A stretch of DNA of 64,000 nt from Alicyclobacillus tolerans (GTDB taxonomy: Bacteria; Bacillota; Bacilli; Alicyclobacillales; Alicyclobacillaceae). Shown here in pieces: positions 1-64,000 of the stretch (positions are counted from its first letter, which is position 1; every line of letters begins with the position of its first letter). The stretch covers positions 248,001 through 312,000 of the forward strand of contig NZ_JXBW01000003.1 in assembly GCF_001447355.1 (NCBI RefSeq), in the 5' to 3' direction. A model generated the notes under the pieces. That model did no database searches, was not told the origin of the DNA, and worked only from the letters and a program-made list of their open reading frames with translations. Made by a program: the position numbers and the translations under genes.

Positions 1-329
1 CAACCGACAAATAAATCACAAGCCGACTCGGAGCTATCTGCCTCGCCGACACATGCGACAGGCGCCAATGAACCTTCTAAAACGCGCACCAACTCCCCAA
101 CGGAAATTTCATCCGCCGGACGGCTTAAATGGTACCCACCATTGGCCCCACGCACGCTGGTGACTAAATTTGCCCTGCGCAGCTTTGCCATGATTTGATC
201 TAAAAATGGTTCAGGTATCGATTCGGATTCGGCAACCGCCCGCAAGGGAACAGGCCGATCGACGCCAGCCATCATCGCCAAGGCCACCATCGCGCGCAAA
301 CCATACTCGGTTCTGCTCGAAATTTTCAC
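1..329 (-). CDS. Rrf2-family transcriptional regulator (C-terminus outside window)
   Basis: Translating the minus strand from a GTG at 329 gives MKISSRTEYGLRAMVALAMM..., the typical Rrf2/IscR N-terminal winged-helix. The wing motif RGANGGYHLSRP lies around residues 60-71 and is followed by LEGSLAPVAC. A GGGGAG ribosome-binding site lies upstream. Cys93 and Cys104 fall in the region that holds Fe-S ligands in IscR-type members, so cluster binding is possible. The gene runs off the left edge after about 109 residues. It lies 55 bp downstream of the Rieske gene at the end of the suf cluster, which suggests autoregulation of Fe-S assembly by inference. It could also be a CymR-like cysteine regulator. 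Confidence 0.85.
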   Translation of the reverse strand, partial: MKISSRTEYGLRAMVALAMMAGVDRPVPLRAVAESESIPEPFLDQIMAKLRRANLVTSVRGANGGYHLSRPADEISVGELVRVLEGSLAPVACVGEADSSESACDLFVG

Positions 330-384
330 CGAATCTCCCCTATCTCATGGCCGAGCGAATCGACGCTGAATCGACAGGAGGCCA

Positions 385-696
385 TTAGGCCTCGTAGTCG
401 ATCCACACCTCGTCTCCTCGAACCTCAACCGCGTATGTTGCAAGTGGAATCACGCACGGAAAAGCAGTGGGCTGTCCCGTGCGAACGTCAAACTTACCAC
501 CGTGTCGCGGACACGCGACAATATGCCCTTCGAGTTTGCCCGCAGACAACGATTGTGCAGCGTGTGTACAGACGTCGGACGTCGCAAAAAATCCATCTTC
601 CGTGTGATACAAAGCGACATCCTCGTCGTCAAACGCAACTTGCATCATCTCGCCAACGGCGAGATCGGACACTTTTGCTGCCTTGACCCAAGCCAT
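385..696 (-). CDS. Rieske [2Fe-2S] ferredoxin
   Basis: This is a 103-residue single-domain Rieske protein. The two-Cys two-His cluster motif is visible as C43-T-H45 and C62-P-R-H65, so a [2Fe-2S] cluster is expected. There is no signal peptide or membrane segment, so it is a soluble electron carrier like the ferredoxin subunits of non-heme dioxygenase systems. Its ATG overlaps the sufB stop by one base (TAATG), so it is translationally coupled to sufB. Its natural redox partner cannot be told from the sequence. A role in supplying electrons for cluster assembly is inferred from position only. Confidence 0.9.
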   Translation of the reverse strand: MAWVKAAKVSDLAVGEMMQVAFDDEDVALYHTEDGFFATSDVCTHAAQSLSAGKLEGHIVACPRHGGKFDVRTGQPTAFPCVIPLATYAVEVRGDEVWIDYEA

Positions 697-2093
697 TAAC
701 CAATCGAACCTTCCATTTCAAACTTGATGAGACGGTTCATCTCGACGGCGTACTCCATGGGCAACTCACGAGTGAACGGTTCGATGAAGCCCATCACAAT
801 CATGCGAGTCGCATCCTCCTCAGAAATACCGCGGCTCATCAAATAGAACAACTGCTCCTCGCTCACCTTCGACACAGACGCTTCGTGTTCCAGTGTGACG
901 TCGTCGTTCATAATCTCGTTGTACGGAATCGTGTCCGACGTCGAATTGTCATCCAGGATCAGCGTATCACACTTGATGTTGGCCTTGGCACCCACAGCGC
1001 TTGGCGAAAAGCTTGCAAGACCGCGATAGGTGGTCTTCCCACCATGCTTGCTGATGGACTTGGAAACGATGGTGGACGTTGTATTCGGCGCATTATGCAC
1101 CACTTTTGCGCCCGCGTCCTGATGCTGCCCACGACCAGCCACCGCGATGGAAAGGACCATGGCCTTTGCACCCTCGCCCTGCATATACACCGATGGATAT
1201 TTCATGGTCAGCTTCGACCCGATGTTGCCGTCGACCCATTCCATCGTCGCATCGCGGTATGCAACCGCGCGCTTGGTGACCAGATTGTAAATGTTTGGAG
1301 CCCAGTTCTGAATCGTCGTGTAGCGGCAACGCCCGCGATCTTTGACAATGATTTCGACGACGGCACTGTGCAACGAGTTGGTGCTGTACACAGGTGCCGT
1401 GCAACCTTCGACGTAATGCACAAAGCTGTCTTCATCGGCAATGATCAAGGTGCGTTCGAACTGCCCCATGTTCTCCGAGTTGATGCGGAAGTACGCCTGC
1501 AGCGGCACTTCACAACGCACGCCCTTCGGCACATAGATGAAGCTGCCCCCACTCCATACAGCGCTATTCAACGCGGCAAACTTGTTGTCTTCCGGCGGCA
1601 CGACCGTCCCGAAATACTCCTTGAAGATCTCGGGATACTCGCGCAACGCCGTATCTGTATCGGTGAACAAGACACCCATCTTTTCCAGGTCTTCGCGCAT
1701 CGAGTGGTAGACGACCTCAGACTCGTACTGTGCGGAGACACCGGCCAAGAACTTCTGCTCGGCCTCGGGAATACCAAGTCGATCAAACGTATTTTTGATC
1801 TCCTCAGGAACCTCTTCCCACGTCTTCCCTTTTTTCTCCGATGGCTTCACGTAGTAGGTAATGTCGTCAAAATCGAGTTCGCTGAGATCTCCGCCCCATT
1901 TCGGCATACCCTTTTCCAAGAAAATCTCGAGCGAGCGAAGGCGAAAATCTGTCATCCACCCCGGCTCGTTTTTCATCATCGAAATCTCTTCGACCGTCTT
2001 GCGCGTCAGTCCCTTTTCAAACTTAACGACCGAAACGTCCTTGTCTCGGAAGCCATACTGGTACTCTTCCATATCCGGCAAAGGTTTCGCCAT
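696..2093 (-). CDS. sufB: Fe-S cluster assembly scaffold protein SufB
   Basis: A 465-residue SufB, the usual length. It starts [15 protein letters not shown], and the beta-helix core is recognisable ([24 protein letters not shown]). The C-terminus [20 protein letters not shown] is typical of SufB/SufD. SufB forms the SufBC2D scaffold on which nascent clusters are assembled in the cytoplasm. A strong AAGGAGG site precedes the ATG. It follows sufU by 56 bp in the sufC-D-S-U-B order that is standard in Bacillales. Confidence 0.97.
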
Positions 2094-2149
2094 CTGGACG
2101 TCCTCCTTTTTTACATTTCCATGTATATCCCTTATCGCACGACTGTGGG

Positions 2150-5083
<2,934 letters not shown>

Positions 5084-5096
5084 CCCGCGTCCCCCC

Positions 5097-5882
5097 TTAC
5101 GCTTCGACCTCGACGGTCTCGTCTTCGATACCAAGTTCTTTTTTCAGCCAATCATAACCCTTCGCTTCAAGCTCTTCGGCCAACTTGGCATCTCCTGAAC
5201 GGACGATACGCCCTTGCATCATGACGTGCACATGATCCGGAACAATATAGTTCAGCAAACGCTGATAGTGGGTGATGATCAAAAAGCCGATGTTGTCCGA
5301 GCGCAGTTGATTGACACCATTGGCCACAATCTTCAGTGCGTCAATGTCCAGGCCGGAGTCAATCTCGTCCAAAATGGCAATCCGCGGCTCGAGCATGGAC
5401 ATCTGCAAAATTTCGTTGCGCTTCTTCTCGCCACCGGAAAAGCCTTCGTTTAGATAGCGCTCTGCAAACGACGCGTCAATATTTAAAGCCTTCATCTTTT
5501 CTTGAAGCTTCCGATGGAACTGGAGTACCGGCAATTCATTGCCCTCTCCGCGGCGCGCATTCAATGCTTGGCGAATAAAATTTGCATTCGAAACACCAGG
5601 CACTTCCGCTGGATACTGCATGGCCAAAAACAAACCTGCACGAGCCCTTTCATCCGTCGACATCGCGAGCACATCTTCGCCGTCGAGCACCACTTCGCCA
5701 GCCGTCACTTCATAGTGCGGATGCCCCATCAAAGATGATGCCAACGTGCTTTTGCCCGTTCCGTTTGGCCCCATAATCGCGTGGATTTCACCGCCGCGAA
5801 TATGTAGATTCAGGCCCTTGAGAATCTCTTTGCCTTCGACACTGACATGCAGGTTCTGTACGCGAAAATCAGGCTTCCCCAC
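5097..5882 (-). CDS. sufC: Fe-S assembly ATPase SufC
   Basis: A 261-residue ABC-type ATPase without membrane segments. Walker A is GPNGTGKST at residues 38-46, the signature SGGEKKR at 149-155, and Walker B with the catalytic acidic residue [10 protein letters not shown] at 170-179. ATP binding by the SufC dimer reshapes the SufB-SufD scaffold. It is the first gene of the suf operon. The start is a GTG preceded by GAGGTT. The 124-bp leader upstream contains a TATAGAT sequence that could be a -10 box, but no convincing -35 partner is visible. Confidence 0.96.
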
Positions 5883-6006
5883 CTAGACCAACCTCACTGT
5901 TCATCTATAGAATGATGCGCGAATGTTGACTGTAAAAGTCATCTTTCTCTCACAAGGGTAGCACAAAGGCGTGAAAATGCAAGGGAACACGAAAACTTCC
6001 CATGGA

Positions 6007-6043
6007 AAAGCCGGGCGGCAACAAGCCCCTACCGTCCGGCTTT
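6007..6043. terminator. Bidirectional Rho-independent terminator
   Basis: AAAGCCGGGCGG at 6007-6018 can pair with CCGTCCGGCTTT at 6032-6043, with one mismatch, around a 13-nt loop. A T run follows on the plus strand, and the A run becomes Ts on the minus strand. On the minus strand it lies 35 bp after the SufT-like gene and separates it from the suf operon. Confidence 0.85.
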
Positions 6044-6077
6044 TTGATCCTCCAAAACCAAACTTACACAGAGTCAA

Positions 6078-6386
6078 TCAAAACAGGTACTTAAAAACCA
6101 ATTTGGCCTCTTCCGACATCATTTCCTTGTCCCAAGGCGGATCAAACGTCAATTCGACTTCCACCTGTTCAACACCTTCAAGAAGCGAGAGTTTCTCTAT
6201 AATCTCTTCCTTGATATCGTCAAACAGTGGGCAACCCATTGTCGTCAATGTTACTGTCACCTTGATTTTTTTGCCGCCTTCCAGGATGTCGATGCCATAT
6301 ACCATGCCGAGATTGACAATATCAATCTGGATTTCCGGATGGAGAACATCCATTAACATGTTGCGAACAATTTCCTCAGTGACCAT
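6078..6386 (-). CDS. SufT-like MIP18/DUF59 Fe-S maturation protein
   Basis: A 102-residue DUF59 protein. The family motif around the conserved cysteine is TTMGCPLFDDIKEEI, and the C-terminal part contains VEVELTFDPPWDKEMMS. Members (SufT, PaaD, MIP18) help mature Fe-S proteins. It lies 42 bp downstream of alanine dehydrogenase on the same strand and just upstream of the suf operon, from which a terminator separates it. A role as an accessory Fe-S carrier or assembly factor is inferred from the family and the neighbourhood. Confidence 0.88.
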   Translation of the reverse strand: MVTEEIVRNMLMDVLHPEIQIDIVNLGMVYGIDILEGGKKIKVTVTLTTMGCPLFDDIKEEIIEKLSLLEGVEQVEVELTFDPPWDKEMMSEEAKLVFKYLF

Positions 6387-6428
6387 GCTGCCCCTCCTCT
6401 CGTCCTCCGTCGCCCCTGGAGCGCGATT

Positions 6429-7541
6429 TTACAGCAAACTATCGATTGGCGTGTATGACAGCTGTAGGGCGTCTGCGACCGCCTGATATGTCACACGGCC
6501 CTTATACACATTCACGCCGCGCGCCAAGGCCGGATCCATCCGCAAGGCGGCCTCTGGACCAGCGGCCAAGCGCAACGCGTACGGAGCCGTCGCATTCGTC
6601 AGGGCGAGCGTCGACGTCCGCGGCACCGCCCCCGGAATGTTGGCGACCGCATAATGCAACACACCATATTTTTCGAAGACCGGATTGCTATGCGTCGTGA
6701 TGCGATCAATCGTCGCGATCGATCCACCCTGGTCGATGGCGACGTCTACGACAACACCACCGCGATTCATCTGTTGCACCATTTCGTCTGTGACGATCTT
6801 TGGCGCCCGAGCACCGGGAATCAGCACTGCGCCTACAAGTAAATCCGCACCCGCGATGTGTTCACGCAAATTGTACGGGTTGGACATCACCGTGCGCACG
6901 CGCCCCGCGAACAAGTCATCTAACTCGCGCAAACGGGCCGGATTGTTGTCGAACAACGTCACGTCCGCACCCATCCCGACTGCAACGCGCGCCGCATTGG
7001 TGCCGACAATGCCACCACCGACGATCACGACGCGGGCGGGCGGTACCCCGGGCACACCGCCGAGCAATACGCCACGTCCGCCATGAGCCTTCTCCAGAAA
7101 ATGCGCACCAATTTGAATCGACATCCGGCCGGCGACTTCCGACATCGGCGTGAGCAAAGGCAGCGAGCGATCCGCCAATTGAACCGTTTCGTAGGCGATA
7201 GCCGTGACACCGGCATCCATCAATGCCTTCGTCAACTCCGGTTCGGGCGCCAGGTGCAAGTACGTGAATAGCACCAAGTCCGACCGGAAATATGCATATT
7301 CAACCGGTTGCGGTTCTTTCACCTTCATGATCATTTGCGAGGTCTTCCACACGGTCTCTGCGTCGGGTACTATCGTTACGCCCGCAGCTACATAATCCGC
7401 GTCTTCAAACCCACTGCCAAGGCCAGCTCCCGCCTCGATCCGAACATCGTGCCCGGCCGCCACGAGAGCATGTCCCGCAGCTGGCGTAATGGCAACGCGG
7501 TTTTCGTTGTCCTTGATTTCTTTCGGTATGCCAATAATCAC
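6429..7541 (-). CDS. ald: Alanine dehydrogenase
   Basis: A 370-residue NAD-dependent L-alanine dehydrogenase (alanine to pyruvate, ammonium and NADH). It opens with IIGIPKEIKDNENRVAITP and has the Rossmann motif VVIVGGGIVGTNAARVA. The late DQGGSIATID region is typical of the family. The start is the GTG at 7541, preceded by AAGGGGAG. The same frame stays open about 94 codons farther upstream, but that stretch is Arg/Ser-rich, overlaps the next gene and is not conserved. In spore formers Ald supports growth on alanine and normal sporulation. Confidence 0.96.
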   Translation of the reverse strand: MIIGIPKEIKDNENRVAITPAAGHALVAAGHDVRIEAGAGLGSGFEDADYVAAGVTIVPDAETVWKTSQMIMKVKEPQPVEYAYFRSDLVLFTYLHLAPEPELTKALMDAGVTAIAYETVQLADRSLPLLTPMSEVAGRMSIQIGAHFLEKAHGGRGVLLGGVPGVPPARVVIVGGGIVGTNAARVAVGMGADVTLFDNNPARLRELDDLFAGRVRTVMSNPYNLREHIAGADLLVGAVLIPGARAPKIVTDEMVQQMNRGGVVVDVAIDQGGSIATIDRITTHSNPVFEKYGVLHYAVANIPGAVPRTSTLALTNATAPYALRLAAGPEAALRMDPALARGVNVYKGRVTYQAVADALQLSYTPIDSLL

Positions 7542-7656
7542 GTGCGTTTCTCCCCTTGGCCGCGAACAGCCTGTACAACAAGCAGCCGAGCCTGATTCTC
7601 CTCGTCTTACGATCCCAGTGTACTGACCTCCATCGACAAACGCAACGAAGGTAGGC

Positions 7657-7923
7657 TTAGTCGTCCTGATCAGAGGTGGCGACCCGGCGCGATCGGACCC
7701 TGCGGTGGCGCGGTCGCGACGCTTCTGCCAACTCGTCCTGATGCTCGACAATCCACTCTTGGATGCGCTTGACGTCACTTGGACCAATGCGCCAGTTGCG
7801 ATCCTGAAACACAAACGATTCACCGGTCAGATCGTTTGCCAAGGCATCGACAGCCTGACGAATGTACGAGACCGGCACATGCAACATCTCCGCCAGCTCG
7901 GAGATCGAAAAACGCGTAGTCAC
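7657..7923 (-). CDS. Small helix-turn-helix protein, function unknown
   Basis: An 88-residue protein starting at a GTG behind GAGGTGA. Residues 3-32 (TRFSISELAEMLHVPVSYIRQAVDAL) read as a helix-turn-helix, and the tail from about residue 68 is Arg-rich (RPRHRRVRSRR). This suggests a small DNA-binding protein. It sits 15 bp downstream of the anti-sigma gene and may belong to that operon. I do not recognise a named family. Confidence 0.65.
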   Translation of the reverse strand: MTTRFSISELAEMLHVPVSYIRQAVDALANDLTGESFVFQDRNWRIGPSDVKRIQEWIVEHQDELAEASRPRHRRVRSRRVATSDQDD

Positions 7924-7938
7924 AGAGAGTCACCTCAA

Positions 7939-8928
7939 CTAGGACTGTACAAGCGGCGCTTCAACCGCCAAGACGTGTGGTGTGCGGCTGAAAAAGTCAG
8001 ACTGATTGGTCGACAACACGCGAAAAGCGACCTGAATATGTTGACCCGGCTCAACGACCGAAGGCCAGCTTTCCCCTGGAATCTCAGGTGTCATGTGGAA
8101 CAAGAAGCGAATGCTATCTGCCGCCAAAAAGCTCTCGTCGGACTTCTTCGAAAACCAGATGACAGCGCGCGTTTGGCGCAAGTCAATCGGCACATTCGTA
8201 GGATTCCACAAGGTTGCATTCACCTGCACAGACTGCCAGTTGGCGCCCGGAACCGTCGGGCGCGGCGTCAACTGCACGTTGGTCACAGTGAGCGAGCTTT
8301 TCTGCCAAATGGTATCTGCCTGATTCGGCGCCACCGTGTGAGCTAAATAGAACACCAAGTGAGGCGTTTCCGCAAGTGCCGCTGAACCGTTGGCATGCGG
8401 CCCTGACGGATGAAATCCCCACTCCACGGTCTGCCCAGGCATCATCGCCGCACTGGGTGCGTTGACGAATGTCAGCCAGTTTTCTGTACGCGTCCCTTGC
8501 GGCGTAAACGAAAGCACGCCAAATACTTGTGGTTCGAGTATCGGATGTTCCGATACATTTTTCAACGTCGCAATCACGCAAGAGTTTTTCGGCTCCCCAG
8601 GCAGCGTTCCAATGTGGACGTCGGTAATTGCAATCGGCGCTTTGGCGAGAGGGTATGCGGCGGCCGCAGTAGCGTGCATAAGCGTTTGCTGATGCGCTGA
8701 TTGTGGCTTTTTCGACATAGGTGCCGTCAAGGTGAACGTCAGCGCGATGGCAACGCATGCGGCAAGAGCGCCGACTGTGCCGAAAACTGCCCATTGCGGC
8801 CTGCGCGTTCTCCTGCTTGACTGTTGTGCCCTGACAGCGGACAGAATGCTGTCCTTGAGCTCGGGACGAAACGGCACATCAGCGCGTCCCTTCATTCTTT
8901 CGCGCAACTCGTTGTCATCCTCGTTCAT
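7939..8928 (-). CDS. Membrane-anchored anti-sigma-like protein
   Basis: A 329-residue protein. A short N-terminal cytoplasmic part is followed by one transmembrane helix at about residues 47-69 and a roughly 250-residue exported part. That part seems to hold two similar Ig-like units, each with a pattern such as VTNVQLTP...ATLWNPTNVPIDL. Its ATG overlaps the stop of the ECF sigma gene (ATGA), the usual arrangement for a cognate anti-sigma factor. No HxxxCxxC zinc anti-sigma motif is visible, so the identification rests on topology and coupling. Confidence 0.7.
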   Translation of the reverse strand: MNEDDNELRERMKGRADVPFRPELKDSILSAVRAQQSSRRTRRPQWAVFGTVGALAACVAIALTFTLTAPMSKKPQSAHQQTLMHATAAAAYPLAKAPIAITDVHIGTLPGEPKNSCVIATLKNVSEHPILEPQVFGVLSFTPQGTRTENWLTFVNAPSAAMMPGQTVEWGFHPSGPHANGSAALAETPHLVFYLAHTVAPNQADTIWQKSSLTVTNVQLTPRPTVPGANWQSVQVNATLWNPTNVPIDLRQTRAVIWFSKKSDESFLAADSIRFLFHMTPEIPGESWPSVVEPGQHIQVAFRVLSTNQSDFFSRTPHVLAVEAPLVQS

Positions 8929-9473
8929 CGCCCTTCTCCCTCCCCTATGAGCGCCTTTTGTAACAGAAGGCGACCGCGGTGCAACCGGGTACGCACTGTT
9001 TGGTCAGTAATTCCAAGCACGGAAGCGATCTCGGCACTCGACAGGTCGTTTCCGTAGTACAGTTCGACGACTTCGCGGTACATCTCCGGCAAGCTACGCA
9101 CCGCCCGCCAAACCTCGTCGCGCTCCAATCGCTGCTCGACGATGCGCGCTGTGTCATGGGTAACGGGCAGGCTCGTCAACAATTCGCCATCGTCCATCAA
9201 TTCATGGCGAACGCTCCACGAACGCAACACGTCCTTGGCTCGATTTGCTGTAATGGCCAGCAACCACGTTTTGATGGAACTTTGCCCTTGAAAACTTGCA
9301 TAGTTCTGCCAAGCGCGCAAAAACACGTCCTGCGCGATGTCTTCCGCCTTGTGATAGTTGTGAACATAGGAATATGCAAGGCGAACGACGTCTTGACCGT
9401 ATGCGTCCATCCACTGCTCGAGCAACGCCGCAGCGGGCAGTTCCGCCGAGCTCCGTTGACGCATCTTTCTCAT
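8925..9473 (-). CDS. ECF-family RNA polymerase sigma factor
   Basis: A 182-residue sigma-70 family protein with only regions 2 and 4. Region 2 holds YSYVHNYHKAEDIAQDVFLRAW. Region 4 holds LPEMYREVVELYYG and SSAEIASVLGITDQTVRTRLHRGR. The ATG at 9473 lies 7 bp after AAGGGG; an in-frame ATG two codons upstream overlaps that site. It is followed directly by its presumed anti-sigma. I could not find a convincing autoregulatory GAAC/CGTC promoter in the divergent interval to pyrD. Confidence 0.92.
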   Translation of the reverse strand: MRKMRQRSSAELPAAALLEQWMDAYGQDVVRLAYSYVHNYHKAEDIAQDVFLRAWQNYASFQGQSSIKTWLLAITANRAKDVLRSWSVRHELMDDGELLTSLPVTHDTARIVEQRLERDEVWRAVRSLPEMYREVVELYYGNDLSSAEIASVLGITDQTVRTRLHRGRLLLQKALIGEGEGR

Positions 9474-9542
9474 GTTCATACCCCTTCAACGCCACTTCCC
9501 TACCTCATTTGACGAGGCAACGGTACAGGATGTGACACGCGG

Positions 9543-9570
9543 TTGATTGTTCGGTAAAACGTGCTACACT
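9543..9570 (+). promoter_or_regulatory. Candidate sigma-A promoter of pyrD
   Basis: TTGATT at 9543-9548 and TACACT at 9565-9570, spaced by 16 bp, lie 33 bp upstream of the pyrD start. Confidence 0.55.
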
Positions 9571-9603
9571 TGCCAACAGACTCGACTTTGATCGGAGGAC
9601 GTT

Positions 9604-10665
9604 ATGTACCCGCTTGCGCGTTTTCTTTTGTTTCGGCTGACAGCGGAACAGGCTCATCACATTGTGCTCGACCAACTCGCCAAGCACCCTGCGCTTGCGA
9701 AGCTAGCCTCACCTCAATGGCTACCTTCGCCGCGCCTTGCTCAGGAAGTGCTAGGCCTTTCCTTCGCCCACCCGATTGGGCTTGCAGCAGGCCTGGACAA
9801 AGACGCCATTGCCGTGGACGGCCTGTTTCAATGCGGCTTTTCTTTTCTCGAGGTAGGAACGGTGACACCCCTGCCCCAACCCGGCAACGAAAAACCTAGG
9901 TTATTTCGTTTAAAATCAGACGAAGCGTTGATCAACCGCATGGGATTTAATAATCAGGGTGCAGCGAACCTTGCCAATCGCTTGCGTGCCAACAAAGTGC
10001 GGCGCGGTCCGATTGGCGTGAATATCGGCAAGAACAAAATCACGCCTAACGACGAGGCTATTTCCGATTACGTGAAAGCACTAAAGGCCGTCGCGGACGT
10101 CGCGGACTATATCGCCGTCAACATCAGTTCGCCAAATACCCCCGGATTGCGCGACTTACAAAGCGTTTCATTCTTGCTCGATTTGCTTGCGGCCATTGAG
10201 CCTGTCCGGGCAAGCCACAATCTGCCTGTCTTTGTGAAAATTTCACCCGATCTCGCCGATGAAAGCGTGATCGCCATTGGACAGGCCTTGGCCAGTTCGC
10301 CATATGCGTCAAACCTCGGCCTCATTGCCACAAACACCACTATCGAACGAGCGGACCTCAGGAGCAAGGAGAGGAGCGAAGGAGGCGGCCTCAGTGGCAA
10401 ACCTCTTGCGGATCGCTCGACCGCCGTCGTTCGCTTGCTCGCTGGGGCTGTCGCACGGAAGCTACCAATTATAGGTTGCGGAGGCGTTTTCACAGCCGCT
10501 GATGCCTACGCCAAGATTCGAGCTGGCGCCAGCCTTGTGCAAATTTACACCTCATTTATTTATCGCGGTCCGCAAGTCGTTCGGGAAATCGCAGAAGGAT
10601 TGGACAAGTTGTTGGAGGCGGACGGCTTTCACCACATTCAGGAGGCCATTGGTGCAGATCTTTGA
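9604..10665 (+). CDS. pyrD: Dihydroorotate dehydrogenase (quinone), class 2
   Basis: A 353-residue class 2 enzyme that oxidises dihydroorotate to orotate in pyrimidine synthesis and passes electrons to quinone through FMN. Motifs include GLAAGLDKDA, GFNNQGAANLANRL, VNISSPNTPGLRDLQ and IIGCGGVFTAADAYAKI. The N-terminal amphipathic segment (MYPLARFLLFRLTAEQAHH) is the membrane-associating helix typical of class 2. GGAGG lies 5 bp before the ATG. It stands alone, away from any pyr operon, which is common for class 2 genes but unlike the PyrDB/PyrK system of many Bacilli. Confidence 0.96.
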   Translation: MYPLARFLLFRLTAEQAHHIVLDQLAKHPALAKLASPQWLPSPRLAQEVLGLSFAHPIGLAAGLDKDAIAVDGLFQCGFSFLEVGTVTPLPQPGNEKPRLFRLKSDEALINRMGFNNQGAANLANRLRANKVRRGPIGVNIGKNKITPNDEAISDYVKALKAVADVADYIAVNISSPNTPGLRDLQSVSFLLDLLAAIEPVRASHNLPVFVKISPDLADESVIAIGQALASSPYASNLGLIATNTTIERADLRSKERSEGGGLSGKPLADRSTAVVRLLAGAVARKLPIIGCGGVFTAADAYAKIRAGASLVQIYTSFIYRGPQVVREIAEGLDKLLEADGFHHIQEAIGADL

Positions 10666-10688
10666 TTGTAAAGCAGGTGCAAGCCATA

Positions 10689-10711
10689 GGCCGCAGCGAA
10701 GTGCTGCGGCC
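10689..10711. terminator. Hairpin between convergent pyrD and fabI
   Basis: GGCCGCAG and CTGCGGCC form a perfect 8-bp stem with a 7-nt loop between two convergent genes. No T run follows, so terminator function is likely but not certain. Confidence 0.6.
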
Positions 10712-10737
10712 AAACATGTATGGCAGGCCCGAACCGA

Positions 10738-11514
10738 TTAAAAGCCCACAGTGTGGTATCCTCCATCGACATGAATGACTTCCCCGGTGATACCTTTGCT
10801 TAAATCGCTTACGAGAAACGCCGTTGCGTCGCCGACCTCTTCGGCGGTCACGTTGCGCTTAAGTGGCGAACGCTCTTCGACGGCGTGGAGAACGTCGTTA
10901 AAGCCGCGCACGCCTTTGGCCGCAAGTGTGCGAATGGGACCTGCGGAAATGGCGTTTACGCGAATGCCAAGAGGACCAAGATCCGCAGCCAGGTAACGCA
11001 CCGCGGACTCGAGCGCCGCTTTGGCCACACCCATCACGTTATAGTTGGGAACTGCCCGCTCCGCCCCGAGGTAGCTCATCGTCACGATGCTGCTACCTTC
11101 TTTAAGCAAGGGGCGGGCTGCGCGGCTGGCCGCGACCAGCGAATACGCACTGGTGCTGTGCGCAAACCAAAAACCGTCACGCGACGTCTGTACAAACTCG
11201 CCTTGCAGATCTTCAACGCGCGCATGTGCAATGGAGTGCACCAAACCGTCGATGCGGTCGGTGTAGCGCCCGATCTCGGTGAACGCCTGCTCGATGGACA
11301 CATCGTCGTTGACATCGCATTGGACAATATGCGGCTCCATATCTGGGAACGCGTCGGCACACAGTTTTTGCAACTGTTCGCCAGCCCTTTCGCTACGGTA
11401 TGTAAATATCAGATGCGCGCCCAGGCGTCGCGCGGACTCCGCCACTGCCCAAGCAATGCTACGGCGATTGGCAACGCCCATGATCACGACTGTCTTTCCT
11501 GCCAACAAAGTCAA
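10738..11514 (-). CDS. fabI: Enoyl-[acyl-carrier-protein] reductase [NADH]
   Basis: A 258-residue FabI of the short-chain dehydrogenase fold, which catalyses the last reduction of the fatty-acid elongation cycle. It starts at a TTG behind AAAGGAAG ([22 protein letters not shown]). The FabI-type active site is present: Y and K spaced by six residues in [14 protein letters not shown], with the upstream SYLGAERAV. The C-terminus ([15 protein letters not shown]) is typical. It is monocistronic here. Confidence 0.95.
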
Positions 11515-11615
11515 ACGGATCTTCCTTTCACTACAAATCTTCCTCCATGTATACCATCTACGAGGACAACGGTAAACAGCCGAACACGGATTTTCTCGCT
11601 TGGCTCACTGGAAAT

Positions 11616-11645
11616 TTGGAAATTGCCAAGCTTCTGCGCTACAAT
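11616..11645 (+). promoter_or_regulatory. Candidate sigma-A promoter of sodA
   Basis: TTGGAA at 11616-11621 and TACAAT at 11640-11645 with an 18-bp spacer, 40 bp upstream of the sodA ATG. Confidence 0.5.
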
Positions 11646-11685
11646 ACTACTGGATTTTGATCTGACTTTTAAGGAGGTTTGCGCA

Positions 11686-12297
11686 ATGGCATATCAACTC
11701 CCACCTTTGCCGTACGCTTTCGATGCGCTTGAACCGCACATCGATGCTCTGACGATGGAGATCCACCATGACCGTCACCATGGTACGTATGTGACAAACG
11801 TCAACAAGGCTATCGAAGGTCACGCGGATCTGGAATCGAAAACGGTTGAGCAACTGATTAGCAATCTCGACGCTGTGCCAGAAGATATTCGTACGGCTGT
11901 CCGCAACAACGGCGGTGGCCATGCGAATCACAGCATGTTCTGGCAACTTCTTTCCCCCAATGGCGGCGGCGAACCAACCGGCAAACTCGGCGATGCCATC
12001 CGCCAAACGTTTGGCAGCTTTGACGCGTTCAAGCAACAGTTCGCGGCTGCAGCGGCTGGCCGTTTCGGCAGCGGTTGGGCTTGGTTGGTCGTCGACAATG
12101 GCAAATTGGCCATCATGAGCACAGCGAACCAGGATAACCCGCTCATGGAAGGCAAGAAGCCGGTTCTCGGCCTCGATGTTTGGGAGCATGCGTACTACCT
12201 CAAGTACCAAAACAAGCGCCCAGACTATATCGCTGCATTCTGGAACGTCGTCAACTGGGATCAAGCCAACAAGAATTACGAAGCCGCACTTTCTTAA
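11686..12297 (+). CDS. sodA: Superoxide dismutase [Mn/Fe]
   Basis: A 203-residue Mn/Fe superoxide dismutase that converts superoxide to peroxide and oxygen in the cytoplasm. The four metal ligands are H27, H82, D164 and H168 (the last two in DVWEHAYYL). The GGGHANHS and FGSGWAWLV segments are diagnostic. The start is the ATG 8 bp after AAGGAGG; the open frame upstream is antisense to fabI and not coding. The motifs favour manganese, but the metal cannot be proven by eye. Confidence 0.97.
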
Positions 12298-12321
12298 TTG
12301 CCTTGCCATATACATTGTGAT

Positions 12322-12354
12322 AACAGCCACTGCCCTTAGCGGACAGTGGCTGTT
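12322..12354 (+). terminator. Terminator of sodA
   Basis: AACAGCCACTG at 12322-12332 pairs perfectly with CAGTGGCTGTT at 12344-12354 around an 11-nt loop. A short T-rich stretch (GTTG) follows. It lies 24 bp after the sodA stop. Confidence 0.8.
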
Positions 12355-12479
12355 GTTGCATAAACATGGACATTTGGTGGCTCATGGGACATTCGGAAAC
12401 GGGAACACTATCTGCGGTATGGGGTTCGTAACCCTGGTCTTCAAAAGTCAGACAGTTCCCCCCGTAGGAGGATTCATCC

Positions 12480-13814
12480 ATGAGCGTATTGACCATTCTT
12501 CGCAATGCACGCGTTTTCGCTCCCAAGGAATTAGGCGTACAGGACATTTTGCTTGGCGATCGCCACATCCTCTCCATTGGCCGCGACATTTCACTACATG
12601 GGAGCGTCGATGTCGACGTGATCGATCTCGATGGAAAATACGTCTTTCCTGGCCTTATCGATCAGCACGTGCACATGGCAGGAGGTGGCGGCGAAGGCGG
12701 CTTTCACTATCGCACGCCAGAGATTTCCCTCTCCCACTTGACCGTTGCCGGCGTAACCACGGCCGTAGGCGTCCTTGGCACCGACGGCGTGACCAGGAGT
12801 ACGAAAGAACTTCTTGCGAAAGCGAATGGCCTTGATTTTGAGGGCATTACAACGTACATCTACTGTGGAGCCTATCAAGTTCCGACACGCACCATCACGG
12901 GCACACCCCGTTCAGACATCGTACTCATCGATAAAGTCGTAGGAGTCGGCGAGATCGCCATCTCGGACTCCAGATCGAGTCACCCTGACGAACACGAGAT
13001 CGCTGAGTTGGTATCTGAGGCTCATGTCGGTGGCCTGCTTTCCGGTAAAGCTGGCGTCGTACATTTCCACTTGGGCGACGACAACGACCACCTGGATCTC
13101 CTGCACCGCGTTGCAAAGCGTACGCAATTGCCGCGTACGGTCTTCGTTCCGACGCACCTCAACCGCAATCCCGGCCTTTTAGAGGCAGCCATCGAATGGG
13201 GCAAAGCCGGCGGCCTTTGCGACGTCACGTCGGGCATTCGTCCGGACGATCACGACCATATCTCCGTCAAGCCGTCGAAGGCCATTGTCAAGTTGCTCGA
13301 TGCCGGTGTTCACGAGGCCTATATCACGATGAGTTCGGACAGCAACGGCTCGTCCCCTATTTTCGATGAACAAGGACGACTCGTGGCGATGGGCATTGGT
13401 AGCGTGGCAACGCTCTGGGAAGAGACTGCGGACTTGATTCGCGAGGAAGGAATGCCGGTGGCGCAAGCCATTTCGTTCGTCACGCGCAACGTCGCACGCG
13501 TCCTCAAACTCCGCCATAAAGGGAAGATCCAGTCGGGTTGTGACGCGGATTTAATCATCTGCGATGACAAGTTGCAGATTGAGCGGGTGTTTGCAAAAGG
13601 AAAATCCGTCGTCGAGGACGGCAAACCAACGGTCTTTGGCACATTCGAAGACGCGTCGCGCGTACCTGGATCACCTGACTCGCGCAAGCAAGCGGGTACA
13701 CGGGACGACCGGCGCGATCGCCCGATGATTGACCCATCTCGCGAAGACGATGATGCGTTCCCTGATCGCGATGAACGGCAACAGCAATCCCGTCGCCGCC
13801 ATTACTGCTGCTGA
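12480..13814 (+). CDS. iadA: Isoaspartyl dipeptidase
   Basis: A 444-residue amidohydrolase-superfamily zinc peptidase that cleaves beta-aspartyl (isoaspartyl) dipeptides arising from damaged proteins. Metal-site motifs are H63 and H65 in LIDQHVHMAGG, then VGVGEIAISDSRS, FHLGDDNDHL, PTHLNRN and MSSDSNGSSP, which line up with E. coli IadA. GTAGGAGG precedes the ATG. Compared with the roughly 390-residue E. coli enzyme it has a C-terminal tail of about 50 residues rich in Arg, Asp and Gln (from GSPDSRKQAG), probably disordered. Confidence 0.9.
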   Translation: MSVLTILRNARVFAPKELGVQDILLGDRHILSIGRDISLHGSVDVDVIDLDGKYVFPGLIDQHVHMAGGGGEGGFHYRTPEISLSHLTVAGVTTAVGVLGTDGVTRSTKELLAKANGLDFEGITTYIYCGAYQVPTRTITGTPRSDIVLIDKVVGVGEIAISDSRSSHPDEHEIAELVSEAHVGGLLSGKAGVVHFHLGDDNDHLDLLHRVAKRTQLPRTVFVPTHLNRNPGLLEAAIEWGKAGGLCDVTSGIRPDDHDHISVKPSKAIVKLLDAGVHEAYITMSSDSNGSSPIFDEQGRLVAMGIGSVATLWEETADLIREEGMPVAQAISFVTRNVARVLKLRHKGKIQSGCDADLIICDDKLQIERVFAKGKSVVEDGKPTVFGTFEDASRVPGSPDSRKQAGTRDDRRDRPMIDPSREDDDAFPDRDERQQQSRRRHYCC

Positions 13815-13823
13815 GGCTCGCGC

Positions 13824-14453
13824 TCAGCCATGGTAGCGAATCATTTGTAAAACCTCTTCACGCATACGCACATCTTCCTCGTAGCGACCGCGGGCGGCCA
13901 ACGTCATGGTACGGCTGCCCGGTTTGCGTATACCGCGCATGTTCATGCACAGGTGTTCTGCATCGACGACGACCAACACGCCTTCGGCCTGTAACTCGGA
14001 TACCAATACATCCGCAATCTCATTTGTCATCCGCTCTTGCACCTGTGGCCGTTTCGCGACGACGTCGACAAGGCGGGCCAATTTCGATAGACCCGTCACG
14101 ACGTTTGCATGCGGCAAATAAGCGACGTGTGCCTTTCCGAAAAACGGGAGAAGATGATGTTCGCACATCGAATAGAACGGAATGTCCCGCACCAATACCA
14201 TCTCTCCGTGCTCCACATGAAAGCGCGCACTCAACTCTTCTCTCGGATCTTGGTGCAACCCCGCGAAAATTTCCGCGTACATGCGTGCGACGCGGGCTGG
14301 CGTATCGATCAGGCCTTCCCGATCCGGATCTTCTCCGACCGCTTCCAAGATGGTGCGTACGGCCTGTTCGATGCGAGCCATATCGATCCTAGGCTTGTCC
14401 AACGCGAAAACCGCCTCCTGCTTGTCATTGGTGTCAACATGAGACGTTGCCAC
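13824..14453 (-). CDS. folE: GTP cyclohydrolase I
   Basis: A 209-residue type IA GTP cyclohydrolase (GTP to dihydroneopterin triphosphate), the first step of folate synthesis. The zinc-site motifs are [17 protein letters not shown] and [10 protein letters not shown]. It starts at a GTG 6 bp after GGGAGGT. It is convergent with iadA and far from folB, which sits near 26.5 kb, so folate genes are scattered here. Confidence 0.95.
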
Positions 14454-14535
14454 TACGTTACCTCCCTGTCCGATCCCTGCATCTGCGGCCGCAGCTTCGT
14501 CGAGGACATGCCGAACGGCCGCATCTTCGTTACGA

Positions 14536-15723
14536 TTAGACTGGCGAACAGTCTACACCACTGTCCGGAAATTGAACAGTGTTATACAATCCGCCCCACA
14601 GCTTAACCTGTGCGATATAGGAAGCTGCCGGACAACTTGCGTAATATGCAATGTAGCCTTTAATATTCGCTCCCGACACCTCCGGCTTATTGCCAGCGAT
14701 TGGCGCAATTGCAATAAATGCCGGAAGATCCAGCTTGGCGAGTTGATAGGTCGAATACTGCCACTGGTTGGCATAGAATGCGGCCTGCAATTCGCTGTTG
14801 ACGCTGTGGACACCCGCCGCAAAACCATTGATGAACGATTGAAAATCGGCGGCCGTTGTCGCAGGACTATTGTATCCTTCCGGATCCAAAATCACAAAGT
14901 TAGGTCGTCGCGAACCTGGATATTTTGCGATTTGCTGCGCAGCGTACACGCCGCCATCGTACCCTGCCTGATAGTAAGTCGTGCCGGATTGCGGCCAACT
15001 CACCGTCCAAAACGACAACCACCACGCATTTGAAGCGGATGCCTCTAAAGCCTTCGCGACAAGCACATCCGGCTCGTTTGCCACGACGTGTGTATAGGGA
15101 CTTGCCTGCGTGCCCAGGGCTGCCGTCACCGCGATGCCTGGCCACGCCTGTTGCAAGGCAGTCATGACTTCGGCTTCCGTCGTAAACGACGCATAAACCC
15201 CCACCGATGGAGCCGTCACCTTGGAGGTAGGGTCAACGGACGTCGTTTTCACAGAAACCGTTGCAACGCTCGGCGAGGCCCCCCGCACGCAGACGCTTTG
15301 TGGCACCTCTTGCTGCGGCATCGCCTTGTAACCGCGCGGAAACGTGCCGTGAACCGCGTAGTATGCCAACATCACCGCGAGCGTCAGACTGTCAAGACTT
15401 GTATAACCAGCCGCATTCACCACGTAGTTAGCCCGCGCCTCGGCGATGCCCCGGCCGCTTGGTTCAAGTTCGAACGGCGTGTGCCCCCCGGCCATAGCCG
15501 CCGGGTTCGACCAATCACAAGGATTATAGTAAAGGGAATAAAGAGCAGCCCCTCCTACCGCAATGACCAAGGTCGAGGCGTTGGCTGCCATCTTCCATGC
15601 CGTTTGGAAGTTGCCCGTGCAGTTCGCATACGGAATGCCCGCAATGTCCGCGGCCGCATAGCACTTCACTAAATCCCCTGTCGTTGCGGCATATAGGTAA
15701 ACGTGACTCGCGCTCACTGTCAT
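14536..15723 (-). CDS. Unrecognised 395-residue protein with possible glycoside-hydrolase-like C-terminal domain
   Basis: I do not recognise this family. The ATG at 15723 follows GAGAGGGG by 8 bp. The N-terminal half contains segments such as [18 protein letters not shown] and [17 protein letters not shown]. The C-terminal half has the pattern [12 protein letters not shown], then [15 protein letters not shown], then [10 protein letters not shown]. This alternation of strand-end acidic residue and Y/W segments resembles TIM-barrel GH25 or DUF1906-like glycoside-hydrolase-like domains, which is inference only. Cysteines are scattered ([33 protein letters not shown]). No classical signal peptide is seen. 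The neighbours are folE and an SGNH hydrolase. Confidence 0.6.
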
Positions 15724-15869
15724 GACGCAATCCCCTCTCCCACTTGCGTTGGATATACACCCACTCGTCCGCGCTGCATTTTGCATTTCTTATCGATATG
15801 CACACACTTCGCTCCATTCTATGCGGCAGGGGTGTGGGCTTGTGGCTTGTCATAACGAGGTGATGAACA

Positions 15870-16529
15870 ATGCATTTGGTTAGTCTCGGCGACTCCATCA
15901 CATATGGCGAAGGCGCATCTACTCCATCCCGCGCGTACCCCAGCGTGTTGACGGCACTGCTTCAATCACATCTCCGATCGCGCTCGTGTTGCGACGCCAT
16001 CCTCGCAGAACCAGGCTGGACAAGTACAGATTTGCTCTCTGCACTCGGTGCCGCAGGCAACCTGCCACTGACCCATGCCCGCGCGGTCACGGTTTGGATT
16101 GGTGGAGACGATCTCGCACAAGCGGCCTTGACCACACTGGCAAGCGGTCGCAAATCGTTGCCCATTGCTCCGCTCGTCTTGCGTTACAAACGGAATTTGA
16201 CAGACATTGTGCGCTTCGCACGGGCGGATAGCAGGCACGTCGTGATCGTCTGCACACAATACAATCCCTTTCCAAACAGTCCATTGGCGGGCGAGGCGGT
16301 CGCCACTTTGAATGAAGCCATCCGCTCTGTCGCGGCCGCGACCGGAGCTGCGCTCGCGCCGGTTGCGGACTGGTTTGCCGGCCGCCAAAGCGAATTGATT
16401 CGCAACTACCGCACAGGCACGATCGCGGATGCCCTACGGGGCCCCGCCCCGGTTCACCCGAACGACAGGGGGCATCGAGTGGTGGCAGAGGGCCTTTATC
16501 GCATGCTGGCACCAATCGTTGCGCACTGA
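15870..16529 (+). CDS. SGNH/GDSL hydrolase family protein
   Basis: A 219-residue SGNH-fold protein. Block I is LGDSITYGEG with nucleophile S9, block III is WIGGDDLA, and block V is VHPNDRGH with H196. The Asp usually found three residues before the block V His (D-x-x-H) is replaced by Ala (APVHP), so it may work with a Ser-His dyad or be altered. Family members are esterases or lipases; no signal peptide is present. GAGGTGAT precedes the ATG. It ends 48 bp before the split sigK. Confidence 0.85.
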   Translation: MHLVSLGDSITYGEGASTPSRAYPSVLTALLQSHLRSRSCCDAILAEPGWTSTDLLSALGAAGNLPLTHARAVTVWIGGDDLAQAALTTLASGRKSLPIAPLVLRYKRNLTDIVRFARADSRHVVIVCTQYNPFPNSPLAGEAVATLNEAIRSVAAATGAALAPVADWFAGRQSELIRNYRTGTIADALRGPAPVHPNDRGHRVVAEGLYRMLAPIVAH

Positions 16530-16577
16530 CATAGGCTAGGGCGCACTGCCCTTTCCACAGTCGGAGGTGAACGCCGC

Positions 16578-16772
16578 TTGCTGTCATTCGCCTTGGCCGC
16601 TGCTCTGATGCGAGACATCGTGCTCGCCACCGGATTTGTCAACCAATCGTTTCCGCAACCGCTCAGTAAAGACGATGAACAGAAATATTTCGACTTATGG
16701 CGCAAACACGGCGACAAGCGGGCACATGACCTGCTTGTCGAACACAATTTGCGCCTGGTTGCACATGTCGCC
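16578..16772 (+). CDS. sigK: Sigma-K, N-terminal part (interrupted gene)
   Basis: Codons 1-65 of pro-sigma-K, from a TTG start 8 bp after GGAGGTG. The first 20 or so residues (MLSFALAAALMRDIVLATGF) are the short hydrophobic pro-sequence. FPQPLSKDDEQKYF and LLVEHNLRLVAHVA are the sigma-K N-terminus and the start of region 2. At 16773 the frame enters the inserted element and continues as non-sigma sequence to a stop at 16905-16907. As it stands the gene cannot give a functional sigma factor. The rest lies at 19248-19784. Sigma-K directs late mother-cell transcription during sporulation. Confidence 0.93.
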
Positions 16773-16786
16773 AACGTGTCATCGAC
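16762..16786 (+). other. attL junction of the sigK-interrupting element
   Basis: The sigK half-site GCACATGTCGCC is followed by AA (16773-16774) and then the element-derived arm GTGTCATCGACA (16777-16788). The AA dinucleotide is the only sequence shared in register with attR. A 2-bp core matches the staggered cut of large serine recombinases. Joining at this AA restores the sigK frame. Confidence 0.75.
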
Positions 16787-16801
16787 ACAATCACCGATTC
16801 G

Positions 16802-18358
16802 TTACAGTTCGAACCGCGAACGAACTGTGAGATGCACGGATTCGCCCCTAGCGTCCAATTCAACGCGATCGATCACGGCCTCGAGCCACGCCCGACGCTC
16901 CCCGTGATCGACGTCCCTGTCGGCGAGTAGCCATGCCTCTATCCTCTCGCGCTCGGCCTTGCGCTCCGTCGCCTCCGTGCGCTTCGCGATGCAACGTCTG
17001 CACACTTGCTCGCGCAATGCATGCCAGCGAATCTCGGCCTCGCGCTTGCGCACTGTGTACGTGTTCACATCGAGATCGCCATAGGCATAAAGGGTGGCAA
17101 GTCTTTCCTTGGCCGCCTCAATCGTGGCCAATTGCGCTGCCATAAGCCGCAAATCGTATGCTGTGCCTGAATCGCCGCCGTGGATTGCGGAACCAGAGAG
17201 ATGATCCCACACGTCGTCCCAAACCTGGCTCTTCATAACCCGGTGCACGAACTCGCGCCAGACGACTTGCTCGATAGCCGCGGCTGGTACCCGTTTGCAT
17301 CGATAAGGGCAGCGGGGCGTCTGTTTGACAGCTTCCGGTGGACGCCGATACCACCGCTGTGTGATTCCCTTCCCGTTGTCAGATGCTGCACTATACCACG
17401 TCTGGTGACATATTGAGCAGATGAGGTAACCTCCGAGCAAGTGCCGTTTGGCTTTCGCCGTACGCCCGCGCGCCCGCGACCTGCGGCGAGCGTTCACGGC
17501 CTTTGCAAGATCGGAATCAACGATCCGTGGGACAGGGATGCAAATCCAGTCACTAGGTTGTCGCCACCCCACCACGATGCGCCGATTCGAGCGCTTTAGT
17601 CCAGGCACCCTGCGGGCGAGCCGCAGGGCCTTGCGGGTTGTCCTGCGGTTAAAGTACCAAGTACCCGTGTACATGGGATTGGCCAAAATGTGTCCGACGG
17701 TTGCGTGTGACCAGTTCGTGGATAAACGCGTCTTCGTGGGCACACCTAACGCATCGAGGCGTTTGGCAATTGCACGCAGACTGAGCTGTTCGTACGCATA
17801 CCATCGATATATCATGCGGACGACGGCGGCCTCACTGTCGACGATGACGAGCTTGCCGTTTTCATAGCGGTAACCATAGGGGTCAATACCTGTTGGCATG
17901 TACTGTCCGCCCTTGGCAGCCCTCAATTTTCCGGAGAGTGTTCGACGACGTATCTGCCGCAGCTCATATTCTGCAATACTAGAGATAATATGGAATAGAA
18001 GTACCGCCTCGTCGGACTGATCCCAGTTGGGCACATCGACAAAATGAAGTTCCACGCCGCATTGTTGCAATTCGCGGACGATAATCGCCTTGTCAGCAAC
18101 GTTGCGCGAAAGCCTATCGGGGTGTTTGATGACGACCCTTGCAATTACGCCGCGCCTGGCGTCATCGAGCAATGCCAACAAGGCCGGTCGATCCATGTCT
18201 TCCCCGGATGCCCCAGCTTCTTCGTACACGCGGATGTCCGCTTGGGAAGCGCCTAAAGCGAGTGCGTAGTGAATACACTGCTCACGCTGGACCGCGAGAC
18301 TATGCCCCTCAGCGGCCTGCACGCCTGTTGACACGCGCGTGTACACGGCTGTCAGCAT
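16802..18358 (-). CDS. spoIVCA: SpoIVCA-like large serine site-specific recombinase
   Basis: A 518-residue serine recombinase. The resolvase domain (1-150) has nucleophile S10 in AVYTRVST, then KHPDRLSRN and IAEYELRQIRRRT. Next come the recombinase domain (GIDPYGYRYENGKL..., ANPMYTGTWYFNRR) and a zinc-ribbon-like region, C-S-I-C and then C-P-Y-R-C near residues 345-390. A helical C-terminal part (AAKERLATLYAYGDLD) resembles a coiled coil. The ATG at 18358 follows GGGGA by 6 bp; the ATG at 18364 is an alternative. The upstream open frame does not look like recombinase. The stop lies 28 bp inside attL. Predicted role: excision of the element to rebuild sigK. Confidence 0.92.
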   Translation of the reverse strand: MLTAVYTRVSTGVQAAEGHSLAVQREQCIHYALALGASQADIRVYEEAGASGEDMDRPALLALLDDARRGVIARVVIKHPDRLSRNVADKAIIVRELQQCGVELHFVDVPNWDQSDEAVLLFHIISSIAEYELRQIRRRTLSGKLRAAKGGQYMPTGIDPYGYRYENGKLVIVDSEAAVVRMIYRWYAYEQLSLRAIAKRLDALGVPTKTRLSTNWSHATVGHILANPMYTGTWYFNRRTTRKALRLARRVPGLKRSNRRIVVGWRQPSDWICIPVPRIVDSDLAKAVNARRRSRARGRTAKAKRHLLGGYLICSICHQTWYSAASDNGKGITQRWYRRPPEAVKQTPRCPYRCKRVPAAAIEQVVWREFVHRVMKSQVWDDVWDHLSGSAIHGGDSGTAYDLRLMAAQLATIEAAKERLATLYAYGDLDVNTYTVRKREAEIRWHALREQVCRRCIAKRTEATERKAERERIEAWLLADRDVDHGERRAWLEAVIDRVELDARGESVHLTVRSRFEL

Positions 18359-18497
18359 CGGCATTCCCCGCTTTCTCACGACTATCGTGACGCCCTTGCG
18401 AATCTTGCCAAATGAGCCTAGCGAAAACGTCCTTTGCTTGTGCTGGCGACATCGGTGTGGTCGAAGTCTGCCAATCAACATAAAACAGCCGATCCAT
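18309..18497 (-). CDS. Small 62-residue ORF overlapping the recombinase start
   Basis: Its ATG at 18497 has a strong AAGGGGG ribosome-binding site 7 bp upstream. The product begins MDRLFYVDWQTSTTPMSPAQ and ends in a basic tail (RVHARVNRRAGR). About 44 codons precede the recombinase start, and the last 18 overlap it in another frame, so recombinase translation may be coupled to it. No family is recognised. It could be a leader peptide, or a small directionality factor like those that accompany some serine integrases; that function is speculation. Confidence 0.45.
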   Translation of the reverse strand: MDRLFYVDWQTSTTPMSPAQAKDVFARLIWQDSQGRHDSREKAGNADADSRVHARVNRRAGR

Positions 18498-18554
18498 GAT
18501 GACACCCCCTTCCCGGTTGTATGCGAAAGAGGAGATGTCCTAACACGGATCGGC
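18488..18554 (-). promoter_or_regulatory. Leader with 8-bp inverted repeat and sigma-E-like -10 of the recombinase unit
   Basis: On the minus strand GCATACAAC (18524-18516) resembles the sigma-E -10 element CATACAnT; no good -35 is visible. Around it, GCCGATCC (18554-18547) is the exact complement of GGATCGGC (18495-18488), which directly follows the AT of the small ORF's start codon. A read-through transcript from dedA could fold this stem over the start, while a transcript begun at the -10 would lack the first arm. Confidence 0.35.
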
Positions 18555-18583
18555 TATTGCTGCACAGGAATGAACCCGCTTAT

Positions 18584-19201
18584 TTAGTTGGTATCATCGT
18601 GTTTCGAACCTTTACTTCGCCGATGCTCCCAGATGCGAAACCACACAAATAGTGCAATCAGGAGAATGACCACGACAATCAAGAGTACAATGTGATGTTT
18701 GAAAAACGGCCAGTACTTCGTGACGAATTCGCCAATATAACGACCAGCGATAATGAATAGGCCCGACCAGACGATGGCGGCAATGGTATTAAACACAAAA
18801 AACAACCAGGGCTTCATGCGGTTGATGCCGGCGAGGTACGGAATCAGGATGCGCACACCAGCGATAAATTTGGCGATGAACACCACCCAGAGCTCATAAC
18901 GCTGAAATCGTTCATTTGCGGCGTCGAGTTTCGCTGGTGTGATACCAATGAATTTGCCAAAAAAGAGGACGATTGGACGGCCAAGATACCACCCAATGAG
19001 GTACGCAATGGCCGACCCAATCAAGTTGCCAAGGCAGCCGGCAAGCCAAAGTGGTACAAGGTGAAAGACGCCTTTTGACCACTCAATACCGGAGAGCGTG
19101 AGCGTGGTTTCCGCAGGAAACGGGAAGCCGATGGCTTCAACCAGGATGATGAGAAACACGCCAAAATATCCGTATTGATGGATGATCTCCTGAAAGTGCA
19201 C
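18584..19201 (-). CDS. DedA-family membrane protein carried in the sigK element
   Basis: A 205-residue DedA/VTT-domain protein. Segments include YGYFGVFLIILVEAIGFPFPAE, GNLIGSAIAYLIGWYLGR and FIAKFIAGVRILIPYLAG, with about five to six hydrophobic helices and a basic C-terminal tail. DedA proteins act in membrane homeostasis; several transport or scramble lipids such as undecaprenyl phosphate. The GTG at 19201 was chosen because AAGGAGG lies 7 bp upstream. That places the start only 47 bp inside attR. It is the only recognisable cargo besides the recombinase. Confidence 0.88.
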   Translation of the reverse strand: MHFQEIIHQYGYFGVFLIILVEAIGFPFPAETTLTLSGIEWSKGVFHLVPLWLAGCLGNLIGSAIAYLIGWYLGRPIVLFFGKFIGITPAKLDAANERFQRYELWVVFIAKFIAGVRILIPYLAGINRMKPWLFFVFNTIAAIVWSGLFIIAGRYIGEFVTKYWPFFKHHIVLLIVVVILLIALFVWFRIWEHRRSKGSKHDDTN

Positions 19202-19231
19202 AGAGTCGCCTCCTTGGGCTACAGCAAGTGA

Positions 19232-19260
19232 CATTGTCGACGACACTAAGAAGTTTGATA
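19232..19260 (+). other. attR junction of the sigK-interrupting element
   Basis: The element arm TGTCGACGACAC (19235-19246) is followed by T, the AA core (19248-19249) and the sigK half-site GAAGTTTGAT. Read inward on the minus strand the arm is GTGTCGTCGACA and matches the attL arm at 11 of 12 positions. Confidence 0.75.
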
Positions 19261-19784
19261 CGTCCGGGATTGATCAGGACGATTTGATTTCAATTGGCAC
19301 GGTCGGCCTGATCAAAGCGGTGGACACATACCAGCCTGCAAAAGGCACAAAGTTTGCGACATACGCCGCGCGCTGCATTCAAAATGAGATTCTTATGCAG
19401 CTGAGGGCGCAGCGCAAAACGCGTAAGGATGTCTCACTGTACAGCCCCATTGGCACAGATAAAGAAGGCAACGAAATCACCATCTCCGACATTTTGTTTT
19501 CTGAGAGCGATTCCACTGAAGATGAGGTCAGTCGGAAGATGGAAATCGACGGCATGAAGAAACTACTCGATGTGCTAGACGAACGGGAACGTCGCGTAAT
19601 CGAGTTGCGTTTTGGACTCGTAGACGGTCATGAGTGGACGCAAAACGAAGTGGCAGATCTGCTGGAGATATCCAGATCGTACGTTTCCCGATTGGAGAAG
19701 CGTGCCTTACTGAAAATGTTCCACCAATCCTACGCAGGCCAAGAACGCAAACGTGCTTACCGACATTCGCGCGCGCAATCGTAA
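19248..19784 (+). CDS. sigK: Sigma-K, C-terminal part (interrupted gene)
   Basis: Codons 66-243 of sigma-K in the frame KKFDTSGIDQDDLISIGTVG. It contains the rest of region 2 (KGTKFATYAARCIQNEILMQLR), the sigma-K-typical KTRKDVSLYSPIGTDKEGNE and region 4 (DEREREVIELRFGL-like, then LLEISRSYVSRLEKRALLKMF). It has no ribosome-binding site of its own at the junction; a TTG at 19284 has no good site either. It is therefore the distal exon-like half of the gene, joined to 16578-16772 by excision of the element. Joined length is 243 residues, close to the 241 of B. subtilis pro-sigma-K. Confidence 0.93.
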   Translation, partial: KKFDTSGIDQDDLISIGTVGLIKAVDTYQPAKGTKFATYAARCIQNEILMQLRAQRKTRKDVSLYSPIGTDKEGNEITISDILFSESDSTEDEVSRKMEIDGMKKLLDVLDERERRVIELRFGLVDGHEWTQNEVADLLEISRSYVSRLEKRALLKMFHQSYAGQERKRAYRHSRAQS

Positions 19785-19793
19785 TCCTGAAAT

Positions 19794-19819
19794 GCCGTCC
19801 GGATCAATGTCCGGACGGC
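19794..19819. terminator. Hairpin at the convergent ends of sigK and htrA
   Basis: GCCGTCCGGA (19794-19803) pairs perfectly with TCCGGACGGC (19810-19819) around a 6-nt loop. It starts 10 bp after the sigK stop and covers the last codons of htrA. No T run is present. Confidence 0.6.
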
Positions 19820-21039
19820 CAAGTTCCCAATGTAACTTCGATTGTAATCTTCTTCCCATGGCGCAGCACCGTCAGCGTTACCTTCTGCCCGGGATTGTCC
19901 TGATTGATATACTGGGTCAACTGTTCAATGCTGTTTACTGGCTCACCATCGATGCCCACGATAATGTCCCCATCGCCTTTCAAGATTGTATAGGGATCAG
20001 CTGTATCGTTGGCACTATTCAGCTTATTCGCATTGCTGTCGCCTTGCAAACCGGCTTTCGCAGCGGGGCCGCCCTTGGTCGTCTCCGTGACGTAGACGCC
20101 GGCCGAGACAGGCAGGTGCATGGCTTCTTGCATGAGGTTATCGATATCCATTCCCTCAATGCCAAGCCATGCATGCGCGATGGGCTGACCGGACAGGAGC
20201 TTTGGTTCAAGCTGAATTAACCTATCAATCGGAATGGCAAAACCGATGCCAATCGAGCCTTCGATTGGACTTTCAATCAAGGTGTTAATGCCGACGACCT
20301 GACCTGCAGCGTTGAGCAAAGGGCCACCGGAGTTGCCCGGATTAAGCGGCGCGTCCGTCTGGATCATGCCGTTCATGACGTGACCGCTCGATTCAGACAT
20401 GGAGCGATTCAAGCCGCTGACGATCCCGGAGCTGACGCTCGACGTGAGTTCAAACGGGTTGCCAATGGCAATGACCAGGCTACCTGGCTGCAGCGATTTC
20501 ACCGACCCGAGTGGCAACGGCTGCAACGAAGCGGGAGCGGGGATGCGAACAATGGCGAGATCGTCCAATTTGTCAGCATTGAGTACGCGTCCGACATACT
20601 GACGGTTCCCGCTGGATACCTCGACAGTCTTGGCACTGCCGACAACGTGCGCATTTGTCGCAATATCCCCGTTATGGTCGATGAGAAAGCCTGTGCCGAT
20701 ATCCTCTTCGGCCCCGCTGTCCGAAGCTGACTTGCCCCCAGATACCGCCGTGATCGTGAAGATGCTATTTTTCACGCGGTTGTATATATCCGTAACCAAG
20801 GTTGTATTATCAACGCCAGGAATCGCGGTGGTCGAGCTACCCGTTCCCGAACCGTTACTCGCAACCGAAGGTACGTATTCCACCGTCGTTTGGTGTCCGG
20901 AGTGGCTGATGGCTGCTCCCGTCCAAATGCCCAGCACATAAAACACCGCGAGACCTGCGACGATGCTTGGTAGCAACACCGTTCGCCTACGCCGGCCATC
21001 GCCCGGCCAATCGTCAAACTCATCGAAACGCCGCCCCAT
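19804..21039 (-). CDS. HtrA/DegP-family membrane-anchored serine protease
   Basis: A 411-residue trypsin-like protease with one N-terminal membrane anchor (about residues 20-40) and a Ser/Thr-rich linker. The catalytic triad is H131 (ATNAHVVGSA), D160 (KLDDLAIVRI) and S237 (NPGNSGGPLL). A C-terminal PDZ domain follows (GGPAAKAGLQGD..., DGDIIVGIDGEPVNSIEQL). It degrades misfolded proteins outside the membrane. The ATG at 21039 lies 4 bp after GGGGGAGG; an upstream start would overlap that site. B. subtilis paralogues are HtrA, HtrB and YyxA; which one this matches is unclear. Confidence 0.92.
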   Translation of the reverse strand: MGRRFDEFDDWPGDGRRRRTVLLPSIVAGLAVFYVLGIWTGAAISHSGHQTTVEYVPSVASNGSGTGSSTTAIPGVDNTTLVTDIYNRVKNSIFTITAVSGGKSASDSGAEEDIGTGFLIDHNGDIATNAHVVGSAKTVEVSSGNRQYVGRVLNADKLDDLAIVRIPAPASLQPLPLGSVKSLQPGSLVIAIGNPFELTSSVSSGIVSGLNRSMSESSGHVMNGMIQTDAPLNPGNSGGPLLNAAGQVVGINTLIESPIEGSIGIGFAIPIDRLIQLEPKLLSGQPIAHAWLGIEGMDIDNLMQEAMHLPVSAGVYVTETTKGGPAAKAGLQGDSNANKLNSANDTADPYTILKGDGDIIVGIDGEPVNSIEQLTQYINQDNPGQKVTLTVLRHGKKITIEVTLGTWPSGH

Positions 21040-21139
21040 CGTGCCTCCCCCTTTTGCCACCACGTGTTGTTGCCTTCATTCTAACCATCCGCCTCTACAT
21101 GCACAAACAAAAGGCACGTTACAACATGCGAGGTGGCTG

Positions 21140-23095
21140 TTACGCGTCGACCAGTGTGGCGATGATGTGTTGTAACCGATTCACCAATTCTGGATCAGGC
21201 TTTTGATCCGCCATCCTACGCCCGTTTAGAACGCGCTTTGCGGCGCTATCATAATACGCAGCCACAGCCGTCTCCAACTGCGCACTGCAGTGCTGCACGA
21301 GAAGATCGCCCCGCTGTGCGAGTATTTCCTTCGCAGCGGCCATCGCAACTGGTTCCGTCGCCTCCATCATGGCGCTTTGCCCACCGCCTTCAAAAAACTG
21401 CTTGGCAGAGGAGAAGTGGCGGAAAAATGGTTCAAACAGAGCGCTGTCGAGATGTGCAGGCGCGGCATGAAGAACGTCGTCGACCACTTGAAAATCCCCT
21501 GCGGCTGAACCGTCATGCGTCGCACCAGCGAGCGACAACCTCGTCATTTCTTCTTCCCAATGTGTCTTTTCGCCGGTCAGTACCTCGCTCGCCAAGCGTT
21601 CCGCGCGAAGCGCAAACGTACGCAGTTCAATGTCGATCCGCCGTCCAATGGCCCCTGCCAGCTCCGTCGCCGCCTCCTTCAACTTGTCCGTTGGCTTGCC
21701 AAGGCGAAACCTCCCTGGGTGGAATGCCTCGCGGAACAAGTCCCGATAAGCAAAACGCAGCCGTTCCCCCGCGTGAAATAGGAGTTCGTGCAGTTCCTGC
21801 GCCAGTGGCCGCACCAAGCGCGCTTCACTATCCACACGCGCAGCCTCCATACGCTGGTTTAGTTCATCGAGTTCCCTAAGGCGCGACGTGCGCTCCGCGT
21901 CGTCTGCCGCGATGCGCAATTGTTCCTCTCGCTGCCGTGCAACCAGTTGTTCACGCAAAGTAGCCAACGTGCGCCTTGCCAAGTCTGCGGCCAAGCCGTC
22001 TGCGGACGACTCGACATATTGGATGAGATCGGACTGTAGGCGATCGACGCCAGCATACTCGCGAAGCGCGGTGAGCGAAGCCGCATCCGGCTGCCATGTC
22101 TCATCGCGCAAGCGCGATCGCGCCAGTGCCAACGCGTCGGCATCGGTCGCGTCAACTGCCAGGCGCCGCCCCGCTTCGGCCAATTGCGCCGAAACCTCGT
22201 AGACGCGTGGTTGCCGGATACCAAGGCGCCTGAGTTCGGATATAACGCGCGCTCGAACCTGTTCGCGTTCCTCGTCACTCGTGGCGAGATCGACAGCGTT
22301 GATGGCTGCGAACAGCTTGTTCTGCTCAGATACGTCCTGAACCCCGGCAAGCTGTAAGAGGAACTCGCGATCCGCCTGGCTGAATGCATGCGTGTAGTAC
22401 ATGACGAACAGAACAGCATCCGCCTCGCGCATGTACGAGAAGGCAACATTCGTATGGCGTTGATGGATGGAATCGACGCCCGGCGTATCGACGAAAACGA
22501 AGCCGCGTTTTAAAAGCGGATCGTCCACCTCGACGTCGACACGGCCGACATATGCCGCATATCGTTCGTCGGCTGAAAATGCTCGCAAATCTTCGACGCT
22601 GGCTACCCAAGTGGTCCCAAGCCTAGCGCGCATGTCTTCATAACCGTCACGCAGCGCCTTCAGAAAACGTACGTGGCGCCGATAGGCGACCGGGAATTGC
22701 GCGACGGTTAGGCGATCGATCTCGGTCATCGCCGCAGAAAGGTCGCTCGCATGCCGATTCAAGGCTTGTAAAGTCGACTCGACGTCGCGCCACAATTCCT
22801 CTTCTGTCTTCGCCGCAATCTGAACCTTCGCGTCGTCCTTCGTCGCACCACGCAGTTCCGTGACGGCTGCGGTCGTCGGGCTTGGGGAGACGACGAGCAA
22901 TGGCCTTCCCAAAATGGCGTTCAACACAGAGGATTTACCTGCTGAAAACGCGCCGAAAACAGCGATGACCATCTGCCTTTGCGAAAGTCGCCCGATGGCC
23001 GTGTCCATGAATCGAGTGTCGATTCCACTGATGTCGCGCACGGATTCCTGCAACTTCACCAGTCGTTCGATATAAAGCTCGCGGTCCTGCGTCAT
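21140..23095 (-). CDS. Dynamin-like GTPase, second of a pair (DynA D2-like)
   Basis: A 651-residue dynamin-family large GTPase. The P-loop is VFGAFSAGKSSVLNA, the switch-II region is VFVDTPGVDSIHQRH, and the G4-like NAVDLATSDEE follows. Long helical regions with coiled-coil character follow (ERTSRLRELDELNQRMEAARVD). The ATG at 23095 overlaps the stop of the preceding gene (ATGA) and lies 9 bp after GGGGGAGGT; an ATG two codons upstream is too close to it. Together with 23092-24603 it looks like the two halves of B. subtilis DynA (YpbR), a membrane-fusing and membrane-protecting protein, here as separate subunits. Confidence 0.9.
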   Translation of the reverse strand: MTQDRELYIERLVKLQESVRDISGIDTRFMDTAIGRLSQRQMVIAVFGAFSAGKSSVLNAILGRPLLVVSPSPTTAAVTELRGATKDDAKVQIAAKTEEELWRDVESTLQALNRHASDLSAAMTEIDRLTVAQFPVAYRRHVRFLKALRDGYEDMRARLGTTWVASVEDLRAFSADERYAAYVGRVDVEVDDPLLKRGFVFVDTPGVDSIHQRHTNVAFSYMREADAVLFVMYYTHAFSQADREFLLQLAGVQDVSEQNKLFAAINAVDLATSDEEREQVRARVISELRRLGIRQPRVYEVSAQLAEAGRRLAVDATDADALALARSRLRDETWQPDAASLTALREYAGVDRLQSDLIQYVESSADGLAADLARRTLATLREQLVARQREEQLRIAADDAERTSRLRELDELNQRMEAARVDSEARLVRPLAQELHELLFHAGERLRFAYRDLFREAFHPGRFRLGKPTDKLKEAATELAGAIGRRIDIELRTFALRAERLASEVLTGEKTHWEEEMTRLSLAGATHDGSAAGDFQVVDDVLHAAPAHLDSALFEPFFRHFSSAKQFFEGGGQSAMMEATEPVAMAAAKEILAQRGDLLVQHCSAQLETAVAAYYDSAAKRVLNGRRMADQKPDPELVNRLQHIIATLVDA

Positions 23096-24603
23096 ACCCA
23101 TGGCACCTCCCCCGCTGCTACCAAATCGAGTGCACGCTGCTCGCGAGCGCAGATGTCCAGATAAGCCTGCAGCGCAGCACAGCGATCACTTGCCAACTCC
23201 ATGTCTGCACGGGTGGTCGCCTGCTCATCCTCACACTTTGCGAGACAAGCGGCGACAAACTGTTCGGCCAAGTCGGCCGCGGTTGCCAAAGCATCCCGTT
23301 TAACGCGCGCGACAACATCTTTGACATACTGGTATGGATACTGTGATGAAACCAAGGCACCAGGCTTCACGAGACGCGAAACATATTCAACATCGACGTC
23401 GATATGAATGGCGGCCGCACCATCAGCCAGTCGGGCGCTCGTGGCGGGATCGATTCCAGCCTGCCGCACATCGCTTGCGATTTGGTTGGCCAGTGGCGTC
23501 AAAAGATAGTTGTGGACGCGCTCTGCGATGTCTTGGGCAAACGCCTCTGCGCGCCGCAGCCGTTCCGCGTCGGTCTTCTGTGCGGATCGAAACAACCCAA
23601 CTTTAAATTCTGGTCGCAAGCTTTCGACGTAGATACGCCCCTTTTCGGTGGTATCATAGGGGGCAATTTGGGCGAGTTCAATCAAGCGCAACCAGCTTTC
23701 ACGCGTCGCCTGAGCCTGATCGCGCACGGCTTGCATACCTGTGTCGTACTGCTCCCGTAGATGGCGTAGCTTTTCCGTTTCGCGATCCAGCCAACTTACC
23801 GCCTCGTCCGCAGAAAGCGGCGCACTCCCACAAGCCTTGGCGACAGCCTCGCCAGCAGCCTGGACAAGTGAATCAAAATAGGCTGCAACACCTTCTTTGG
23901 CTACATCGACAAGACGGCGGCGCACATTCTCGACGCCTCCGTCCGCCATCTCGGATTCGGCTTGTGCGACTAACCAACTCCGCAATGCAGGCAGTTGGTT
24001 GTGCGGAGATTGGCCAACCGTAGTGAAGAAGATGGTATCCTCCGCAATGCCGTAATCCGCAAGAACGCTATACACGCTGTCAGCAAACTGGACAAATGGC
24101 AATTCGGACTCTAGATGCTTGTCAATTTGATGCACAACAAACGCCAGTCGTTTTCCCTCTTCGACAAAGGCGTGTAGCAATTCGAGATTTTCCTCGGCTT
24201 CGACGTGCTGATAGTCCGCGACGATCACGACGCAATCCGCCTGATACAAGGCGTTCATGGTGGCCTCTTTATGCCGCTCGTCCGTCGAGTCGATGCCAGG
24301 GGTGTCGAGCAACTGTAGCTGCCCAGTGCTCCCTGGCAGACTCATGAGCACGCCCTCGACGTCCGCCGTCGTCGGATTCGCTCCCGTTTTGAGGCGAGTG
24401 CCTGACAAAGCGCTCACCAAGCTCGACTTGCCAGCCGAGAACAAGCCGCAAAATGCCACCGTAAACGTCGATTCGGCAGCCGGATCGGCCAATATATCAA
24501 GCAGTCGGCGCGCATACACGCCGCCGCCAACGCTCTCCAACCACGCTGCGATCCGCTCGTATTGGCGCCCCATCTCCAGCGTGGATTCCATCGTTTTTGA
24601 CAT
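23092..24603 (-). CDS. Dynamin-like GTPase, first of a pair (DynA D1-like)
   Basis: A 503-residue dynamin-family GTPase. The P-loop is CGLFSAGKSSLVSAL (residues 52-66), then TTADVEGVLM (G2), LLDTPGIDSTDERH (G3) and VVHQIDKHLE (G4). It is followed by a helical stalk-like region. The ATG is preceded by AGGAGAGGGG at a rather long 13-bp spacing. It is translationally coupled to the second dynamin by a 4-bp overlap. The combined 1,154 residues approach the 1,193 of fused DynA. Confidence 0.9.
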   Translation of the reverse strand: MSKTMESTLEMGRQYERIAAWLESVGGGVYARRLLDILADPAAESTFTVAFCGLFSAGKSSLVSALSGTRLKTGANPTTADVEGVLMSLPGSTGQLQLLDTPGIDSTDERHKEATMNALYQADCVVIVADYQHVEAEENLELLHAFVEEGKRLAFVVHQIDKHLESELPFVQFADSVYSVLADYGIAEDTIFFTTVGQSPHNQLPALRSWLVAQAESEMADGGVENVRRRLVDVAKEGVAAYFDSLVQAAGEAVAKACGSAPLSADEAVSWLDRETEKLRHLREQYDTGMQAVRDQAQATRESWLRLIELAQIAPYDTTEKGRIYVESLRPEFKVGLFRSAQKTDAERLRRAEAFAQDIAERVHNYLLTPLANQIASDVRQAGIDPATSARLADGAAAIHIDVDVEYVSRLVKPGALVSSQYPYQYVKDVVARVKRDALATAADLAEQFVAACLAKCEDEQATTRADMELASDRCAALQAYLDICAREQRALDLVAAGEVPWV

Positions 24604-24758
24604 CTTTGACCAAAATCCCCTCTCCTAGCTCCTTGCTCTTTGTTCATGATACGTGAAAACTGCGTTTCGCGCACGAGCTGTCTTAGATACATGCCGGAGC
24701 GCGTGGTTGCCAAATCAGCATACGATATCAGAGAACCGACGTGCAGGAGGTGAGGGGT

Positions 24759-25160
24759 GTGCGACTGCAATCCATCATCAAATTCGGCGGGCTTGCGTTC
24801 GATATCGCAAACGATGAGAAGGTGCAACAACTCGCCGGTATGGTGCACAGCGGGGCCAAGCGCAGGGGCCTTTTGCAACCCTGGACGCCGCCGGCGCAAG
24901 GGCACCCACATACACCTTATCCACCCGCCCACTGGCCCACGAGTAGCCAGCCCATACCGTTTGCACCGTCGCATGGAGCGCCGTCCCCGGCATCCCATTC
25001 GCCCGCTAAGGCGGAGCCCGCTAAGGCAGAACCAGCCCCCGAGGAAGCAAAACCATCCGGGGCGGATGGCTGGAACCTCGAAAAATGGGTTAACATGGAT
25101 AATGCCAAAAAAGTCATCGGGTGGATGGGGACTCTTAATCAAATGCTGAACAAACAGTGA
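24759..25160 (+). CDS. Hypothetical protein with Pro/Ala-rich linker
   Basis: A 133-residue protein from a GTG 8 bp after AGGAGG. A short N-terminal segment (MRLQSIIKFGGLAFDIANDEKVQQLAGMV) is followed by a Pro/His/Ala-rich low-complexity stretch with KAEPAKAEPA. A C-terminal segment follows (GWNLEKWVNMDNAKKVIGWMGTLNQML). The organisation resembles small spore or cortex proteins with disordered middles, but no family is recognised. It ends 39 bp before ytpB. Confidence 0.6.
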   Translation: MRLQSIIKFGGLAFDIANDEKVQQLAGMVHSGAKRRGLLQPWTPPAQGHPHTPYPPAHWPTSSQPIPFAPSHGAPSPASHSPAKAEPAKAEPAPEEAKPSGADGWNLEKWVNMDNAKKVIGWMGTLNQMLNKQ

Positions 25161-25199
25161 CGTCCCCAAAAGCCGCGAAAGGGCCGGGAGGTCATTGTA

Positions 25200-26258
25200 T
25201 TGGAAATTGGCACACCATCGCGACCAAGTCTCTTCCTCTACCGCCTCTTTCGCCATGTGATGCCGCTCGCACGCGCCGAACTTGCGCATTGGCGCGGGCG
25301 GGCTGCAGCCATTCCAGATCCCACATTGCGCCAACAGGCGTTAGCCAGCCTTTCAGACAAGCAATTTCACGCGGACGGTGGCACGGTCTATGCTGCTGGC
25401 AATCGACGCTACGCGCAAACACTGGTCAAAGTCATTGTTGCATTGCAAACGATCAGCGATTACCTGGACAACCTTTGCGATCGCGCCAATGTCCTGGATG
25501 GCCCGACATTTCGCCAGCTACATTGGAGTATGCTCGATGCGGTGCGTCCCCATTTTCCCTTGCGCGAGTACTATGGGCGCTGGGGCAGGGTCGACGACGG
25601 AGGTTATCTCGCTGAGTTGGTACAAACGTGCCAGCAAGGACTTACGCAATTGCCCTATTACTCCGTTGTACAGCCTCAGGTCAGCTGGTACGTCGAACGC
25701 TATAGCGAATTGCAGGAGCACAAACACATTCAGCACGCAATGCGCGAACAACGACTCATCGACTGGAGCACACCCTATCTGCACGACTATCCGGATACGA
25801 ACTGGTATGAATTTGCCGCCGCAACTGGCTCCACCTTGGGGATGTTTTCACTGTTTTTGGCTGCCACAGAACCCATTGAACAGGAAACGGTACAGCTCAT
25901 CCACAAACACTACTTTCCCTGGATTTGCGGCCTGCACATCTTGCTCGACTATTTCATCGATCTTTCTGAAGATCAACAGGCTGGCGACTTTAACTTCATA
26001 GCATGCTATGGGGATCCATCGCTGGCTTTCCACCGTCTCCGCCACTTTGCGCAGCAAAGTCGGCAGAGCGCCGAACACATTCCCATCGGCGGCCGTATTC
26101 ACAGGTACGTCGTACAGGGGTTACTTGGTATGTATCTATCCGATCCGAAAGTGGAACAACAAGCGGACGTGCGCAAAGCCCGACGGCTGATCTACGCCTT
26201 TGGCCCTACCTCCATCATGTTCTATTTGGCGACACACCTGTACCGTCGAATCGCCTGA
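25200..26258 (+). CDS. ytpB: Tetraprenyl-beta-curcumene synthase (YtpB family)
   Basis: A 352-residue DUF2600 terpene synthase. Acidic motif DYLDNLCDR (near residues 87-95) and the later LLDYFIDLSEDQQAGDFN are the family's metal-binding regions. In B. subtilis YtpB makes tetraprenyl-beta-curcumene from a C35 prenyl diphosphate, and a squalene-hopene-cyclase homologue cyclises it to sesquarterpenes linked to spore properties. It starts at a TTG behind GGGAGGT. No cyclase gene is in this window. Confidence 0.88.
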   Translation: MEIGTPSRPSLFLYRLFRHVMPLARAELAHWRGRAAAIPDPTLRQQALASLSDKQFHADGGTVYAAGNRRYAQTLVKVIVALQTISDYLDNLCDRANVLDGPTFRQLHWSMLDAVRPHFPLREYYGRWGRVDDGGYLAELVQTCQQGLTQLPYYSVVQPQVSWYVERYSELQEHKHIQHAMREQRLIDWSTPYLHDYPDTNWYEFAAATGSTLGMFSLFLAATEPIEQETVQLIHKHYFPWICGLHILLDYFIDLSEDQQAGDFNFIACYGDPSLAFHRLRHFAQQSRQSAEHIPIGGRIHRYVVQGLLGMYLSDPKVEQQADVRKARRLIYAFGPTSIMFYLATHLYRRIA

Positions 26259-26287
26259 TCAAATCGCCTGATCAAATCGCCTGATCA
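26249..26287. repeat. Three exact tandem copies of a 13-bp unit
   Basis: AATCGCCTGATCA is repeated without gaps at 26249-26261, 26262-26274 and 26275-26287. It contains the ytpB stop and, on the other strand, the folB stop, because TGATCA gives TGA on both strands. Confidence 0.95.
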
Positions 26288-26683
26288 ATCCGAAGGCGCC
26301 TTGCGGTGAATGCGCACGCGCACCGTATCTAAAACACCGGGAATAGGCGCCCCTGGTTTTTCCACTTCCACCACAACAGCACGAATAAGCGGAAACTCGC
26401 CCAGAACCGTTTGCGCAATCCGCTCGGCCAATGCCTCCAAAAGACGCTTGGGTTCCCCCTCCACGATCTTTTGCACGGCAGCATAGACATCGGCATAATT
26501 TACGGTCAAGCCGAGATCATCGGCTTCACCCGCTCGACGCAAGTCGATAGACAACCAAAGGTTGACGATGAAACGTTGCCCAAGTTGCCGCTCTGCGTCG
26601 TACGCACCGTGATAACCGTAAAAACGCATACCGAGCAGTGCGATTTCATCCAGCAAACCATCGGTTCCCCCTGCCTTATTCAT
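26285..26683 (-). CDS. folB: Dihydroneopterin aldolase
   Basis: A 132-residue FolB of the folate pathway (dihydroneopterin to hydroxymethyl-dihydropterin). Motifs are IALLGMRFYGYHGAYDAERQ, VNYADVY and LLEALAERIAQTVL. The ATG at 26683 lies about 9 bp after GAGGGGG and overlaps the end of the yihY-like gene by 8 bp; an ATG two codons upstream also exists. A frame extension of about 20 residues upstream is rejected as non-conserved. Confidence 0.9.
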   Translation of the reverse strand: MNKAGGTDGLLDEIALLGMRFYGYHGAYDAERQLGQRFIVNLWLSIDLRRAGEADDLGLTVNYADVYAAVQKIVEGEPKRLLEALAERIAQTVLGEFPLIRAVVVEVEKPGAPIPGVLDTVRVRIHRKAPSD

Positions 26684-27545
26684 TTTCATCCGCCCCCTCG
26701 CGTTCATTCCCCATCTTCTCGACGAGCGCCGCCACTTCGGCACCAAACAGCAGGATAATGAGTGCGATATACATCCACAATACGAGTAAAATAACGACGG
26801 TCAAGCTGCCATAGATGAAGTGGTAGGTCACAAGGTGACTCGCATAGACGACAAACAAGGTGCGAGCGAGATCGAGCAAAATGGTGGACGCCAATGCACC
26901 CAAAATGACGCAGTTGACATCCACGCGGCGCGACGGCAGGTAACGATAAACGACGAAACTGGTCACAAATAAAGATAAGGGGTAAAGGATGCGAGTGATC
27001 CCGCGCAGGCGAGAGACCCAAGCGGCAAGAAAAGAACTTGCCGGTACATGCAGATGAACCATCGGGAAGATAGCCAACGCAATCGAACAGATCACAGCAA
27101 GCGCGATGAGCAGGCACAACATGATGGCCGCGACAATGCGTCGAGCCAAAAATGAGCGTTGCGCCGTCACTTCGAAGATGCTATCCAGGGCCTGCTGCAC
27201 AGCGATAAACGCACTGGTCGCCGACCACGCGAGCGTAATCAAGCTGACGAAACCAGCTCGTGCTCCGACGGTGCCCAGCTTTTCTATGTTATCTTGGAGA
27301 AAGTGGTTGGCATTCGACACATCTGGGTAATAAGGCTTGAGTGCTTCGACCAACAGCTCGACCACAGGCTGGTGCGGTACGGCCAAACTGGCTCCGAAGA
27401 TCATCAGAATGAGGAGCGGAAACAACGAAAAAATGGCGTAAAACGAAATCTGCGCGGCGAGCGATGCAATGTCGTGGCGAAACACGTTGACCAACAGTTG
27501 TGTCAAAAAGTCCCCGAAGACTCGAACACGCGTGCGTACGCCCAT
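26676..27545 (-). CDS. YihY/BrkB-family integral membrane protein
   Basis: A 289-residue YihY/UPF0761 protein with about six membrane helices. The family motif region SLAAQISFYAIFSLFPLLILM is near the N-terminus. LAWSATSAFIAVQQALDSIF and FIYGSLTVVILLVLWMY follow. Family members are predicted exporters or lipid-related proteins, but the biochemical function is not established. The ATG at 27545 lies 8 bp after GGGAG; a GTG at 27554 overlapping the rluA-like stop (GTGA) is an alternative. It forms an operon with the pseudouridine synthase and folB. Confidence 0.85.
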   Translation of the reverse strand: MGVRTRVRVFGDFLTQLLVNVFRHDIASLAAQISFYAIFSLFPLLILMIFGASLAVPHQPVVELLVEALKPYYPDVSNANHFLQDNIEKLGTVGARAGFVSLITLAWSATSAFIAVQQALDSIFEVTAQRSFLARRIVAAIMLCLLIALAVICSIALAIFPMVHLHVPASSFLAAWVSRLRGITRILYPLSLFVTSFVVYRYLPSRRVDVNCVILGALASTILLDLARTLFVVYASHLVTYHFIYGSLTVVILLVLWMYIALIILLFGAEVAALVEKMGNEREGADENE

Positions 27546-27550
27546 CGCGC

Positions 27551-28525
27551 TCACTCCCGCAAAATAAATTCACCCGCAAGGCCGAACTTGTCCAAAAGTA
27601 TGTCGCACCATCCCGCATCGAATGGCGCATGGATGTCGATCCACCGCTCGTCGTACGGGTGCCAGAAGCGCAAACTGGCCGCATGCAACGCAATTTGTCC
27701 TGGCGATGGCCAATTGCCAAGCGTAGTTCCGCCATACCATGCATCCCCGGCGATGGGCGCTCCTTGTGCCGATAAGTGAACCCGTATCTGGTGTGTACGG
27801 CCGGTGGCCAGTTGCAATTGCACCAGCGACAGATCCATGCCCGCCAGTTCGCGCACGGCAAGCACCGTTACATGTGTACGCGCTGGCTTGCCCGTAGATG
27901 CCACGCGAAATTTACCACGCTGATGGCGATCGCGACCAATGGGTTGATCGATCACGCCATTGGATAAACGTCGGCCCCATGTGATAGCAACGTATGAACG
28001 CTGTATGGCCTTGTTGACAAGCTGGGCGTCGAGCGCTCTCAGCATAAAGGTGTGCTTGGCGTAGAGCACTGCACCGGTCGTCGGGCCATCCAGTCGGTGC
28101 ACGTGCAGACCCTGCCCATCGCGTTGCGCCAGGTAACCCGCGACGATGTCATTGAGGGCGGTGACAGTCGGATCCTCCGTATGAATAATGAGTCCTGCCG
28201 GTTTGTTGACGACAAGAACGTGATCGTCCTCGTACAAAACGGCAAGTTCTGGGGCGTTTGAAAAGGTAATCTCGCGCGTCGTCGGCCTCCCCCATGTTGG
28301 ATCCGCGAGCAAGAGACGGCCCCCCGCTGCAAGCTCATCGGCAGGTTTCGCGCGATCCCGATTGTAGGTGACGCAGGCGCGATGAAACAGTTGATTGATA
28401 AAGCCATGTGGAAGCCCTAACCGCTCGCTTAGAAACCGCTCGACGGACCATCCGGCTGACGCTTTATCCAAGCGTATGCTTAACACACCAGATCGAAATT
28501 GAACCTCCACCGCAACTCTCCCCAT
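27551..28525 (-). CDS. RluA-family RNA pseudouridine synthase
   Basis: A 324-residue RluA-type enzyme that isomerises uridine to pseudouridine in rRNA or tRNA. An N-terminal S4-like region (WSVERFLSERLGLPHGFINQLF) precedes the catalytic domain. The active-site motif is HVHRLDGPTTGAVLYAK with the catalytic Asp, followed by QLATGRTHQIRVHL. The exact RNA target cannot be read from the sequence. It is upstream of and coupled to the YihY-family gene. Confidence 0.92.
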   Translation of the reverse strand: MGRVAVEVQFRSGVLSIRLDKASAGWSVERFLSERLGLPHGFINQLFHRACVTYNRDRAKPADELAAGGRLLLADPTWGRPTTREITFSNAPELAVLYEDDHVLVVNKPAGLIIHTEDPTVTALNDIVAGYLAQRDGQGLHVHRLDGPTTGAVLYAKHTFMLRALDAQLVNKAIQRSYVAITWGRRLSNGVIDQPIGRDRHQRGKFRVASTGKPARTHVTVLAVRELAGMDLSLVQLQLATGRTHQIRVHLSAQGAPIAGDAWYGGTTLGNWPSPGQIALHAASLRFWHPYDERWIDIHAPFDAGWCDILLDKFGLAGEFILRE

Positions 28526-28593
28526 CTCCACGCAGACATTGTCATTATGTACCAGACCGTAGTCAATTCAATCCGCAACCCATCTTAACGGAC

Positions 28594-28637
28594 AAAAAAG
28601 GCGCCACTGGACGGTGGACACCGCTCCGGCGACGCCT
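28594..28637 (-). terminator. Rho-independent terminator downstream of nfuA
   Basis: On the minus strand AGGCG (28637-28633) pairs with CGCCT (28603-28599), with an inner CCAC/GTGG stem. It is followed directly by six Ts (28599-28594). It lies about 65 bp after the nfuA stop. Confidence 0.65.
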
Positions 28638-28701
28638 GCGATGAACTTGGGCAGGAAGGGAAACCCTTGGGATTCCCCACAATGCCTACCTACTTGGTGC
28701 A

Positions 28702-28950
28702 TTACACAGCTTCCACGTATTCCACGTCGGGTGCGACCTTCTTGATGGCTCGCTCAATGCCCATTTTCAACGTCATGACGCTGGCCGGGCAACCGACACA
28801 CGCCCCTTGTAAGGAGACAAATACCGTCTTTGACAATTCGTCATACGACACAAACTCTACATCGCCGCCGTCCATTTGGATGGCATCGCGAATCGAGTCG
28901 AGTGCCTCGCGAACCCGCGCTTCCGTGGAGGTAGCTTCATGTTCTGACAT
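28702..28950 (-). CDS. nfuA: NifU-like Fe-S carrier (Nfu)
   Basis: An 82-residue stand-alone NifU C-terminal domain. The cluster-binding CxxC is in QGACVGCPASVMTLKMGIE, preceded by IQMDGGDVEFV. Such proteins carry [4Fe-4S] clusters from the SUF scaffold to target enzymes. The ATG at 28950 follows GGAGGGGATG; the frame extends upstream only as a basic, non-conserved stretch. It is monocistronic, 23 kb from the suf operon it would serve. Confidence 0.93.
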   Translation of the reverse strand: MSEHEATSTEARVREALDSIRDAIQMDGGDVEFVSYDELSKTVFVSLQGACVGCPASVMTLKMGIERAIKKVAPDVEYVEAV

Positions 28951-28977
28951 CGGTTCATCCCCTCCAAATATGTATTT

Positions 28978-29007
28978 AGCATACGCGCTACGGCGATCCG
29001 CATGCAA
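28978..29007 (-). promoter_or_regulatory. Candidate sigma-A promoter of nfuA
   Basis: On the minus strand TTGCAT (29007-29002), an 18-bp spacer and TATGCT (28983-28978) lie 28 bp upstream of the start codon. Confidence 0.5.
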
Positions 29008-29106
29008 GAGGCGATTGCGCACACGTCAAGTGGACGTCACGATTTACAGACAAAGTACACGCGCGACGCCCATTCCAACTGGCGTCGCGCGACTCGACGA
29101 TGGCCT

Positions 29107-29799
29107 TCAAAATTGAGACATGCCCATGGGTGGCATCCCTGTTCCAAAGCCTGGTGCGACTGACTGAGCAATCACCTTGTGAAACGCAATGGTATGGGGC
29201 TCGAAGCGAAAAACCTCCTGGAATCCCAAACTGCGCGTAAACGCAAGGCTTTGTTCGTTGTTGTCCTGCACGAACACTTCGAGCGTATGAATGCCCATCC
29301 GCCGCGCATCTTCTTCAATTTTGGCGATGGCCGCCTTGCCGATGCCAGCACGTTGATACCGTGGCTGGATCACCATCGCGCTGATGTGCATCTTCCCATC
29401 ATAACTCGTCAGATACGAATAGTATCCAATTGGCTTGCCGTTTCGTTCGATTATAAATGTCGGCGCACCTGACTGGATGTACGTGCGAAATTGTTCCTCC
29501 GGGAACGGCTGTCCAAACGCCTTTTGATGCACATCGCCGAGTTCCGACTTCGTCAATGAAACGATAAAGTCGTCGTCTGCCGCAGTGCGCGGCCGATACG
29601 TGATTGTGACTGGATCCTTTGTAACTGCCGGCTTTTTCGCCATTCGCTTCGCCTTTACAGCTGGCTTGCGAACCGCCGCCGGCTTTGCCTGGCGCGTTGA
29701 ACCAGGCACCATCAAATGGAGCGCATGCGTCTGCATATGATGTCCGACCTCCCTGAACAATTGCCCACCGTCGACACCACACACTATGCAGACGCCCAT
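29107..29799 (-). CDS. GNAT-family N-acetyltransferase with a Lys/Ala/Pro-rich N-terminal linker
   Basis: The C-terminal 160 residues form a GNAT domain. The acetyl-CoA loop is QPRYQRAGIGKAAI, followed by NEQSLAFTRSLGF. Residues 40-65 are a basic linker (KPAVKAKRMAKKPAVTK). Two starts compete. From the ATG at 29799 (230 residues) the N-terminus reads C4-I-V-C7 ... H20-H21 ... H25, a possible C2H2-like zinc finger. The ATG at 29736 has a much better ribosome-binding site (AGGGAGGT, 10 bp away) and would give 209 residues without the finger. The substrate is unknown. Confidence 0.8.
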   Translation of the reverse strand: MGVCIVCGVDGGQLFREVGHHMQTHALHLMVPGSTRQAKPAAVRKPAVKAKRMAKKPAVTKDPVTITYRPRTAADDDFIVSLTKSELGDVHQKAFGQPFPEEQFRTYIQSGAPTFIIERNGKPIGYYSYLTSYDGKMHISAMVIQPRYQRAGIGKAAIAKIEEDARRMGIHTLEVFVQDNNEQSLAFTRSLGFQEVFRFEPHTIAFHKVIAQSVAPGFGTGMPPMGMSQF

Positions 29800-29833
29800 C
29801 CATTTGCGATTCCTTCAAAACGAAGGAATGAGT

Positions 29834-30331
29834 TTACCGCTTGCGGCCAAACCACCGACGCGGCGTTTTCGGCGCGCTGATTTCCTCACGCTGGCGCCGC
29901 TGTTGTGCGTTTTTCAGACGCTTGCTGCTCACTTCGGTGACGACACTACCAATGTAGTTGCCCATAATATCCATCTTGTATTTGCGATTGACTTCAATCT
30001 TGTCGTATTCCTCTTTTGTCGTCCGGAAGGTCACAGTCGTGACGCGGTTGACGTTCACCCCGCGCATGGTCTGCCCGACGCTCACTCGCCCCGTCACTTG
30101 GTAAGTCGGCAGTGGGACATACTTGCTAACCCCAGAGGGGCCGCGTTCACGCACGCGTTTTTTTGCCAGCACAAACACTTCATGCCGCTCTTTATTCGCG
30201 AGGTACTGCTCGTCAAACTTGCGCTGGCGACGGCGCGCCCATAAATAGAAGAGCGTATAGACAATGATGAGAAATACCAAAACGCTCAATAAGATCAGCC
30301 AATATCTCAACGACAGATCCCCCTGCATCAT
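29834..30331 (-). CDS. Conserved-looking membrane-anchored protein, function unknown
   Basis: A 165-residue protein with one N-terminal transmembrane helix (about residues 10-32). A basic cytoplasmic segment follows, then a small domain (VTGRVSVGQTMRGVNVNRVTTVTFRTTKEEYDKI is the central part) and an Arg/Lys-rich tail ending RRWFGRKR. No recognised family. It sits 35 bp downstream of pcrA on the same strand and may be cotranscribed. There is no clear ribosome-binding site, so the start (ATG-ATG) is uncertain. Confidence 0.6.
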   Translation of the reverse strand: MMQGDLSLRYWLILLSVLVFLIIVYTLFYLWARRRQRKFDEQYLANKERHEVFVLAKKRVRERGPSGVSKYVPLPTYQVTGRVSVGQTMRGVNVNRVTTVTFRTTKEEYDKIEVNRKYKMDIMGNYIGSVVTEVSSKRLKNAQQRRQREEISAPKTPRRWFGRKR

Positions 30332-30366
30332 CTATGCGATTGTGTTCCAACATGTTGTTGACTGGT

Positions 30367-32496
30367 CTATTGTACCACGGAATCTTGGACGGGCCGCAAT
30401 CCTTTCTTCGCAACCCACTTCATGCCAACCGACGGATGAAACATGATTTGCACCTGTTCATCGCCACCGTCTTTTCCTGCCGCGATGTGCAACACAATAC
30501 CTTCGCCGTATTGCGCATGGCGCACGTGCTGACCAGGGACAGGCGAAAACGTGTTTTGGATGGAAAGATCGAGTTTTGCGACAAGCTCATCCGGCACTTC
30601 CGCGAGAAACCGCGACGGATCGCGCTGTACGGTTTGACCATAAATGGTCCGTTCCACCGCATACGTCATATACAGTTGATTCATCGCGCGCGTCATGCCG
30701 ACATAGCACAGATTGCGTTCCTCTTCGACGGCGCGATCGTCATCCATCGAACGGGGATGTGGAAACAGGCCTTCCTCCATGCCTATGAGAAAGACGACCG
30801 GAAACTCGAGACCTTTACTCGCATGCATGGTCATCAAGCGCACAGTGCCTTGCCCTTTATCTCGCTCCTTATCGACGTCGCTGAGCAAGCTCACTTCAGC
30901 GAGAAACTCGGCCACAGAACCACCTCGGCGACGGTCAAACGATTTGGTCACGCTGAACAGTTCGTCGATGTTCTCCGCACGCGCTTGATCTTCTTTCTTG
31001 CCGCTTTCCAAATACATTTCGCGGTACTTTGTCGCATGTAGCACCTCGGCGAGATATTCGCTGACCGACATGCCCTCCATCCAAAGCATGAGTTCTTCCA
31101 ACTGATCGTGAAATATGCGCGCGGCCTCACTCGCCTTTGCCGACACCCCCGCACTTTCGCCGCAGGCCAAAGCTTCAAACAGGGTCATGCCCTCGCTGTG
31201 CGCGTAGTCAAACAAGCGACCGACAGTCGAATCGCCGAGTCCCCGCCGCGGTGTGTTGATGATGCGTAGAAGCGAAATCTCGTCCCGAGGATTCACCAAA
31301 ACGCGCAAGTATGCAAACACGTCCTTAATCTCTCGCCGATCATAGAATGTCAAGCCGCCGACAATGGTGTAGGGGATAGCGCGACTGAGCAAAGCTTCTT
31401 CGACGGCGCGCGATTGTGCATTGGCCCGGTAGAGCACGGCACAATCGCCATACGATCCGCCGTTCAGAACATGCTCAGCAATCTTTTCGGCAACAAACGC
31501 AGCCTCTGCCTCGCTGTCGGTTAAGCAGCATACAAGCGGCTTGTCCCCCGCGCCCCGCGTCGACCGCAGTGCCTTCTCCCTACGGCGCGTATTGTTGGCG
31601 ATGAGCGCGTTTGAGGCTTTCAGAATCGCTTCGGTGGACCGATAGTTGCGCACGAGCATAACCACTTTCGCATCCGGGTAATCGCGTTCAAACCGCAACA
31701 TGTTTTCGCTGTCGGCACCCCGCCACGCATAAATCGCCTGATCTGAGTCACCGACCGCGCAGAGATTGCGGTGCCCATCCGCCAATAGCTGCAAAAGACG
31801 GTATTGCGCGTGGTTGGTATCCTGGTACTCGTCCACTAAGATATGCCGAAACTTCGCCTGATATCGCTCGCGAATGGCCGAATCGCGCTCAAATAGTTTC
31901 ACCGCGTTGCCAATTAAGTCGTCGAAGTCCATCGCGTTTGCGGCAAATAGCCGTTGCTGATACAACTCGTACACATCGGCGGCCACCAAGTCGGTGATCA
32001 CCGACTCGTCGATCACGGGTCCCTTGTCGCGCAACTGATTTTTCCAAAAGGAAATACGGCTGCCGATCGCGCGCGGGTCGTAGGTTTTGAGGTCGCAATT
32101 TAAGTCGAGCAAACATTGGGCGATGAGGGCCTGCTGGTCATCGCTGTCGAGAATGCTGAAGTTGGGCGTATAGCCAATCGCCTCGGCTTCGCGCCGAAGG
32201 ATTCGCACACAGATGCTGTGAAACGTACCCATCCACAAATCATCTGCACGCTGGCCGATGAGCGAGCGAACGCGCTCTTTCATCTCACGCGCCGCCTTGT
32301 TGGTGAACGTGATCGCAAGAATCTCCGGCACTGGCACGCCGTGTTCCGCAATCAAATAGGCAATCCGGCGCGTCAGCACACTGGTCTTACCGCTGCCCGC
32401 GCCAGCGACGACAAGCAACGGCCCGGAGGCTGTGAGAACTGCCTCGCGTTGCTCGGGATTGAGCCCTGCCAGGAAGTCTTCTTGGGGTTTTGCCAT
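30367..32496 (-). CDS. pcrA: ATP-dependent DNA helicase PcrA/UvrD
   Basis: A 709-residue superfamily 1A helicase acting in repair and plasmid or replication restart. Walker A is VVAGAGSGKTSVLTRR (residues 29-44). Motifs Ia (AITFTNKAAREMKERV), II (ILVDEYQDTNHAQYRLL), III (GDSDQAIYAWRGAD), V and VI (VGMTRAMNQLYMTYA) are all visible. The C-terminal segment (PGQHVRHAQYGEGIVLHI) is the PcrA RNA-polymerase-interaction (Tudor-like) domain. The ATG at 32496 follows GGAGGTG by 4 bp. No ligA follows, unlike many Bacillales. Confidence 0.95.
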   Translation of the reverse strand: MAKPQEDFLAGLNPEQREAVLTASGPLLVVAGAGSGKTSVLTRRIAYLIAEHGVPVPEILAITFTNKAAREMKERVRSLIGQRADDLWMGTFHSICVRILRREAEAIGYTPNFSILDSDDQQALIAQCLLDLNCDLKTYDPRAIGSRISFWKNQLRDKGPVIDESVITDLVAADVYELYQQRLFAANAMDFDDLIGNAVKLFERDSAIRERYQAKFRHILVDEYQDTNHAQYRLLQLLADGHRNLCAVGDSDQAIYAWRGADSENMLRFERDYPDAKVVMLVRNYRSTEAILKASNALIANNTRRREKALRSTRGAGDKPLVCCLTDSEAEAAFVAEKIAEHVLNGGSYGDCAVLYRANAQSRAVEEALLSRAIPYTIVGGLTFYDRREIKDVFAYLRVLVNPRDEISLLRIINTPRRGLGDSTVGRLFDYAHSEGMTLFEALACGESAGVSAKASEAARIFHDQLEELMLWMEGMSVSEYLAEVLHATKYREMYLESGKKEDQARAENIDELFSVTKSFDRRRGGSVAEFLAEVSLLSDVDKERDKGQGTVRLMTMHASKGLEFPVVFLIGMEEGLFPHPRSMDDDRAVEEERNLCYVGMTRAMNQLYMTYAVERTIYGQTVQRDPSRFLAEVPDELVAKLDLSIQNTFSPVPGQHVRHAQYGEGIVLHIAAGKDGGDEQVQIMFHPSVGMKWVAKKGLRPVQDSVVQ

Positions 32497-32669
32497 GATG
32501 CACCTCCTCACTGGCCCGTGCACAGTTCTGCAAGATTACAGGCTACCACGGAACACGTTCGGAAAAAAGGCCTGTATACGGAACAGAAACTTCATCTGAC
32601 AGATTTCGCACGCTTTCAACTTTTGCTACGATTACTCTCGATCCCGATTTGGAAAAGGAGCTTCACTGC

Positions 32670-33185
32670 ATGCCCAAAGCTGCATTCATCGCACTACCCA
32701 AGTGCCGCCTGCACGACGTCTCACCGCTCCTTGAAACGCTTGCCTTACAGGACTGGCGCTTGCGAACGCTGACGCTCGACGGCGCGCCGTGTACGACTGC
32801 GGAAGGGCTTGCCGTTTGTAGCGATGGCTCCGTCGAAGAGGCGGTTCCGCTCGATCTCACCCTTTGCGTGCTACCAGGTGGCTTGTACTCAGCACAGGTG
32901 TGGAACGATATTCGCTTGCACCGCTACGTGCGGCAGTTTGCAGGGCGCAAGGGCTGGTTTGCCGTCTCCGGCGAAGGTAGTGCCTGTCTCGCTGGGGCAG
33001 GACTTCTCGGCGGACTACGCTTCAGTGCACCACTTTCGTTTGTCGAATCCCAAGCTCCGCTATTTCGCTACAGCATCCATACCACAACCCCCATATCCAT
33101 AGATGGCGGCGTAGTCTCCTCGGATGGGAGCGATCCCGCTGGATTCTGTCAGGCTGTTTTTGGCAGACTAAACATAGGCGTCTGA
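32670..33185 (+). CDS. DJ-1/PfpI-like protein
   Basis: A 171-residue protein with a class I glutamine-amidotransferase-like layout. FIALPKCRLHDVSPLLETL is the first strand-helix, VLPGGLYSAQVWND the middle, and GWFAVSGEGSACLAGAGLLGG holds the nucleophile-elbow region with a cysteine. This matches DJ-1/PfpI proteins, though divergent and slightly short. The ATG is 9 bp after AAGGAG. A chaperone, glyoxalase or peptidase role cannot be assigned. Confidence 0.6.
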   Translation: MPKAAFIALPKCRLHDVSPLLETLALQDWRLRTLTLDGAPCTTAEGLAVCSDGSVEEAVPLDLTLCVLPGGLYSAQVWNDIRLHRYVRQFAGRKGWFAVSGEGSACLAGAGLLGGLRFSAPLSFVESQAPLFRYSIHTTTPISIDGGVVSSDGSDPAGFCQAVFGRLNIGV

Positions 33186-33230
33186 TGGTGTCCCTGCCAA
33201 ACAGCATGTGTCGACGACCGGTACTAGGCA

Positions 33231-33241
33231 TGTGCTATGAT
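33231..33241 (+). promoter_or_regulatory. Candidate extended -10 promoter of the cyclophilin gene
   Basis: TGCTATGAT forms an extended -10 box (TG-n-TATGAT) 32 bp before the start codon. The -35 region (near GACGAC) is weak. Confidence 0.4.
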
Positions 33242-33273
33242 GGGACAAGCAGATATCAGCAAGGAGGCATGGC

Positions 33274-34023
33274 ATGAAAGCACGAATTGTACATACGCTG
33301 ATCGCCGCTCTGGCCACGTGCGCATTCGCAGCAGGGTGTGGCACCCCGACCAACAACACGACGAACGTGACAAACCTGACGAACGGGGTGAACCCGTCGG
33401 CTGGGACGGTGAACAGCGCAGCGAACAACACGGCCAACACGACCAGCGATGCGGCGAATCCACCAAGCCTTCATACCACGACCGAGCAATGGTCAAGTGC
33501 GCCCAAAATGACCATTGACACGGCGAAGACGTACGACGCCGTCGTTCACACCAATTATGGTGACTTCACGATTCAACTCGACGCGAAAGATAGTCCAATT
33601 ACGGTCAACAACTTTGTATTTTTGGCGAAGCACAACTTTTATCACGACTGCACGTTCTTCCGGATTATCAAAAACTTCATGGTGCAAACCGGCGACCCGA
33701 ATAACAATGGAACAGGCGGCCCTGGCTATACCATTCCGGACGAATTGACGCATCAATACCCGTTTACGAAGGGCGTCGTCGCCATGGCAAATACCGGTCA
33801 ACCGCATACGGGAGGCAGCCAGTTTTTCATCTGCACCGTAGACGATACCAAGGTATTCCAACCACCGAACAATAAATACACCGAATTCGGACGCGTTGTC
33901 TCGGGCATGAACGTCGTGGAGAAAATTGCATCCATTCCGGTCACCAACAACCCACAGACGGGTGAACTGAGTTATCCGCTCGCGACCGCATACATCAAAT
34001 CGATTGATATCGAGGTCAAGTAG
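33274..34023 (+). CDS. Lipoprotein cyclophilin-type peptidyl-prolyl isomerase
   Basis: A 249-residue protein. The signal peptide ends in the lipobox FAAGC with lipidated C22. It is followed by an Asn/Thr-rich linker of about 50 residues (NNTTNVTNLTNG) and a cyclophilin domain. Domain motifs are DCTFFRIIKNFMVQTGDP, PFTKGVVAMANTG and GSQFFICTVDD. It is predicted to help fold exported proteins on the outer face of the membrane. AAGGAGG precedes the ATG. Loss of the Trp typical of cyclosporin binding is usual in bacterial types. Confidence 0.92.
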   Translation: MKARIVHTLIAALATCAFAAGCGTPTNNTTNVTNLTNGVNPSAGTVNSAANNTANTTSDAANPPSLHTTTEQWSSAPKMTIDTAKTYDAVVHTNYGDFTIQLDAKDSPITVNNFVFLAKHNFYHDCTFFRIIKNFMVQTGDPNNNGTGGPGYTIPDELTHQYPFTKGVVAMANTGQPHTGGSQFFICTVDDTKVFQPPNNKYTEFGRVVSGMNVVEKIASIPVTNNPQTGELSYPLATAYIKSIDIEVK

Positions 34024-34035
34024 GGAGCGAACCCG

Positions 34036-34452
34036 ATGCGCTACAACCGTGGACGGCAATTTATTTGGTTGATTATTCTGGTCGTCGTCGTCGCACTTGC
34101 GAAGATCCGCATCGGCGGTAGCGTGCCCCTGCCAACCAGCTATGAAAAGCTGGCTGGTGGACAAATTCGCATTCAGGTTCAAGCAAAACCGGTTCCTTCG
34201 ACGTCCACTGGAGAAGCGTGGAACTTGGAGAAGCATGTTCAAAACGGGCAAACGATTTACACCGCAAACCTGTATATGAACGGGCATGAACAGCTATTGT
34301 TCCCAGGCCTTAAAAGCCAGTCGAAGAGTGCAGCAGGCACGTTGTATGAAAGCAACGGAAAAATTCGATTTGGCAGCCAGGACTATCATGCCGTCAATCT
34401 GTTTGTCGCGGCCGACGGAAAAAGCGGTTACATCGACTTTGCAAAATCGTGA
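34036..34452 (+). CDS. Hypothetical single-pass exported protein
   Basis: A 138-residue protein with an N-terminal hydrophobic helix (FIWLIILVVVVALA, residues 9-22). The likely extracellular domain is rich in beta-strand-type sequence (TIYTANLYMNGHEQLLFPG, GKIRFGSQDYHAVNLFV). It starts 13 bp after the cyclophilin stop behind GGGAG, so it is probably cotranscribed. No family recognised. Confidence 0.65.
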   Translation: MRYNRGRQFIWLIILVVVVALAKIRIGGSVPLPTSYEKLAGGQIRIQVQAKPVPSTSTGEAWNLEKHVQNGQTIYTANLYMNGHEQLLFPGLKSQSKSAAGTLYESNGKIRFGSQDYHAVNLFVAADGKSGYIDFAKS

Positions 34453-34471
34453 GACGTCACGCGGTTACACC

Positions 34472-34514
34472 GGTCGGGGTCTGTCACAACCAAAGGATCG
34501 CACGAACCCCGACC
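34472..34514. terminator. Hairpin between convergent genes
   Basis: GGTCGGGGT (34472-34480) pairs perfectly with ACCCCGACC (34506-34514) around a 25-nt loop, between the exported-protein gene and the acyl-CoA dehydrogenase-like gene. Confidence 0.5.
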
Positions 34515-34525
34515 ATTGTCCGCGC

Positions 34526-35710
34526 TTAGGATGGATTCGTCTGCCGATACAGAGCCGTTCCTTCTTTGGCGAGCATGCGGTAGACCGCGTCATCCATCGG
34601 CGGATTATGTAGTCCTGCGCGCACGTCGCGGTAATAGCGCTCCAGTGGAAGCGACTTCGATAGGCTGCGGCCCCCAACGACTCGCATGGCGAGATCGACA
34701 ACCTCATTTGCGGCATTGGTTGCGAGTGTTTTCGCTGCGCCAAACTGGGCCCGTAACCGCGGGCGGTCCGCAGGATCCAGTCGATCCCACCGCGCAGCGA
34801 GATCGTACAACAACGTGCGCGCAGCGAGCAGCTTCAACTCCATTTCGCCAAGTTTCTGCTCGACATGGGGAACGTCCGCAATCGGATGCGGCAGAGAGTT
34901 TGGTTGATAAGTCGCGGCATAATGCATGGCAAAGTCCCGGGCAGCAAGCCCGACACCTAGGTAGCACGCCGGGATGTGCAAGAGCCAGCCGCCACCATCG
35001 TTGTTCCGCTCGGTCTTCGCACCTGGGCGGGCGATGGATACCACGTGATGCGACGGCACAAATACATCGCGCAACACGATGTCATGGCTGCCCGTTGCGC
35101 GCATGCCCAGGACGTTCCACGTCTCGACGATCTCGACATCCTCGCCGCGCACGAGAAATTGTCCGACCACATCCTCTCCCGCGACGGTCGCAGTCACCAC
35201 AATCCACGTCAACGCCGGCGATAGCGTGCTAAACGTCTTGCGGCCGGAAATGCGATAGCCACCGTCGACAGGAACCGCAGTCGTCTCCGGCTTGCCGCCG
35301 CGGCTCGGACTGCCGGTTGCAGGTTCGCTGGCACAACTGTTGATTAAGGCACCATCGCGTACGACTGTCTCGCAAACTTGTGCAAACAGTTCGTCTGGAA
35401 ACGCTCCGGTCGATCGAAGATTAAGGATCATGCCGACGTGCCAACCGATGGCTAACGCCGTCGAACCGTCGCCGCGAGCCAGTTGTTCTTGATGCATCAG
35501 CATTTCCGACAAACTGATTTCTAAGCCGCCATATTTGCGTGGCACCGTCCAGGACACATAACCTGCGGCCTGCAAATCGCGAATGTTGTCATGCGGAAAC
35601 GCTCCGCTCTCGTCGTACGCGGCAGCCCGTGCGCTGAATTTGTTCGCCAATTCACGCGTGATGGCAAGCCTTTCTCTCACGTCTGAGGACAATTCCCGCT
35701 CGTCGTACAT
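34526..35710 (-). CDS. Acyl-CoA dehydrogenase family flavoprotein
   Basis: A 394-residue acyl-CoA dehydrogenase-fold protein. The N-terminal helical domain has [20 protein letters not shown]. The middle domain has [34 protein letters not shown] and [12 protein letters not shown], and the C-terminal domain has [23 protein letters not shown]. The SEPATG-SRGG pattern and the [10 protein letters not shown] end resemble the DszC/SfnB/NcnH-type branch more than true beta-oxidation enzymes, so a monooxygenase is possible. GGAGGT precedes the ATG at 35710. It follows bshB2 by 20 bp. Confidence 0.8.
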
Positions 35711-35730
35711 ATAGCCACCTCCATCGTTTG

Positions 35731-36435
35731 TCATTCGTCCAGTAGCGAAGTCGGCCGCGTCAAACGGGGCCCCATCGTGTGTACAAAGTACTCTCGATTT
35801 CCCATACGCTCCACACCCCGACGTTCGCTCCCCCAAAGTGCCCGATCGAGTTGCGACTGTGTTCGATGTGCCCGGAACGCACGCAACTTCTCTACCTGAT
35901 ATCCACTCACATCCACTTGTACAGTCGCCAGCACTGGCTGCGGAAAACGGCGAAAATCTGCGGTGTCGGCGCCAAAGGACACGTAAAACAATCGCGCGCC
36001 GTTTCCGGACGTTGTTGTTTGGTAACGGCGGAATGCCTCCGTAGCTATGCGCCCGATGGCACAGTGATCAGGGTGTCCACCTAATGGGTCGTGAAAGGTA
36101 ATCACCGCACTAGGATTTTCGTGTAGAAACACTTGCAGAACACGATCCGCCACTTCATCTTGCGGCTGTATCTCAAGCGTCTTGTCGCGTAACCCGAGCA
36201 ATTCAAGCCGCTCGATGCCGAGCGCTTCGCATGCCGCACGAAGTTCTCGCTCGCGCACCTGACCAATCGATTCACGCGTCGCGATTGGCGGGATGCCAAG
36301 CCTACGCCCCATTTCGCCAAGCGTCGCACAGACGAGAACGACACGGTGACCCGTGCCAGCAAGCTTAGCCAAGGTTCCTCCACAGATAAACGTCTCGTCA
36401 TCCGGGTGCGCAAAAACAGCTACAACGGTCGCCAT
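35731..36435 (-). CDS. bshB2: Bacillithiol biosynthesis N-acetylglucosaminyl-malate deacetylase (PIG-L family)
   Basis: A 234-residue LmbE/PIG-L zinc hydrolase. Zinc-site motifs are H10-P-D-D-E14 ([13 protein letters not shown]) and [17 protein letters not shown]. It removes the acetyl group from GlcNAc-malate in bacillithiol synthesis. The YojF-like gene directly upstream is the usual neighbour of bshB2 (yojG), which supports the BshB2 assignment over other PIG-L enzymes. GGAGGAG precedes the ATG. The frame extends 12 codons upstream, overlapping yojF. Confidence 0.87.
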
Positions 36436-36467
36436 CGTGCTCCTCCTTCCCCGCTTGCCACAAGCCA

Positions 36468-36779
36468 TCACATGGCGAGAAGTCTGCGACTAACGGTCAG
36501 TGTCTGTCGAATTCGCGACTGTGTATCAAATCCGGTAATCACGATGGCATCGCCGTCATCTACAAAATCCGTGACACCCGAAATTGACAAAAGACCGTCT
36601 GGATCTGTCAATACAAGGTGCACGCGATATGCGTGATCGCCCATGACTGCGACATCCTTGAGCTTACAGGGGACGTTGCGAATGTACGCCTCTGGATTGA
36701 CTTCCAGGTGCACGTACACCGTTTCACCGACCATGGATAATAGCCTATTCCTTGCCTCTTCGATACCAAGCGGCGTCAT
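36468..36779 (-). CDS. yojF: YojF-family (DUF1806) protein
   Basis: A 103-residue protein of the DUF1806 type (VGETVYVHLEVNPEAYI, YRVHLVLTDPDGLLSI), with no known biochemical function. In Bacillus it is encoded beside bshB2, as here. Its ATG overlaps the stop of the sulfurtransferase gene by 4 bp. Confidence 0.8.
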   Translation of the reverse strand: MTPLGIEEARNRLLSMVGETVYVHLEVNPEAYIRNVPCKLKDVAVMGDHAYRVHLVLTDPDGLLSISGVTDFVDDGDAIVITGFDTQSRIRQTLTVSRRLLAM

Positions 36780-37624
36780 GCCTTGGCCTCCTCATCCCCA
36801 TCGCCCACAGCAACCGGGTTCTCCGCATACGAAATCCAGTCACTCCAACTGCCTGGATAAAGTCGGACGCCTTGTATGCCCGCAAGCTCCATTGCAAAAA
36901 GTGTCGAACACGCCGTCACACCAGATCCGCAGTAGACGACGATAGGCTTGCCCGCAGTCGCAAGGTCGCGAAAGCGATTGCGTTGCACATTCGCAGGCAG
37001 CCATTTCCCGTCGGAACCAATCCCCTCCTCCCATGGTCGGTTGACCGCCCCTGGAATGTGGCCAGCCACCTTATCCATGGGTTCGATCTCGCCGCGATAA
37101 CGTGCAGGTTGACGCGCATCGACAAGAAGTGCAGAACCGGACTGTACCATGTCACGGACCTCATCCACCTCAACCGTGGCTCCCAATGTGATGCATGGCG
37201 CAAAGGCAACGGGCTTATCTCGCGGCGGATCGGTGACGACAGGTAATCCTGCTGTCGTCCAAGCCAACCATCCGCCATCGAGCATGCGCACATCTTGCGC
37301 GCCAATGTGGCGAAGGAGCCACCAAGCGCGCGCCGCCACGCCTTCGCCGCCATCGTAGACGACGATGACGGAGTCCCGCCCTGCACCGCACTCGCCAACC
37401 CGCTTTGCAAGGCGTTCCATATCGGGGAGCGGATGACGACCGCCGTGGGCCTGGGGCGCAGCGGACAGATCGCGCTCAAGGTCCAGGTAGTGAGCACCGG
37501 GAATATGCCCTTCGTCGTACGCCGCTTTTCCCCAATTCGGATCGGTCAGGCGAAATCGGCAGTCAAACACCGTCCAATTCGGGTCTGTCACATGAGCCGC
37601 TAATTCGGCAGCTGAAATCAGCAC
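36776..37624 (-). CDS. Two-domain rhodanese-type sulfurtransferase
   Basis: A 282-residue thiosulfate or 3-mercaptopyruvate sulfurtransferase. The N-terminal domain is inactive-type (DCRFRLTDPNWGKAAYDEGHIPGAHYLDLERDL). The C-terminal domain carries the active-site loop VYCGSGVTACS with C232. The CGSGVTA loop is shared by thiosulfate sulfurtransferases and MST-like enzymes, so the donor is uncertain. It is the first gene of a TST-yojF-bshB2 operon, linking sulfane sulfur handling to bacillithiol. Confidence 0.88.
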   Translation of the reverse strand: MLISAAELAAHVTDPNWTVFDCRFRLTDPNWGKAAYDEGHIPGAHYLDLERDLSAAPQAHGGRHPLPDMERLAKRVGECGAGRDSVIVVYDGGEGVAARAWWLLRHIGAQDVRMLDGGWLAWTTAGLPVVTDPPRDKPVAFAPCITLGATVEVDEVRDMVQSGSALLVDARQPARYRGEIEPMDKVAGHIPGAVNRPWEEGIGSDGKWLPANVQRNRFRDLATAGKPIVVYCGSGVTACSTLFAMELAGIQGVRLYPGSWSDWISYAENPVAVGDGDEEAKA

Positions 37625-37638
37625 GTAAACCGACCTCC

Positions 37639-38424
37639 TTACTGCCCGTCCCGGCGTGCGACGCGCGTGGCTCCAGCCTGGTCGATGGACGTGATGATCA
37701 TGTCGTCGATGTTGACATGCACTGGTCGTGTGACGGCAAAGGCAATGCAGTCGGCGATATCTGCCGCAGTCAGCGGCCGCATGCCTGCATAGACAGCATC
37801 CGCACGCGCCTTGTCGCCGTGAAAGCGGACGATGCTGAACTCGGTCTCGACCATTCCCGGATCGATTGACGTCACCCGAACTGGCTTTCCAAGCAACTCC
37901 TGCCGCAAAGCTCCCGTTATGGCACGTACTGCAAACTTCGTACCACAGTACACACCTCCGCCAGCATACGCCTCGTGTCCCGCGGTCGATCCGATGTTGA
38001 CAATATGTCCTTCACCGCTTGCTATCAAGTGTGGCACCAAGCGCCGCGTCATGCGCAAAAGCCCCATGACATTGGTGTCGAGCATTTCTTGCCAATCTGC
38101 CTCGTTTGCCACTTCGTCAATCGGATCCCGGCCCAAGGCCTTGCCAGCGTTGTTCACCAGCACGTGAACCTTGCCGAACCGTTCCAAAACAGCTGCAATA
38201 AATGCGTCTACGCTTTGAGTGTCTGTGACGTCAAGGGCTGAGGCAAGGGGTTTGCTACCAGAGATACGCTCAATTTCCGTTGCCACTGCGCTCAGTTTCT
38301 CCACTCGGCGCGCACCGACGGCGAGTTGAAATCCTGCCTCGGCCAGCACGATCGCAGTGGCCTCGCCAATGCCTGAGCTTGCACCTGTGACAATCGCAAC
38401 TTTCCCACGCCCAGAAATACCCAT
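37639..38424 (-). CDS. Short-chain dehydrogenase/reductase
   Basis: A 261-residue classical SDR. The cofactor motif is VTGASSGIGEATA with ARR next to the second strand, favouring NADP(H). NNAGKALG follows. The active-site Y and K are in AGGGVYCGTKFAVRAI. It resembles YdfG/serine 3-dehydrogenase-like oxidoreductases; the substrate is unknown. GGGAGG precedes the ATG at 38424. The upstream frame extension is rejected because it overlaps the divergent promoter region. Confidence 0.88.
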   Translation of the reverse strand: MGISGRGKVAIVTGASSGIGEATAIVLAEAGFQLAVGARRVEKLSAVATEIERISGSKPLASALDVTDTQSVDAFIAAVLERFGKVHVLVNNAGKALGRDPIDEVANEADWQEMLDTNVMGLLRMTRRLVPHLIASGEGHIVNIGSTAGHEAYAGGGVYCGTKFAVRAITGALRQELLGKPVRVTSIDPGMVETEFSIVRFHGDKARADAVYAGMRPLTAADIADCIAFAVTRPVHVNIDDMIITSIDQAGATRVARRDGQ

Positions 38425-38534
38425 CCACGTCGCCTCCCGCAAAAGTCTTAAATGTGGGCGGATGTCGTATCCGAACCCGCCCGCTTCCCATACAGTGTGG
38501 CATATCGTTTGCCCGCAAAGGAGGAATCTCCACC

Positions 38535-38858
38535 ATGCCATGCCCGGAAGTGGTCACCGGCCACGTCGCCATTCCCGGCGAGGACTTTGAGCGCATCCAA
38601 CGCAGCGTCGATCGCGGCCAGAATATGTGGCGCCTGAGCCCTGTCCGCACGGCCCAAGAGGTAGGCATCGTCCACCTAGGCTTGCGCATGAACGACGTGT
38701 ACACCTTTGTCGAACAGTACCGCGATGCAGATAGTGGGCTCATGCATGCGGTCGTACGCGTCAAGCATCGCAATTGCACCTATCTGGTCAACCTGTACCA
38801 ACCGGAAAAACAAGGGCCAGGCGGCATTTGGGTGGTTGAGTCGGTCACTGAAATCTGA
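38535..38858 (+). CDS. Hypothetical 107-residue protein
   Basis: A small protein behind AAAGGAGG. It has no membrane segment. The C-terminal part (HAVVRVKHRNCTYLVNLYQPEKQGPGGIW is its core) reads like a beta-sheet ligand-binding or DUF-type domain. It is divergent from the SDR and converges on the next gene with an 11-bp gap. Function unknown. Confidence 0.65.
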   Translation: MPCPEVVTGHVAIPGEDFERIQRSVDRGQNMWRLSPVRTAQEVGIVHLGLRMNDVYTFVEQYRDADSGLMHAVVRVKHRNCTYLVNLYQPEKQGPGGIWVVESVTEI

Positions 38859-38869
38859 TGGTAAAACGA

Positions 38870-39787
38870 CTAGCGCTGCTTCTCCCACATCGACGGGGGT
38901 AGTTTGCCAACCGTCTCCATCAACATCTCATAAAGATTTCGATCCAGCGCTTCGTCGAGCGAGACGCCCAAACGTTCAGCGATATCGCGGATTGTCAATC
39001 CGTCTTTGCGCAGCGTCCGCATCGCTTTCTCCCACTGTTGCAAATGCGGGCCATGGTAATCGATTAAAAACTTCCATTTCTCTTCGTCGATCGCGATGCA
39101 CGCATTCAACATGTCGGAGACGACATCGACTGTCGCCCCTTGCGCGCCCTTTTCGAACAGGCGCTGCCGGAAGACCGTTTTGATCAAGGCCTCCTCGGAA
39201 AACTCGAGCAGAAAGGGCGGAATGATATATCCGACCGGCAGTTTCGCCCGGGCCGCCTGCAACTGCTCTGCCCGCTCTTGTTTCGCCAATCGGATCACAT
39301 GGCGAATCCGTTCCAGCTCTTCTTCATATTCATCCGGGTTTTTCGCCTCGACAGGAAGCTCGAATCCCCATGGCACATTGGCGCGCTGCCCGCCCGCGAT
39401 GCGTGTGGGACGCCCGATTGTATATGTAACAAGGTGATCATAAACTGATTTTCCGACGCCTATCGCGAGGAACAGGACGGTTTCGCCGCGGATAGGCTCG
39501 TAAGAGTGCCCTGCCGCGACCATGCTGCGCAAAAACCGTTGCGTATTTGCCATATCGTTGTATTTGCCCAGGTACAAGCTCGCCTTAAAGGCGCTCGACA
39601 GCCTATCCTCGTCCGTCGCGCGCAAGGCGACGATGCGCCCTGCCTGTGCGACATGCCAGCCTTGCTCTTCGTAGCAGATGCGAATAAACTTTTCAATGTT
39701 GTCCAGATGTTCGTGGATCGGGACGAGATCTGTCAGGAAGCGCAAGCGCGGATGTTCGAGGATGGCGGATCGGTCCAACGTAAACAC
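38870..39787 (-). CDS. Hypothetical 305-residue protein with C-terminal HTH-like segment
   Basis: I do not recognise the family. The chosen GTG start at 39787 gives MFTLDRSAILEHPRLRFL; AAGGCGG lies about 10 bp upstream. There is no membrane segment. The middle has a charged helix (EYEEELERIRHVIRLAKQER). Near the end, LRKDGLTIRDIAERLGVSLDEALDRN looks like a helix-turn-helix, hinting at DNA binding. It is divergent from mnmA. Confidence 0.6.
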   Translation of the reverse strand: MFTLDRSAILEHPRLRFLTDLVPIHEHLDNIEKFIRICYEEQGWHVAQAGRIVALRATDEDRLSSAFKASLYLGKYNDMANTQRFLRSMVAAGHSYEPIRGETVLFLAIGVGKSVYDHLVTYTIGRPTRIAGGQRANVPWGFELPVEAKNPDEYEEELERIRHVIRLAKQERAEQLQAARAKLPVGYIIPPFLLEFSEEALIKTVFRQRLFEKGAQGATVDVVSDMLNACIAIDEEKWKFLIDYHGPHLQQWEKAMRTLRKDGLTIRDIAERLGVSLDEALDRNLYEMLMETVGKLPPSMWEKQR

Positions 39788-39820
39788 AGGTGAACACCCG
39801 CCTTTCACATACGGCTCTAA

Positions 39821-40981
<1,161 letters not shown>

Positions 40982-41053
40982 TACCCGTCGTGAAATGCCT
41001 TGTTTACAAGGACGCTTTTGAGGGCGAAATACCCCCTGTGGGAGGCGACCCAT

Positions 41054-41941
41054 CTGGAGACGAAAGATCTGCAACTGTTTCTTGCGGTGGCTCGCAACAA
41101 ATCGATTTCACGAACAGCTGATCAACTCTACATGTCGCAATCTACAGTCACCAACCGCTTGCAAAGACTTGAGCGCGATCTCGGCTGCCAACTGTTCACG
41201 CGCACACCTGGGGGCGTCCAGCTCACGGCAGAAGGAACGCGTTTATTCCCGCTCGCGGAACAAATGATGCAAATTGAACACCGAATGCTTGAACCGGCGG
41301 CCCGTCCCATTCACACTCTGCGTGTGATGTCCGGACGAGCATTTGTCTCGACCGACGTGCCACGCTGCTTGCACCACATGCTACAAGTCGAAGAAGTACG
41401 TCTGCAGGTTCGCATGGGCATGTACGAAGACATGGTGGAAGCACTCGTGGGAAACCAAGTCGACTTCTGTTTTCTCGGCGAGCCCATTCACCACCCCCGC
41501 GTTCGCCTGGTGGAATATCCAGCGGACGCGATCGATCTCGTCGTGCCTATTGGCCACCGCTTTGTCCACGACCTTCCGAGCATCGGCGCGCTTGCGGACG
41601 AGCCATTTATCGCCTTTGCCGACACCACTGCGCCATTTCGACGACGCATTTCGATGTTGCTCGCAAAATACGACGTCTATCCAGACGTGCGCATGGAACT
41701 GGACAGCATTGATGGTATCAAAGCGATGGTCGCACAAGGACTCGGGATCTCGCTCCTGCCGCGGCGCACCTTGCACGATGCCGCCGCGAAGGGCGTCATT
41801 GGCATCGCGCTGCCAGATCCTCAGTTCTGTCGGCCGACGTTCCTCGCGTACCCAGACGCGATCGAACACGAGCCTCTCACAAAACGATTCATCGAGATCG
41901 TCACGGAACACTACGAGCGAGAGGTTCGTTTTAAGGGCTGA
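41054..41941 (+). CDS. LysR-family transcriptional regulator, probable CTG start
   Basis: A 295-residue LysR-type regulator. The winged HTH is ETKDLQLFLAVARNKSISRTADQLYMSQSTVTNRLQRLE (residues 2-40). The effector domain includes FCFLGEPIHHPRV and GLGISLLPRRT. The family normally starts with Met just before DL-x-x-F. Here that position is CTG at 41054, 8 bp after GGGAGG; no ATG, GTG or TTG fits as well. A TTG at 41000 in frame has no ribosome-binding site. The target is unknown. Confidence 0.85.
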   Translation: METKDLQLFLAVARNKSISRTADQLYMSQSTVTNRLQRLERDLGCQLFTRTPGGVQLTAEGTRLFPLAEQMMQIEHRMLEPAARPIHTLRVMSGRAFVSTDVPRCLHHMLQVEEVRLQVRMGMYEDMVEALVGNQVDFCFLGEPIHHPRVRLVEYPADAIDLVVPIGHRFVHDLPSIGALADEPFIAFADTTAPFRRRISMLLAKYDVYPDVRMELDSIDGIKAMVAQGLGISLLPRRTLHDAAAKGVIGIALPDPQFCRPTFLAYPDAIEHEPLTKRFIEIVTEHYEREVRFKG

Positions 41942-41972
41942 AGCCACCCGATAAACCGTAAAGACCACAATA

Positions 41973-42014
41973 AAACACCCCTCGTTCCAGACAGCGCTGG
42001 TCGGAGGGGTGTTT
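41973..42014. terminator. Strong bidirectional terminator between lysR and tkt
   Basis: AAACACCCCTC (41973-41983) pairs perfectly with GAGGGGTGTTT (42004-42014), with T-rich flanks on both strands, between two convergent genes. Confidence 0.9.
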
Positions 42015-42044
42015 GCCGTTTGCGAAACGTATTGGATGGTTCGC

Positions 42045-44039
42045 TTAGCGTGACAACACGCGCTTTGCAGCCGCGTATACATTGTCGACCGTAAAGCCGT
42101 ATTCTTTGACGACGATGTCGCCAGGGGCGGATGCACCAAACCGATCAATGCCCAGCACTTCACCGTCGAAACCGACAAATTCGTACCAGCTCATTGGATG
42201 AGCCATCTCGACCGCAACGCGCTTGCGCAGAGTTGGCGGCAGAACGTCATCGCGATAAACCTTTTCTTGTGCACGGAACACTTCAAGGGACGGGAACGAA
42301 ATGACGCGTACTTTGACGCCTTCGGCGGCCAACTTTTTACCTGCTTCGAGCACAAGCTGAACCTCGGAGCCGGATGCGAGCAAGGCCAGGTCAGAACCAT
42401 CGCCGTGCTTGTAAATGACATAGCCACCCTTTTCAAATTGACCCTTGTTTTCCTTGATCTCCGCCAAGGTCGGGAGCTTTTGCCGCGACAATGCAAGCGC
42501 CACCGGCGCATCGCGATGCGTCAAAGCATACTTGACGGCGAGCCCCGTTTCCGTGCCGTCAGCTGGACGGAACACGCGCAAGCCTGGAATCACGCGCAGC
42601 GACGCCAGCTGTTCTATCGGCTCGTGCGTCGGACCGTCTTCGCCCACCGCGATGGAGTCGTGCGTCAAAACAAACAATGACGGTTGCTTCATGAGCGCAG
42701 CCAAGCGCACAGCCGGGCGCAGGTAGTCGACAAATACGAGGAACGTGCCGGCATAAGGGAAAATTCCGCCATGCAACGCAAGGCCGTTCATCATCGCGCC
42801 CATCGCATGCTCGCGAACGCCATAAAAGACATTCTTACCCACATAATCTGGGGCTTTGAAGTGATCTTCATCCTTGAGCAACGTGTTGTTTGACTTTGAC
42901 AAGTCGGCCGATCCGCCGAGCAGCGTTGGCATATGCGGGCCAACTGCATTGATCACCTTGCCGAACGCTTCGCGCGTCGCGATGGCATCCGTGAATTCCG
43001 GCAAGACAGCGTCAAAGTCGACGTTTGCCTTACCAGCCAAGGCGTCTTCCAACGTCTTCGCTTCCTCAGGATGCGCTTTGGCGTAATCCGCATATGCCGC
43101 CTTCCACGCAGCTTCCGCATCAATGCCGCGCTTTTTCACATCAGCGAAGAGGGCACGCACTTCGTCAGGAACAAAGAAGTCCTCTGCGTACTTCCAGCCG
43201 TACGTCTCTTTTGCCAGCTTCGTCTCCTCTTTGCCGAGCGGGCTGCCGTGCACTCCCGACGTACCTTGCTTGTTTGGCGCACCATAGCCGATGATGGTTC
43301 GCACCTCAATCAAGGTCGGCGCATCGGTAAATGTCTTCGCCTTTGCGATAGCCGCCTCAATCTCGTCAAGATTGTTGCCATCCTCAACACGGAGCACATT
43401 CCAACCGTATGAACGGTAACGCATTTTGACATCTTCCGTGAACGACCAATTGGTCGGTCCGTCCAGCGAAATGTCGTTTGAATCGTACAACACAATCAAC
43501 TTGTTCAGCTTCAGATGACCCGCCAGCGAACTCGCTTCGCCGCTAATGCCTTCCATCAAGTCCCCGTCGCCGCAAATCACGTATGTATAGTGGTCAATCG
43601 GGGTATGGCCGTCGCGATTAAACTTGGCCGCCAAGAAACGCTCTGCCATTGCAAAACCGACTGCAGTCGCGATGCCTTGACCGAGCGGTCCTGTGGTCGT
43701 GTCGACACCCGGCGTATGACCGTATTCCGGATGGCCTGGTGTCTTGGAGCCCCATTGACGGAACTGTTTCAAATCGTCGATGGTCACGTCATACCCAGTC
43801 AAATGTAGCAAGCTGTACAATAGCATCGAACCATGTCCGGCCGACAACACGAAGCGGTCACGATCGATCCAACTCGGGTTTTCCGGGTTGAACTTCATGA
43901 AGCGCGACCACAGCACGTACGCCATCGGTGCGGCGCCCATCGGCAAACCAGGGTGACCCGAGTTGGCCTTTTCGATGGCGTCGATCGACAGCGTCCGAAT
44001 CGTCTTGACAGCCAATTGATCTTGTTCTGTGTAGGGCAT
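42045..44039 (-). CDS. tkt: Transketolase
   Basis: A 664-residue thiamine-diphosphate-dependent transketolase of the pentose phosphate pathway. Motifs include [20 protein letters not shown], the ThDP signature [20 protein letters not shown], and the transketolase motif [23 protein letters not shown] precedes the ATG at 44039; 13 more codons in frame upstream are rejected. It is monocistronic between a terminator and an extended -10 promoter. Confidence 0.97.
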
Positions 44040-44080
44040 ATGTCCACTCCCAGTGCAAAAATATTTTGGCCGACACACTT

Positions 44081-44089
44081 ATCATACCA
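44081..44089 (-). promoter_or_regulatory. Candidate extended -10 promoter of tkt
   Basis: TGGTATGAT on the minus strand is an extended -10 box 42 bp before the tkt ATG. The -35 is not convincing. Confidence 0.4.
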
Positions 44090-44205
44090 CATCTGCGGCG
44101 ATTCCCTGCGCGAGACGCGTCGAAATGTGGTGCAAGGCTTTGTACTCGCATGGAATCCAAAACTAGGGTAGCATATTGAATGATTTGAAAGGAGCCGTCG
44201 TATTC

Positions 44206-45477
44206 ATGAAGCAATTTTCCATGCAAGGCCGTGAAAAGACGGCCATCTTCGCCGTCCTGGCAGCGAATATCATCGTGCGCTTCATTTGGATAGGGCTGAT
44301 GCATCCAGTTCAAGAAGCGGACTTTCAATGGTATTACGATCACGCTGTCGAACTGGCAAGCAATCAGGGCTACAACTGGTTCGGTCAACCCACCGCCTAC
44401 TGGCCCATCGGCTGGCCCTTGTTTTTATCGCTCATCTTCCGACTCACAGGGCCCTCTGTGGCGGTCGGCCTTGCCGTGAACGCACTCTTGTCAACACTCA
44501 TAGTTTGGTTCATTTACCTGTTGACACGCCGCTTGTTTCAAAGCCACGCGTACGCGCTCGCGGCATCCATCTGCTATACGCTGTTGCCAAGTCAAATTGT
44601 CTGGAATAGCGTTCTTGGTTCCGAGGAACTGTTTACAACGTTGTTGCTCATCTCGCTCTACCTCTACCTTCGGGCAGATCGTACACGGGCACTGTCCCTA
44701 GGCGTTGCCATAGCGGGAATCGCACTTGGCTTTGCGGTCGACGTTCGCCCAATTCCGCTCGCCTTTCCACTGTTTGTCTTTTTGTACGAACTTGTCAGCG
44801 GCCAGTCTGGAACGTTGACCAAACGAATTTGGCCCGCGATTGCCCGCGCTGTTACGCTCTTTGTCGGCATGCTCATCAGCGTGCTGCCCGTGACCATTCG
44901 CAACCGTATCACCATGCACCATTGGGTACTTGTGTCGACAAACGGCGGGACAAACCTGTTTCAGGGGATACATACGAATGGGGGGTATTGGTGGTCGTAC
45001 AACCCATACGTCAACCCATTGCTCAACATTCACAATGAGGTGCAAAAGAACGCCGTCGGCGAACATGTGGCACTTCACTATATTGAACACCATATCGGCC
45101 GAACCATCGTCAACGGGTTTATAAAAATATGGGATTTGTACAAAGACGATCTCAATGCGAATTGGTACACGTTCCGTGTTTCACCGCACGTCGCAGGCTG
45201 GCTGCATCCGATGGATGCTGTTCTGACGACCGCTTATTTTCTCTTTATGGTGCCTGCCTGTATTGGCCTCATCTACTTTTGGGTGCGCCGTATCCCGGGG
45301 TGGCGCCAGGCTTGGCTACCCTTCGCCTTCTTGTTGTATAACACGTGTTTCTTTTTCTTTTTCCCGGCATGGGACAGATTCCGATACCCTCTGATGCCAC
45401 TGTTTGCGATCTTTGCGGGCATAGGCATGGTTAGCATCTTTCGGGAAATGAAACCAGGCTCCTTGCATAAAGAATGA
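44206..45477 (+). CDS. Polytopic membrane glycosyltransferase-like protein (GT39/PMT type)
   Basis: A 423-residue protein with about 10 hydrophobic helices. An acidic loop after the first helix (VQEADFQWYYDHAVELA) corresponds to the catalytic Asp-containing loop of polyprenyl-phosphate-dependent GT-C mannosyltransferases. PTAYWPIGWPLFLSL and VDVRPIPLAFP follow the family layout. The ATG at 44206 follows AAAGGAG at 11 bp. The donor and acceptor cannot be told. A strong terminator follows. Confidence 0.75.
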   Translation: MKQFSMQGREKTAIFAVLAANIIVRFIWIGLMHPVQEADFQWYYDHAVELASNQGYNWFGQPTAYWPIGWPLFLSLIFRLTGPSVAVGLAVNALLSTLIVWFIYLLTRRLFQSHAYALAASICYTLLPSQIVWNSVLGSEELFTTLLLISLYLYLRADRTRALSLGVAIAGIALGFAVDVRPIPLAFPLFVFLYELVSGQSGTLTKRIWPAIARAVTLFVGMLISVLPVTIRNRITMHHWVLVSTNGGTNLFQGIHTNGGYWWSYNPYVNPLLNIHNEVQKNAVGEHVALHYIEHHIGRTIVNGFIKIWDLYKDDLNANWYTFRVSPHVAGWLHPMDAVLTTAYFLFMVPACIGLIYFWVRRIPGWRQAWLPFAFLLYNTCFFFFFPAWDRFRYPLMPLFAIFAGIGMVSIFREMKPGSLHKE

Positions 45478-45496
45478 ACTAGACCACGGCGACCAT

Positions 45497-45532
45497 GAGG
45501 CTACGCCCAAATCAGTTGGGGTGGCCTCTTTT
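45497..45532 (+). terminator. Rho-independent terminator
   Basis: GAGGC-AC and GT-GCCTC form the outer stem and CCCAA/TTGGG the inner stem, followed by TTTT. It lies 20 bp after the membrane protein stop. Confidence 0.88.
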
Positions 45533-45604
45533 CTATAGCTCTATAACGTAACGCCTACAGGCCCGCAGCAACCAGAGACGAAAATCAGCAATACGTCACG
45601 CTTA

Positions 45605-45649
45605 GGTAAAGACTTTCCTCTTTACCGCACAAATTTATCATATTATAAG
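45605..45649 (+). promoter_or_regulatory. Promoter with overlapping palindromic operator upstream of the esterase
   Basis: TTTACC (45621-45626), a 17-bp spacer and TATAAG (45644-45649) form a good sigma-A-type promoter. A perfect inverted repeat GGTAAAGA-6-TCTTTACC (45605-45626) covers the -35, as expected for a repressor operator. The esterase start is at 45696. Confidence 0.65.
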
Positions 45650-45695
45650 ATTATGTTGATAACGCTTTCAAATTCGCGTGTAGGAGGAGATTGAC

Positions 45696-46598
45696 TTGCC
45701 TAGCCACGAAGCCATGGCCATCCGGCAAATGCTTAGTCAGTATCGCAGTGGTGAACATGAAGGCCCCCCACCCTCCATCGAAATGCAACGGGCTGCCCTG
45801 GACGCAATGGGCAGAACCATTCCCCAACCGGACGACGTGATCGTCACGCAAACAAACATAGCGGGTGTGCATGGAGAATGGATAGAGGTGAAAGGCGTTT
45901 CGAGCAGCCGCGTCATCCTCTACCTTCACGGTGGCGCCTATTATATGGGTAGCTGTGAATCCCACCGAAGTTTGTGCTGGCGACTTGCACGTGCTGCCAA
46001 GGCTCGCGTTCTGTTGATTGAATATCGATTGGCACCGGAGCATAAATTCCCCGCTGCCGTCGAAGATGCAGTTGACGTGTACAAGGAACTCATACGCGAC
46101 GGTGGGATCACTCCCGCATGCATCGCCATCGCCGGCGACTCTGCTGGAGGTGGTCTGACCGCCGCGACACTTCTGTCGCTACGCGACGCAAACGTGGAGC
46201 TTCCGGCGTGTGCCATCCTCTTGTCACCATGGACCGATCTCGCAGGTACGGGCGAGTCGATGACTACGCGCGCCAAATACGACCCGTGGCTTGAGCCCAA
46301 CAGCATTCGCAAGGCGCCCGGGCTGTACACGGCAGAAGAAACCCTCACACACCCACTCGCGTCGCCACTGTACGCCGATTTACAAGGCCTGCCCCCGCTT
46401 CTTATTCACGTGGGCGATCACGAATGTTTACTCGACGACTCGGTCCGCTTCGCCGACAAGGCGCGCGCCGCCGGAGTCAGTGTCACCTTGCATATCTGGG
46501 ATGAGATGTGGCATGTGTTCCAAAGCTTCCCCATGCCAGAAGCCGACGCTGCCATCGCGGAAATCGGACGGTTTGTTCAGCAGCAAATCCCGGATTGA
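45696..46598 (+). CDS. Alpha/beta-hydrolase esterase of the HSL family
   Basis: A 300-residue carboxylesterase. The oxyanion motif HGGAYYMGS, the nucleophile elbow GDSAGGG and the acid and base residues in VGDHECLLDDS and EMWHVFQSFP define a hormone-sensitive-lipase-type (family IV) enzyme. There is no signal peptide. It starts at a TTG 7 bp after GGAGGA. The family includes thermostable esterases of Alicyclobacillus. It is probably repressor-controlled through the palindrome at its promoter. Confidence 0.9.
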   Translation: MPSHEAMAIRQMLSQYRSGEHEGPPPSIEMQRAALDAMGRTIPQPDDVIVTQTNIAGVHGEWIEVKGVSSSRVILYLHGGAYYMGSCESHRSLCWRLARAAKARVLLIEYRLAPEHKFPAAVEDAVDVYKELIRDGGITPACIAIAGDSAGGGLTAATLLSLRDANVELPACAILLSPWTDLAGTGESMTTRAKYDPWLEPNSIRKAPGLYTAEETLTHPLASPLYADLQGLPPLLIHVGDHECLLDDSVRFADKARAAGVSVTLHIWDEMWHVFQSFPMPEADAAIAEIGRFVQQQIPD

Positions 46599-46650
46599 GC
46601 GCCGTTTCGAGACGAACCTAGCCGCATAAACCGTGTCGCCAATCCATGTA

Positions 46651-46683
46651 GATGGGGCAACGTGTCGTCCACGCTGCCCCATC
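46651..46683. terminator. Hairpin between convergent esterase and ECF transporter genes
   Basis: GATGGGGCA (46651-46659) pairs perfectly with TGCCCCATC (46675-46683). No T run is present. Confidence 0.6.
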
Positions 46684-46704
46684 CTTGCTCGGAGATAAAA
46701 AACG

Positions 46705-49023
46705 TTACGTCAACCATAACACCAACGCCAACGCGATGGTCAAAGCGCCGGCGACCATGTCGCGGGCTTGCAAAGACACTTGCCGATAATACGTACGCCC
46801 GTTCCACGCGTTGGCAGGATCTCCATAAAACCCTCGTGCCTCCATCGCGATCGCGAGTCGCTCGCTGATACGAACGGACTGGCTGAGCAATGGCAACGCG
46901 TAGGTGACAGGACGCAAAATCCACCAACCCTCGCGACCTCGTAAGCGCCGTGCCATGCGGAACGTCTCTAAGTCGTGCCCAAAACGGCCCAGAAACCCCA
47001 TTCCGGCCATCATACCATAGGACATCTTCGGCACAATCCTAAACGATTGGCTCAACCCGACCATAAAATCGGTACCATCCGTCGTCACAAGCAGGACGTA
47101 GGCCAAGATGACCGTCGCAAAAGTCCGCAATACGACAAGCAACCCTTGGTTCAAACCATACCAACTGATATGAAACCACAGCCAGTGCACGTAGCGATAT
47201 CCCGGTGGTGTAGCCGCGTTTGCCGCGAATGCCCAAAGGTAGATCACGTAGACGAGGACAAGTGGTAACAGGCGTTTGACCATCTTCCCTGGATGGCACC
47301 ACCCGAACGCAAACGCAAGGACAAGGACCAGGGCCCACAGTCGCCCCGCTTGATCGAACGACCAACAGCACATGCACACGACGGCAGTGATCAGAAGCGT
47401 CAACGCCTTCACATCTGGATGCCACTTGCCAACAGGCGATCTTCTTGGCCAAGAAGGCTGCTTCGGTGCATGCTGCAGTGCTGTGTTCACATCCTCCGGT
47501 GCAATGCCCGCGGATGGGTCGGGCCCTTCGTCTGAAAGCGGCAGTATGTCATCGAATAAGTGCGCACGCTCGAGGATGTCTTGGCGCTCAAGGAGTTCGG
47601 ACACCGCCCCATCGTACAACAGCGTGCCTCCAGCGAGTACCCAAACGCGCGTGGCGTACGCCTGGACCAAGTTCATATCGTGTGTGACCGTGACAATGCT
47701 CTTGCCATCAGCTTGCAACTGCAATAGCCGATTTAAGATTTGAGCTTCGGAGGCCGGGTCCTGACCATACGTGGGTTCGTCAAACAACCAGATGTCCGCA
47801 TGCGTTCGCATCATCACAGCGACGGACAAACGGCGCTTCTGCCCTTGACTCAAGGCATATGGGGAAGCATGCGCGTGTTCGGCCAGCCCAAACTCGCCAA
47901 GGGCATGGAGTACCTCCTCTGGAACGTCATCGCCAAGCACCCGGCTCGCCATCTCGTCCGCTACCTGCTCATACAGGAACTGATATTCTGGGTTTTGAAA
48001 GCCATATGCGATATGCGAGTAGCGTTCACGCGCCGACATGCCCGTGATGGCCCGACCCGCGAACTTCACGGTCCCCTTCGACGGACGGCGCAAACCCGCC
48101 ATTGTCTCAAGCAAAGACGACTTGCCCGCGCCGTTTGGTCCGACGATGGCAATCCATTCTCCGCGCCCAACCTGTGCATCAATTCCTTGCCAGACCTGCT
48201 CCCCGCTGTACGCCAAGGCCAAATCGCAAAGCTCCAACACCGGATCGGAAGACGGTATGGGAGATACCGGTAAAGGCTTGGGATGCAGGCAGGCGCCTTG
48301 CTCTCCTTGGCTAAGCCTGCGCCATTCGTCGGCCGCAAAAACACCGACCTGCTCGCCTGCTTTGTTCAGTGCAATGACTCGATCGACCACAGGCAATAAA
48401 GCTTCATACTTATGCTCAATGATGAGAAGCGTCTTGCCTTGTTTGCGCAATTCTGCAATCATGGCGAACACCATGCGCGTGGAAGTCGGGTCGAGATTTG
48501 CCGTTGGTTCGTCGAAGATGAACAATTCGCTCTCCATCGCAAGTGCACAGGCGATGGCAAGCTTTTGCTTCATTCCGCCAGAAAAGCGCGCATGCGCCGC
48601 ATGCGGGTGAACGTTCAGATGCACAGCGGCGAGGGCCTGTTTCGTCCGTTGTGCCATTTCATCGCGCGGAACCTGCAAATTCTCAAGCCCGAACGCAATC
48701 TCGTCGTCGACGTGGTGCATGCAGAACTGAGATTCTGGATCTTGAAATACATAGCCAATTTTCCCCGGTTTGGATACCGATGGAGCTACCCAACATTCGC
48801 CCGTGACTGCACCCTCGACAGACCGGGGAATAATGCCGGCCAAGGCCATGGCAAGCGTGCTTTTTCCACTGCCGCTCGGCCCCGCCAACAACACGCATTC
48901 GCCCGGGTGAATGGAAAATGTGCACCCGCGCACGCTTGGTTTCGCTTCCCCATCGTATGTCACGGCGAGATCGCGTACCGATACAAGCGGCAACTGGCCA
49001 TGGATAGGCAGTGGCCGGCTCAT
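46705..49023 (-). CDS. Fused ECF transporter ATPase-ATPase-T component (YkoD-YkoC-like)
   Basis: A 772-residue fusion. ABC domain 1 has Walker A GPSGSGKST at 48-56, signature FSGGMKQK and Walker B FDEPTANLD. ABC domain 2 has Walker A GPNGAGKSS at 295-303, LSQGQKRR and FDEPTYGQD. A linker rich in Pro is followed from about residue 535 by an EcfT-type membrane domain with the coupling motif AMEARGFYG. In B. subtilis the two-ATPase protein YkoD and the T protein YkoC are separate. Its ATG overlaps the ykoE stop by 4 bp. It powers uptake of a thiamine precursor. Confidence 0.92.
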   Translation of the reverse strand: MSRPLPIHGQLPLVSVRDLAVTYDGEAKPSVRGCTFSIHPGECVLLAGPSGSGKSTLAMALAGIIPRSVEGAVTGECWVAPSVSKPGKIGYVFQDPESQFCMHHVDDEIAFGLENLQVPRDEMAQRTKQALAAVHLNVHPHAAHARFSGGMKQKLAIACALAMESELFIFDEPTANLDPTSTRMVFAMIAELRKQGKTLLIIEHKYEALLPVVDRVIALNKAGEQVGVFAADEWRRLSQGEQGACLHPKPLPVSPIPSSDPVLELCDLALAYSGEQVWQGIDAQVGRGEWIAIVGPNGAGKSSLLETMAGLRRPSKGTVKFAGRAITGMSARERYSHIAYGFQNPEYQFLYEQVADEMASRVLGDDVPEEVLHALGEFGLAEHAHASPYALSQGQKRRLSVAVMMRTHADIWLFDEPTYGQDPASEAQILNRLLQLQADGKSIVTVTHDMNLVQAYATRVWVLAGGTLLYDGAVSELLERQDILERAHLFDDILPLSDEGPDPSAGIAPEDVNTALQHAPKQPSWPRRSPVGKWHPDVKALTLLITAVVCMCCWSFDQAGRLWALVLVLAFAFGWCHPGKMVKRLLPLVLVYVIYLWAFAANAATPPGYRYVHWLWFHISWYGLNQGLLVVLRTFATVILAYVLLVTTDGTDFMVGLSQSFRIVPKMSYGMMAGMGFLGRFGHDLETFRMARRLRGREGWWILRPVTYALPLLSQSVRISERLAIAMEARGFYGDPANAWNGRTYYRQVSLQARDMVAGALTIALALVLWLT

Positions 49024-49595
49024 TGTGGCATCGCCCGCCCATCCTTCGCAATGGCGTAATTACGAACGGCACCCGTACGCTTTAGCGCATCACCCATCAA
49101 CTTCGGTAACCAACCACCGAGAATGGCGCCGCTGACGAGAGAAATAATAATAGATAAAAGCATGGTACCAATATCCAACGTGTTGCCTCCATATTGGAAG
49201 TACCATTGAAACAAGTAGGCTAGCGAGGCGAGTGTTCCGGAAAGCATACAAGAAGACAGGTTAAACATCCGATACGCGAAAATCAGAAACGCGACTTCCG
49301 AGCCAATCCCTTGAATAAGACCCGACTCCATGGTTCCAAGGCCGAATTGTCCACCAAGCAAAAGTTCCACAGCGGCTGCGACCAACTCGGCGATCAACGC
49401 GGCAAACGGGCGTCGAATAATGTAGGGAACGAGAACACCTGCAATCATCCAAAATCCTGTCATCGCCGCCTGCAACGCGTAGGCTGTCGTTGGCACCAGT
49501 GCATTGATTACGTCCCACACACGGTATAATCCGCCGCAGACAATCGCAAGCACAACCATTAAAATGACTTCACGTAACTTCCATTTCGCAAGCAC
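49020..49595 (-). CDS. ykoE: ECF transporter S component, thiamine/HMP precursor (YkoE)
   Basis: A 191-residue integral membrane protein with about five to six helices, of the YkoE type (WKLREVILMVVLAIVCGGLYR, GGQFGLGTMESGLIQGIGSE). It is the substrate-binding part of the ECF transporter for hydroxymethylpyrimidine or thiamine. The GTG at 49595 lies 9 bp after AAGGGAG. An ATG three codons upstream touches that site, and longer reading frames upstream are the riboswitch leader. Control by TPP is visible from the leader. Confidence 0.9.
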   Translation of the reverse strand: MLAKWKLREVILMVVLAIVCGGLYRVWDVINALVPTTAYALQAAMTGFWMIAGVLVPYIIRRPFAALIAELVAAAVELLLGGQFGLGTMESGLIQGIGSEVAFLIFAYRMFNLSSCMLSGTLASLAYLFQWYFQYGGNTLDIGTMLLSIIISLVSGAILGGWLPKLMGDALKRTGAVRNYAIAKDGRAMPQ

Positions 49596-49652
49596 AACTT
49601 GCATCTCCCTTCGCTTCCGTGACAGGACGACCTTTGGGAGAACCTGTTCGCA

Positions 49653-49694
49653 CGCAAAACAGCGCCCTTTCCACGACGTGTGAAAAGGGCGCTG
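49653..49694 (-). terminator. Terminator of the TPP riboswitch leader
   Basis: On the minus strand AGCGCCCTTT (49693-49684) pairs with AAAGGGCGCT (49670-49661), with a longer stem around it, followed by GTTTTG. It lies between the aptamer and ykoE, so TPP binding probably favours termination. Confidence 0.85.
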
Positions 49695-49704
49695 CTGGCG
49701 TAGC

Positions 49705-49800
49705 GACGGCGGGCACTTCCTCACGCTGGTATTATCCAGGTCGAGTCCGAAAGGGTTGGTGACTATGTCACCTCTCAGCCAACGTCGGCACCCCTAGTCC
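49705..49800 (-). ncRNA. TPP (THI-box) riboswitch
   Basis: The minus strand carries the THI-box core: GGGGTGCCGAC, CTGAGAGG, ACCCTTTCGGACTCGACCTG, GGATAATACCAGCGTGAGG and the closing AAGTGCCC. It sits in the leader of the ykoE transporter operon and is followed by a terminator hairpin. Confidence 0.93.
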
Positions 49801-49831
49801 CCTATTCACGGTATTCCTTTTTTCATAGGCT

Positions 49832-49860
49832 AGTGTAGAATGCTCCCCATCAACCGACAA
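49832..49860 (-). promoter_or_regulatory. Candidate promoter of the TPP-controlled operon
   Basis: On the minus strand TTGTCG (49860-49855), a 17-bp spacer and TACACT (49837-49832) lie about 30 bp before the aptamer. Confidence 0.6.
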
Positions 49861-49945
49861 GCCAAAAACAAGCCTGTGTCTATCCCAAAGCCAATGACGA
49901 TGCCGTAGTCATCGGTACAGGTCAGCCACTCGTCCAAGTCTCTTC

Positions 49946-51904
49946 TCACTTCGACCAGTTCTCTATGGGAACGGGCTCAATCGGATCAGCCGGCGTAAAG
50001 TTCAAGATAGACCCGAAAAAGAACAACTGCGCTTCCAAGGCACGCTTCGCGTTTTCCGCCTTCCGAAAGCCATGGCCTTCGCCCGCCTTCCGAAAGCCAT
50101 GGCCTTCGCCCGGAAACAAAAGATAGGCGACGGATACACCCTTCCTTTTTAATGCCTCGACCATCAATTCCGCTTGATTGGGTGGTACCACTTTGTCGTC
50201 CTCACCCTGGAAGAAAATCACCGGGCAAGCAAACTGATCCACGTGCTGCAAGGGCGATCTCGCGACAAATCGCTCCCGTTCCTCCGGATACCGACCAACG
50301 AGTTGCTCAATATAACGCGATTCAAACTTGTGCGTCTCCTCGGCGAGCAGAGCGAGATCGCTCACACCGTAGTGACTTGCACCAACGCGGAACACATCGC
50401 GAAACGCAAGCACGGCCAGCGTGGTGTAGCCGCCGGCACTGCCACCCGTGATGCACAGCCGATCGCGATCGACATCGCCACGCTCGACAAGATATAAGGC
50501 ACCTTGGCAGCAATCGTCGAGATCGACGATGCCCCATTGCCCGGCCAGGCGCTCGCGATACTTCCGCCCATACCCGGTGCTGCCGCCATAGTTGACATCG
50601 AGAACGCCAAAGCCGCGCGTCGTCCAGTACTGAATCGACAATTTGTAAACTGGCCGGGTTGCGCTGGTCGGACCGCCGTGCGACATCACCAATAGCGGTG
50701 GCCGCTCGGAAGCAGGTGCAACATAATGTGGATTGGTGGGCGGATAGTAAAAGCCATAGGCCACCTCACCGCCCGTGGTCGGGAACATAATGGCCTCCGG
50801 CTCTGCAATCCAGTCGTCGCTAAGAGCGGCACTTTGTCCAAACTTGACGGCGTCGACCCTCTTGCCATACACCTTCGCGATGACAGCGGGACGCCGCGTC
50901 GACATGGCGACACAGTACACGCCACCCGCACCATCTGCAAACAAATCGTCAAAGCCCGTGAACGCCGTCTCTATATCGGTCAAAGTACCCGTATCTAAAT
51001 CGATCTCACACAATCGCCCGAAGCCGTTCTCCACGTATGTGGCTACGATGTGCGAATGGTTAATAAACGCATAGGTCGAGCTACCCAACTGCCAAAGCGG
51101 ACGTCCAAATTCCACGTCGCGCGGTGCAATGGCGCGCGTACGGTCGGCATCCCAAGCGTATAGATTCCACCAGTTTGTCTTGTCTGACACGTAGAATAAT
51201 TGCCCACGCGGGCTCCATTCGGGTTGGAAGATAGACTCTTCTCGTCCACCTGCGATCCGCTGTGCATTCGCAAGCTTCTCTCCATCCCAATCGGCTACAT
51301 ACAGATAGGTCCCATTCCATGGCATATTCGGATGATCCCACGCGATGTAAGCCAACCGCCTACCGTCTGCCGAAAGGCGCGGATACGCGTAAAAATCGTG
51401 TCCACTGGCGACAATTTCGACCCGACCGTCAACAAGGCGCACGACCGCCAAGCTGTTGACCGGTTCGCCGCTCGTCCCGTGATCTTCCACAACGCCAAAA
51501 ATGATATCCTCCGCGACAAACAAGTCGCCAAAGCGAAGCGCAGACGGCTGTGTCACAGACTCAGGCGGCAAAGGTTCTTCGCCAGCAAAGCGCACGCGGT
51601 AGATACATTGATCCGAGAAGTTTACAAAATAGACGACGTTATTTTTGACGGCATATGCTCCACCACCATATTCGTGCACGCGGGATCGAGCATTGAATGA
51701 GATCGGCAAACAGTCGATCTCGCGGCCGTCCGGCAACCGTTTCACAATCGCAATGCGCCCCGCTTCGTGCGGTCGGCTCTCGAGCCAATACAGGCTGTCG
51801 CCGTCCCACTTCGGGCTGCCAAGCCCGGTCGCCGCCTGTACCACCTTATCCGCAGAGAGTGGTGACGCCCAAGCGCCGTAGCTCGCAAGTTGCTGTTTTG
51901 CCAT
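49946..51904 (-). CDS. S9-family (prolyl oligopeptidase-like) serine peptidase
   Basis: A 652-residue acylaminoacyl-peptidase-type protein. A beta-propeller occupies roughly residues 1-390. The alpha/beta hydrolase domain has the nucleophile in CITGGSAGGYTTL, the Asp in FQGEDDKVVPPNQ and the His in GEGHGFRKA. That last nine-residue segment occurs twice in a row because of a perfect 27-bp duplication, so two candidate catalytic His are present. The ATG at 51904 follows GGGGGAT. It starts 19 bp after the ribH stop on the same strand and so probably belongs to the FMN-controlled transcript. Confidence 0.9.
   Translation of the reverse strand: MAKQQLASYGAWASPLSADKVVQAATGLGSPKWDGDSLYWLESRPHEAGRIAIVKRLPDGREIDCLPISFNARSRVHEYGGGAYAVKNNVVYFVNFSDQCIYRVRFAGEEPLPPESVTQPSALRFGDLFVAEDIIFGVVEDHGTSGEPVNSLAVVRLVDGRVEIVASGHDFYAYPRLSADGRRLAYIAWDHPNMPWNGTYLYVADWDGEKLANAQRIAGGREESIFQPEWSPRGQLFYVSDKTNWWNLYAWDADRTRAIAPRDVEFGRPLWQLGSSTYAFINHSHIVATYVENGFGRLCEIDLDTGTLTDIETAFTGFDDLFADGAGGVYCVAMSTRRPAVIAKVYGKRVDAVKFGQSAALSDDWIAEPEAIMFPTTGGEVAYGFYYPPTNPHYVAPASERPPLLVMSHGGPTSATRPVYKLSIQYWTTRGFGVLDVNYGGSTGYGRKYRERLAGQWGIVDLDDCCQGALYLVERGDVDRDRLCITGGSAGGYTTLAVLAFRDVFRVGASHYGVSDLALLAEETHKFESRYIEQLVGRYPEERERFVARSPLQHVDQFACPVIFFQGEDDKVVPPNQAELMVEALKRKGVSVAYLLFPGEGHGFRKAGEGHGFRKAENAKRALEAQLFFFGSILNFTPADPIEPVPIENWSK
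50058..50111. repeat. Perfect 27-bp tandem duplication in the S9 peptidase
   Basis: Bases 50058-50084 and 50085-50111 are identical. The unit encodes GEGHGFRKA (circularly), includes the catalytic-His motif and keeps the frame. Confidence 0.97.
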
Positions 51905-51923
51905 CACGCCATCCCCCATTCCA

Positions 51924-52391
51924 TCAACCTTGTAACATCCGCCGCAGATTCGCCATTTCAATAGCGCTGACAGCCGCATCCCAGCCTTTGTTTCCCGCCT
52001 TCGTCCCTGCGCGCTCAATTGCCTGTTCGATGGTATCTGTTGTCAGAACGCCAAAAATGACAGGTGTGTCCGTGTTCATCGAAAGCTGAGCGACGCCCTT
52101 CGCCACTTCAGCTGAGACATAGTCGAAGTGCGGCGTTGAGCCCCGAATCACAGCTCCTAGGGCGATCACGACATCAAAACGACCACTCGTCGCCATCCAC
52201 TTCGCGGCGGACGGAATCTCGAACGCACCAGGCACCCAGGCGACCTCGACGTTGTCCTCTGGCAGGCCGTGCCGATTGAGCGCGTCCAGCGCACCGGACA
52301 ACAGCTTGCTCGTGATGAACTCATTAAACCTTGCAACGACAATGCCCACACGTTGATTTGACGCCACCAATTGTGCTTCGTAAGTACGCAA
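51924..52391 (-). CDS. ribH: 6,7-dimethyl-8-ribityllumazine synthase
   Basis: A 155-residue lumazine synthase, the penultimate step of riboflavin synthesis. Motifs are [53 protein letters not shown], the catalytic-His region and the C-terminal [17 protein letters not shown]. The TTG at 52391 follows GAGGAG by 8 bp and was preferred to an ATG 23 codons upstream that overlaps ribBA. Confidence 0.95.
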
Positions 52392-52456
52392 ATTCGTCCA
52401 CTCCTCTTGGCAATCCTGCTTGTCATAAGGTTTTACAATAGCCCACTTCACGACGA

Positions 52457-53650
52457 TCACGGCAAGTCCAGCAGATGCCCCAGCTTGTCTCGTTTCGTTC
52501 GCAGGTATAGTTCGTTGTGCGGGTTGCGATCCACCTGTAACGGCACGCGCTCGACGACTTCAAGTCCGTGTCCGGCAATGCCGCGCAACTTGCGCACGTT
52601 GTTCGTCAACAACCGCATTTTGCGCACGCCGAGATCGCGCAAAATCTGCGCACCGATGCCGTAATCGCGGAGATCGTCAGGAAAGCCGAGACGGTGATTG
52701 GCTTCCACCGTATCCGCTCCCTCATCCTGTAGGGCGTAGGCACGAATCTTGTTGAGAAGCCCAATTCCGCGCCCCCCCTGCCGCAGATACAGCAATACAC
52801 CTTTGCCCGCTTCGGAAATTTGCCGCAATGCGGCGTGCAACTGGGGCCCACAGTCACAACGCAGCGAACCAAATGCATCGCCGGTCAGGCATTCCGAGTG
52901 CACCCTGACAAGCGTCGGTTCGCCGTCTGTCACATCGCCACAAACAAGCGCAATGTGCTCTTTGTCATCGACCTCATTGGTATACACAACGGCCCGAAAA
53001 TCGCCGTATGCGGTCGGCAAGTTCGCCTCCGCTTGGCGACTCACCAGTTTTTCCGAGCGCTTGCGGTAGGCAATGAGGTCGGCGACGCTGATTAGCTTGA
53101 GGCCAAATCTCTGTGCCACTTCTTCTAGCTGTGGAAGACGCGCCATCGTGCCATCTTCATTCAAAATTTCACAGATGACGCCAACCTCTGGTTCACCGGC
53201 AAGACGAGCGAGATCGACAGCCGCCTCGGTATGCCCGGCTCGCCGCAAGACACCGCCAGACTTTGCAATGAGCGGGAAGATGTGACCTGGCCTGCGAAAG
53301 TGCTCCGGTTTGGACGTCTCGGAGACAATCGCCGCGATCGTCTCCGCGCGCTCATAGGCCGAAATTCCTGTATGTGTGCTTGCAGCATCGACCGAAACGG
53401 TAAAGGCCGTGCCAAAGTGGTCGGTATTGCGTTCAATCATCTGCGCGAAACCAAGGCGCGCCGCCCGCTCCGAGGTGACCGGCACACAAAGAAGGCCGCG
53501 GCCGTGCGTGATCATGAAGTTGACAACCTCTGGTGTGGCTTTCGCACCAAGGGCAATAAAATCGCCTTCGTTTTCCCGATCCTCGTCATCGACGACGATC
53601 ACGATGCGCCCCTCGCGCAGTTCGGCAATAGCTGCTTCAATCGAATCCAT
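52457..53650 (-). CDS. ribBA: Bifunctional DHBP synthase / GTP cyclohydrolase II
   Basis: A 397-residue fusion of RibB (residues 1-200; [44 protein letters not shown]) and RibA (200-397). The zinc site of RibA is [38 protein letters not shown] is also typical. Both enzymes start the two branches of riboflavin synthesis. Confidence 0.97.
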
Positions 53651-53674
53651 ACCTTCACCCCCGCGATCTGCAAT

Positions 53675-54346
53675 TCACGCAAAACCATGCCGCGCCAGCA
53701 TGTCTAACGTAATTCCACCTGTTGTTGAGCCTGGGGCTCCTTCGTGTTCGACGGCAGCCCCTCCCATCAAGAGTCGTTCAACGTATTTGGCGACGATATC
53801 ACACTCGATGTTCACGATTTCCCCAGGCCGTACGCCGCCAAATCGCGTTGCACCGCGCGTGTGAGGGATGATGGAAACGGAAAATGCCTGGCCGACAACG
53901 CGCATAATGGTGAGACTCACACCATCGACACAAACGGAACCTTTGTCGACCATGTACCGGATGAGTGCAGGATCGACCTCAATCACCAACACGCGTGCAA
54001 TGCCGTCTTGGCGCACCTCGCGCACGCGGCCTGTCCCGTCGATATGCCCGGAGACGATATGCCCACCAAAGCGCCCGCTGGCAGACATGGCGCGCTCGAC
54101 GTGAACCGCATCTCCAGCCTGCAGGCGACCAAGGTTGGATCGGCGCAGGGTCTCAGGCACAGCCGAGACAAAGAAATGATCTCCCTGCATGCGCTCGACC
54201 GTGAGACAGACGCCATTGACGGCAATGCTATCACCCAACTGCATGTCTTCCATGATTTTGTCAGCTGCCAGTTCAAACGCGGCGCCATGTGGGCTCGCAT
54301 CGACGCGGACGACGTGCGCCAACTCCTCGACCAACCCTGTGAACAT
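53675..54346 (-). CDS. ribE: Riboflavin synthase alpha chain
   Basis: A 223-residue enzyme made of two similar lumazine-binding halves. It begins MFTGLVEELAHVV, with GDSIAVNGVCLTVERM in the first half and KGSVCVDGVSLTIMRV in the second. GHIDGTG marks the end of the first half. It dismutates dimethyl-ribityllumazine to riboflavin. GAGGTGAGAAC precedes the ATG. It sits 12 bp after ribD. Confidence 0.95.
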   Translation of the reverse strand: MFTGLVEELAHVVRVDASPHGAAFELAADKIMEDMQLGDSIAVNGVCLTVERMQGDHFFVSAVPETLRRSNLGRLQAGDAVHVERAMSASGRFGGHIVSGHIDGTGRVREVRQDGIARVLVIEVDPALIRYMVDKGSVCVDGVSLTIMRVVGQAFSVSIIPHTRGATRFGGVRPGEIVNIECDIVAKYVERLLMGGAAVEHEGAPGSTTGGITLDMLARHGFA

Positions 54347-54358
54347 GTTCTCACCTCC

Positions 54359-55465
54359 TCACGGCGCGTACTTCACGCGACCTGTGATGCAAAGATCATC
54401 GCCAACTTGACGCACCGCAACATGATGAAGGGCAATCGCTTCGGCCATAGACTGCGTGGCTGCCCCCAGAAACGGCGGCAAGCCATTTAACAACAGCTTC
54501 GGTGCCACGTAGAAACACACGTCATCGATGAGCCTATCCTGCAAAAACGCCGCCGCGAGCGTCGGGCCACCTTCAAGCAGAATCGAGTTCAGCCCAAGCG
54601 CAGCTAATTTGGGCAATGCCGCCGCGAGCGAAATGCGGCCTGCTTCCCCGGCGACCGGGAGCCAAACAACCTGCCCTGCCGCCTCGATCTCCTGCACCCG
54701 CCTTTCGTCGGCAAATGCGGATGTGGTCGTCACAATTACAGTTCGCCCGGGCTCGGCGAGCATGCGTGCCGAAGCTGGCAGCCGCAGCCCAGAATCAAAA
54801 ATCACGCGAAGCGGCTGCCAATCGCCAGCCTGCTCGGCGTCTGAATTGCGCACGGTCAATCGCGGATCGTCCGCCAAGACGGTTCCAATACCGACGGCAA
54901 TACCGGGGTGCTCCATGCGCAAACGCTGCACGTCCGCGCGTGCAAGTGGACCTGTGACGTACTGGCTGTGGCCTGTGTTGGCGGCCACATGGCCGCTTAA
55001 GGTCAGCGCTGCCTTGTAGACGACAAGCGGCCTGCCTGATTGCAGCCGGTGAAAGAAAGCGCGGTTGAGTGCGCGAGCTTCGTCTTCTAGCACGCCGACC
55101 GTCACGTCGATCCCGTGATCGCGAAGACGTGCAACGCCACCCCCGGCCGTGCGGGGATCCGTATCGAGCACGGCGACCACGACGCGTTTGATGCCGCTTG
55201 CCAAAATCGCCTCGCTGCACGGCGGTGTGCGCCCATGATGATTGCAGGGTTCGAGCGTTACATAAATCGTCGCACCTTGCGCTTTTTCCCCTGCCATCCG
55301 CAAAGCATAGACCTCCGCGTGCGGGTCGCCTGGTTTTAGATGCGCCCCTTGCCCGACGATCTCGCCGTCACGCACGACAACCGCGCCGACGCGGGGATTT
55401 GGCGAGGTTTGCGCGCCGCCAATACTTGCCACCGCAAGCGCATAACGCATAAAATGCTCGTCCAC
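54359..55465 (-). CDS. ribD: Bifunctional riboflavin deaminase/reductase RibD
   Basis: A 368-residue RibD. The deaminase domain has the zinc motif HAEVYAL and PCNHHGRTPPC. The reductase domain starts near residue 145 (PLVVYKAALTLSGHVA) and includes ILLEGGPTLAAAFL. The GTG at 55465 (VDEHFMRYALAVA) aligns with the family start and follows GGGGGTG at about 12 bp; a GTG five codons upstream overlaps that site. It is the first gene of the rib operon, behind an FMN riboswitch. Confidence 0.94.
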   Translation of the reverse strand: MDEHFMRYALAVASIGGAQTSPNPRVGAVVVRDGEIVGQGAHLKPGDPHAEVYALRMAGEKAQGATIYVTLEPCNHHGRTPPCSEAILASGIKRVVVAVLDTDPRTAGGGVARLRDHGIDVTVGVLEDEARALNRAFFHRLQSGRPLVVYKAALTLSGHVAANTGHSQYVTGPLARADVQRLRMEHPGIAVGIGTVLADDPRLTVRNSDAEQAGDWQPLRVIFDSGLRLPASARMLAEPGRTVIVTTTSAFADERRVQEIEAAGQVVWLPVAGEAGRISLAAALPKLAALGLNSILLEGGPTLAAAFLQDRLIDDVCFYVAPKLLLNGLPPFLGAATQSMAEAIALHHVAVRQVGDDLCITGRVKYAP

Positions 55466-55484
55466 GTGCAGTGAAAACACCCCC

Positions 55485-55520
55485 ACAAACAACAAGCGCC
55501 CCTGCATCGACAGGGGCGCT
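55485..55520 (-). terminator. Terminator of the FMN riboswitch leader
   Basis: AGCGCCCCTG and CAGGGGCGCT form a perfect 10-bp stem with a 6-nt loop (55495-55520). It is followed on the minus strand by TTGTTGTTTG. It lies between the aptamer and ribD, fitting transcription attenuation by FMN. Confidence 0.88.
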
Positions 55521-55590
55521 CACAAACCACGATGAAATAACCGAACGACCAAGCCAAGGCGAGATAGACACGCCAAATCCACTTGGTTCG

Positions 55591-55733
55591 ATTCCTTCTT
55601 TCATCCGGACTGTACCGTCGGTACTGGATTCTCACCAGTTCCTGCCTATCTGGCTCGTGGACTCGCCGAACCTGTGTCGGATCACCACCGATCGGGAATT
55701 GGCCGCGTGGCCTCACCCTGCCCCGAAGGATTG
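55591..55733 (-). ncRNA. FMN (RFN-element) riboswitch
   Basis: The minus strand shows the RFN consensus in order: TCCTTCGGGGCAGGGTG, AATTCCCGATCGGTGGT, GCGAGTCCACGAGCC, ACTGGTGAGAATCCAGT, ACCGACGGTACAGTCCGGAT and GAAAGAAGGA. It is followed by a terminator and ribD. Confidence 0.96.
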
Positions 55734-55752
55734 ATTCACTTGAACATCCTTT

Positions 55753-55781
55753 ATCATGACGAATTGCGGCAAGTTTCGCAA
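55753..55781 (-). promoter_or_regulatory. Candidate promoter of the rib operon
   Basis: On the minus strand TTGCGA (55781-55776), a 17-bp spacer and CATGAT (55758-55753) lie about 20 bp before the aptamer. Confidence 0.5.
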
Positions 55782-55793
55782 GCAAGTGCTTGC

Positions 55794-56729
55794 CTATAGT
55801 TGGACCTCATCCGGTCTTTCTGTGTCATGACCGGCTTTCCGGCGTGCCGCATCTCGTTCTCTGTACTGCCCAAGAAAGAGGGCAAGTAGAATCATGACGC
55901 CACCAATGTAAAAATACAAGGATGGGCGCTCATGAACGATCGCGATCGCCAATAGCACGCCAAATACCGGCTGCAGATAAAGCGTGATCGCCGCGCTGGC
56001 GACATCGTGATCTTGCAGGACGACAATCCACACGAGGTATGCGCCTGCGGTTGCAAGTACAGCCAGGAAAACGAGGCTCCAAAAGCTCGCAGGCGAAACA
56101 TGATGTGGCCAGGGATGGCCACTGGCCCAAAACAGCGGGACACACCCGACGCCGCCCGCTAAGAGCATGATGGACGTCGCACCCGTCGCCGGCACGTCGG
56201 CAGTCAGACGCCCAGACACCGCATTATACACGGCATAACATACAACCGCACATAGCATGAGTAAATCGCCCGCGAGATACCCCGATACGCCCGGCCGAGG
56301 ACAACCCGCAACGACCCACGCGCCGACTGCAGCAAGGCCCATCGCGAACCACCTGCGCGGACCAAGGCGCGTATGGAAGATAACGGACGACACCAAAAGA
56401 GTGAGCAGGGGCTCAAGCGCGATTGAAACCGCGCCCAGTGCGGGTGAGGATATGTGGATCCCGATGGTTTCCATCGTCACAGGAAGCGTAAAGCCGAGCA
56501 AGCCAAGAAGGGCGATGCGGATGGCCTTTGCCAAGCTCCATGAATTGCTATTTCGCCGATGAGCGAATAACGCCGGCGAAAGCAACAATCCCCCGACCAG
56601 CATGCGCGCCATGACGATGAGGGTGGGCGCAATCGACTCGGCGGCAATACTGGTTGCCGTAAAGCTGCCAGACCAGATGAGGTTCGCAAGGATCAACAAC
56701 GTAAACAAAAACCATTTTGGCATACGCAA
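55794..56729 (-). CDS. EamA/DMT-family transporter
   Basis: A 311-residue protein with ten predicted helices in two EamA repeats (LANLIWSGSFTATSIAAE and LLMLCAVVCYAVYNAVSGRL start the halves). The FTLPVTMETIGI...APALGA-like pattern and LEPLLTLLVS are family-typical. It is probably an exporter of small metabolites; the substrate is unknown. The TTG at 56729 lies 7 bp after GGAGG; an ATG two codons in is the alternative. Confidence 0.85.
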   Translation of the reverse strand: MRMPKWFLFTLLILANLIWSGSFTATSIAAESIAPTLIVMARMLVGGLLLSPALFAHRRNSNSWSLAKAIRIALLGLLGFTLPVTMETIGIHISSPALGAVSIALEPLLTLLVSSVIFHTRLGPRRWFAMGLAAVGAWVVAGCPRPGVSGYLAGDLLMLCAVVCYAVYNAVSGRLTADVPATGATSIMLLAGGVGCVPLFWASGHPWPHHVSPASFWSLVFLAVLATAGAYLVWIVVLQDHDVASAAITLYLQPVFGVLLAIAIVHERPSLYFYIGGVMILLALFLGQYRERDAARRKAGHDTERPDEVQL

Positions 56730-56835
56730 CGACCGGCCTCCATCTCTCCGTAGCCTATGCTACGACTTCGGCCGGCCGTTGCCAACTGGAAATCTTAATA
56801 GAGATTTGAGGAAAAGGTGGCATGCGGAAGTCCGG

Positions 56836-57084
56836 TTATGAAATCGGAAATAGCGTCGGTTTGGCATAACGCGCTTTTCGCTCGCGGCGCGCTTGCTTTT
56901 GCAGTACCAGGTAGTGCTCCGTGACGAACGTCAGCGCATAACCTTTACGTTCCAGCTTGCGGATTACATCGCCAACGGTCATTCCGAGATAGTCCGCAAT
57001 GACCACTTGTTCATCCGAACTGCTTCCCGCTGTGACGACAATTTCCGCACTCCCGGTCGCCATTTGGCGCAAGATGACAACCAC
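56836..57084 (-). CDS. Small hypothetical protein
   Basis: An 82-residue protein from a GTG 5 bp after GGAGGTGA; an in-frame ATG five codons upstream covers the ribosome-binding site. It has VVIADYLGMTVGDVIRKLERKGYAL, a helix pair that may be HTH-like, and a basic tail (KQARRERKARYAKPT). No family recognised. Confidence 0.6.
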   Translation of the reverse strand: MVVILRQMATGSAEIVVTAGSSSDEQVVIADYLGMTVGDVIRKLERKGYALTFVTEHYLVLQKQARRERKARYAKPTLFPIS

Positions 57085-57455
57085 GGCATTCACCTCCATG
57101 GTACATCGAATGCGCAAACGGAACGTCCAAGGTAGGGCGTGTGCCCTGATGTAGGTATGTCAATGTCCGATTTGTTTTGGTCCAACATGGCCATTGACAG
57201 GGTTCGGAGAACAAGCCGAATGACTATGTGACCATTATGTGGACCTCATCATTACGGAATGCTTGCACAGGAGTGAAAAGTTTAAGGTTTAAGTAAACAA
57301 TCAGGCCGAGAGGAACCACCTCTCGGCCCTTCAAGCGTGTATTCAAAAACAACATTTTCTGCGAGCAGAGCGCAATTTAAAATGTAACGATATCCTTCCC
57401 AGGTACAGTCTATAAATGGAACGTTCGTGCCGTGATTCCCACACTCGAGAAAACC
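57085..57455. other. Intergenic stretch with a terminator-like hairpin
   Basis: No credible gene is seen here. At 57304-57328, GGCCGAGAGG pairs perfectly with CCTCTCGGCC around AACCA. This is probably the terminator of the sugar operon ending at 57456 (on the minus strand a TGATTGTTT stretch follows). The rest shows no structure I can support. Base composition shifts from GC-rich to AT-rich across this region. Confidence 0.6.
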
Positions 57456-58754
57456 TTAACGGTATGCAGGTAACCAGTCGCCATGTGCTTCAATTAAATC
57501 GTCACAAAGCGATACAATGTCGTCGATCGACAACTCTGATGAAGTATGAGGATCTAACATTGCGGCATGGTAAATCGCGTCCCTGCGCTTCGTTATAGCA
57601 GCTTCTATAGTTAATAACTGTGTGTTGATATTGGTTCGATTAAGTGCGGCGCACTGTTCAGGTAATCGGCCTACATATGTGGGAGTTACTCCACTCGCAT
57701 CGACCAGGCAAGGGACTTCCACGCAGGCTTCCCTTGGCAAATTCTCAATGAGGCTAGTGTTCATCACGTTTCCTCCAATTTTAAACGGAACGTTTGTCTC
57801 CATAGCCTCCATAATGTATGAGGCGTACTCATGACTTCGAGTGTGTGTAATGTTGTTGTTCTCAACCAAGCTTTCCCTCATCTGTACCCACTGGTTAATC
57901 TGAGCAACGCATCGACGAGGATATTCATCTAGTGGTATATTGTACTTATCAATCAATTCTGGATATCTATGCTTGATAAAATAAGGATGATACTCAGCAT
58001 TGTGTTCCGAGGACTCTGTCACATAGTACCCGAATTTATCCATAATCTCGAATCGAACCATGTCGGAATGCTTTTGTTTTTGCTTTGCCCGCGCACGACG
58101 TTTAATCTCAGGATACAAGTCCTCTGCTCCACGCTTAATTTCTAAGAGCCACGCCATATGGTTAATACCAGCAATTTTGTATTCGACACCGGCTGGATCC
58201 ATTTCGAGAGCTTCAAATAAATGCGGAACACATACTTGCACACTGTGACATAATCCAACAGTACGTATTCCTCCATAAGTAATCATTACATTCGTCAGTA
58301 CTGCCATTGGATTCGTGTAATTAAGGAACCATGCATCGGGACAAACCTCGTGCATATCCTCCGCTATTGACAGCATCACCGGGATGGTTCGAAGAGCCCG
58401 AAACAGGCCACCTATCCCAACTGTGTCACCAATGGTTTGTCGCAATCCATATTTCTTCGGAATTTCAAAGTCTGTTACAGTACATGGCTGATAACCACCC
58501 ACCTGAATAGCATTAATAACGTACTTGGCATTCCTTAATGCCTCTTTGCGATCTTGATATGCACGAATGACCACATCCGATCCTGTTTGTACCTTTAGGT
58601 TATTCAGCATTCTCTCAGAATCTTTTAATCGTTGGTCGTCAATATCGTATAGTGCGAACTCAAAGCCATTAAGCGCGGGCGTTAGCATGCTATCGCCGAG
58701 GACATTCTTTGCAAACACTGTGCTACCTGCACCGATAAATGTGATCTTATTCAC
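57456..58754 (-). CDS. GH4 family glycosidase (alpha-galactosidase-like)
   Basis: A 432-residue NAD- and Mn-dependent glycoside hydrolase family 4 enzyme. The N-terminal Rossmann motif is ITFIGAGSTVFAKNVLGD, then NAIQVGGYQPCT, NYTNPMAVLTNVM, the metal-site GLCHSVQ and GINHMAWLLEI. These segments match alpha-galactosidases of the MelA type rather than phospho-glucosidases. The GTG at 58754 follows AGGAGT by 7 bp. It is the last gene of an ABC uptake operon, so it probably cleaves the imported galactoside in the cytoplasm. Confidence 0.87.
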   Translation of the reverse strand: MNKITFIGAGSTVFAKNVLGDSMLTPALNGFEFALYDIDDQRLKDSERMLNNLKVQTGSDVVIRAYQDRKEALRNAKYVINAIQVGGYQPCTVTDFEIPKKYGLRQTIGDTVGIGGLFRALRTIPVMLSIAEDMHEVCPDAWFLNYTNPMAVLTNVMITYGGIRTVGLCHSVQVCVPHLFEALEMDPAGVEYKIAGINHMAWLLEIKRGAEDLYPEIKRRARAKQKQKHSDMVRFEIMDKFGYYVTESSEHNAEYHPYFIKHRYPELIDKYNIPLDEYPRRCVAQINQWVQMRESLVENNNITHTRSHEYASYIMEAMETNVPFKIGGNVMNTSLIENLPREACVEVPCLVDASGVTPTYVGRLPEQCAALNRTNINTQLLTIEAAITKRRDAIYHAAMLDPHTSSELSIDDIVSLCDDLIEAHGDWLPAYR

Positions 58755-58818
58755 GCAAATCACTCCTAATCAGTTAATCAATGAGGTTTGTTTGAACCAT
58801 TAGAGAGCACCCTAAATG

Positions 58819-59748
58819 CTAGCCCAGATCATACGTTGTACGCTTACCTACGAAGCGCATTTGAAATAAGGTTACTAATAGAATCACCACGAAAAGTATT
58901 ACAGAGAGAGCCGCTGCATATCCCATGTGGAAGAATTGAAACCCTTGTTGGAAGATATAGAAATTGTATACGTTTGTTGAGGTTCCAGGCCCTCCTTGCG
59001 TCATTACATATACCGTGTCGAACACTTGAAATGAGCCGATTACACTCGTAACAAGAACGAATAGAAGGGTGGGTCTTAATAAAGGTAACGTAATTGAGAA
59101 GAATTGCCTTACTTTTCCTGAACCATCCAGCTCAGATGCTTCATACAGGTACTTTGGAATACCTTGTAGACCGGCTAGAAAAAATAACATGTTATAACCA
59201 GTCCATTGCCATATATTAACCAAAGCAACGGCTGGCAATGCTTCTGTTGGTGATGCAAGCCACTGCAGGCGTGGTAAGCCTATACTTGACAATAGCGCAT
59301 CGAAAACACCTGATGTCGGATCAAAAACCCATTGCCATACGACAGAGATTGCTACGGGCGCAGCCAGCCATGGCAATACGAATAGTGCCCGAAATATCCC
59401 CATCCCTGGCAACCTGCGATTTAACAACAACGCAAGCATGATAGCTACCACAGTTTGTAGCGGAATATTAAGCAATACGTAGTACGCTGTAGTCACAATT
59501 GAGTGCAAGGCAATCGGGTCATGCAATATATCAACATAATTGTGTAACCCGACGTAGTTCGGAGGCGATAGCATATTCCATTTAAAAAAGCTGATTACAA
59601 TGACAGCCAATGCCGGGATCAGCATAAATGCCATTACGCCTACGAAACTAGGAAACACTAAAAGGTAAGGCGCTAAGGAGCGAGCCATTTTTTCACGCAT
59701 AAGTGATTTATCGCTATGGACTGTACGAGTAGATATAGTTGTACTCAT
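58819..59748 (-). CDS. ABC sugar transporter permease (MalF/UgpA type)
   Basis: A 309-residue permease with six helices. The EAA loop is YLYEASELDGSGKVRQFFSITLPLLRP. GGAGATGG precedes the ATG at 59748. It lies 58 bp after the binding-protein gene. It pairs with the 61277-62119 permease. No ATPase gene is present, so a shared MsmX-type ATPase elsewhere is expected. Confidence 0.92.
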   Translation of the reverse strand: MSTTISTRTVHSDKSLMREKMARSLAPYLLVFPSFVGVMAFMLIPALAVIVISFFKWNMLSPPNYVGLHNYVDILHDPIALHSIVTTAYYVLLNIPLQTVVAIMLALLLNRRLPGMGIFRALFVLPWLAAPVAISVVWQWVFDPTSGVFDALLSSIGLPRLQWLASPTEALPAVALVNIWQWTGYNMLFFLAGLQGIPKYLYEASELDGSGKVRQFFSITLPLLRPTLLFVLVTSVIGSFQVFDTVYVMTQGGPGTSTNVYNFYIFQQGFQFFHMGYAAALSVILFVVILLVTLFQMRFVGKRTTYDLG

Positions 59749-59806
59749 TCCACCATCTCCGTACTTGAGATCTACGTGAGCGTGGGAGGAGACTCCTCCC
59801 ACCTCA

Positions 59807-61180
59807 CTACTGGCCCCCTGCCAATGCCCCATCGGCTTGCTGAACAGCCTGTTGCAAAGCCTGTTGGGGAGATACCTTGTTCAGCCACATCAAGTCAAAC
59901 TCCTTATCGATTGCATTTTCCGCCTGTCCCCAGTTTTGCGTAATTGGAAAACTAATTGTTTTCCCCTTCGACTCGGTTAGAAATGGCGTCACGTCTACGC
60001 CTTTCTTGGCCCAAGCTTTTGCGAACAGAGGAGCCTCCGAGGGTATTCCAGGCCAAACATACCCTCCGCTAGCTAGAATTTTCTCAGATTGTGGACTTGC
60101 CAGCCATTCCTCCAATTCCCACGCTTGTTTTGGGAACTTTGTTTTTGCATAAATAGCATCTGACAAGCCATTCATAACCGAAACACGTCCTTTAGGACCA
60201 ACCGGCAACAAAGCAATGCCAACATGAAATTTGCATGAACTGACAACAGGTGTTAAGTCCCAATCTCCATCCGTGTACATGGCTAACTTCCCTTGCTCGA
60301 AAAGGCGTTGAGCATTTGCCCCCCCATTTGCAAGCGTTCCTTCCGATCCCGGTGGAGACACATGATACTTATAGATGAGATTCATAAGGCTTTGCATTGT
60401 CTGCACGCCCTGAGGTGTGTCCATCAATACCTGCGTGCCAAACTGCTTATTTAAAACCTGCACACCGTTCTCTGCCAAAAAGTTATAATAAAAAGACTGA
60501 TTGGAATTGTATGACATAAAACCGTATTGTACAATCTGGTTAGGGTTAAATCCCGGCTGTCCTGGGTGTTTCCCGTTCTTATCCACAGTCATCTGCTCAG
60601 CTGTTTTTACAAGCGTTCCGCCCGTAGATGGATTCCAAGTCAGGTTGGTGGGCGGAGCAACATGGTCCTTTGCAAACAAATCTTTGTTATAGAAAATCGC
60701 GATAGTATCCCAATCCTTCGGCAGCCCGTAGATATTGCCTTGATACTCATATTGCTTGACGAGATTTGGGTAATACTGTTTGAGATTTACATGCGATTGC
60801 TTAATATACGGTGTAAGATTCAGCAACTGTCCATTCGTTACGAAGGTCGGAAAGTACGTAACGTGGTCCCAAAACAAATCTGGGGCAGTTCCTGCGGCCA
60901 TCTCCGTCTGAAGCTTCTGCCAATATTGAGACCAAGGATACTGCTCAATTTGCACCTTAATGTTGGGATGAAGCTTTTCAAAAACGGCAATCGACTTTTT
61001 GTAACCAATTTCTTCATTTGGATCCCACAACATGTAACGCAACGTGACTACGTGAGACGTTGATGCACTTTCCTGTGACTTTAATGCACTTGTCGAAGTA
61101 TCATTACTTACACCACAACCAGCTAAGGTTAACAAACTGACAGCAGGAATCACAGAGAGTATTTTCTTTTTCAACTTCAT
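59807..61180 (-). CDS. ABC sugar transporter substrate-binding lipoprotein
   Basis: A 457-residue family 1 solute-binding protein. The signal peptide ends in the lipobox LTLAGC (C22). The mature part has TLRYMLWDPNEE, MAAGTAPDLFWDHVTY and AMYTDGDWDLTPV, as in other carbohydrate binding proteins. It delivers the sugar to the two permeases. An operator-like palindrome lies upstream at 61219-61229. Confidence 0.92.
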   Translation of the reverse strand: MKLKKKILSVIPAVSLLTLAGCGVSNDTSTSALKSQESASTSHVVTLRYMLWDPNEEIGYKKSIAVFEKLHPNIKVQIEQYPWSQYWQKLQTEMAAGTAPDLFWDHVTYFPTFVTNGQLLNLTPYIKQSHVNLKQYYPNLVKQYEYQGNIYGLPKDWDTIAIFYNKDLFAKDHVAPPTNLTWNPSTGGTLVKTAEQMTVDKNGKHPGQPGFNPNQIVQYGFMSYNSNQSFYYNFLAENGVQVLNKQFGTQVLMDTPQGVQTMQSLMNLIYKYHVSPPGSEGTLANGGANAQRLFEQGKLAMYTDGDWDLTPVVSSCKFHVGIALLPVGPKGRVSVMNGLSDAIYAKTKFPKQAWELEEWLASPQSEKILASGGYVWPGIPSEAPLFAKAWAKKGVDVTPFLTESKGKTISFPITQNWGQAENAIDKEFDLMWLNKVSPQQALQQAVQQADGALAGGQ

Positions 61181-61218
61181 AGCTTAGATCCCCCGTTTCT
61201 AACGTGTCTAGTGAAAGC

Positions 61219-61229
61219 GAATGCGCATT
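61219..61229. promoter_or_regulatory. LacI-type operator candidate upstream of the binding-protein gene
   Basis: GAATGCGCATT contains the perfect palindrome AATGCGCATT with a central CG, typical of LacI-family sites. It differs at one position from the site in the lacI promoter (GAAAGCGCATT). Confidence 0.5.
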
Positions 61230-61276
61230 GGGTAGAACGTCTCAATAGATACTAAACCCCCATCACCTCCCAACTG

Positions 61277-62119
61277 TTATTTAAGGCCTGTGAGTTGAAT
61301 CGATTCGATCACATATCTTTGGAAGAATAGGAACAAAATCACCAAAGGTAAGAGAGCAACTGTCGCGGCGGCCATCATATAATTCCATTCAGTCCCATAC
61401 TGCATCTGGAACGATGCAATACCGACACTTATCAATTTCATCTGATCGCTATTTGTTACAATGAGTGGCCACAGGAAGTTATTCCAGGACGATACAAAGG
61501 TTATAATGGCTAGGGTCGAAAGTATTGGTCGACTAAGTGGGATTATAATTTGGACAAATGTACGCAAAATCCCCGCTCCATCCAAACGCGCAGCCTCCTC
61601 TAACTCAGCGGGTATCGTAAGAAAAAACTGTCTTAGCAGAAAAATACCAACCGGCGTCCCTAGAACCGTTGGAGCAATAAGGGCATAATACGTGTTAATC
61701 CATCCCAAATACTTCATCATGATGAATAAAGGTATTAGTGTCACGATGTTGGGCACCATTAACGTGCTCAAATAAGCTAGAAAAATGGCGTTTTTCCCTC
61801 GGAAATCAAGGCGGGCAAACGCGTAGGCAGCCAGTGATCCGAACACAACTTGCCCAGCCACGCTAACCACAGCAACAAATAGCGTATTTAAAAGATATCT
61901 ACCCAAATCCACGCTTTGAAATATGTGTACATAGTTACCCCAGTCAGGATGCGTCGGTAAGCTGAAGAAATGAGAACTAAATACTTGATTCTCAGGCTTT
62001 AACGATGTTAAGATTGACCATAGATAAGGGAAAACTGATATAAAGGCACCTATAATTAGCACAATATACGTTACAACGTTCCCCACAAACCGTCTTCCTC
62101 TTCTAGACGAACTTCTCAT
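61277..62119 (-). CDS. ABC sugar transporter permease (MalG/UgpE type)
   Basis: A 280-residue permease with six helices. The EAA loop is ELEEAARLDGAGILRTFVQIIIPLSRP. The N-terminus has TYIVLIIGAFISVFPYLWSI. The ATG at 62119 lies 9 bp after GGAGGTGA; a TTG three codons upstream is too close to that site. It follows the LacI gene by 24 bp. Confidence 0.92.
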   Translation of the reverse strand: MRSSSRRGRRFVGNVVTYIVLIIGAFISVFPYLWSILTSLKPENQVFSSHFFSLPTHPDWGNYVHIFQSVDLGRYLLNTLFVAVVSVAGQVVFGSLAAYAFARLDFRGKNAIFLAYLSTLMVPNIVTLIPLFIMMKYLGWINTYYALIAPTVLGTPVGIFLLRQFFLTIPAELEEAARLDGAGILRTFVQIIIPLSRPILSTLAIITFVSSWNNFLWPLIVTNSDQMKLISVGIASFQMQYGTEWNYMMAAATVALLPLVILFLFFQRYVIESIQLTGLK

Positions 62120-62143
62120 TGGACACAATCACCTCCACCTAAT

Positions 62144-63154
62144 CTATACAGGTAGCGACGACGCCTGCCTGTGTGTTTCAGACCCACAACTTTCCCGCAC
62201 AATTAACTGAAACGGCATGATTATTTGCAACGGAGTAGATTGCTCCAGCGGATTCACCAGCATGCGCACACCCAATCTCCCCATCAGTTCCGGATTCACG
62301 CGAATTGTCGTCAGAGAGGGTGTAACATAAGGGGCCATCTCGATATCATCAAACCCCACAACAGCCACATCCTCAGGAACGCGAAGTCCGACCTCCGACA
62401 TAGCTCGAATGGCACCAATCGCCATCGGATCACTAGCTACAAACACAGCTTGCGGTGCCTGCCTTTTTTCCAATAACGCACACATTGCCTCGTAGCCACC
62501 CGCCGTTGACCAGTCCCCGTGAAAAATTGAATCAGGTGCATAACGTGTCTGCTGTTGCATGTACTCTGTAAACGCTGCCTCTCGGTAATCAATGCCAAAG
62601 TGTCGAGTGCCCCCAATATAGGCAATATCAGCGCATCCAAGAGATTGGAGGTGACGAAGTGCAGCAAATACGGCTCCACGAAAATCAACAGATACGGAAT
62701 GAAATTTCGATGTATCAGGACAATAATCAAGAAAGACGAGTTTTTGCGGATGAGTATTCCAACTCCGCGTGGCTTCCCCGCCGATTACCAGCACCCCGTC
62801 ATATTCTTCCAAGGTTTCATTGTCTAGACACGTTCCCGGGCTAAGGTAACGTTTAGTCGGCGGTTCGATCCCCATTACCTGGCACTCCATTTCGATTCCT
62901 CGAATCATCGGCCAGAAATACGGATCATCGCGTTCTTCTTCCTCGCAATGATAATCAGCCAGCAGAATTTTAGTCACATTCTGCTTGGTTTTTACCCTGC
63001 GATGTTTTAGTGTGTAATTTAGTTTCTTCGCGGTCTCAATCACCCTCTGACGCGTGGAATCAGGCACCGACAGCGTACTATCGCCATTAAGGACCCTTGA
63101 GACAACAGCAATTGACACGTGGGCAGCGTTCGCAACATCCTTCATCGTGGCCAT
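62144..63154 (-). CDS. LacI-family transcriptional repressor of the sugar operon
   Basis: A 336-residue LacI/GalR-type regulator. The N-terminal HTH is TMKDVANAAHVSIAVVSRVLNGD, followed by a hinge. The sugar-binding domain has AVFVASDPMAIGAIRAM and DVAVVGFDDIEMAPYVTPSLTTI. It is the first gene of the operon and probably senses the imported galactoside. It is likely autoregulated through the palindrome overlapping its own -35. Confidence 0.93.
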   Translation of the reverse strand: MATMKDVANAAHVSIAVVSRVLNGDSTLSVPDSTRQRVIETAKKLNYTLKHRRVKTKQNVTKILLADYHCEEEERDDPYFWPMIRGIEMECQVMGIEPPTKRYLSPGTCLDNETLEEYDGVLVIGGEATRSWNTHPQKLVFLDYCPDTSKFHSVSVDFRGAVFAALRHLQSLGCADIAYIGGTRHFGIDYREAAFTEYMQQQTRYAPDSIFHGDWSTAGGYEAMCALLEKRQAPQAVFVASDPMAIGAIRAMSEVGLRVPEDVAVVGFDDIEMAPYVTPSLTTIRVNPELMGRLGVRMLVNPLEQSTPLQIIMPFQLIVRESCGSETHRQASSLPV

Positions 63155-63208
63155 TCCTAGCTCATCCTCTACTATCTATATCTATATTTTTACTAAAATG
63201 TGCTACAA

Positions 63209-63298
63209 CCTGAGTAAAATATATCACTTAAAGAATGCGCTTTCAACAATTTTTTATCGACTCAATTCGATAAAATTAATCTCTATTTTTTACTCAGG
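63209..63298. repeat. Nested inverted repeats around the LacI-operon promoter
   Basis: CCTGAGTAAAA (63209-63219) and TTTTACTCAGG (63288-63298) are exact reverse complements flanking the promoter. Inside, TTTTATCGA (63252-63260) and TCGATAAAA (63267-63275) form a second perfect 9-bp dyad just upstream of the -35. Confidence 0.9.
63218..63246 (-). promoter_or_regulatory. Promoter and operator of the LacI operon
   Basis: On the minus strand TTGAAA (63246-63241), a 17-bp spacer and TATATT (63223-63218) form a near-consensus promoter. GAAAGCGCATT (63244-63234) overlaps the -35 and spacer and matches the second site at 61219-61229 at 10 of 11 bases. The sequence also fits a CcpA cre box loosely (TGAAAGCGCATTCT). 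Confidence 0.65.
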
Positions 63299-63438
63299 AT
63301 TAGTTCACGAATTTTCCACAAAGCTTACGCAGCATCGTTTTGCCTTTTTCCGCAGGATGATTGAAAATGGCCTTTAAGGCACAAACCCTTGGCAGTTTTC
63401 GTCCACAGTTTTCGTACTTGAGATGGGAGACATGCAAC

Positions 63439-64000
63439 ATGCAAATGCGCAAGCTGGGCTCACAGGGTCTCACGGTTTCAGCCATCGGCCTTGGCTGTAT
63501 GGGAATGTCGGACTTTTACAGCCACCGTGATGATGAAGAATCGATCCGCACGATAGAACGCGCCATTGAGCTTGGCATCAACTTTTTCGATACCGCCGAC
63601 ATGTACGGCGTCGGAGAAAACGAGCGACTCGTCGGAAAGGCACTGCGGCCCTATCGGGACAAGGTCGTGATCGCGACGAAATTTGGCAATGTACGCGCGG
63701 CGGATGGAACGTTCCTCGGCATCAACGGGCGACCGGAATACGTGAAAGAGGCATGCGACAAAAGCTTACAACGTCTCGGCGTCGATCACATCGACCTGTA
63801 CTATCAACACCGCGTCGATCCTTCTGTCCCCATTGAAGAAACGGTGGGCGCGATGGCCGAACTCGTGCAAGCCGGCAAAGTGCGCTATCTCGGTTTGTCA
63901 GAAGCGGGCGCGGAGACGATCCGGCGCGCGCATCAAGTACACCCGATTGCGGCTTTGCAAACGGAGTATTCGTTATGGAGCCGAGATGTAGAAGACGATA
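63439..64000 (+). CDS. Aldo/keto reductase (C-terminus outside window)
   Basis: The plus strand from ATG 63439 reads [20 protein letters not shown] and continues open to the window end (187 codons). The catalytic tetrad residues are visible: D and Y in [11 protein letters not shown] in IATKFGN and H in YYQHRVD. It is an NADPH-dependent reductase of the YghZ/AKR type; the substrate is unknown. GGGAGA precedes the start at about 8 bp. It is divergent from the LacI operon. GC content rises again here. Confidence 0.9.

Follow-up and report, generated by a model that had tools for sequence, protein, structure and literature searches.

A probable minimal, vertically inherited skin-type excision element in a second sigma-K gene of Alicyclobacillus

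In Bacillus subtilis, sigK is interrupted by the 48-kb skin element (spoIVCB-[skr-spoIVCA ...]-spoIIIC), whose large serine recombinase lies beside the 5' half of the gene in the opposite orientation, with a proposed mother-cell promoter upstream. The excision factor gene skr overlaps the start of spoIVCA (PMC6957869); it encodes 64 amino acids, and the overlap is 101 nt in the +1 frame. A serine recombinase and a small directionality factor are also found in skin-Cd of Clostridioides difficile (CD1231, CD1234), an element of 14.6 kb and 19 genes that has its recombinase beside the 3' part of the gene and is absent from several strains. In Bacillus cereus ATCC10987 the gene gerE harbors gin, a non-phage intervening element of 28.6 kb with three recombinases and an additional factor, GirX. 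Within Alicyclobacillus itself, the 105-kb infectious phage MMB025 of A. acidoterrestris, which encodes a serine integrase, resides in a SigK-family gene.

Here, we describe an element of only 2,475 bp that interrupts a SigK-family gene, sigK1, of Alicyclobacillus tolerans, in a stretch of 64,000 nucleotides that we refer to as the window. It is very probably a minimal, vertically inherited skin-type excision element in the second sigma-K gene of the genus, and on comparison of sequences we would class it as a new, minimal, genus-wide variant of the skin elements. As in B. subtilis, a large serine recombinase adjoins the 5' half in the opposite orientation, and a small open reading frame (ORF) and a promoter-like motif lie at its start. 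Unlike B. subtilis skin, the element sits at codon 65/66 and not at the AATGA site, lacks phage structural genes, lies in a SigK paralogue, carries a dedA gene, has a hairpin around the promoter-like motif, and is found in 14 of the 15 Alicyclobacillus genomes. It is smaller than all of the published sigK elements with which we compared it (14.6, 21.4, 22, 38.1, 39.0, and 48 kb, and 105 kb for MMB025), and a preliminary description of the locus as a miniature, self-contained skin-like element is supported. The recombinase, the small ORF, and dedA make up its content, and no prophage genes were found in it; we do not treat prophage content as defining, since gin and a 22-kb B. cereus island are also devoid of phage genes.

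The two parts of sigK1 were delimited from the ORF list, profile searches, and comparison between genomes. The pro-sigma-K-like N-terminal part (positions 16578 to 16772, plus strand) has 65 codons and a TTG start, and the C-terminal part (19248 to 19784, plus strand) has 178 codons plus the stop. On paper, removal of the intervening DNA between two AA dinucleotides yields a frame of 243 codons. Against the NCBIfam SigK equivalog model (TIGR02846, cut-off 298.65 bits), the halves score 56.8 and 223.0 bits, each alone below the cut-off, whereas the joined protein reaches 313.1 bits. The coordinates agree with the earlier account of two SigK parts lying ∼2.5 kb apart. A pattern match for a site of the type AC-N17-CATANNNTA, which we take to reflect the sigma-K consensus, lies 5' of the split gene (16511 to 16538, plus strand). 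It is not significant on its own, because the window holds two such patterns against 0.74 expected and 17 of 100 shuffles give as many. The related pattern CACC-N16-CATAGGCTA, counted by eye, precedes the split gene in all 14 genomes that carry the element.

An intact SigK gene lies elsewhere in the genome (G000:C54:25142-25819), so the split gene is not the organism's sole sigK. The intact protein scores 329.4 bits on the SigK model and is 54% identical to that of sigK1; in the tree it falls, with moderate support (84/73), among SigK proteins from other families in this class; the split gene, judged by its sequence, is a lineage-specific SigK paralogue. The preliminary description had named a second intact copy that makes this one dispensable as grounds against its reading. 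In form such a copy does exist, but it has diverged and is not redundant. Since it is intact and scores higher, sigK1 may nevertheless be unimportant. MMB025, published as a prophage in 'sigK', is not in the gene split here: its flanks are 83 to 88% identical to the other paralogue, K2, and 49 to 54% to sigK1, placing it in K2 near codon 111-112 (sigK1 numbering).

Comparison over 14 genomes places the element at 16773 to 19247, flanked by attL (16748 to 16799, core AA at 16773-16774) and attR (19223 to 19274, core AA at 19248-19249), both on the plus strand; from this comparison we also infer the exact cut. The two sites share the short AA core and flanking inverted repeats, and joining at AA is in frame in all 14 elements. 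The reconstituted attP is near-palindromic, with 12 to 17 of 20 positions matching across the 14 genomes (background mean 5.2, with 0.19% reaching 12), and the arms of the attachment sites stay matched, as judged by shuffles that leave relatedness in place. The direct orientation of attL and attR would make the recombination product an excision and rules out an invertible switch. In five genomes of other genera the site is uninterrupted and reads GTNGCNAARAARTT.

Domain, profile, and similarity searches identified the recombinase on the minus strand, opposite to sigK1 as described before, within an ORF at 18505-16802; its likely start is the ATG at 18364, giving 520 amino acids (16802 to 18364). 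PF00239 and PF07508 exceed their cut-offs, while the zinc-ribbon domain scores 19.9 bits against a cut-off of 25.3. The RVST motif with the presumed catalytic serine is invariant in 13 aligned sequences, and the TP901-1 integrase is matched by phmmer with an E value of 1.8e-13. The membrane-protein gene noted earlier encodes a DedA protein with a VTT domain (PF09335; minus strand, likely start at 19201 and stop at 18584). Its nearest curated model is the undecaprenyl-phosphate transporter UptA (97.8 bits; cut-off, 250), and in 12 of the 14 carriers no other UptA-like copy was found.

The presence of an intact SigK would fit a dead remnant, in which a mobile element inactivated sigK1 once the gene had been duplicated, leaving all the work to the intact SigK. 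We find this very unlikely given that the recombinase and dedA frames are open in all 14 elements and under purifying selection (dN/dS of 0.10 to 0.19 and 0.03 to 0.12, respectively, over ten pairs), that dN is zero in the first 70 codons of the sigK1 C-terminal half in 10 of 10 pairs, and that the arms of both the attachment sites and the hairpin remain matched. It is extremely improbable that the halves act unjoined, as a split sigma factor or through splicing at the RNA level. The C-terminal half does contain a TTG-started ORF of its own (19284-19784), but this covers only positions 27 to 70 of the 71 of sigma region 2, and even the whole C-terminal frame covers 15 to 70. No intron family reached threshold in the window, and a serine recombinase with matched attachment sites indicates excision at the DNA level.

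The preferred reading, an excision element kept by descent, draws on its distribution. The cassette interrupts sigK1 at the identical codon in 14 of 15 Alicyclobacillus genomes examined, all as assemblies, and the same 14 have the recombinase with dedA beside it between the halves, so the arrangement is neither due to chance nor a one-off reduction. All 14 carriers have an SGNH-hydrolase gene upstream of the split gene, and 13 have htrA downstream; in G012, htrA lay beyond the stretch examined. The element looks like a permanently adopted, stripped-down skin, given that almost all species examined in the genus have it at one and the same position. The G008 assembly, which includes contigs down to 727 bp, lacks both recombinase and dedA. 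There, each half of sigK1 lies at the end of a contig, and the two contigs meet 2 nt before the AA core, with neither gap nor overlap. We did not count this as direct evidence of excision, as element loss and a dropped contig are indistinguishable.

For the recombinase, a PHROGs search gave the phage integrase family phrog_95, and the integrase of MMB025 is 35% identical to the enzyme over 49% of the query, as might be expected of a selfish mini-integrative element that keeps the site for its own mobility, with reassembly of sigK1 a by-product. This is very unlikely, however, considering that the element occupies one locus in the 14 genomes, that the trees of recombinase and dedA agree in their main species groups, and that the element dedA forms a single clade (support 100/99). 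Outside the genus, 4 of 46 genomes have a recombinase match at E ≤ 1e-40, at 30 to 37% identity. No confirmed relative was found among the 48 stretches of viral contigs matched by two short peptide patterns, and the circle junction was not found in viral contigs with one exact pattern that fits some lineages only, which makes this negative a weak one. In a scan of named genomes, all 7 relatives among 37 stretches were from Alicyclobacillus; the silence elsewhere is weak evidence since other known carriers were missed by, or lacking in, the scan.

The tiny ORF reported earlier encodes 62 amino acids (18309 to 18497, minus strand), and 56 nt of it overlap the start of the recombinase gene, in the +1 frame. 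By analogy with skr (PMC6957869), it may encode the excision or directionality factor. All 14 elements keep this frame open, and its position is that of skr, so it is unlikely to be debris. It is weakly constrained (dN/dS of 0.28 to 0.81), two of the 14 sequences (G004 and G007) have no ATG, GTG, or TTG at the aligned start, and a PHROGs search with it gave no match.

Upstream, a covarying inverted repeat (18472 to 18569, minus strand), detected by comparing duplex pairing over genomes, encloses the G-rich ribosome site of the small ORF and a promoter-like motif. Motif comparison gave this as TAGGACA-N11-GCATA (18520 to 18542, minus strand), exact in 12 of 14 genomes with near-matches in G001 and G005. 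TAGGACA is a candidate SpoIIID box and GCATA a candidate sigma-E/K-type -10 element; a clear sigma-E -35 is absent from the motif, which may be a sigma-E/K promoter. RNAalifold retained just 5 pairs on a plain MAFFT alignment, which is not structure-aware, and arm pairing was therefore tested by duplex energies of own against swapped arms. Own pairing was the best of 720 permutations for all three sets examined, each made up of six lineage representatives, with relatedness not removed, while in 4 of 14 genomes (G004, G006, G007, and G012) an arm of another lineage pairs better. Folding gave z = -1.77 for the window hairpin with its left arm shortened, and -1.68 to -4.11 for the six sequences folded. 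Such a hairpin would conceal the ribosome site of the small ORF, and we propose that it blocks recombinase translation from transcripts reading through out of dedA.

We propose that sigK1 would stay split in growing cells and in the germ line, and that excision would be confined to the mother cell. There, a sporulation promoter within the element would drive transcription of the small ORF and the recombinase, and the recombinase would recombine attL with attR at AA, the product of the small ORF acting as its directionality factor. The 2.5-kb circle would leave, joining codon 65 (GCC) to AAG AAG TTT and giving full pro-sigma-K1. A broader reading, which we hold only tentatively and which as one whole is somewhat doubtful, combines a domesticated three-gene switch with an insulated promoter, a sigma cascade, and a tie to dedA. 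The duplicated sigma-K gene would be kept permanently in two or three pieces, and the hairpin around the mother-cell promoter would insulate the excision genes from read-through transcription, because the ribosome site is proposed to be free only in transcripts begun inside the loop. Intact sigma-K, or sigma-E with SpoIIID, would fire the promoter, one sigma factor thereby putting together the gene for its successor, and the cargo dedA would make retention of the element in the germ line a matter of cell fitness. If the element works as we propose, a developmental excision switch would need one recombinase, one small factor, two ∼50-bp sites, and one regulatory hairpin. Being genus-wide and under selection, the 2.5-kb element would then be a natural module in which to test a tolerated parasite against a host-selected regulator. 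The second sigma-K exposed here also bears on the sporulation of these juice-spoilage bacteria.

Four of the 14 carriers have a further small element in sigK1, at the classic AATGA skin site, which leaves the gene in three pieces. None of these four loci has a second dedA match. These elements are larger than the one described here (4.3 to 5.3 kb) and have a recombinase ∼25% identical to it, which, in the two elements read, is accompanied by one or two cargo genes.

The genome of the window (2.81 Mb in 55 contigs) carries a SigK-family gene, sigK1, in two forward-strand parts, with 65 codons at 16578-16772 and the remaining 178 codons at 19248-19784, separated by an element of 2,475 bp. Inside the element, the minus strand encodes dedA (19201-18584), a small ORF of 62 amino acids (18497-18309) and, furthest from dedA, a serine recombinase that starts at 18364 and stops at 16802. 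This arrangement agrees with the preliminary description, which had placed the two parts ∼2.5 kb apart with a recombinase in opposite orientation, a tiny ORF and one further gene, now assigned as dedA, between them. When the flanks were joined on paper at the dinucleotide AA (16773-16774 with 19248-19249), a frame of 243 codons was obtained, and the joined protein scored 313.1 bits against the SigK model TIGR02846 (cut-off of 298.65 bits), compared to 56.8 and 223.0 bits for the separate halves. The closest named relatives of the recombinase are those of A. hesperidum (95% identity) and A. sacchari (80%).

We regard the element as a new, minimal variant of the sigK-intervening elements; its excision, the timing of excision and the need for sigma-K1 are predicted only. 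Published sizes for sigK inserts are 14.6, 21.4, 22, 38.1, 39.0 and 48 kb, together with 105 kb for the phage MMB025 (PMC13141910); gerE and kamA carry inserts of 28.6 kb and 11 kb, the latter degenerate, and a figure for C. tetani covers ∼57 kb, flanks included (PMC6957869, PMC10745906, PMC5595907, PMC5025042, PMC10747680, PMC517825, PMC5553647). For Alicyclobacillus, a search of the open-access literature for a skin element, spoIVCA (the skin recombinase gene) or an interrupted sigma factor yielded the MMB025 paper alone.

The split gene is not the only sigK of this organism. An intact SigK, K2, is present at G000:C54:25142-25819 in the same genome, is 54% identical to sigK1 and scores 329.4 bits on TIGR02846. 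In a tree of 35 proteins, sigK1 falls in a clade (support of 100/100) that also holds uninterrupted proteins of eight genomes from other genera in the family. Two genomes of the neighbouring family have two SigK copies each, and one copy from each of them forms the sister of this clade (87/79). K2 groups with SigK from other families of the class, with moderate support (84/73). On the basis of this placement, we read sigK1 as a putative lineage-specific SigK paralogue. No title on a duplicated sigK in this order was found among the matches listed in the open-access literature. Upstream of sigK1, the pattern CACC-N16-CATAGGCTA, which by consensus would be a sigma-K-type promoter, was counted by eye in 14/14 genomes; by itself, the pattern does not count as rare in the window.

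As to whether related genomes hold an intact or an interrupted gene, sigK1 is broken at the identical codon in 14 of 15 Alicyclobacillus genomes, with the recombinase and dedA between the halves in the same order. The carriers include A. hesperidum, A. sacchari, A. acidiphilus, A. mali, A. fructus, A. suci and A. fastidiosus, their elements range from 2,439 to 2,643 bp and their recombinases are 48-95% identical to the copy in the window. An SGNH-hydrolase gene is found upstream of the locus in all 14 and htrA downstream in 13, the compared stretch of the 14th (G012) ending too early to show htrA. Across 55 pairs, not independent of each other, drawn from 11 genomes in which htrA covered over 120 residues, htrA identity correlated with that of the recombinase (Spearman 0.62) and of dedA (0.79). 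The element dedA copies form one clade (100/99), and the recombinase tree has the same main groups as the dedA tree, with long branches for G001 and G005. Because of the shared locus, the correlated identities, the single dedA clade and the matching tree groups, the most likely history is one insertion predating the divergence of the carrier species, with vertical descent afterwards. Outside the genus, matches at E <= 1e-40 were found in 4 of 46 further genomes (G029, G045, G047 and G053), at 30-37% identity. In the 15th genome of the genus (G008), the assembly lacks the element, and the sigK1 contigs meet with neither gap nor overlap at 2 nt before the AA core, reflecting either a lost element or a dropped contig.

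In ten pairs of related genomes, the recombinase had a dN/dS of 0.10-0.19, dedA had values of 0.03-0.12 and those of the small ORF were 0.28-0.81, and the first 70 codons of the sigK1 C-terminal half showed no amino acid change in any pair. Judged from such substitutions, the element is maintained rather than decaying. The models nearest to its DedA are those of UptA, with a score below their cut-off, and the protein shares a clade (97/98) with UptA-like copies of other genera. Among the matches listed, copies at least 47% identical lie elsewhere in the genome in 9 of 10 family genomes from other genera (G015-G024) and, within the genus, in 2 of 15 (G004 and G005); the element dedA is thus the sole UptA-like copy found among these matches in 12 of 14 carriers.

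At the junctions with the host gene, the consensus across the 14 genomes is GTCGC(C/T)-AA-(C/G)GTRTY for attL and (C/T/G)-AA-GAARTTTGA for the attR end. Since attL and attR are direct repeats, the predicted recombination product is excision. The attP of the predicted circle is near-palindromic, with 12-17 of 20 positions matching across the centre in the 14 genomes, whereas random pairs from the same elements gave a mean of 5.2 and reached 12 or more in 0.19%. Arms of the att sites matched better within genomes than between them, at 196/280 against a shuffled mean of 181; this value was reached in 12 of 20,000 shuffles, which did not control for relatedness. By analogy with serine integrases, we infer that AA would be the central dinucleotide of the crossover, and likewise the exact cut.

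The small ORF is a candidate excision factor. In 14/14 elements, its frame stays open from a ribosome site rich in G at least as far as the recombinase start, and the motif RP(I/V)xV is present in 11 of them. In the window, its overlap with the recombinase amounts to 56 nt (+1 frame), and its stop overlaps the recombinase start in five genomes (G002, G009, G010, G013 and G014), presumably an A. acidocaldarius-like group, the name being a guess. The excision factor of B. subtilis skin, Skr, has 64 amino acids and is described as overlapping spoIVCA by 101 nt via a +1 frameshift (PMC6957869); the two are alike in position and size, not by homology. Counting against this role, the small ORF is weakly constrained, and in G004 and G007 its aligned start carries none of ATG, GTG and TTG.

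A left arm located upstream of the small ORF (within 18525-18569) can pair nearly unbroken with a right arm (within 18472-18511), the latter including the ribosome site and first codons. Mean duplex energies were -44.9 kcal/mol for own arms, -30.0 for cross-lineage arms and -21.8 for shuffled arms. With six lineages represented by one genome apiece, the own-arm pairing was the best of 720 permutations in 3/3 sets; by stem, the first set gave 1/720 for the outer alone and 17/720 for the inner. The window hairpin ranked fourth in energy among 18,246 positions scanned at fixed spacing. In 4 of 14 genomes (G004, G006, G007 and G012), an arm from another lineage paired better than their own. The fold of the window hairpin, with its left arm shortened, had z = -1.77 (range over six folded sequences, -1.68 to -4.11), and RNAalifold returned only 5 pairs from an alignment that was not structure-aware. 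The loop contains GCATA in 14/14, preceded at a distance of 11 nt by TAGGACA in 12 (TTGGACG in G005, TAAGACA in G001); the window has a single copy of TAGGACA-N11-GCATA, and 0/100 shuffles have one. We take GCATA to resemble a sigma-E/K -10 and TAGGACA a SpoIIID box. Transcripts entering from dedA would fold and hide the ribosome site, and those starting in the loop would lack the left arm and be translated; the IS10 transposase has a comparable hiding of its ribosome site in read-in transcripts.

A second cut near a GGCAATGA site leaves sigK1 in three pieces in 4 of the 14 carriers, G004, G006 (A. suci), G007 (A. fastidiosus) and G012. AATGA is given as the skin site in B. subtilis and B. cereus (PMC10745906). 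The second elements are 4.3-5.3 kb long with a different recombinase (∼25% identical), and their cargo, from ORFs assigned by eye, differs between the two examined: G006 has a chemoreceptor-like gene, and G004 has a transporter-like gene together with one that resembles an L,D-transpeptidase gene. G012 also carries the A. acidoterrestris phage MMB025 (G012:C1:3019851-3125084), with a junction identical over 259/259 bp and flanks 83-88% identical to K2 and 49-54% to sigK1. The phage sits in K2, not in the gene with the small element; as sigK1 holds two elements here, the two SigK genes of G012 together contain three. The MMB025 paper names the insertion gene sigK, with no paralogue mentioned in its abstract or section 9 (PMC13141910).

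In other genera of the family, sigK1 has inserts at other codons (∼111 and ∼141), from less than 5 kb to ∼51 kb, at G033:C1:1066563-1141476 (two inserts), G021:C73:50612-68691 and G029:C1:1662210-1667592, codon ∼111 being a site of insertion in G029 and G033. In G028, sigK1 is intact except that two contig ends share 77 bp at codon 111, perhaps because the DNA that was sequenced came from a mixed population. At G057:C1:1542782-1632419, one SigK-like gene matches most of the query, and the 90 kb after it contain at least four partial copies of the SigK C-terminal part, each beginning at about residue 60-65. The window also contains FMN (55589-55734) and TPP (49701-49805) riboswitches matched in Rfam.
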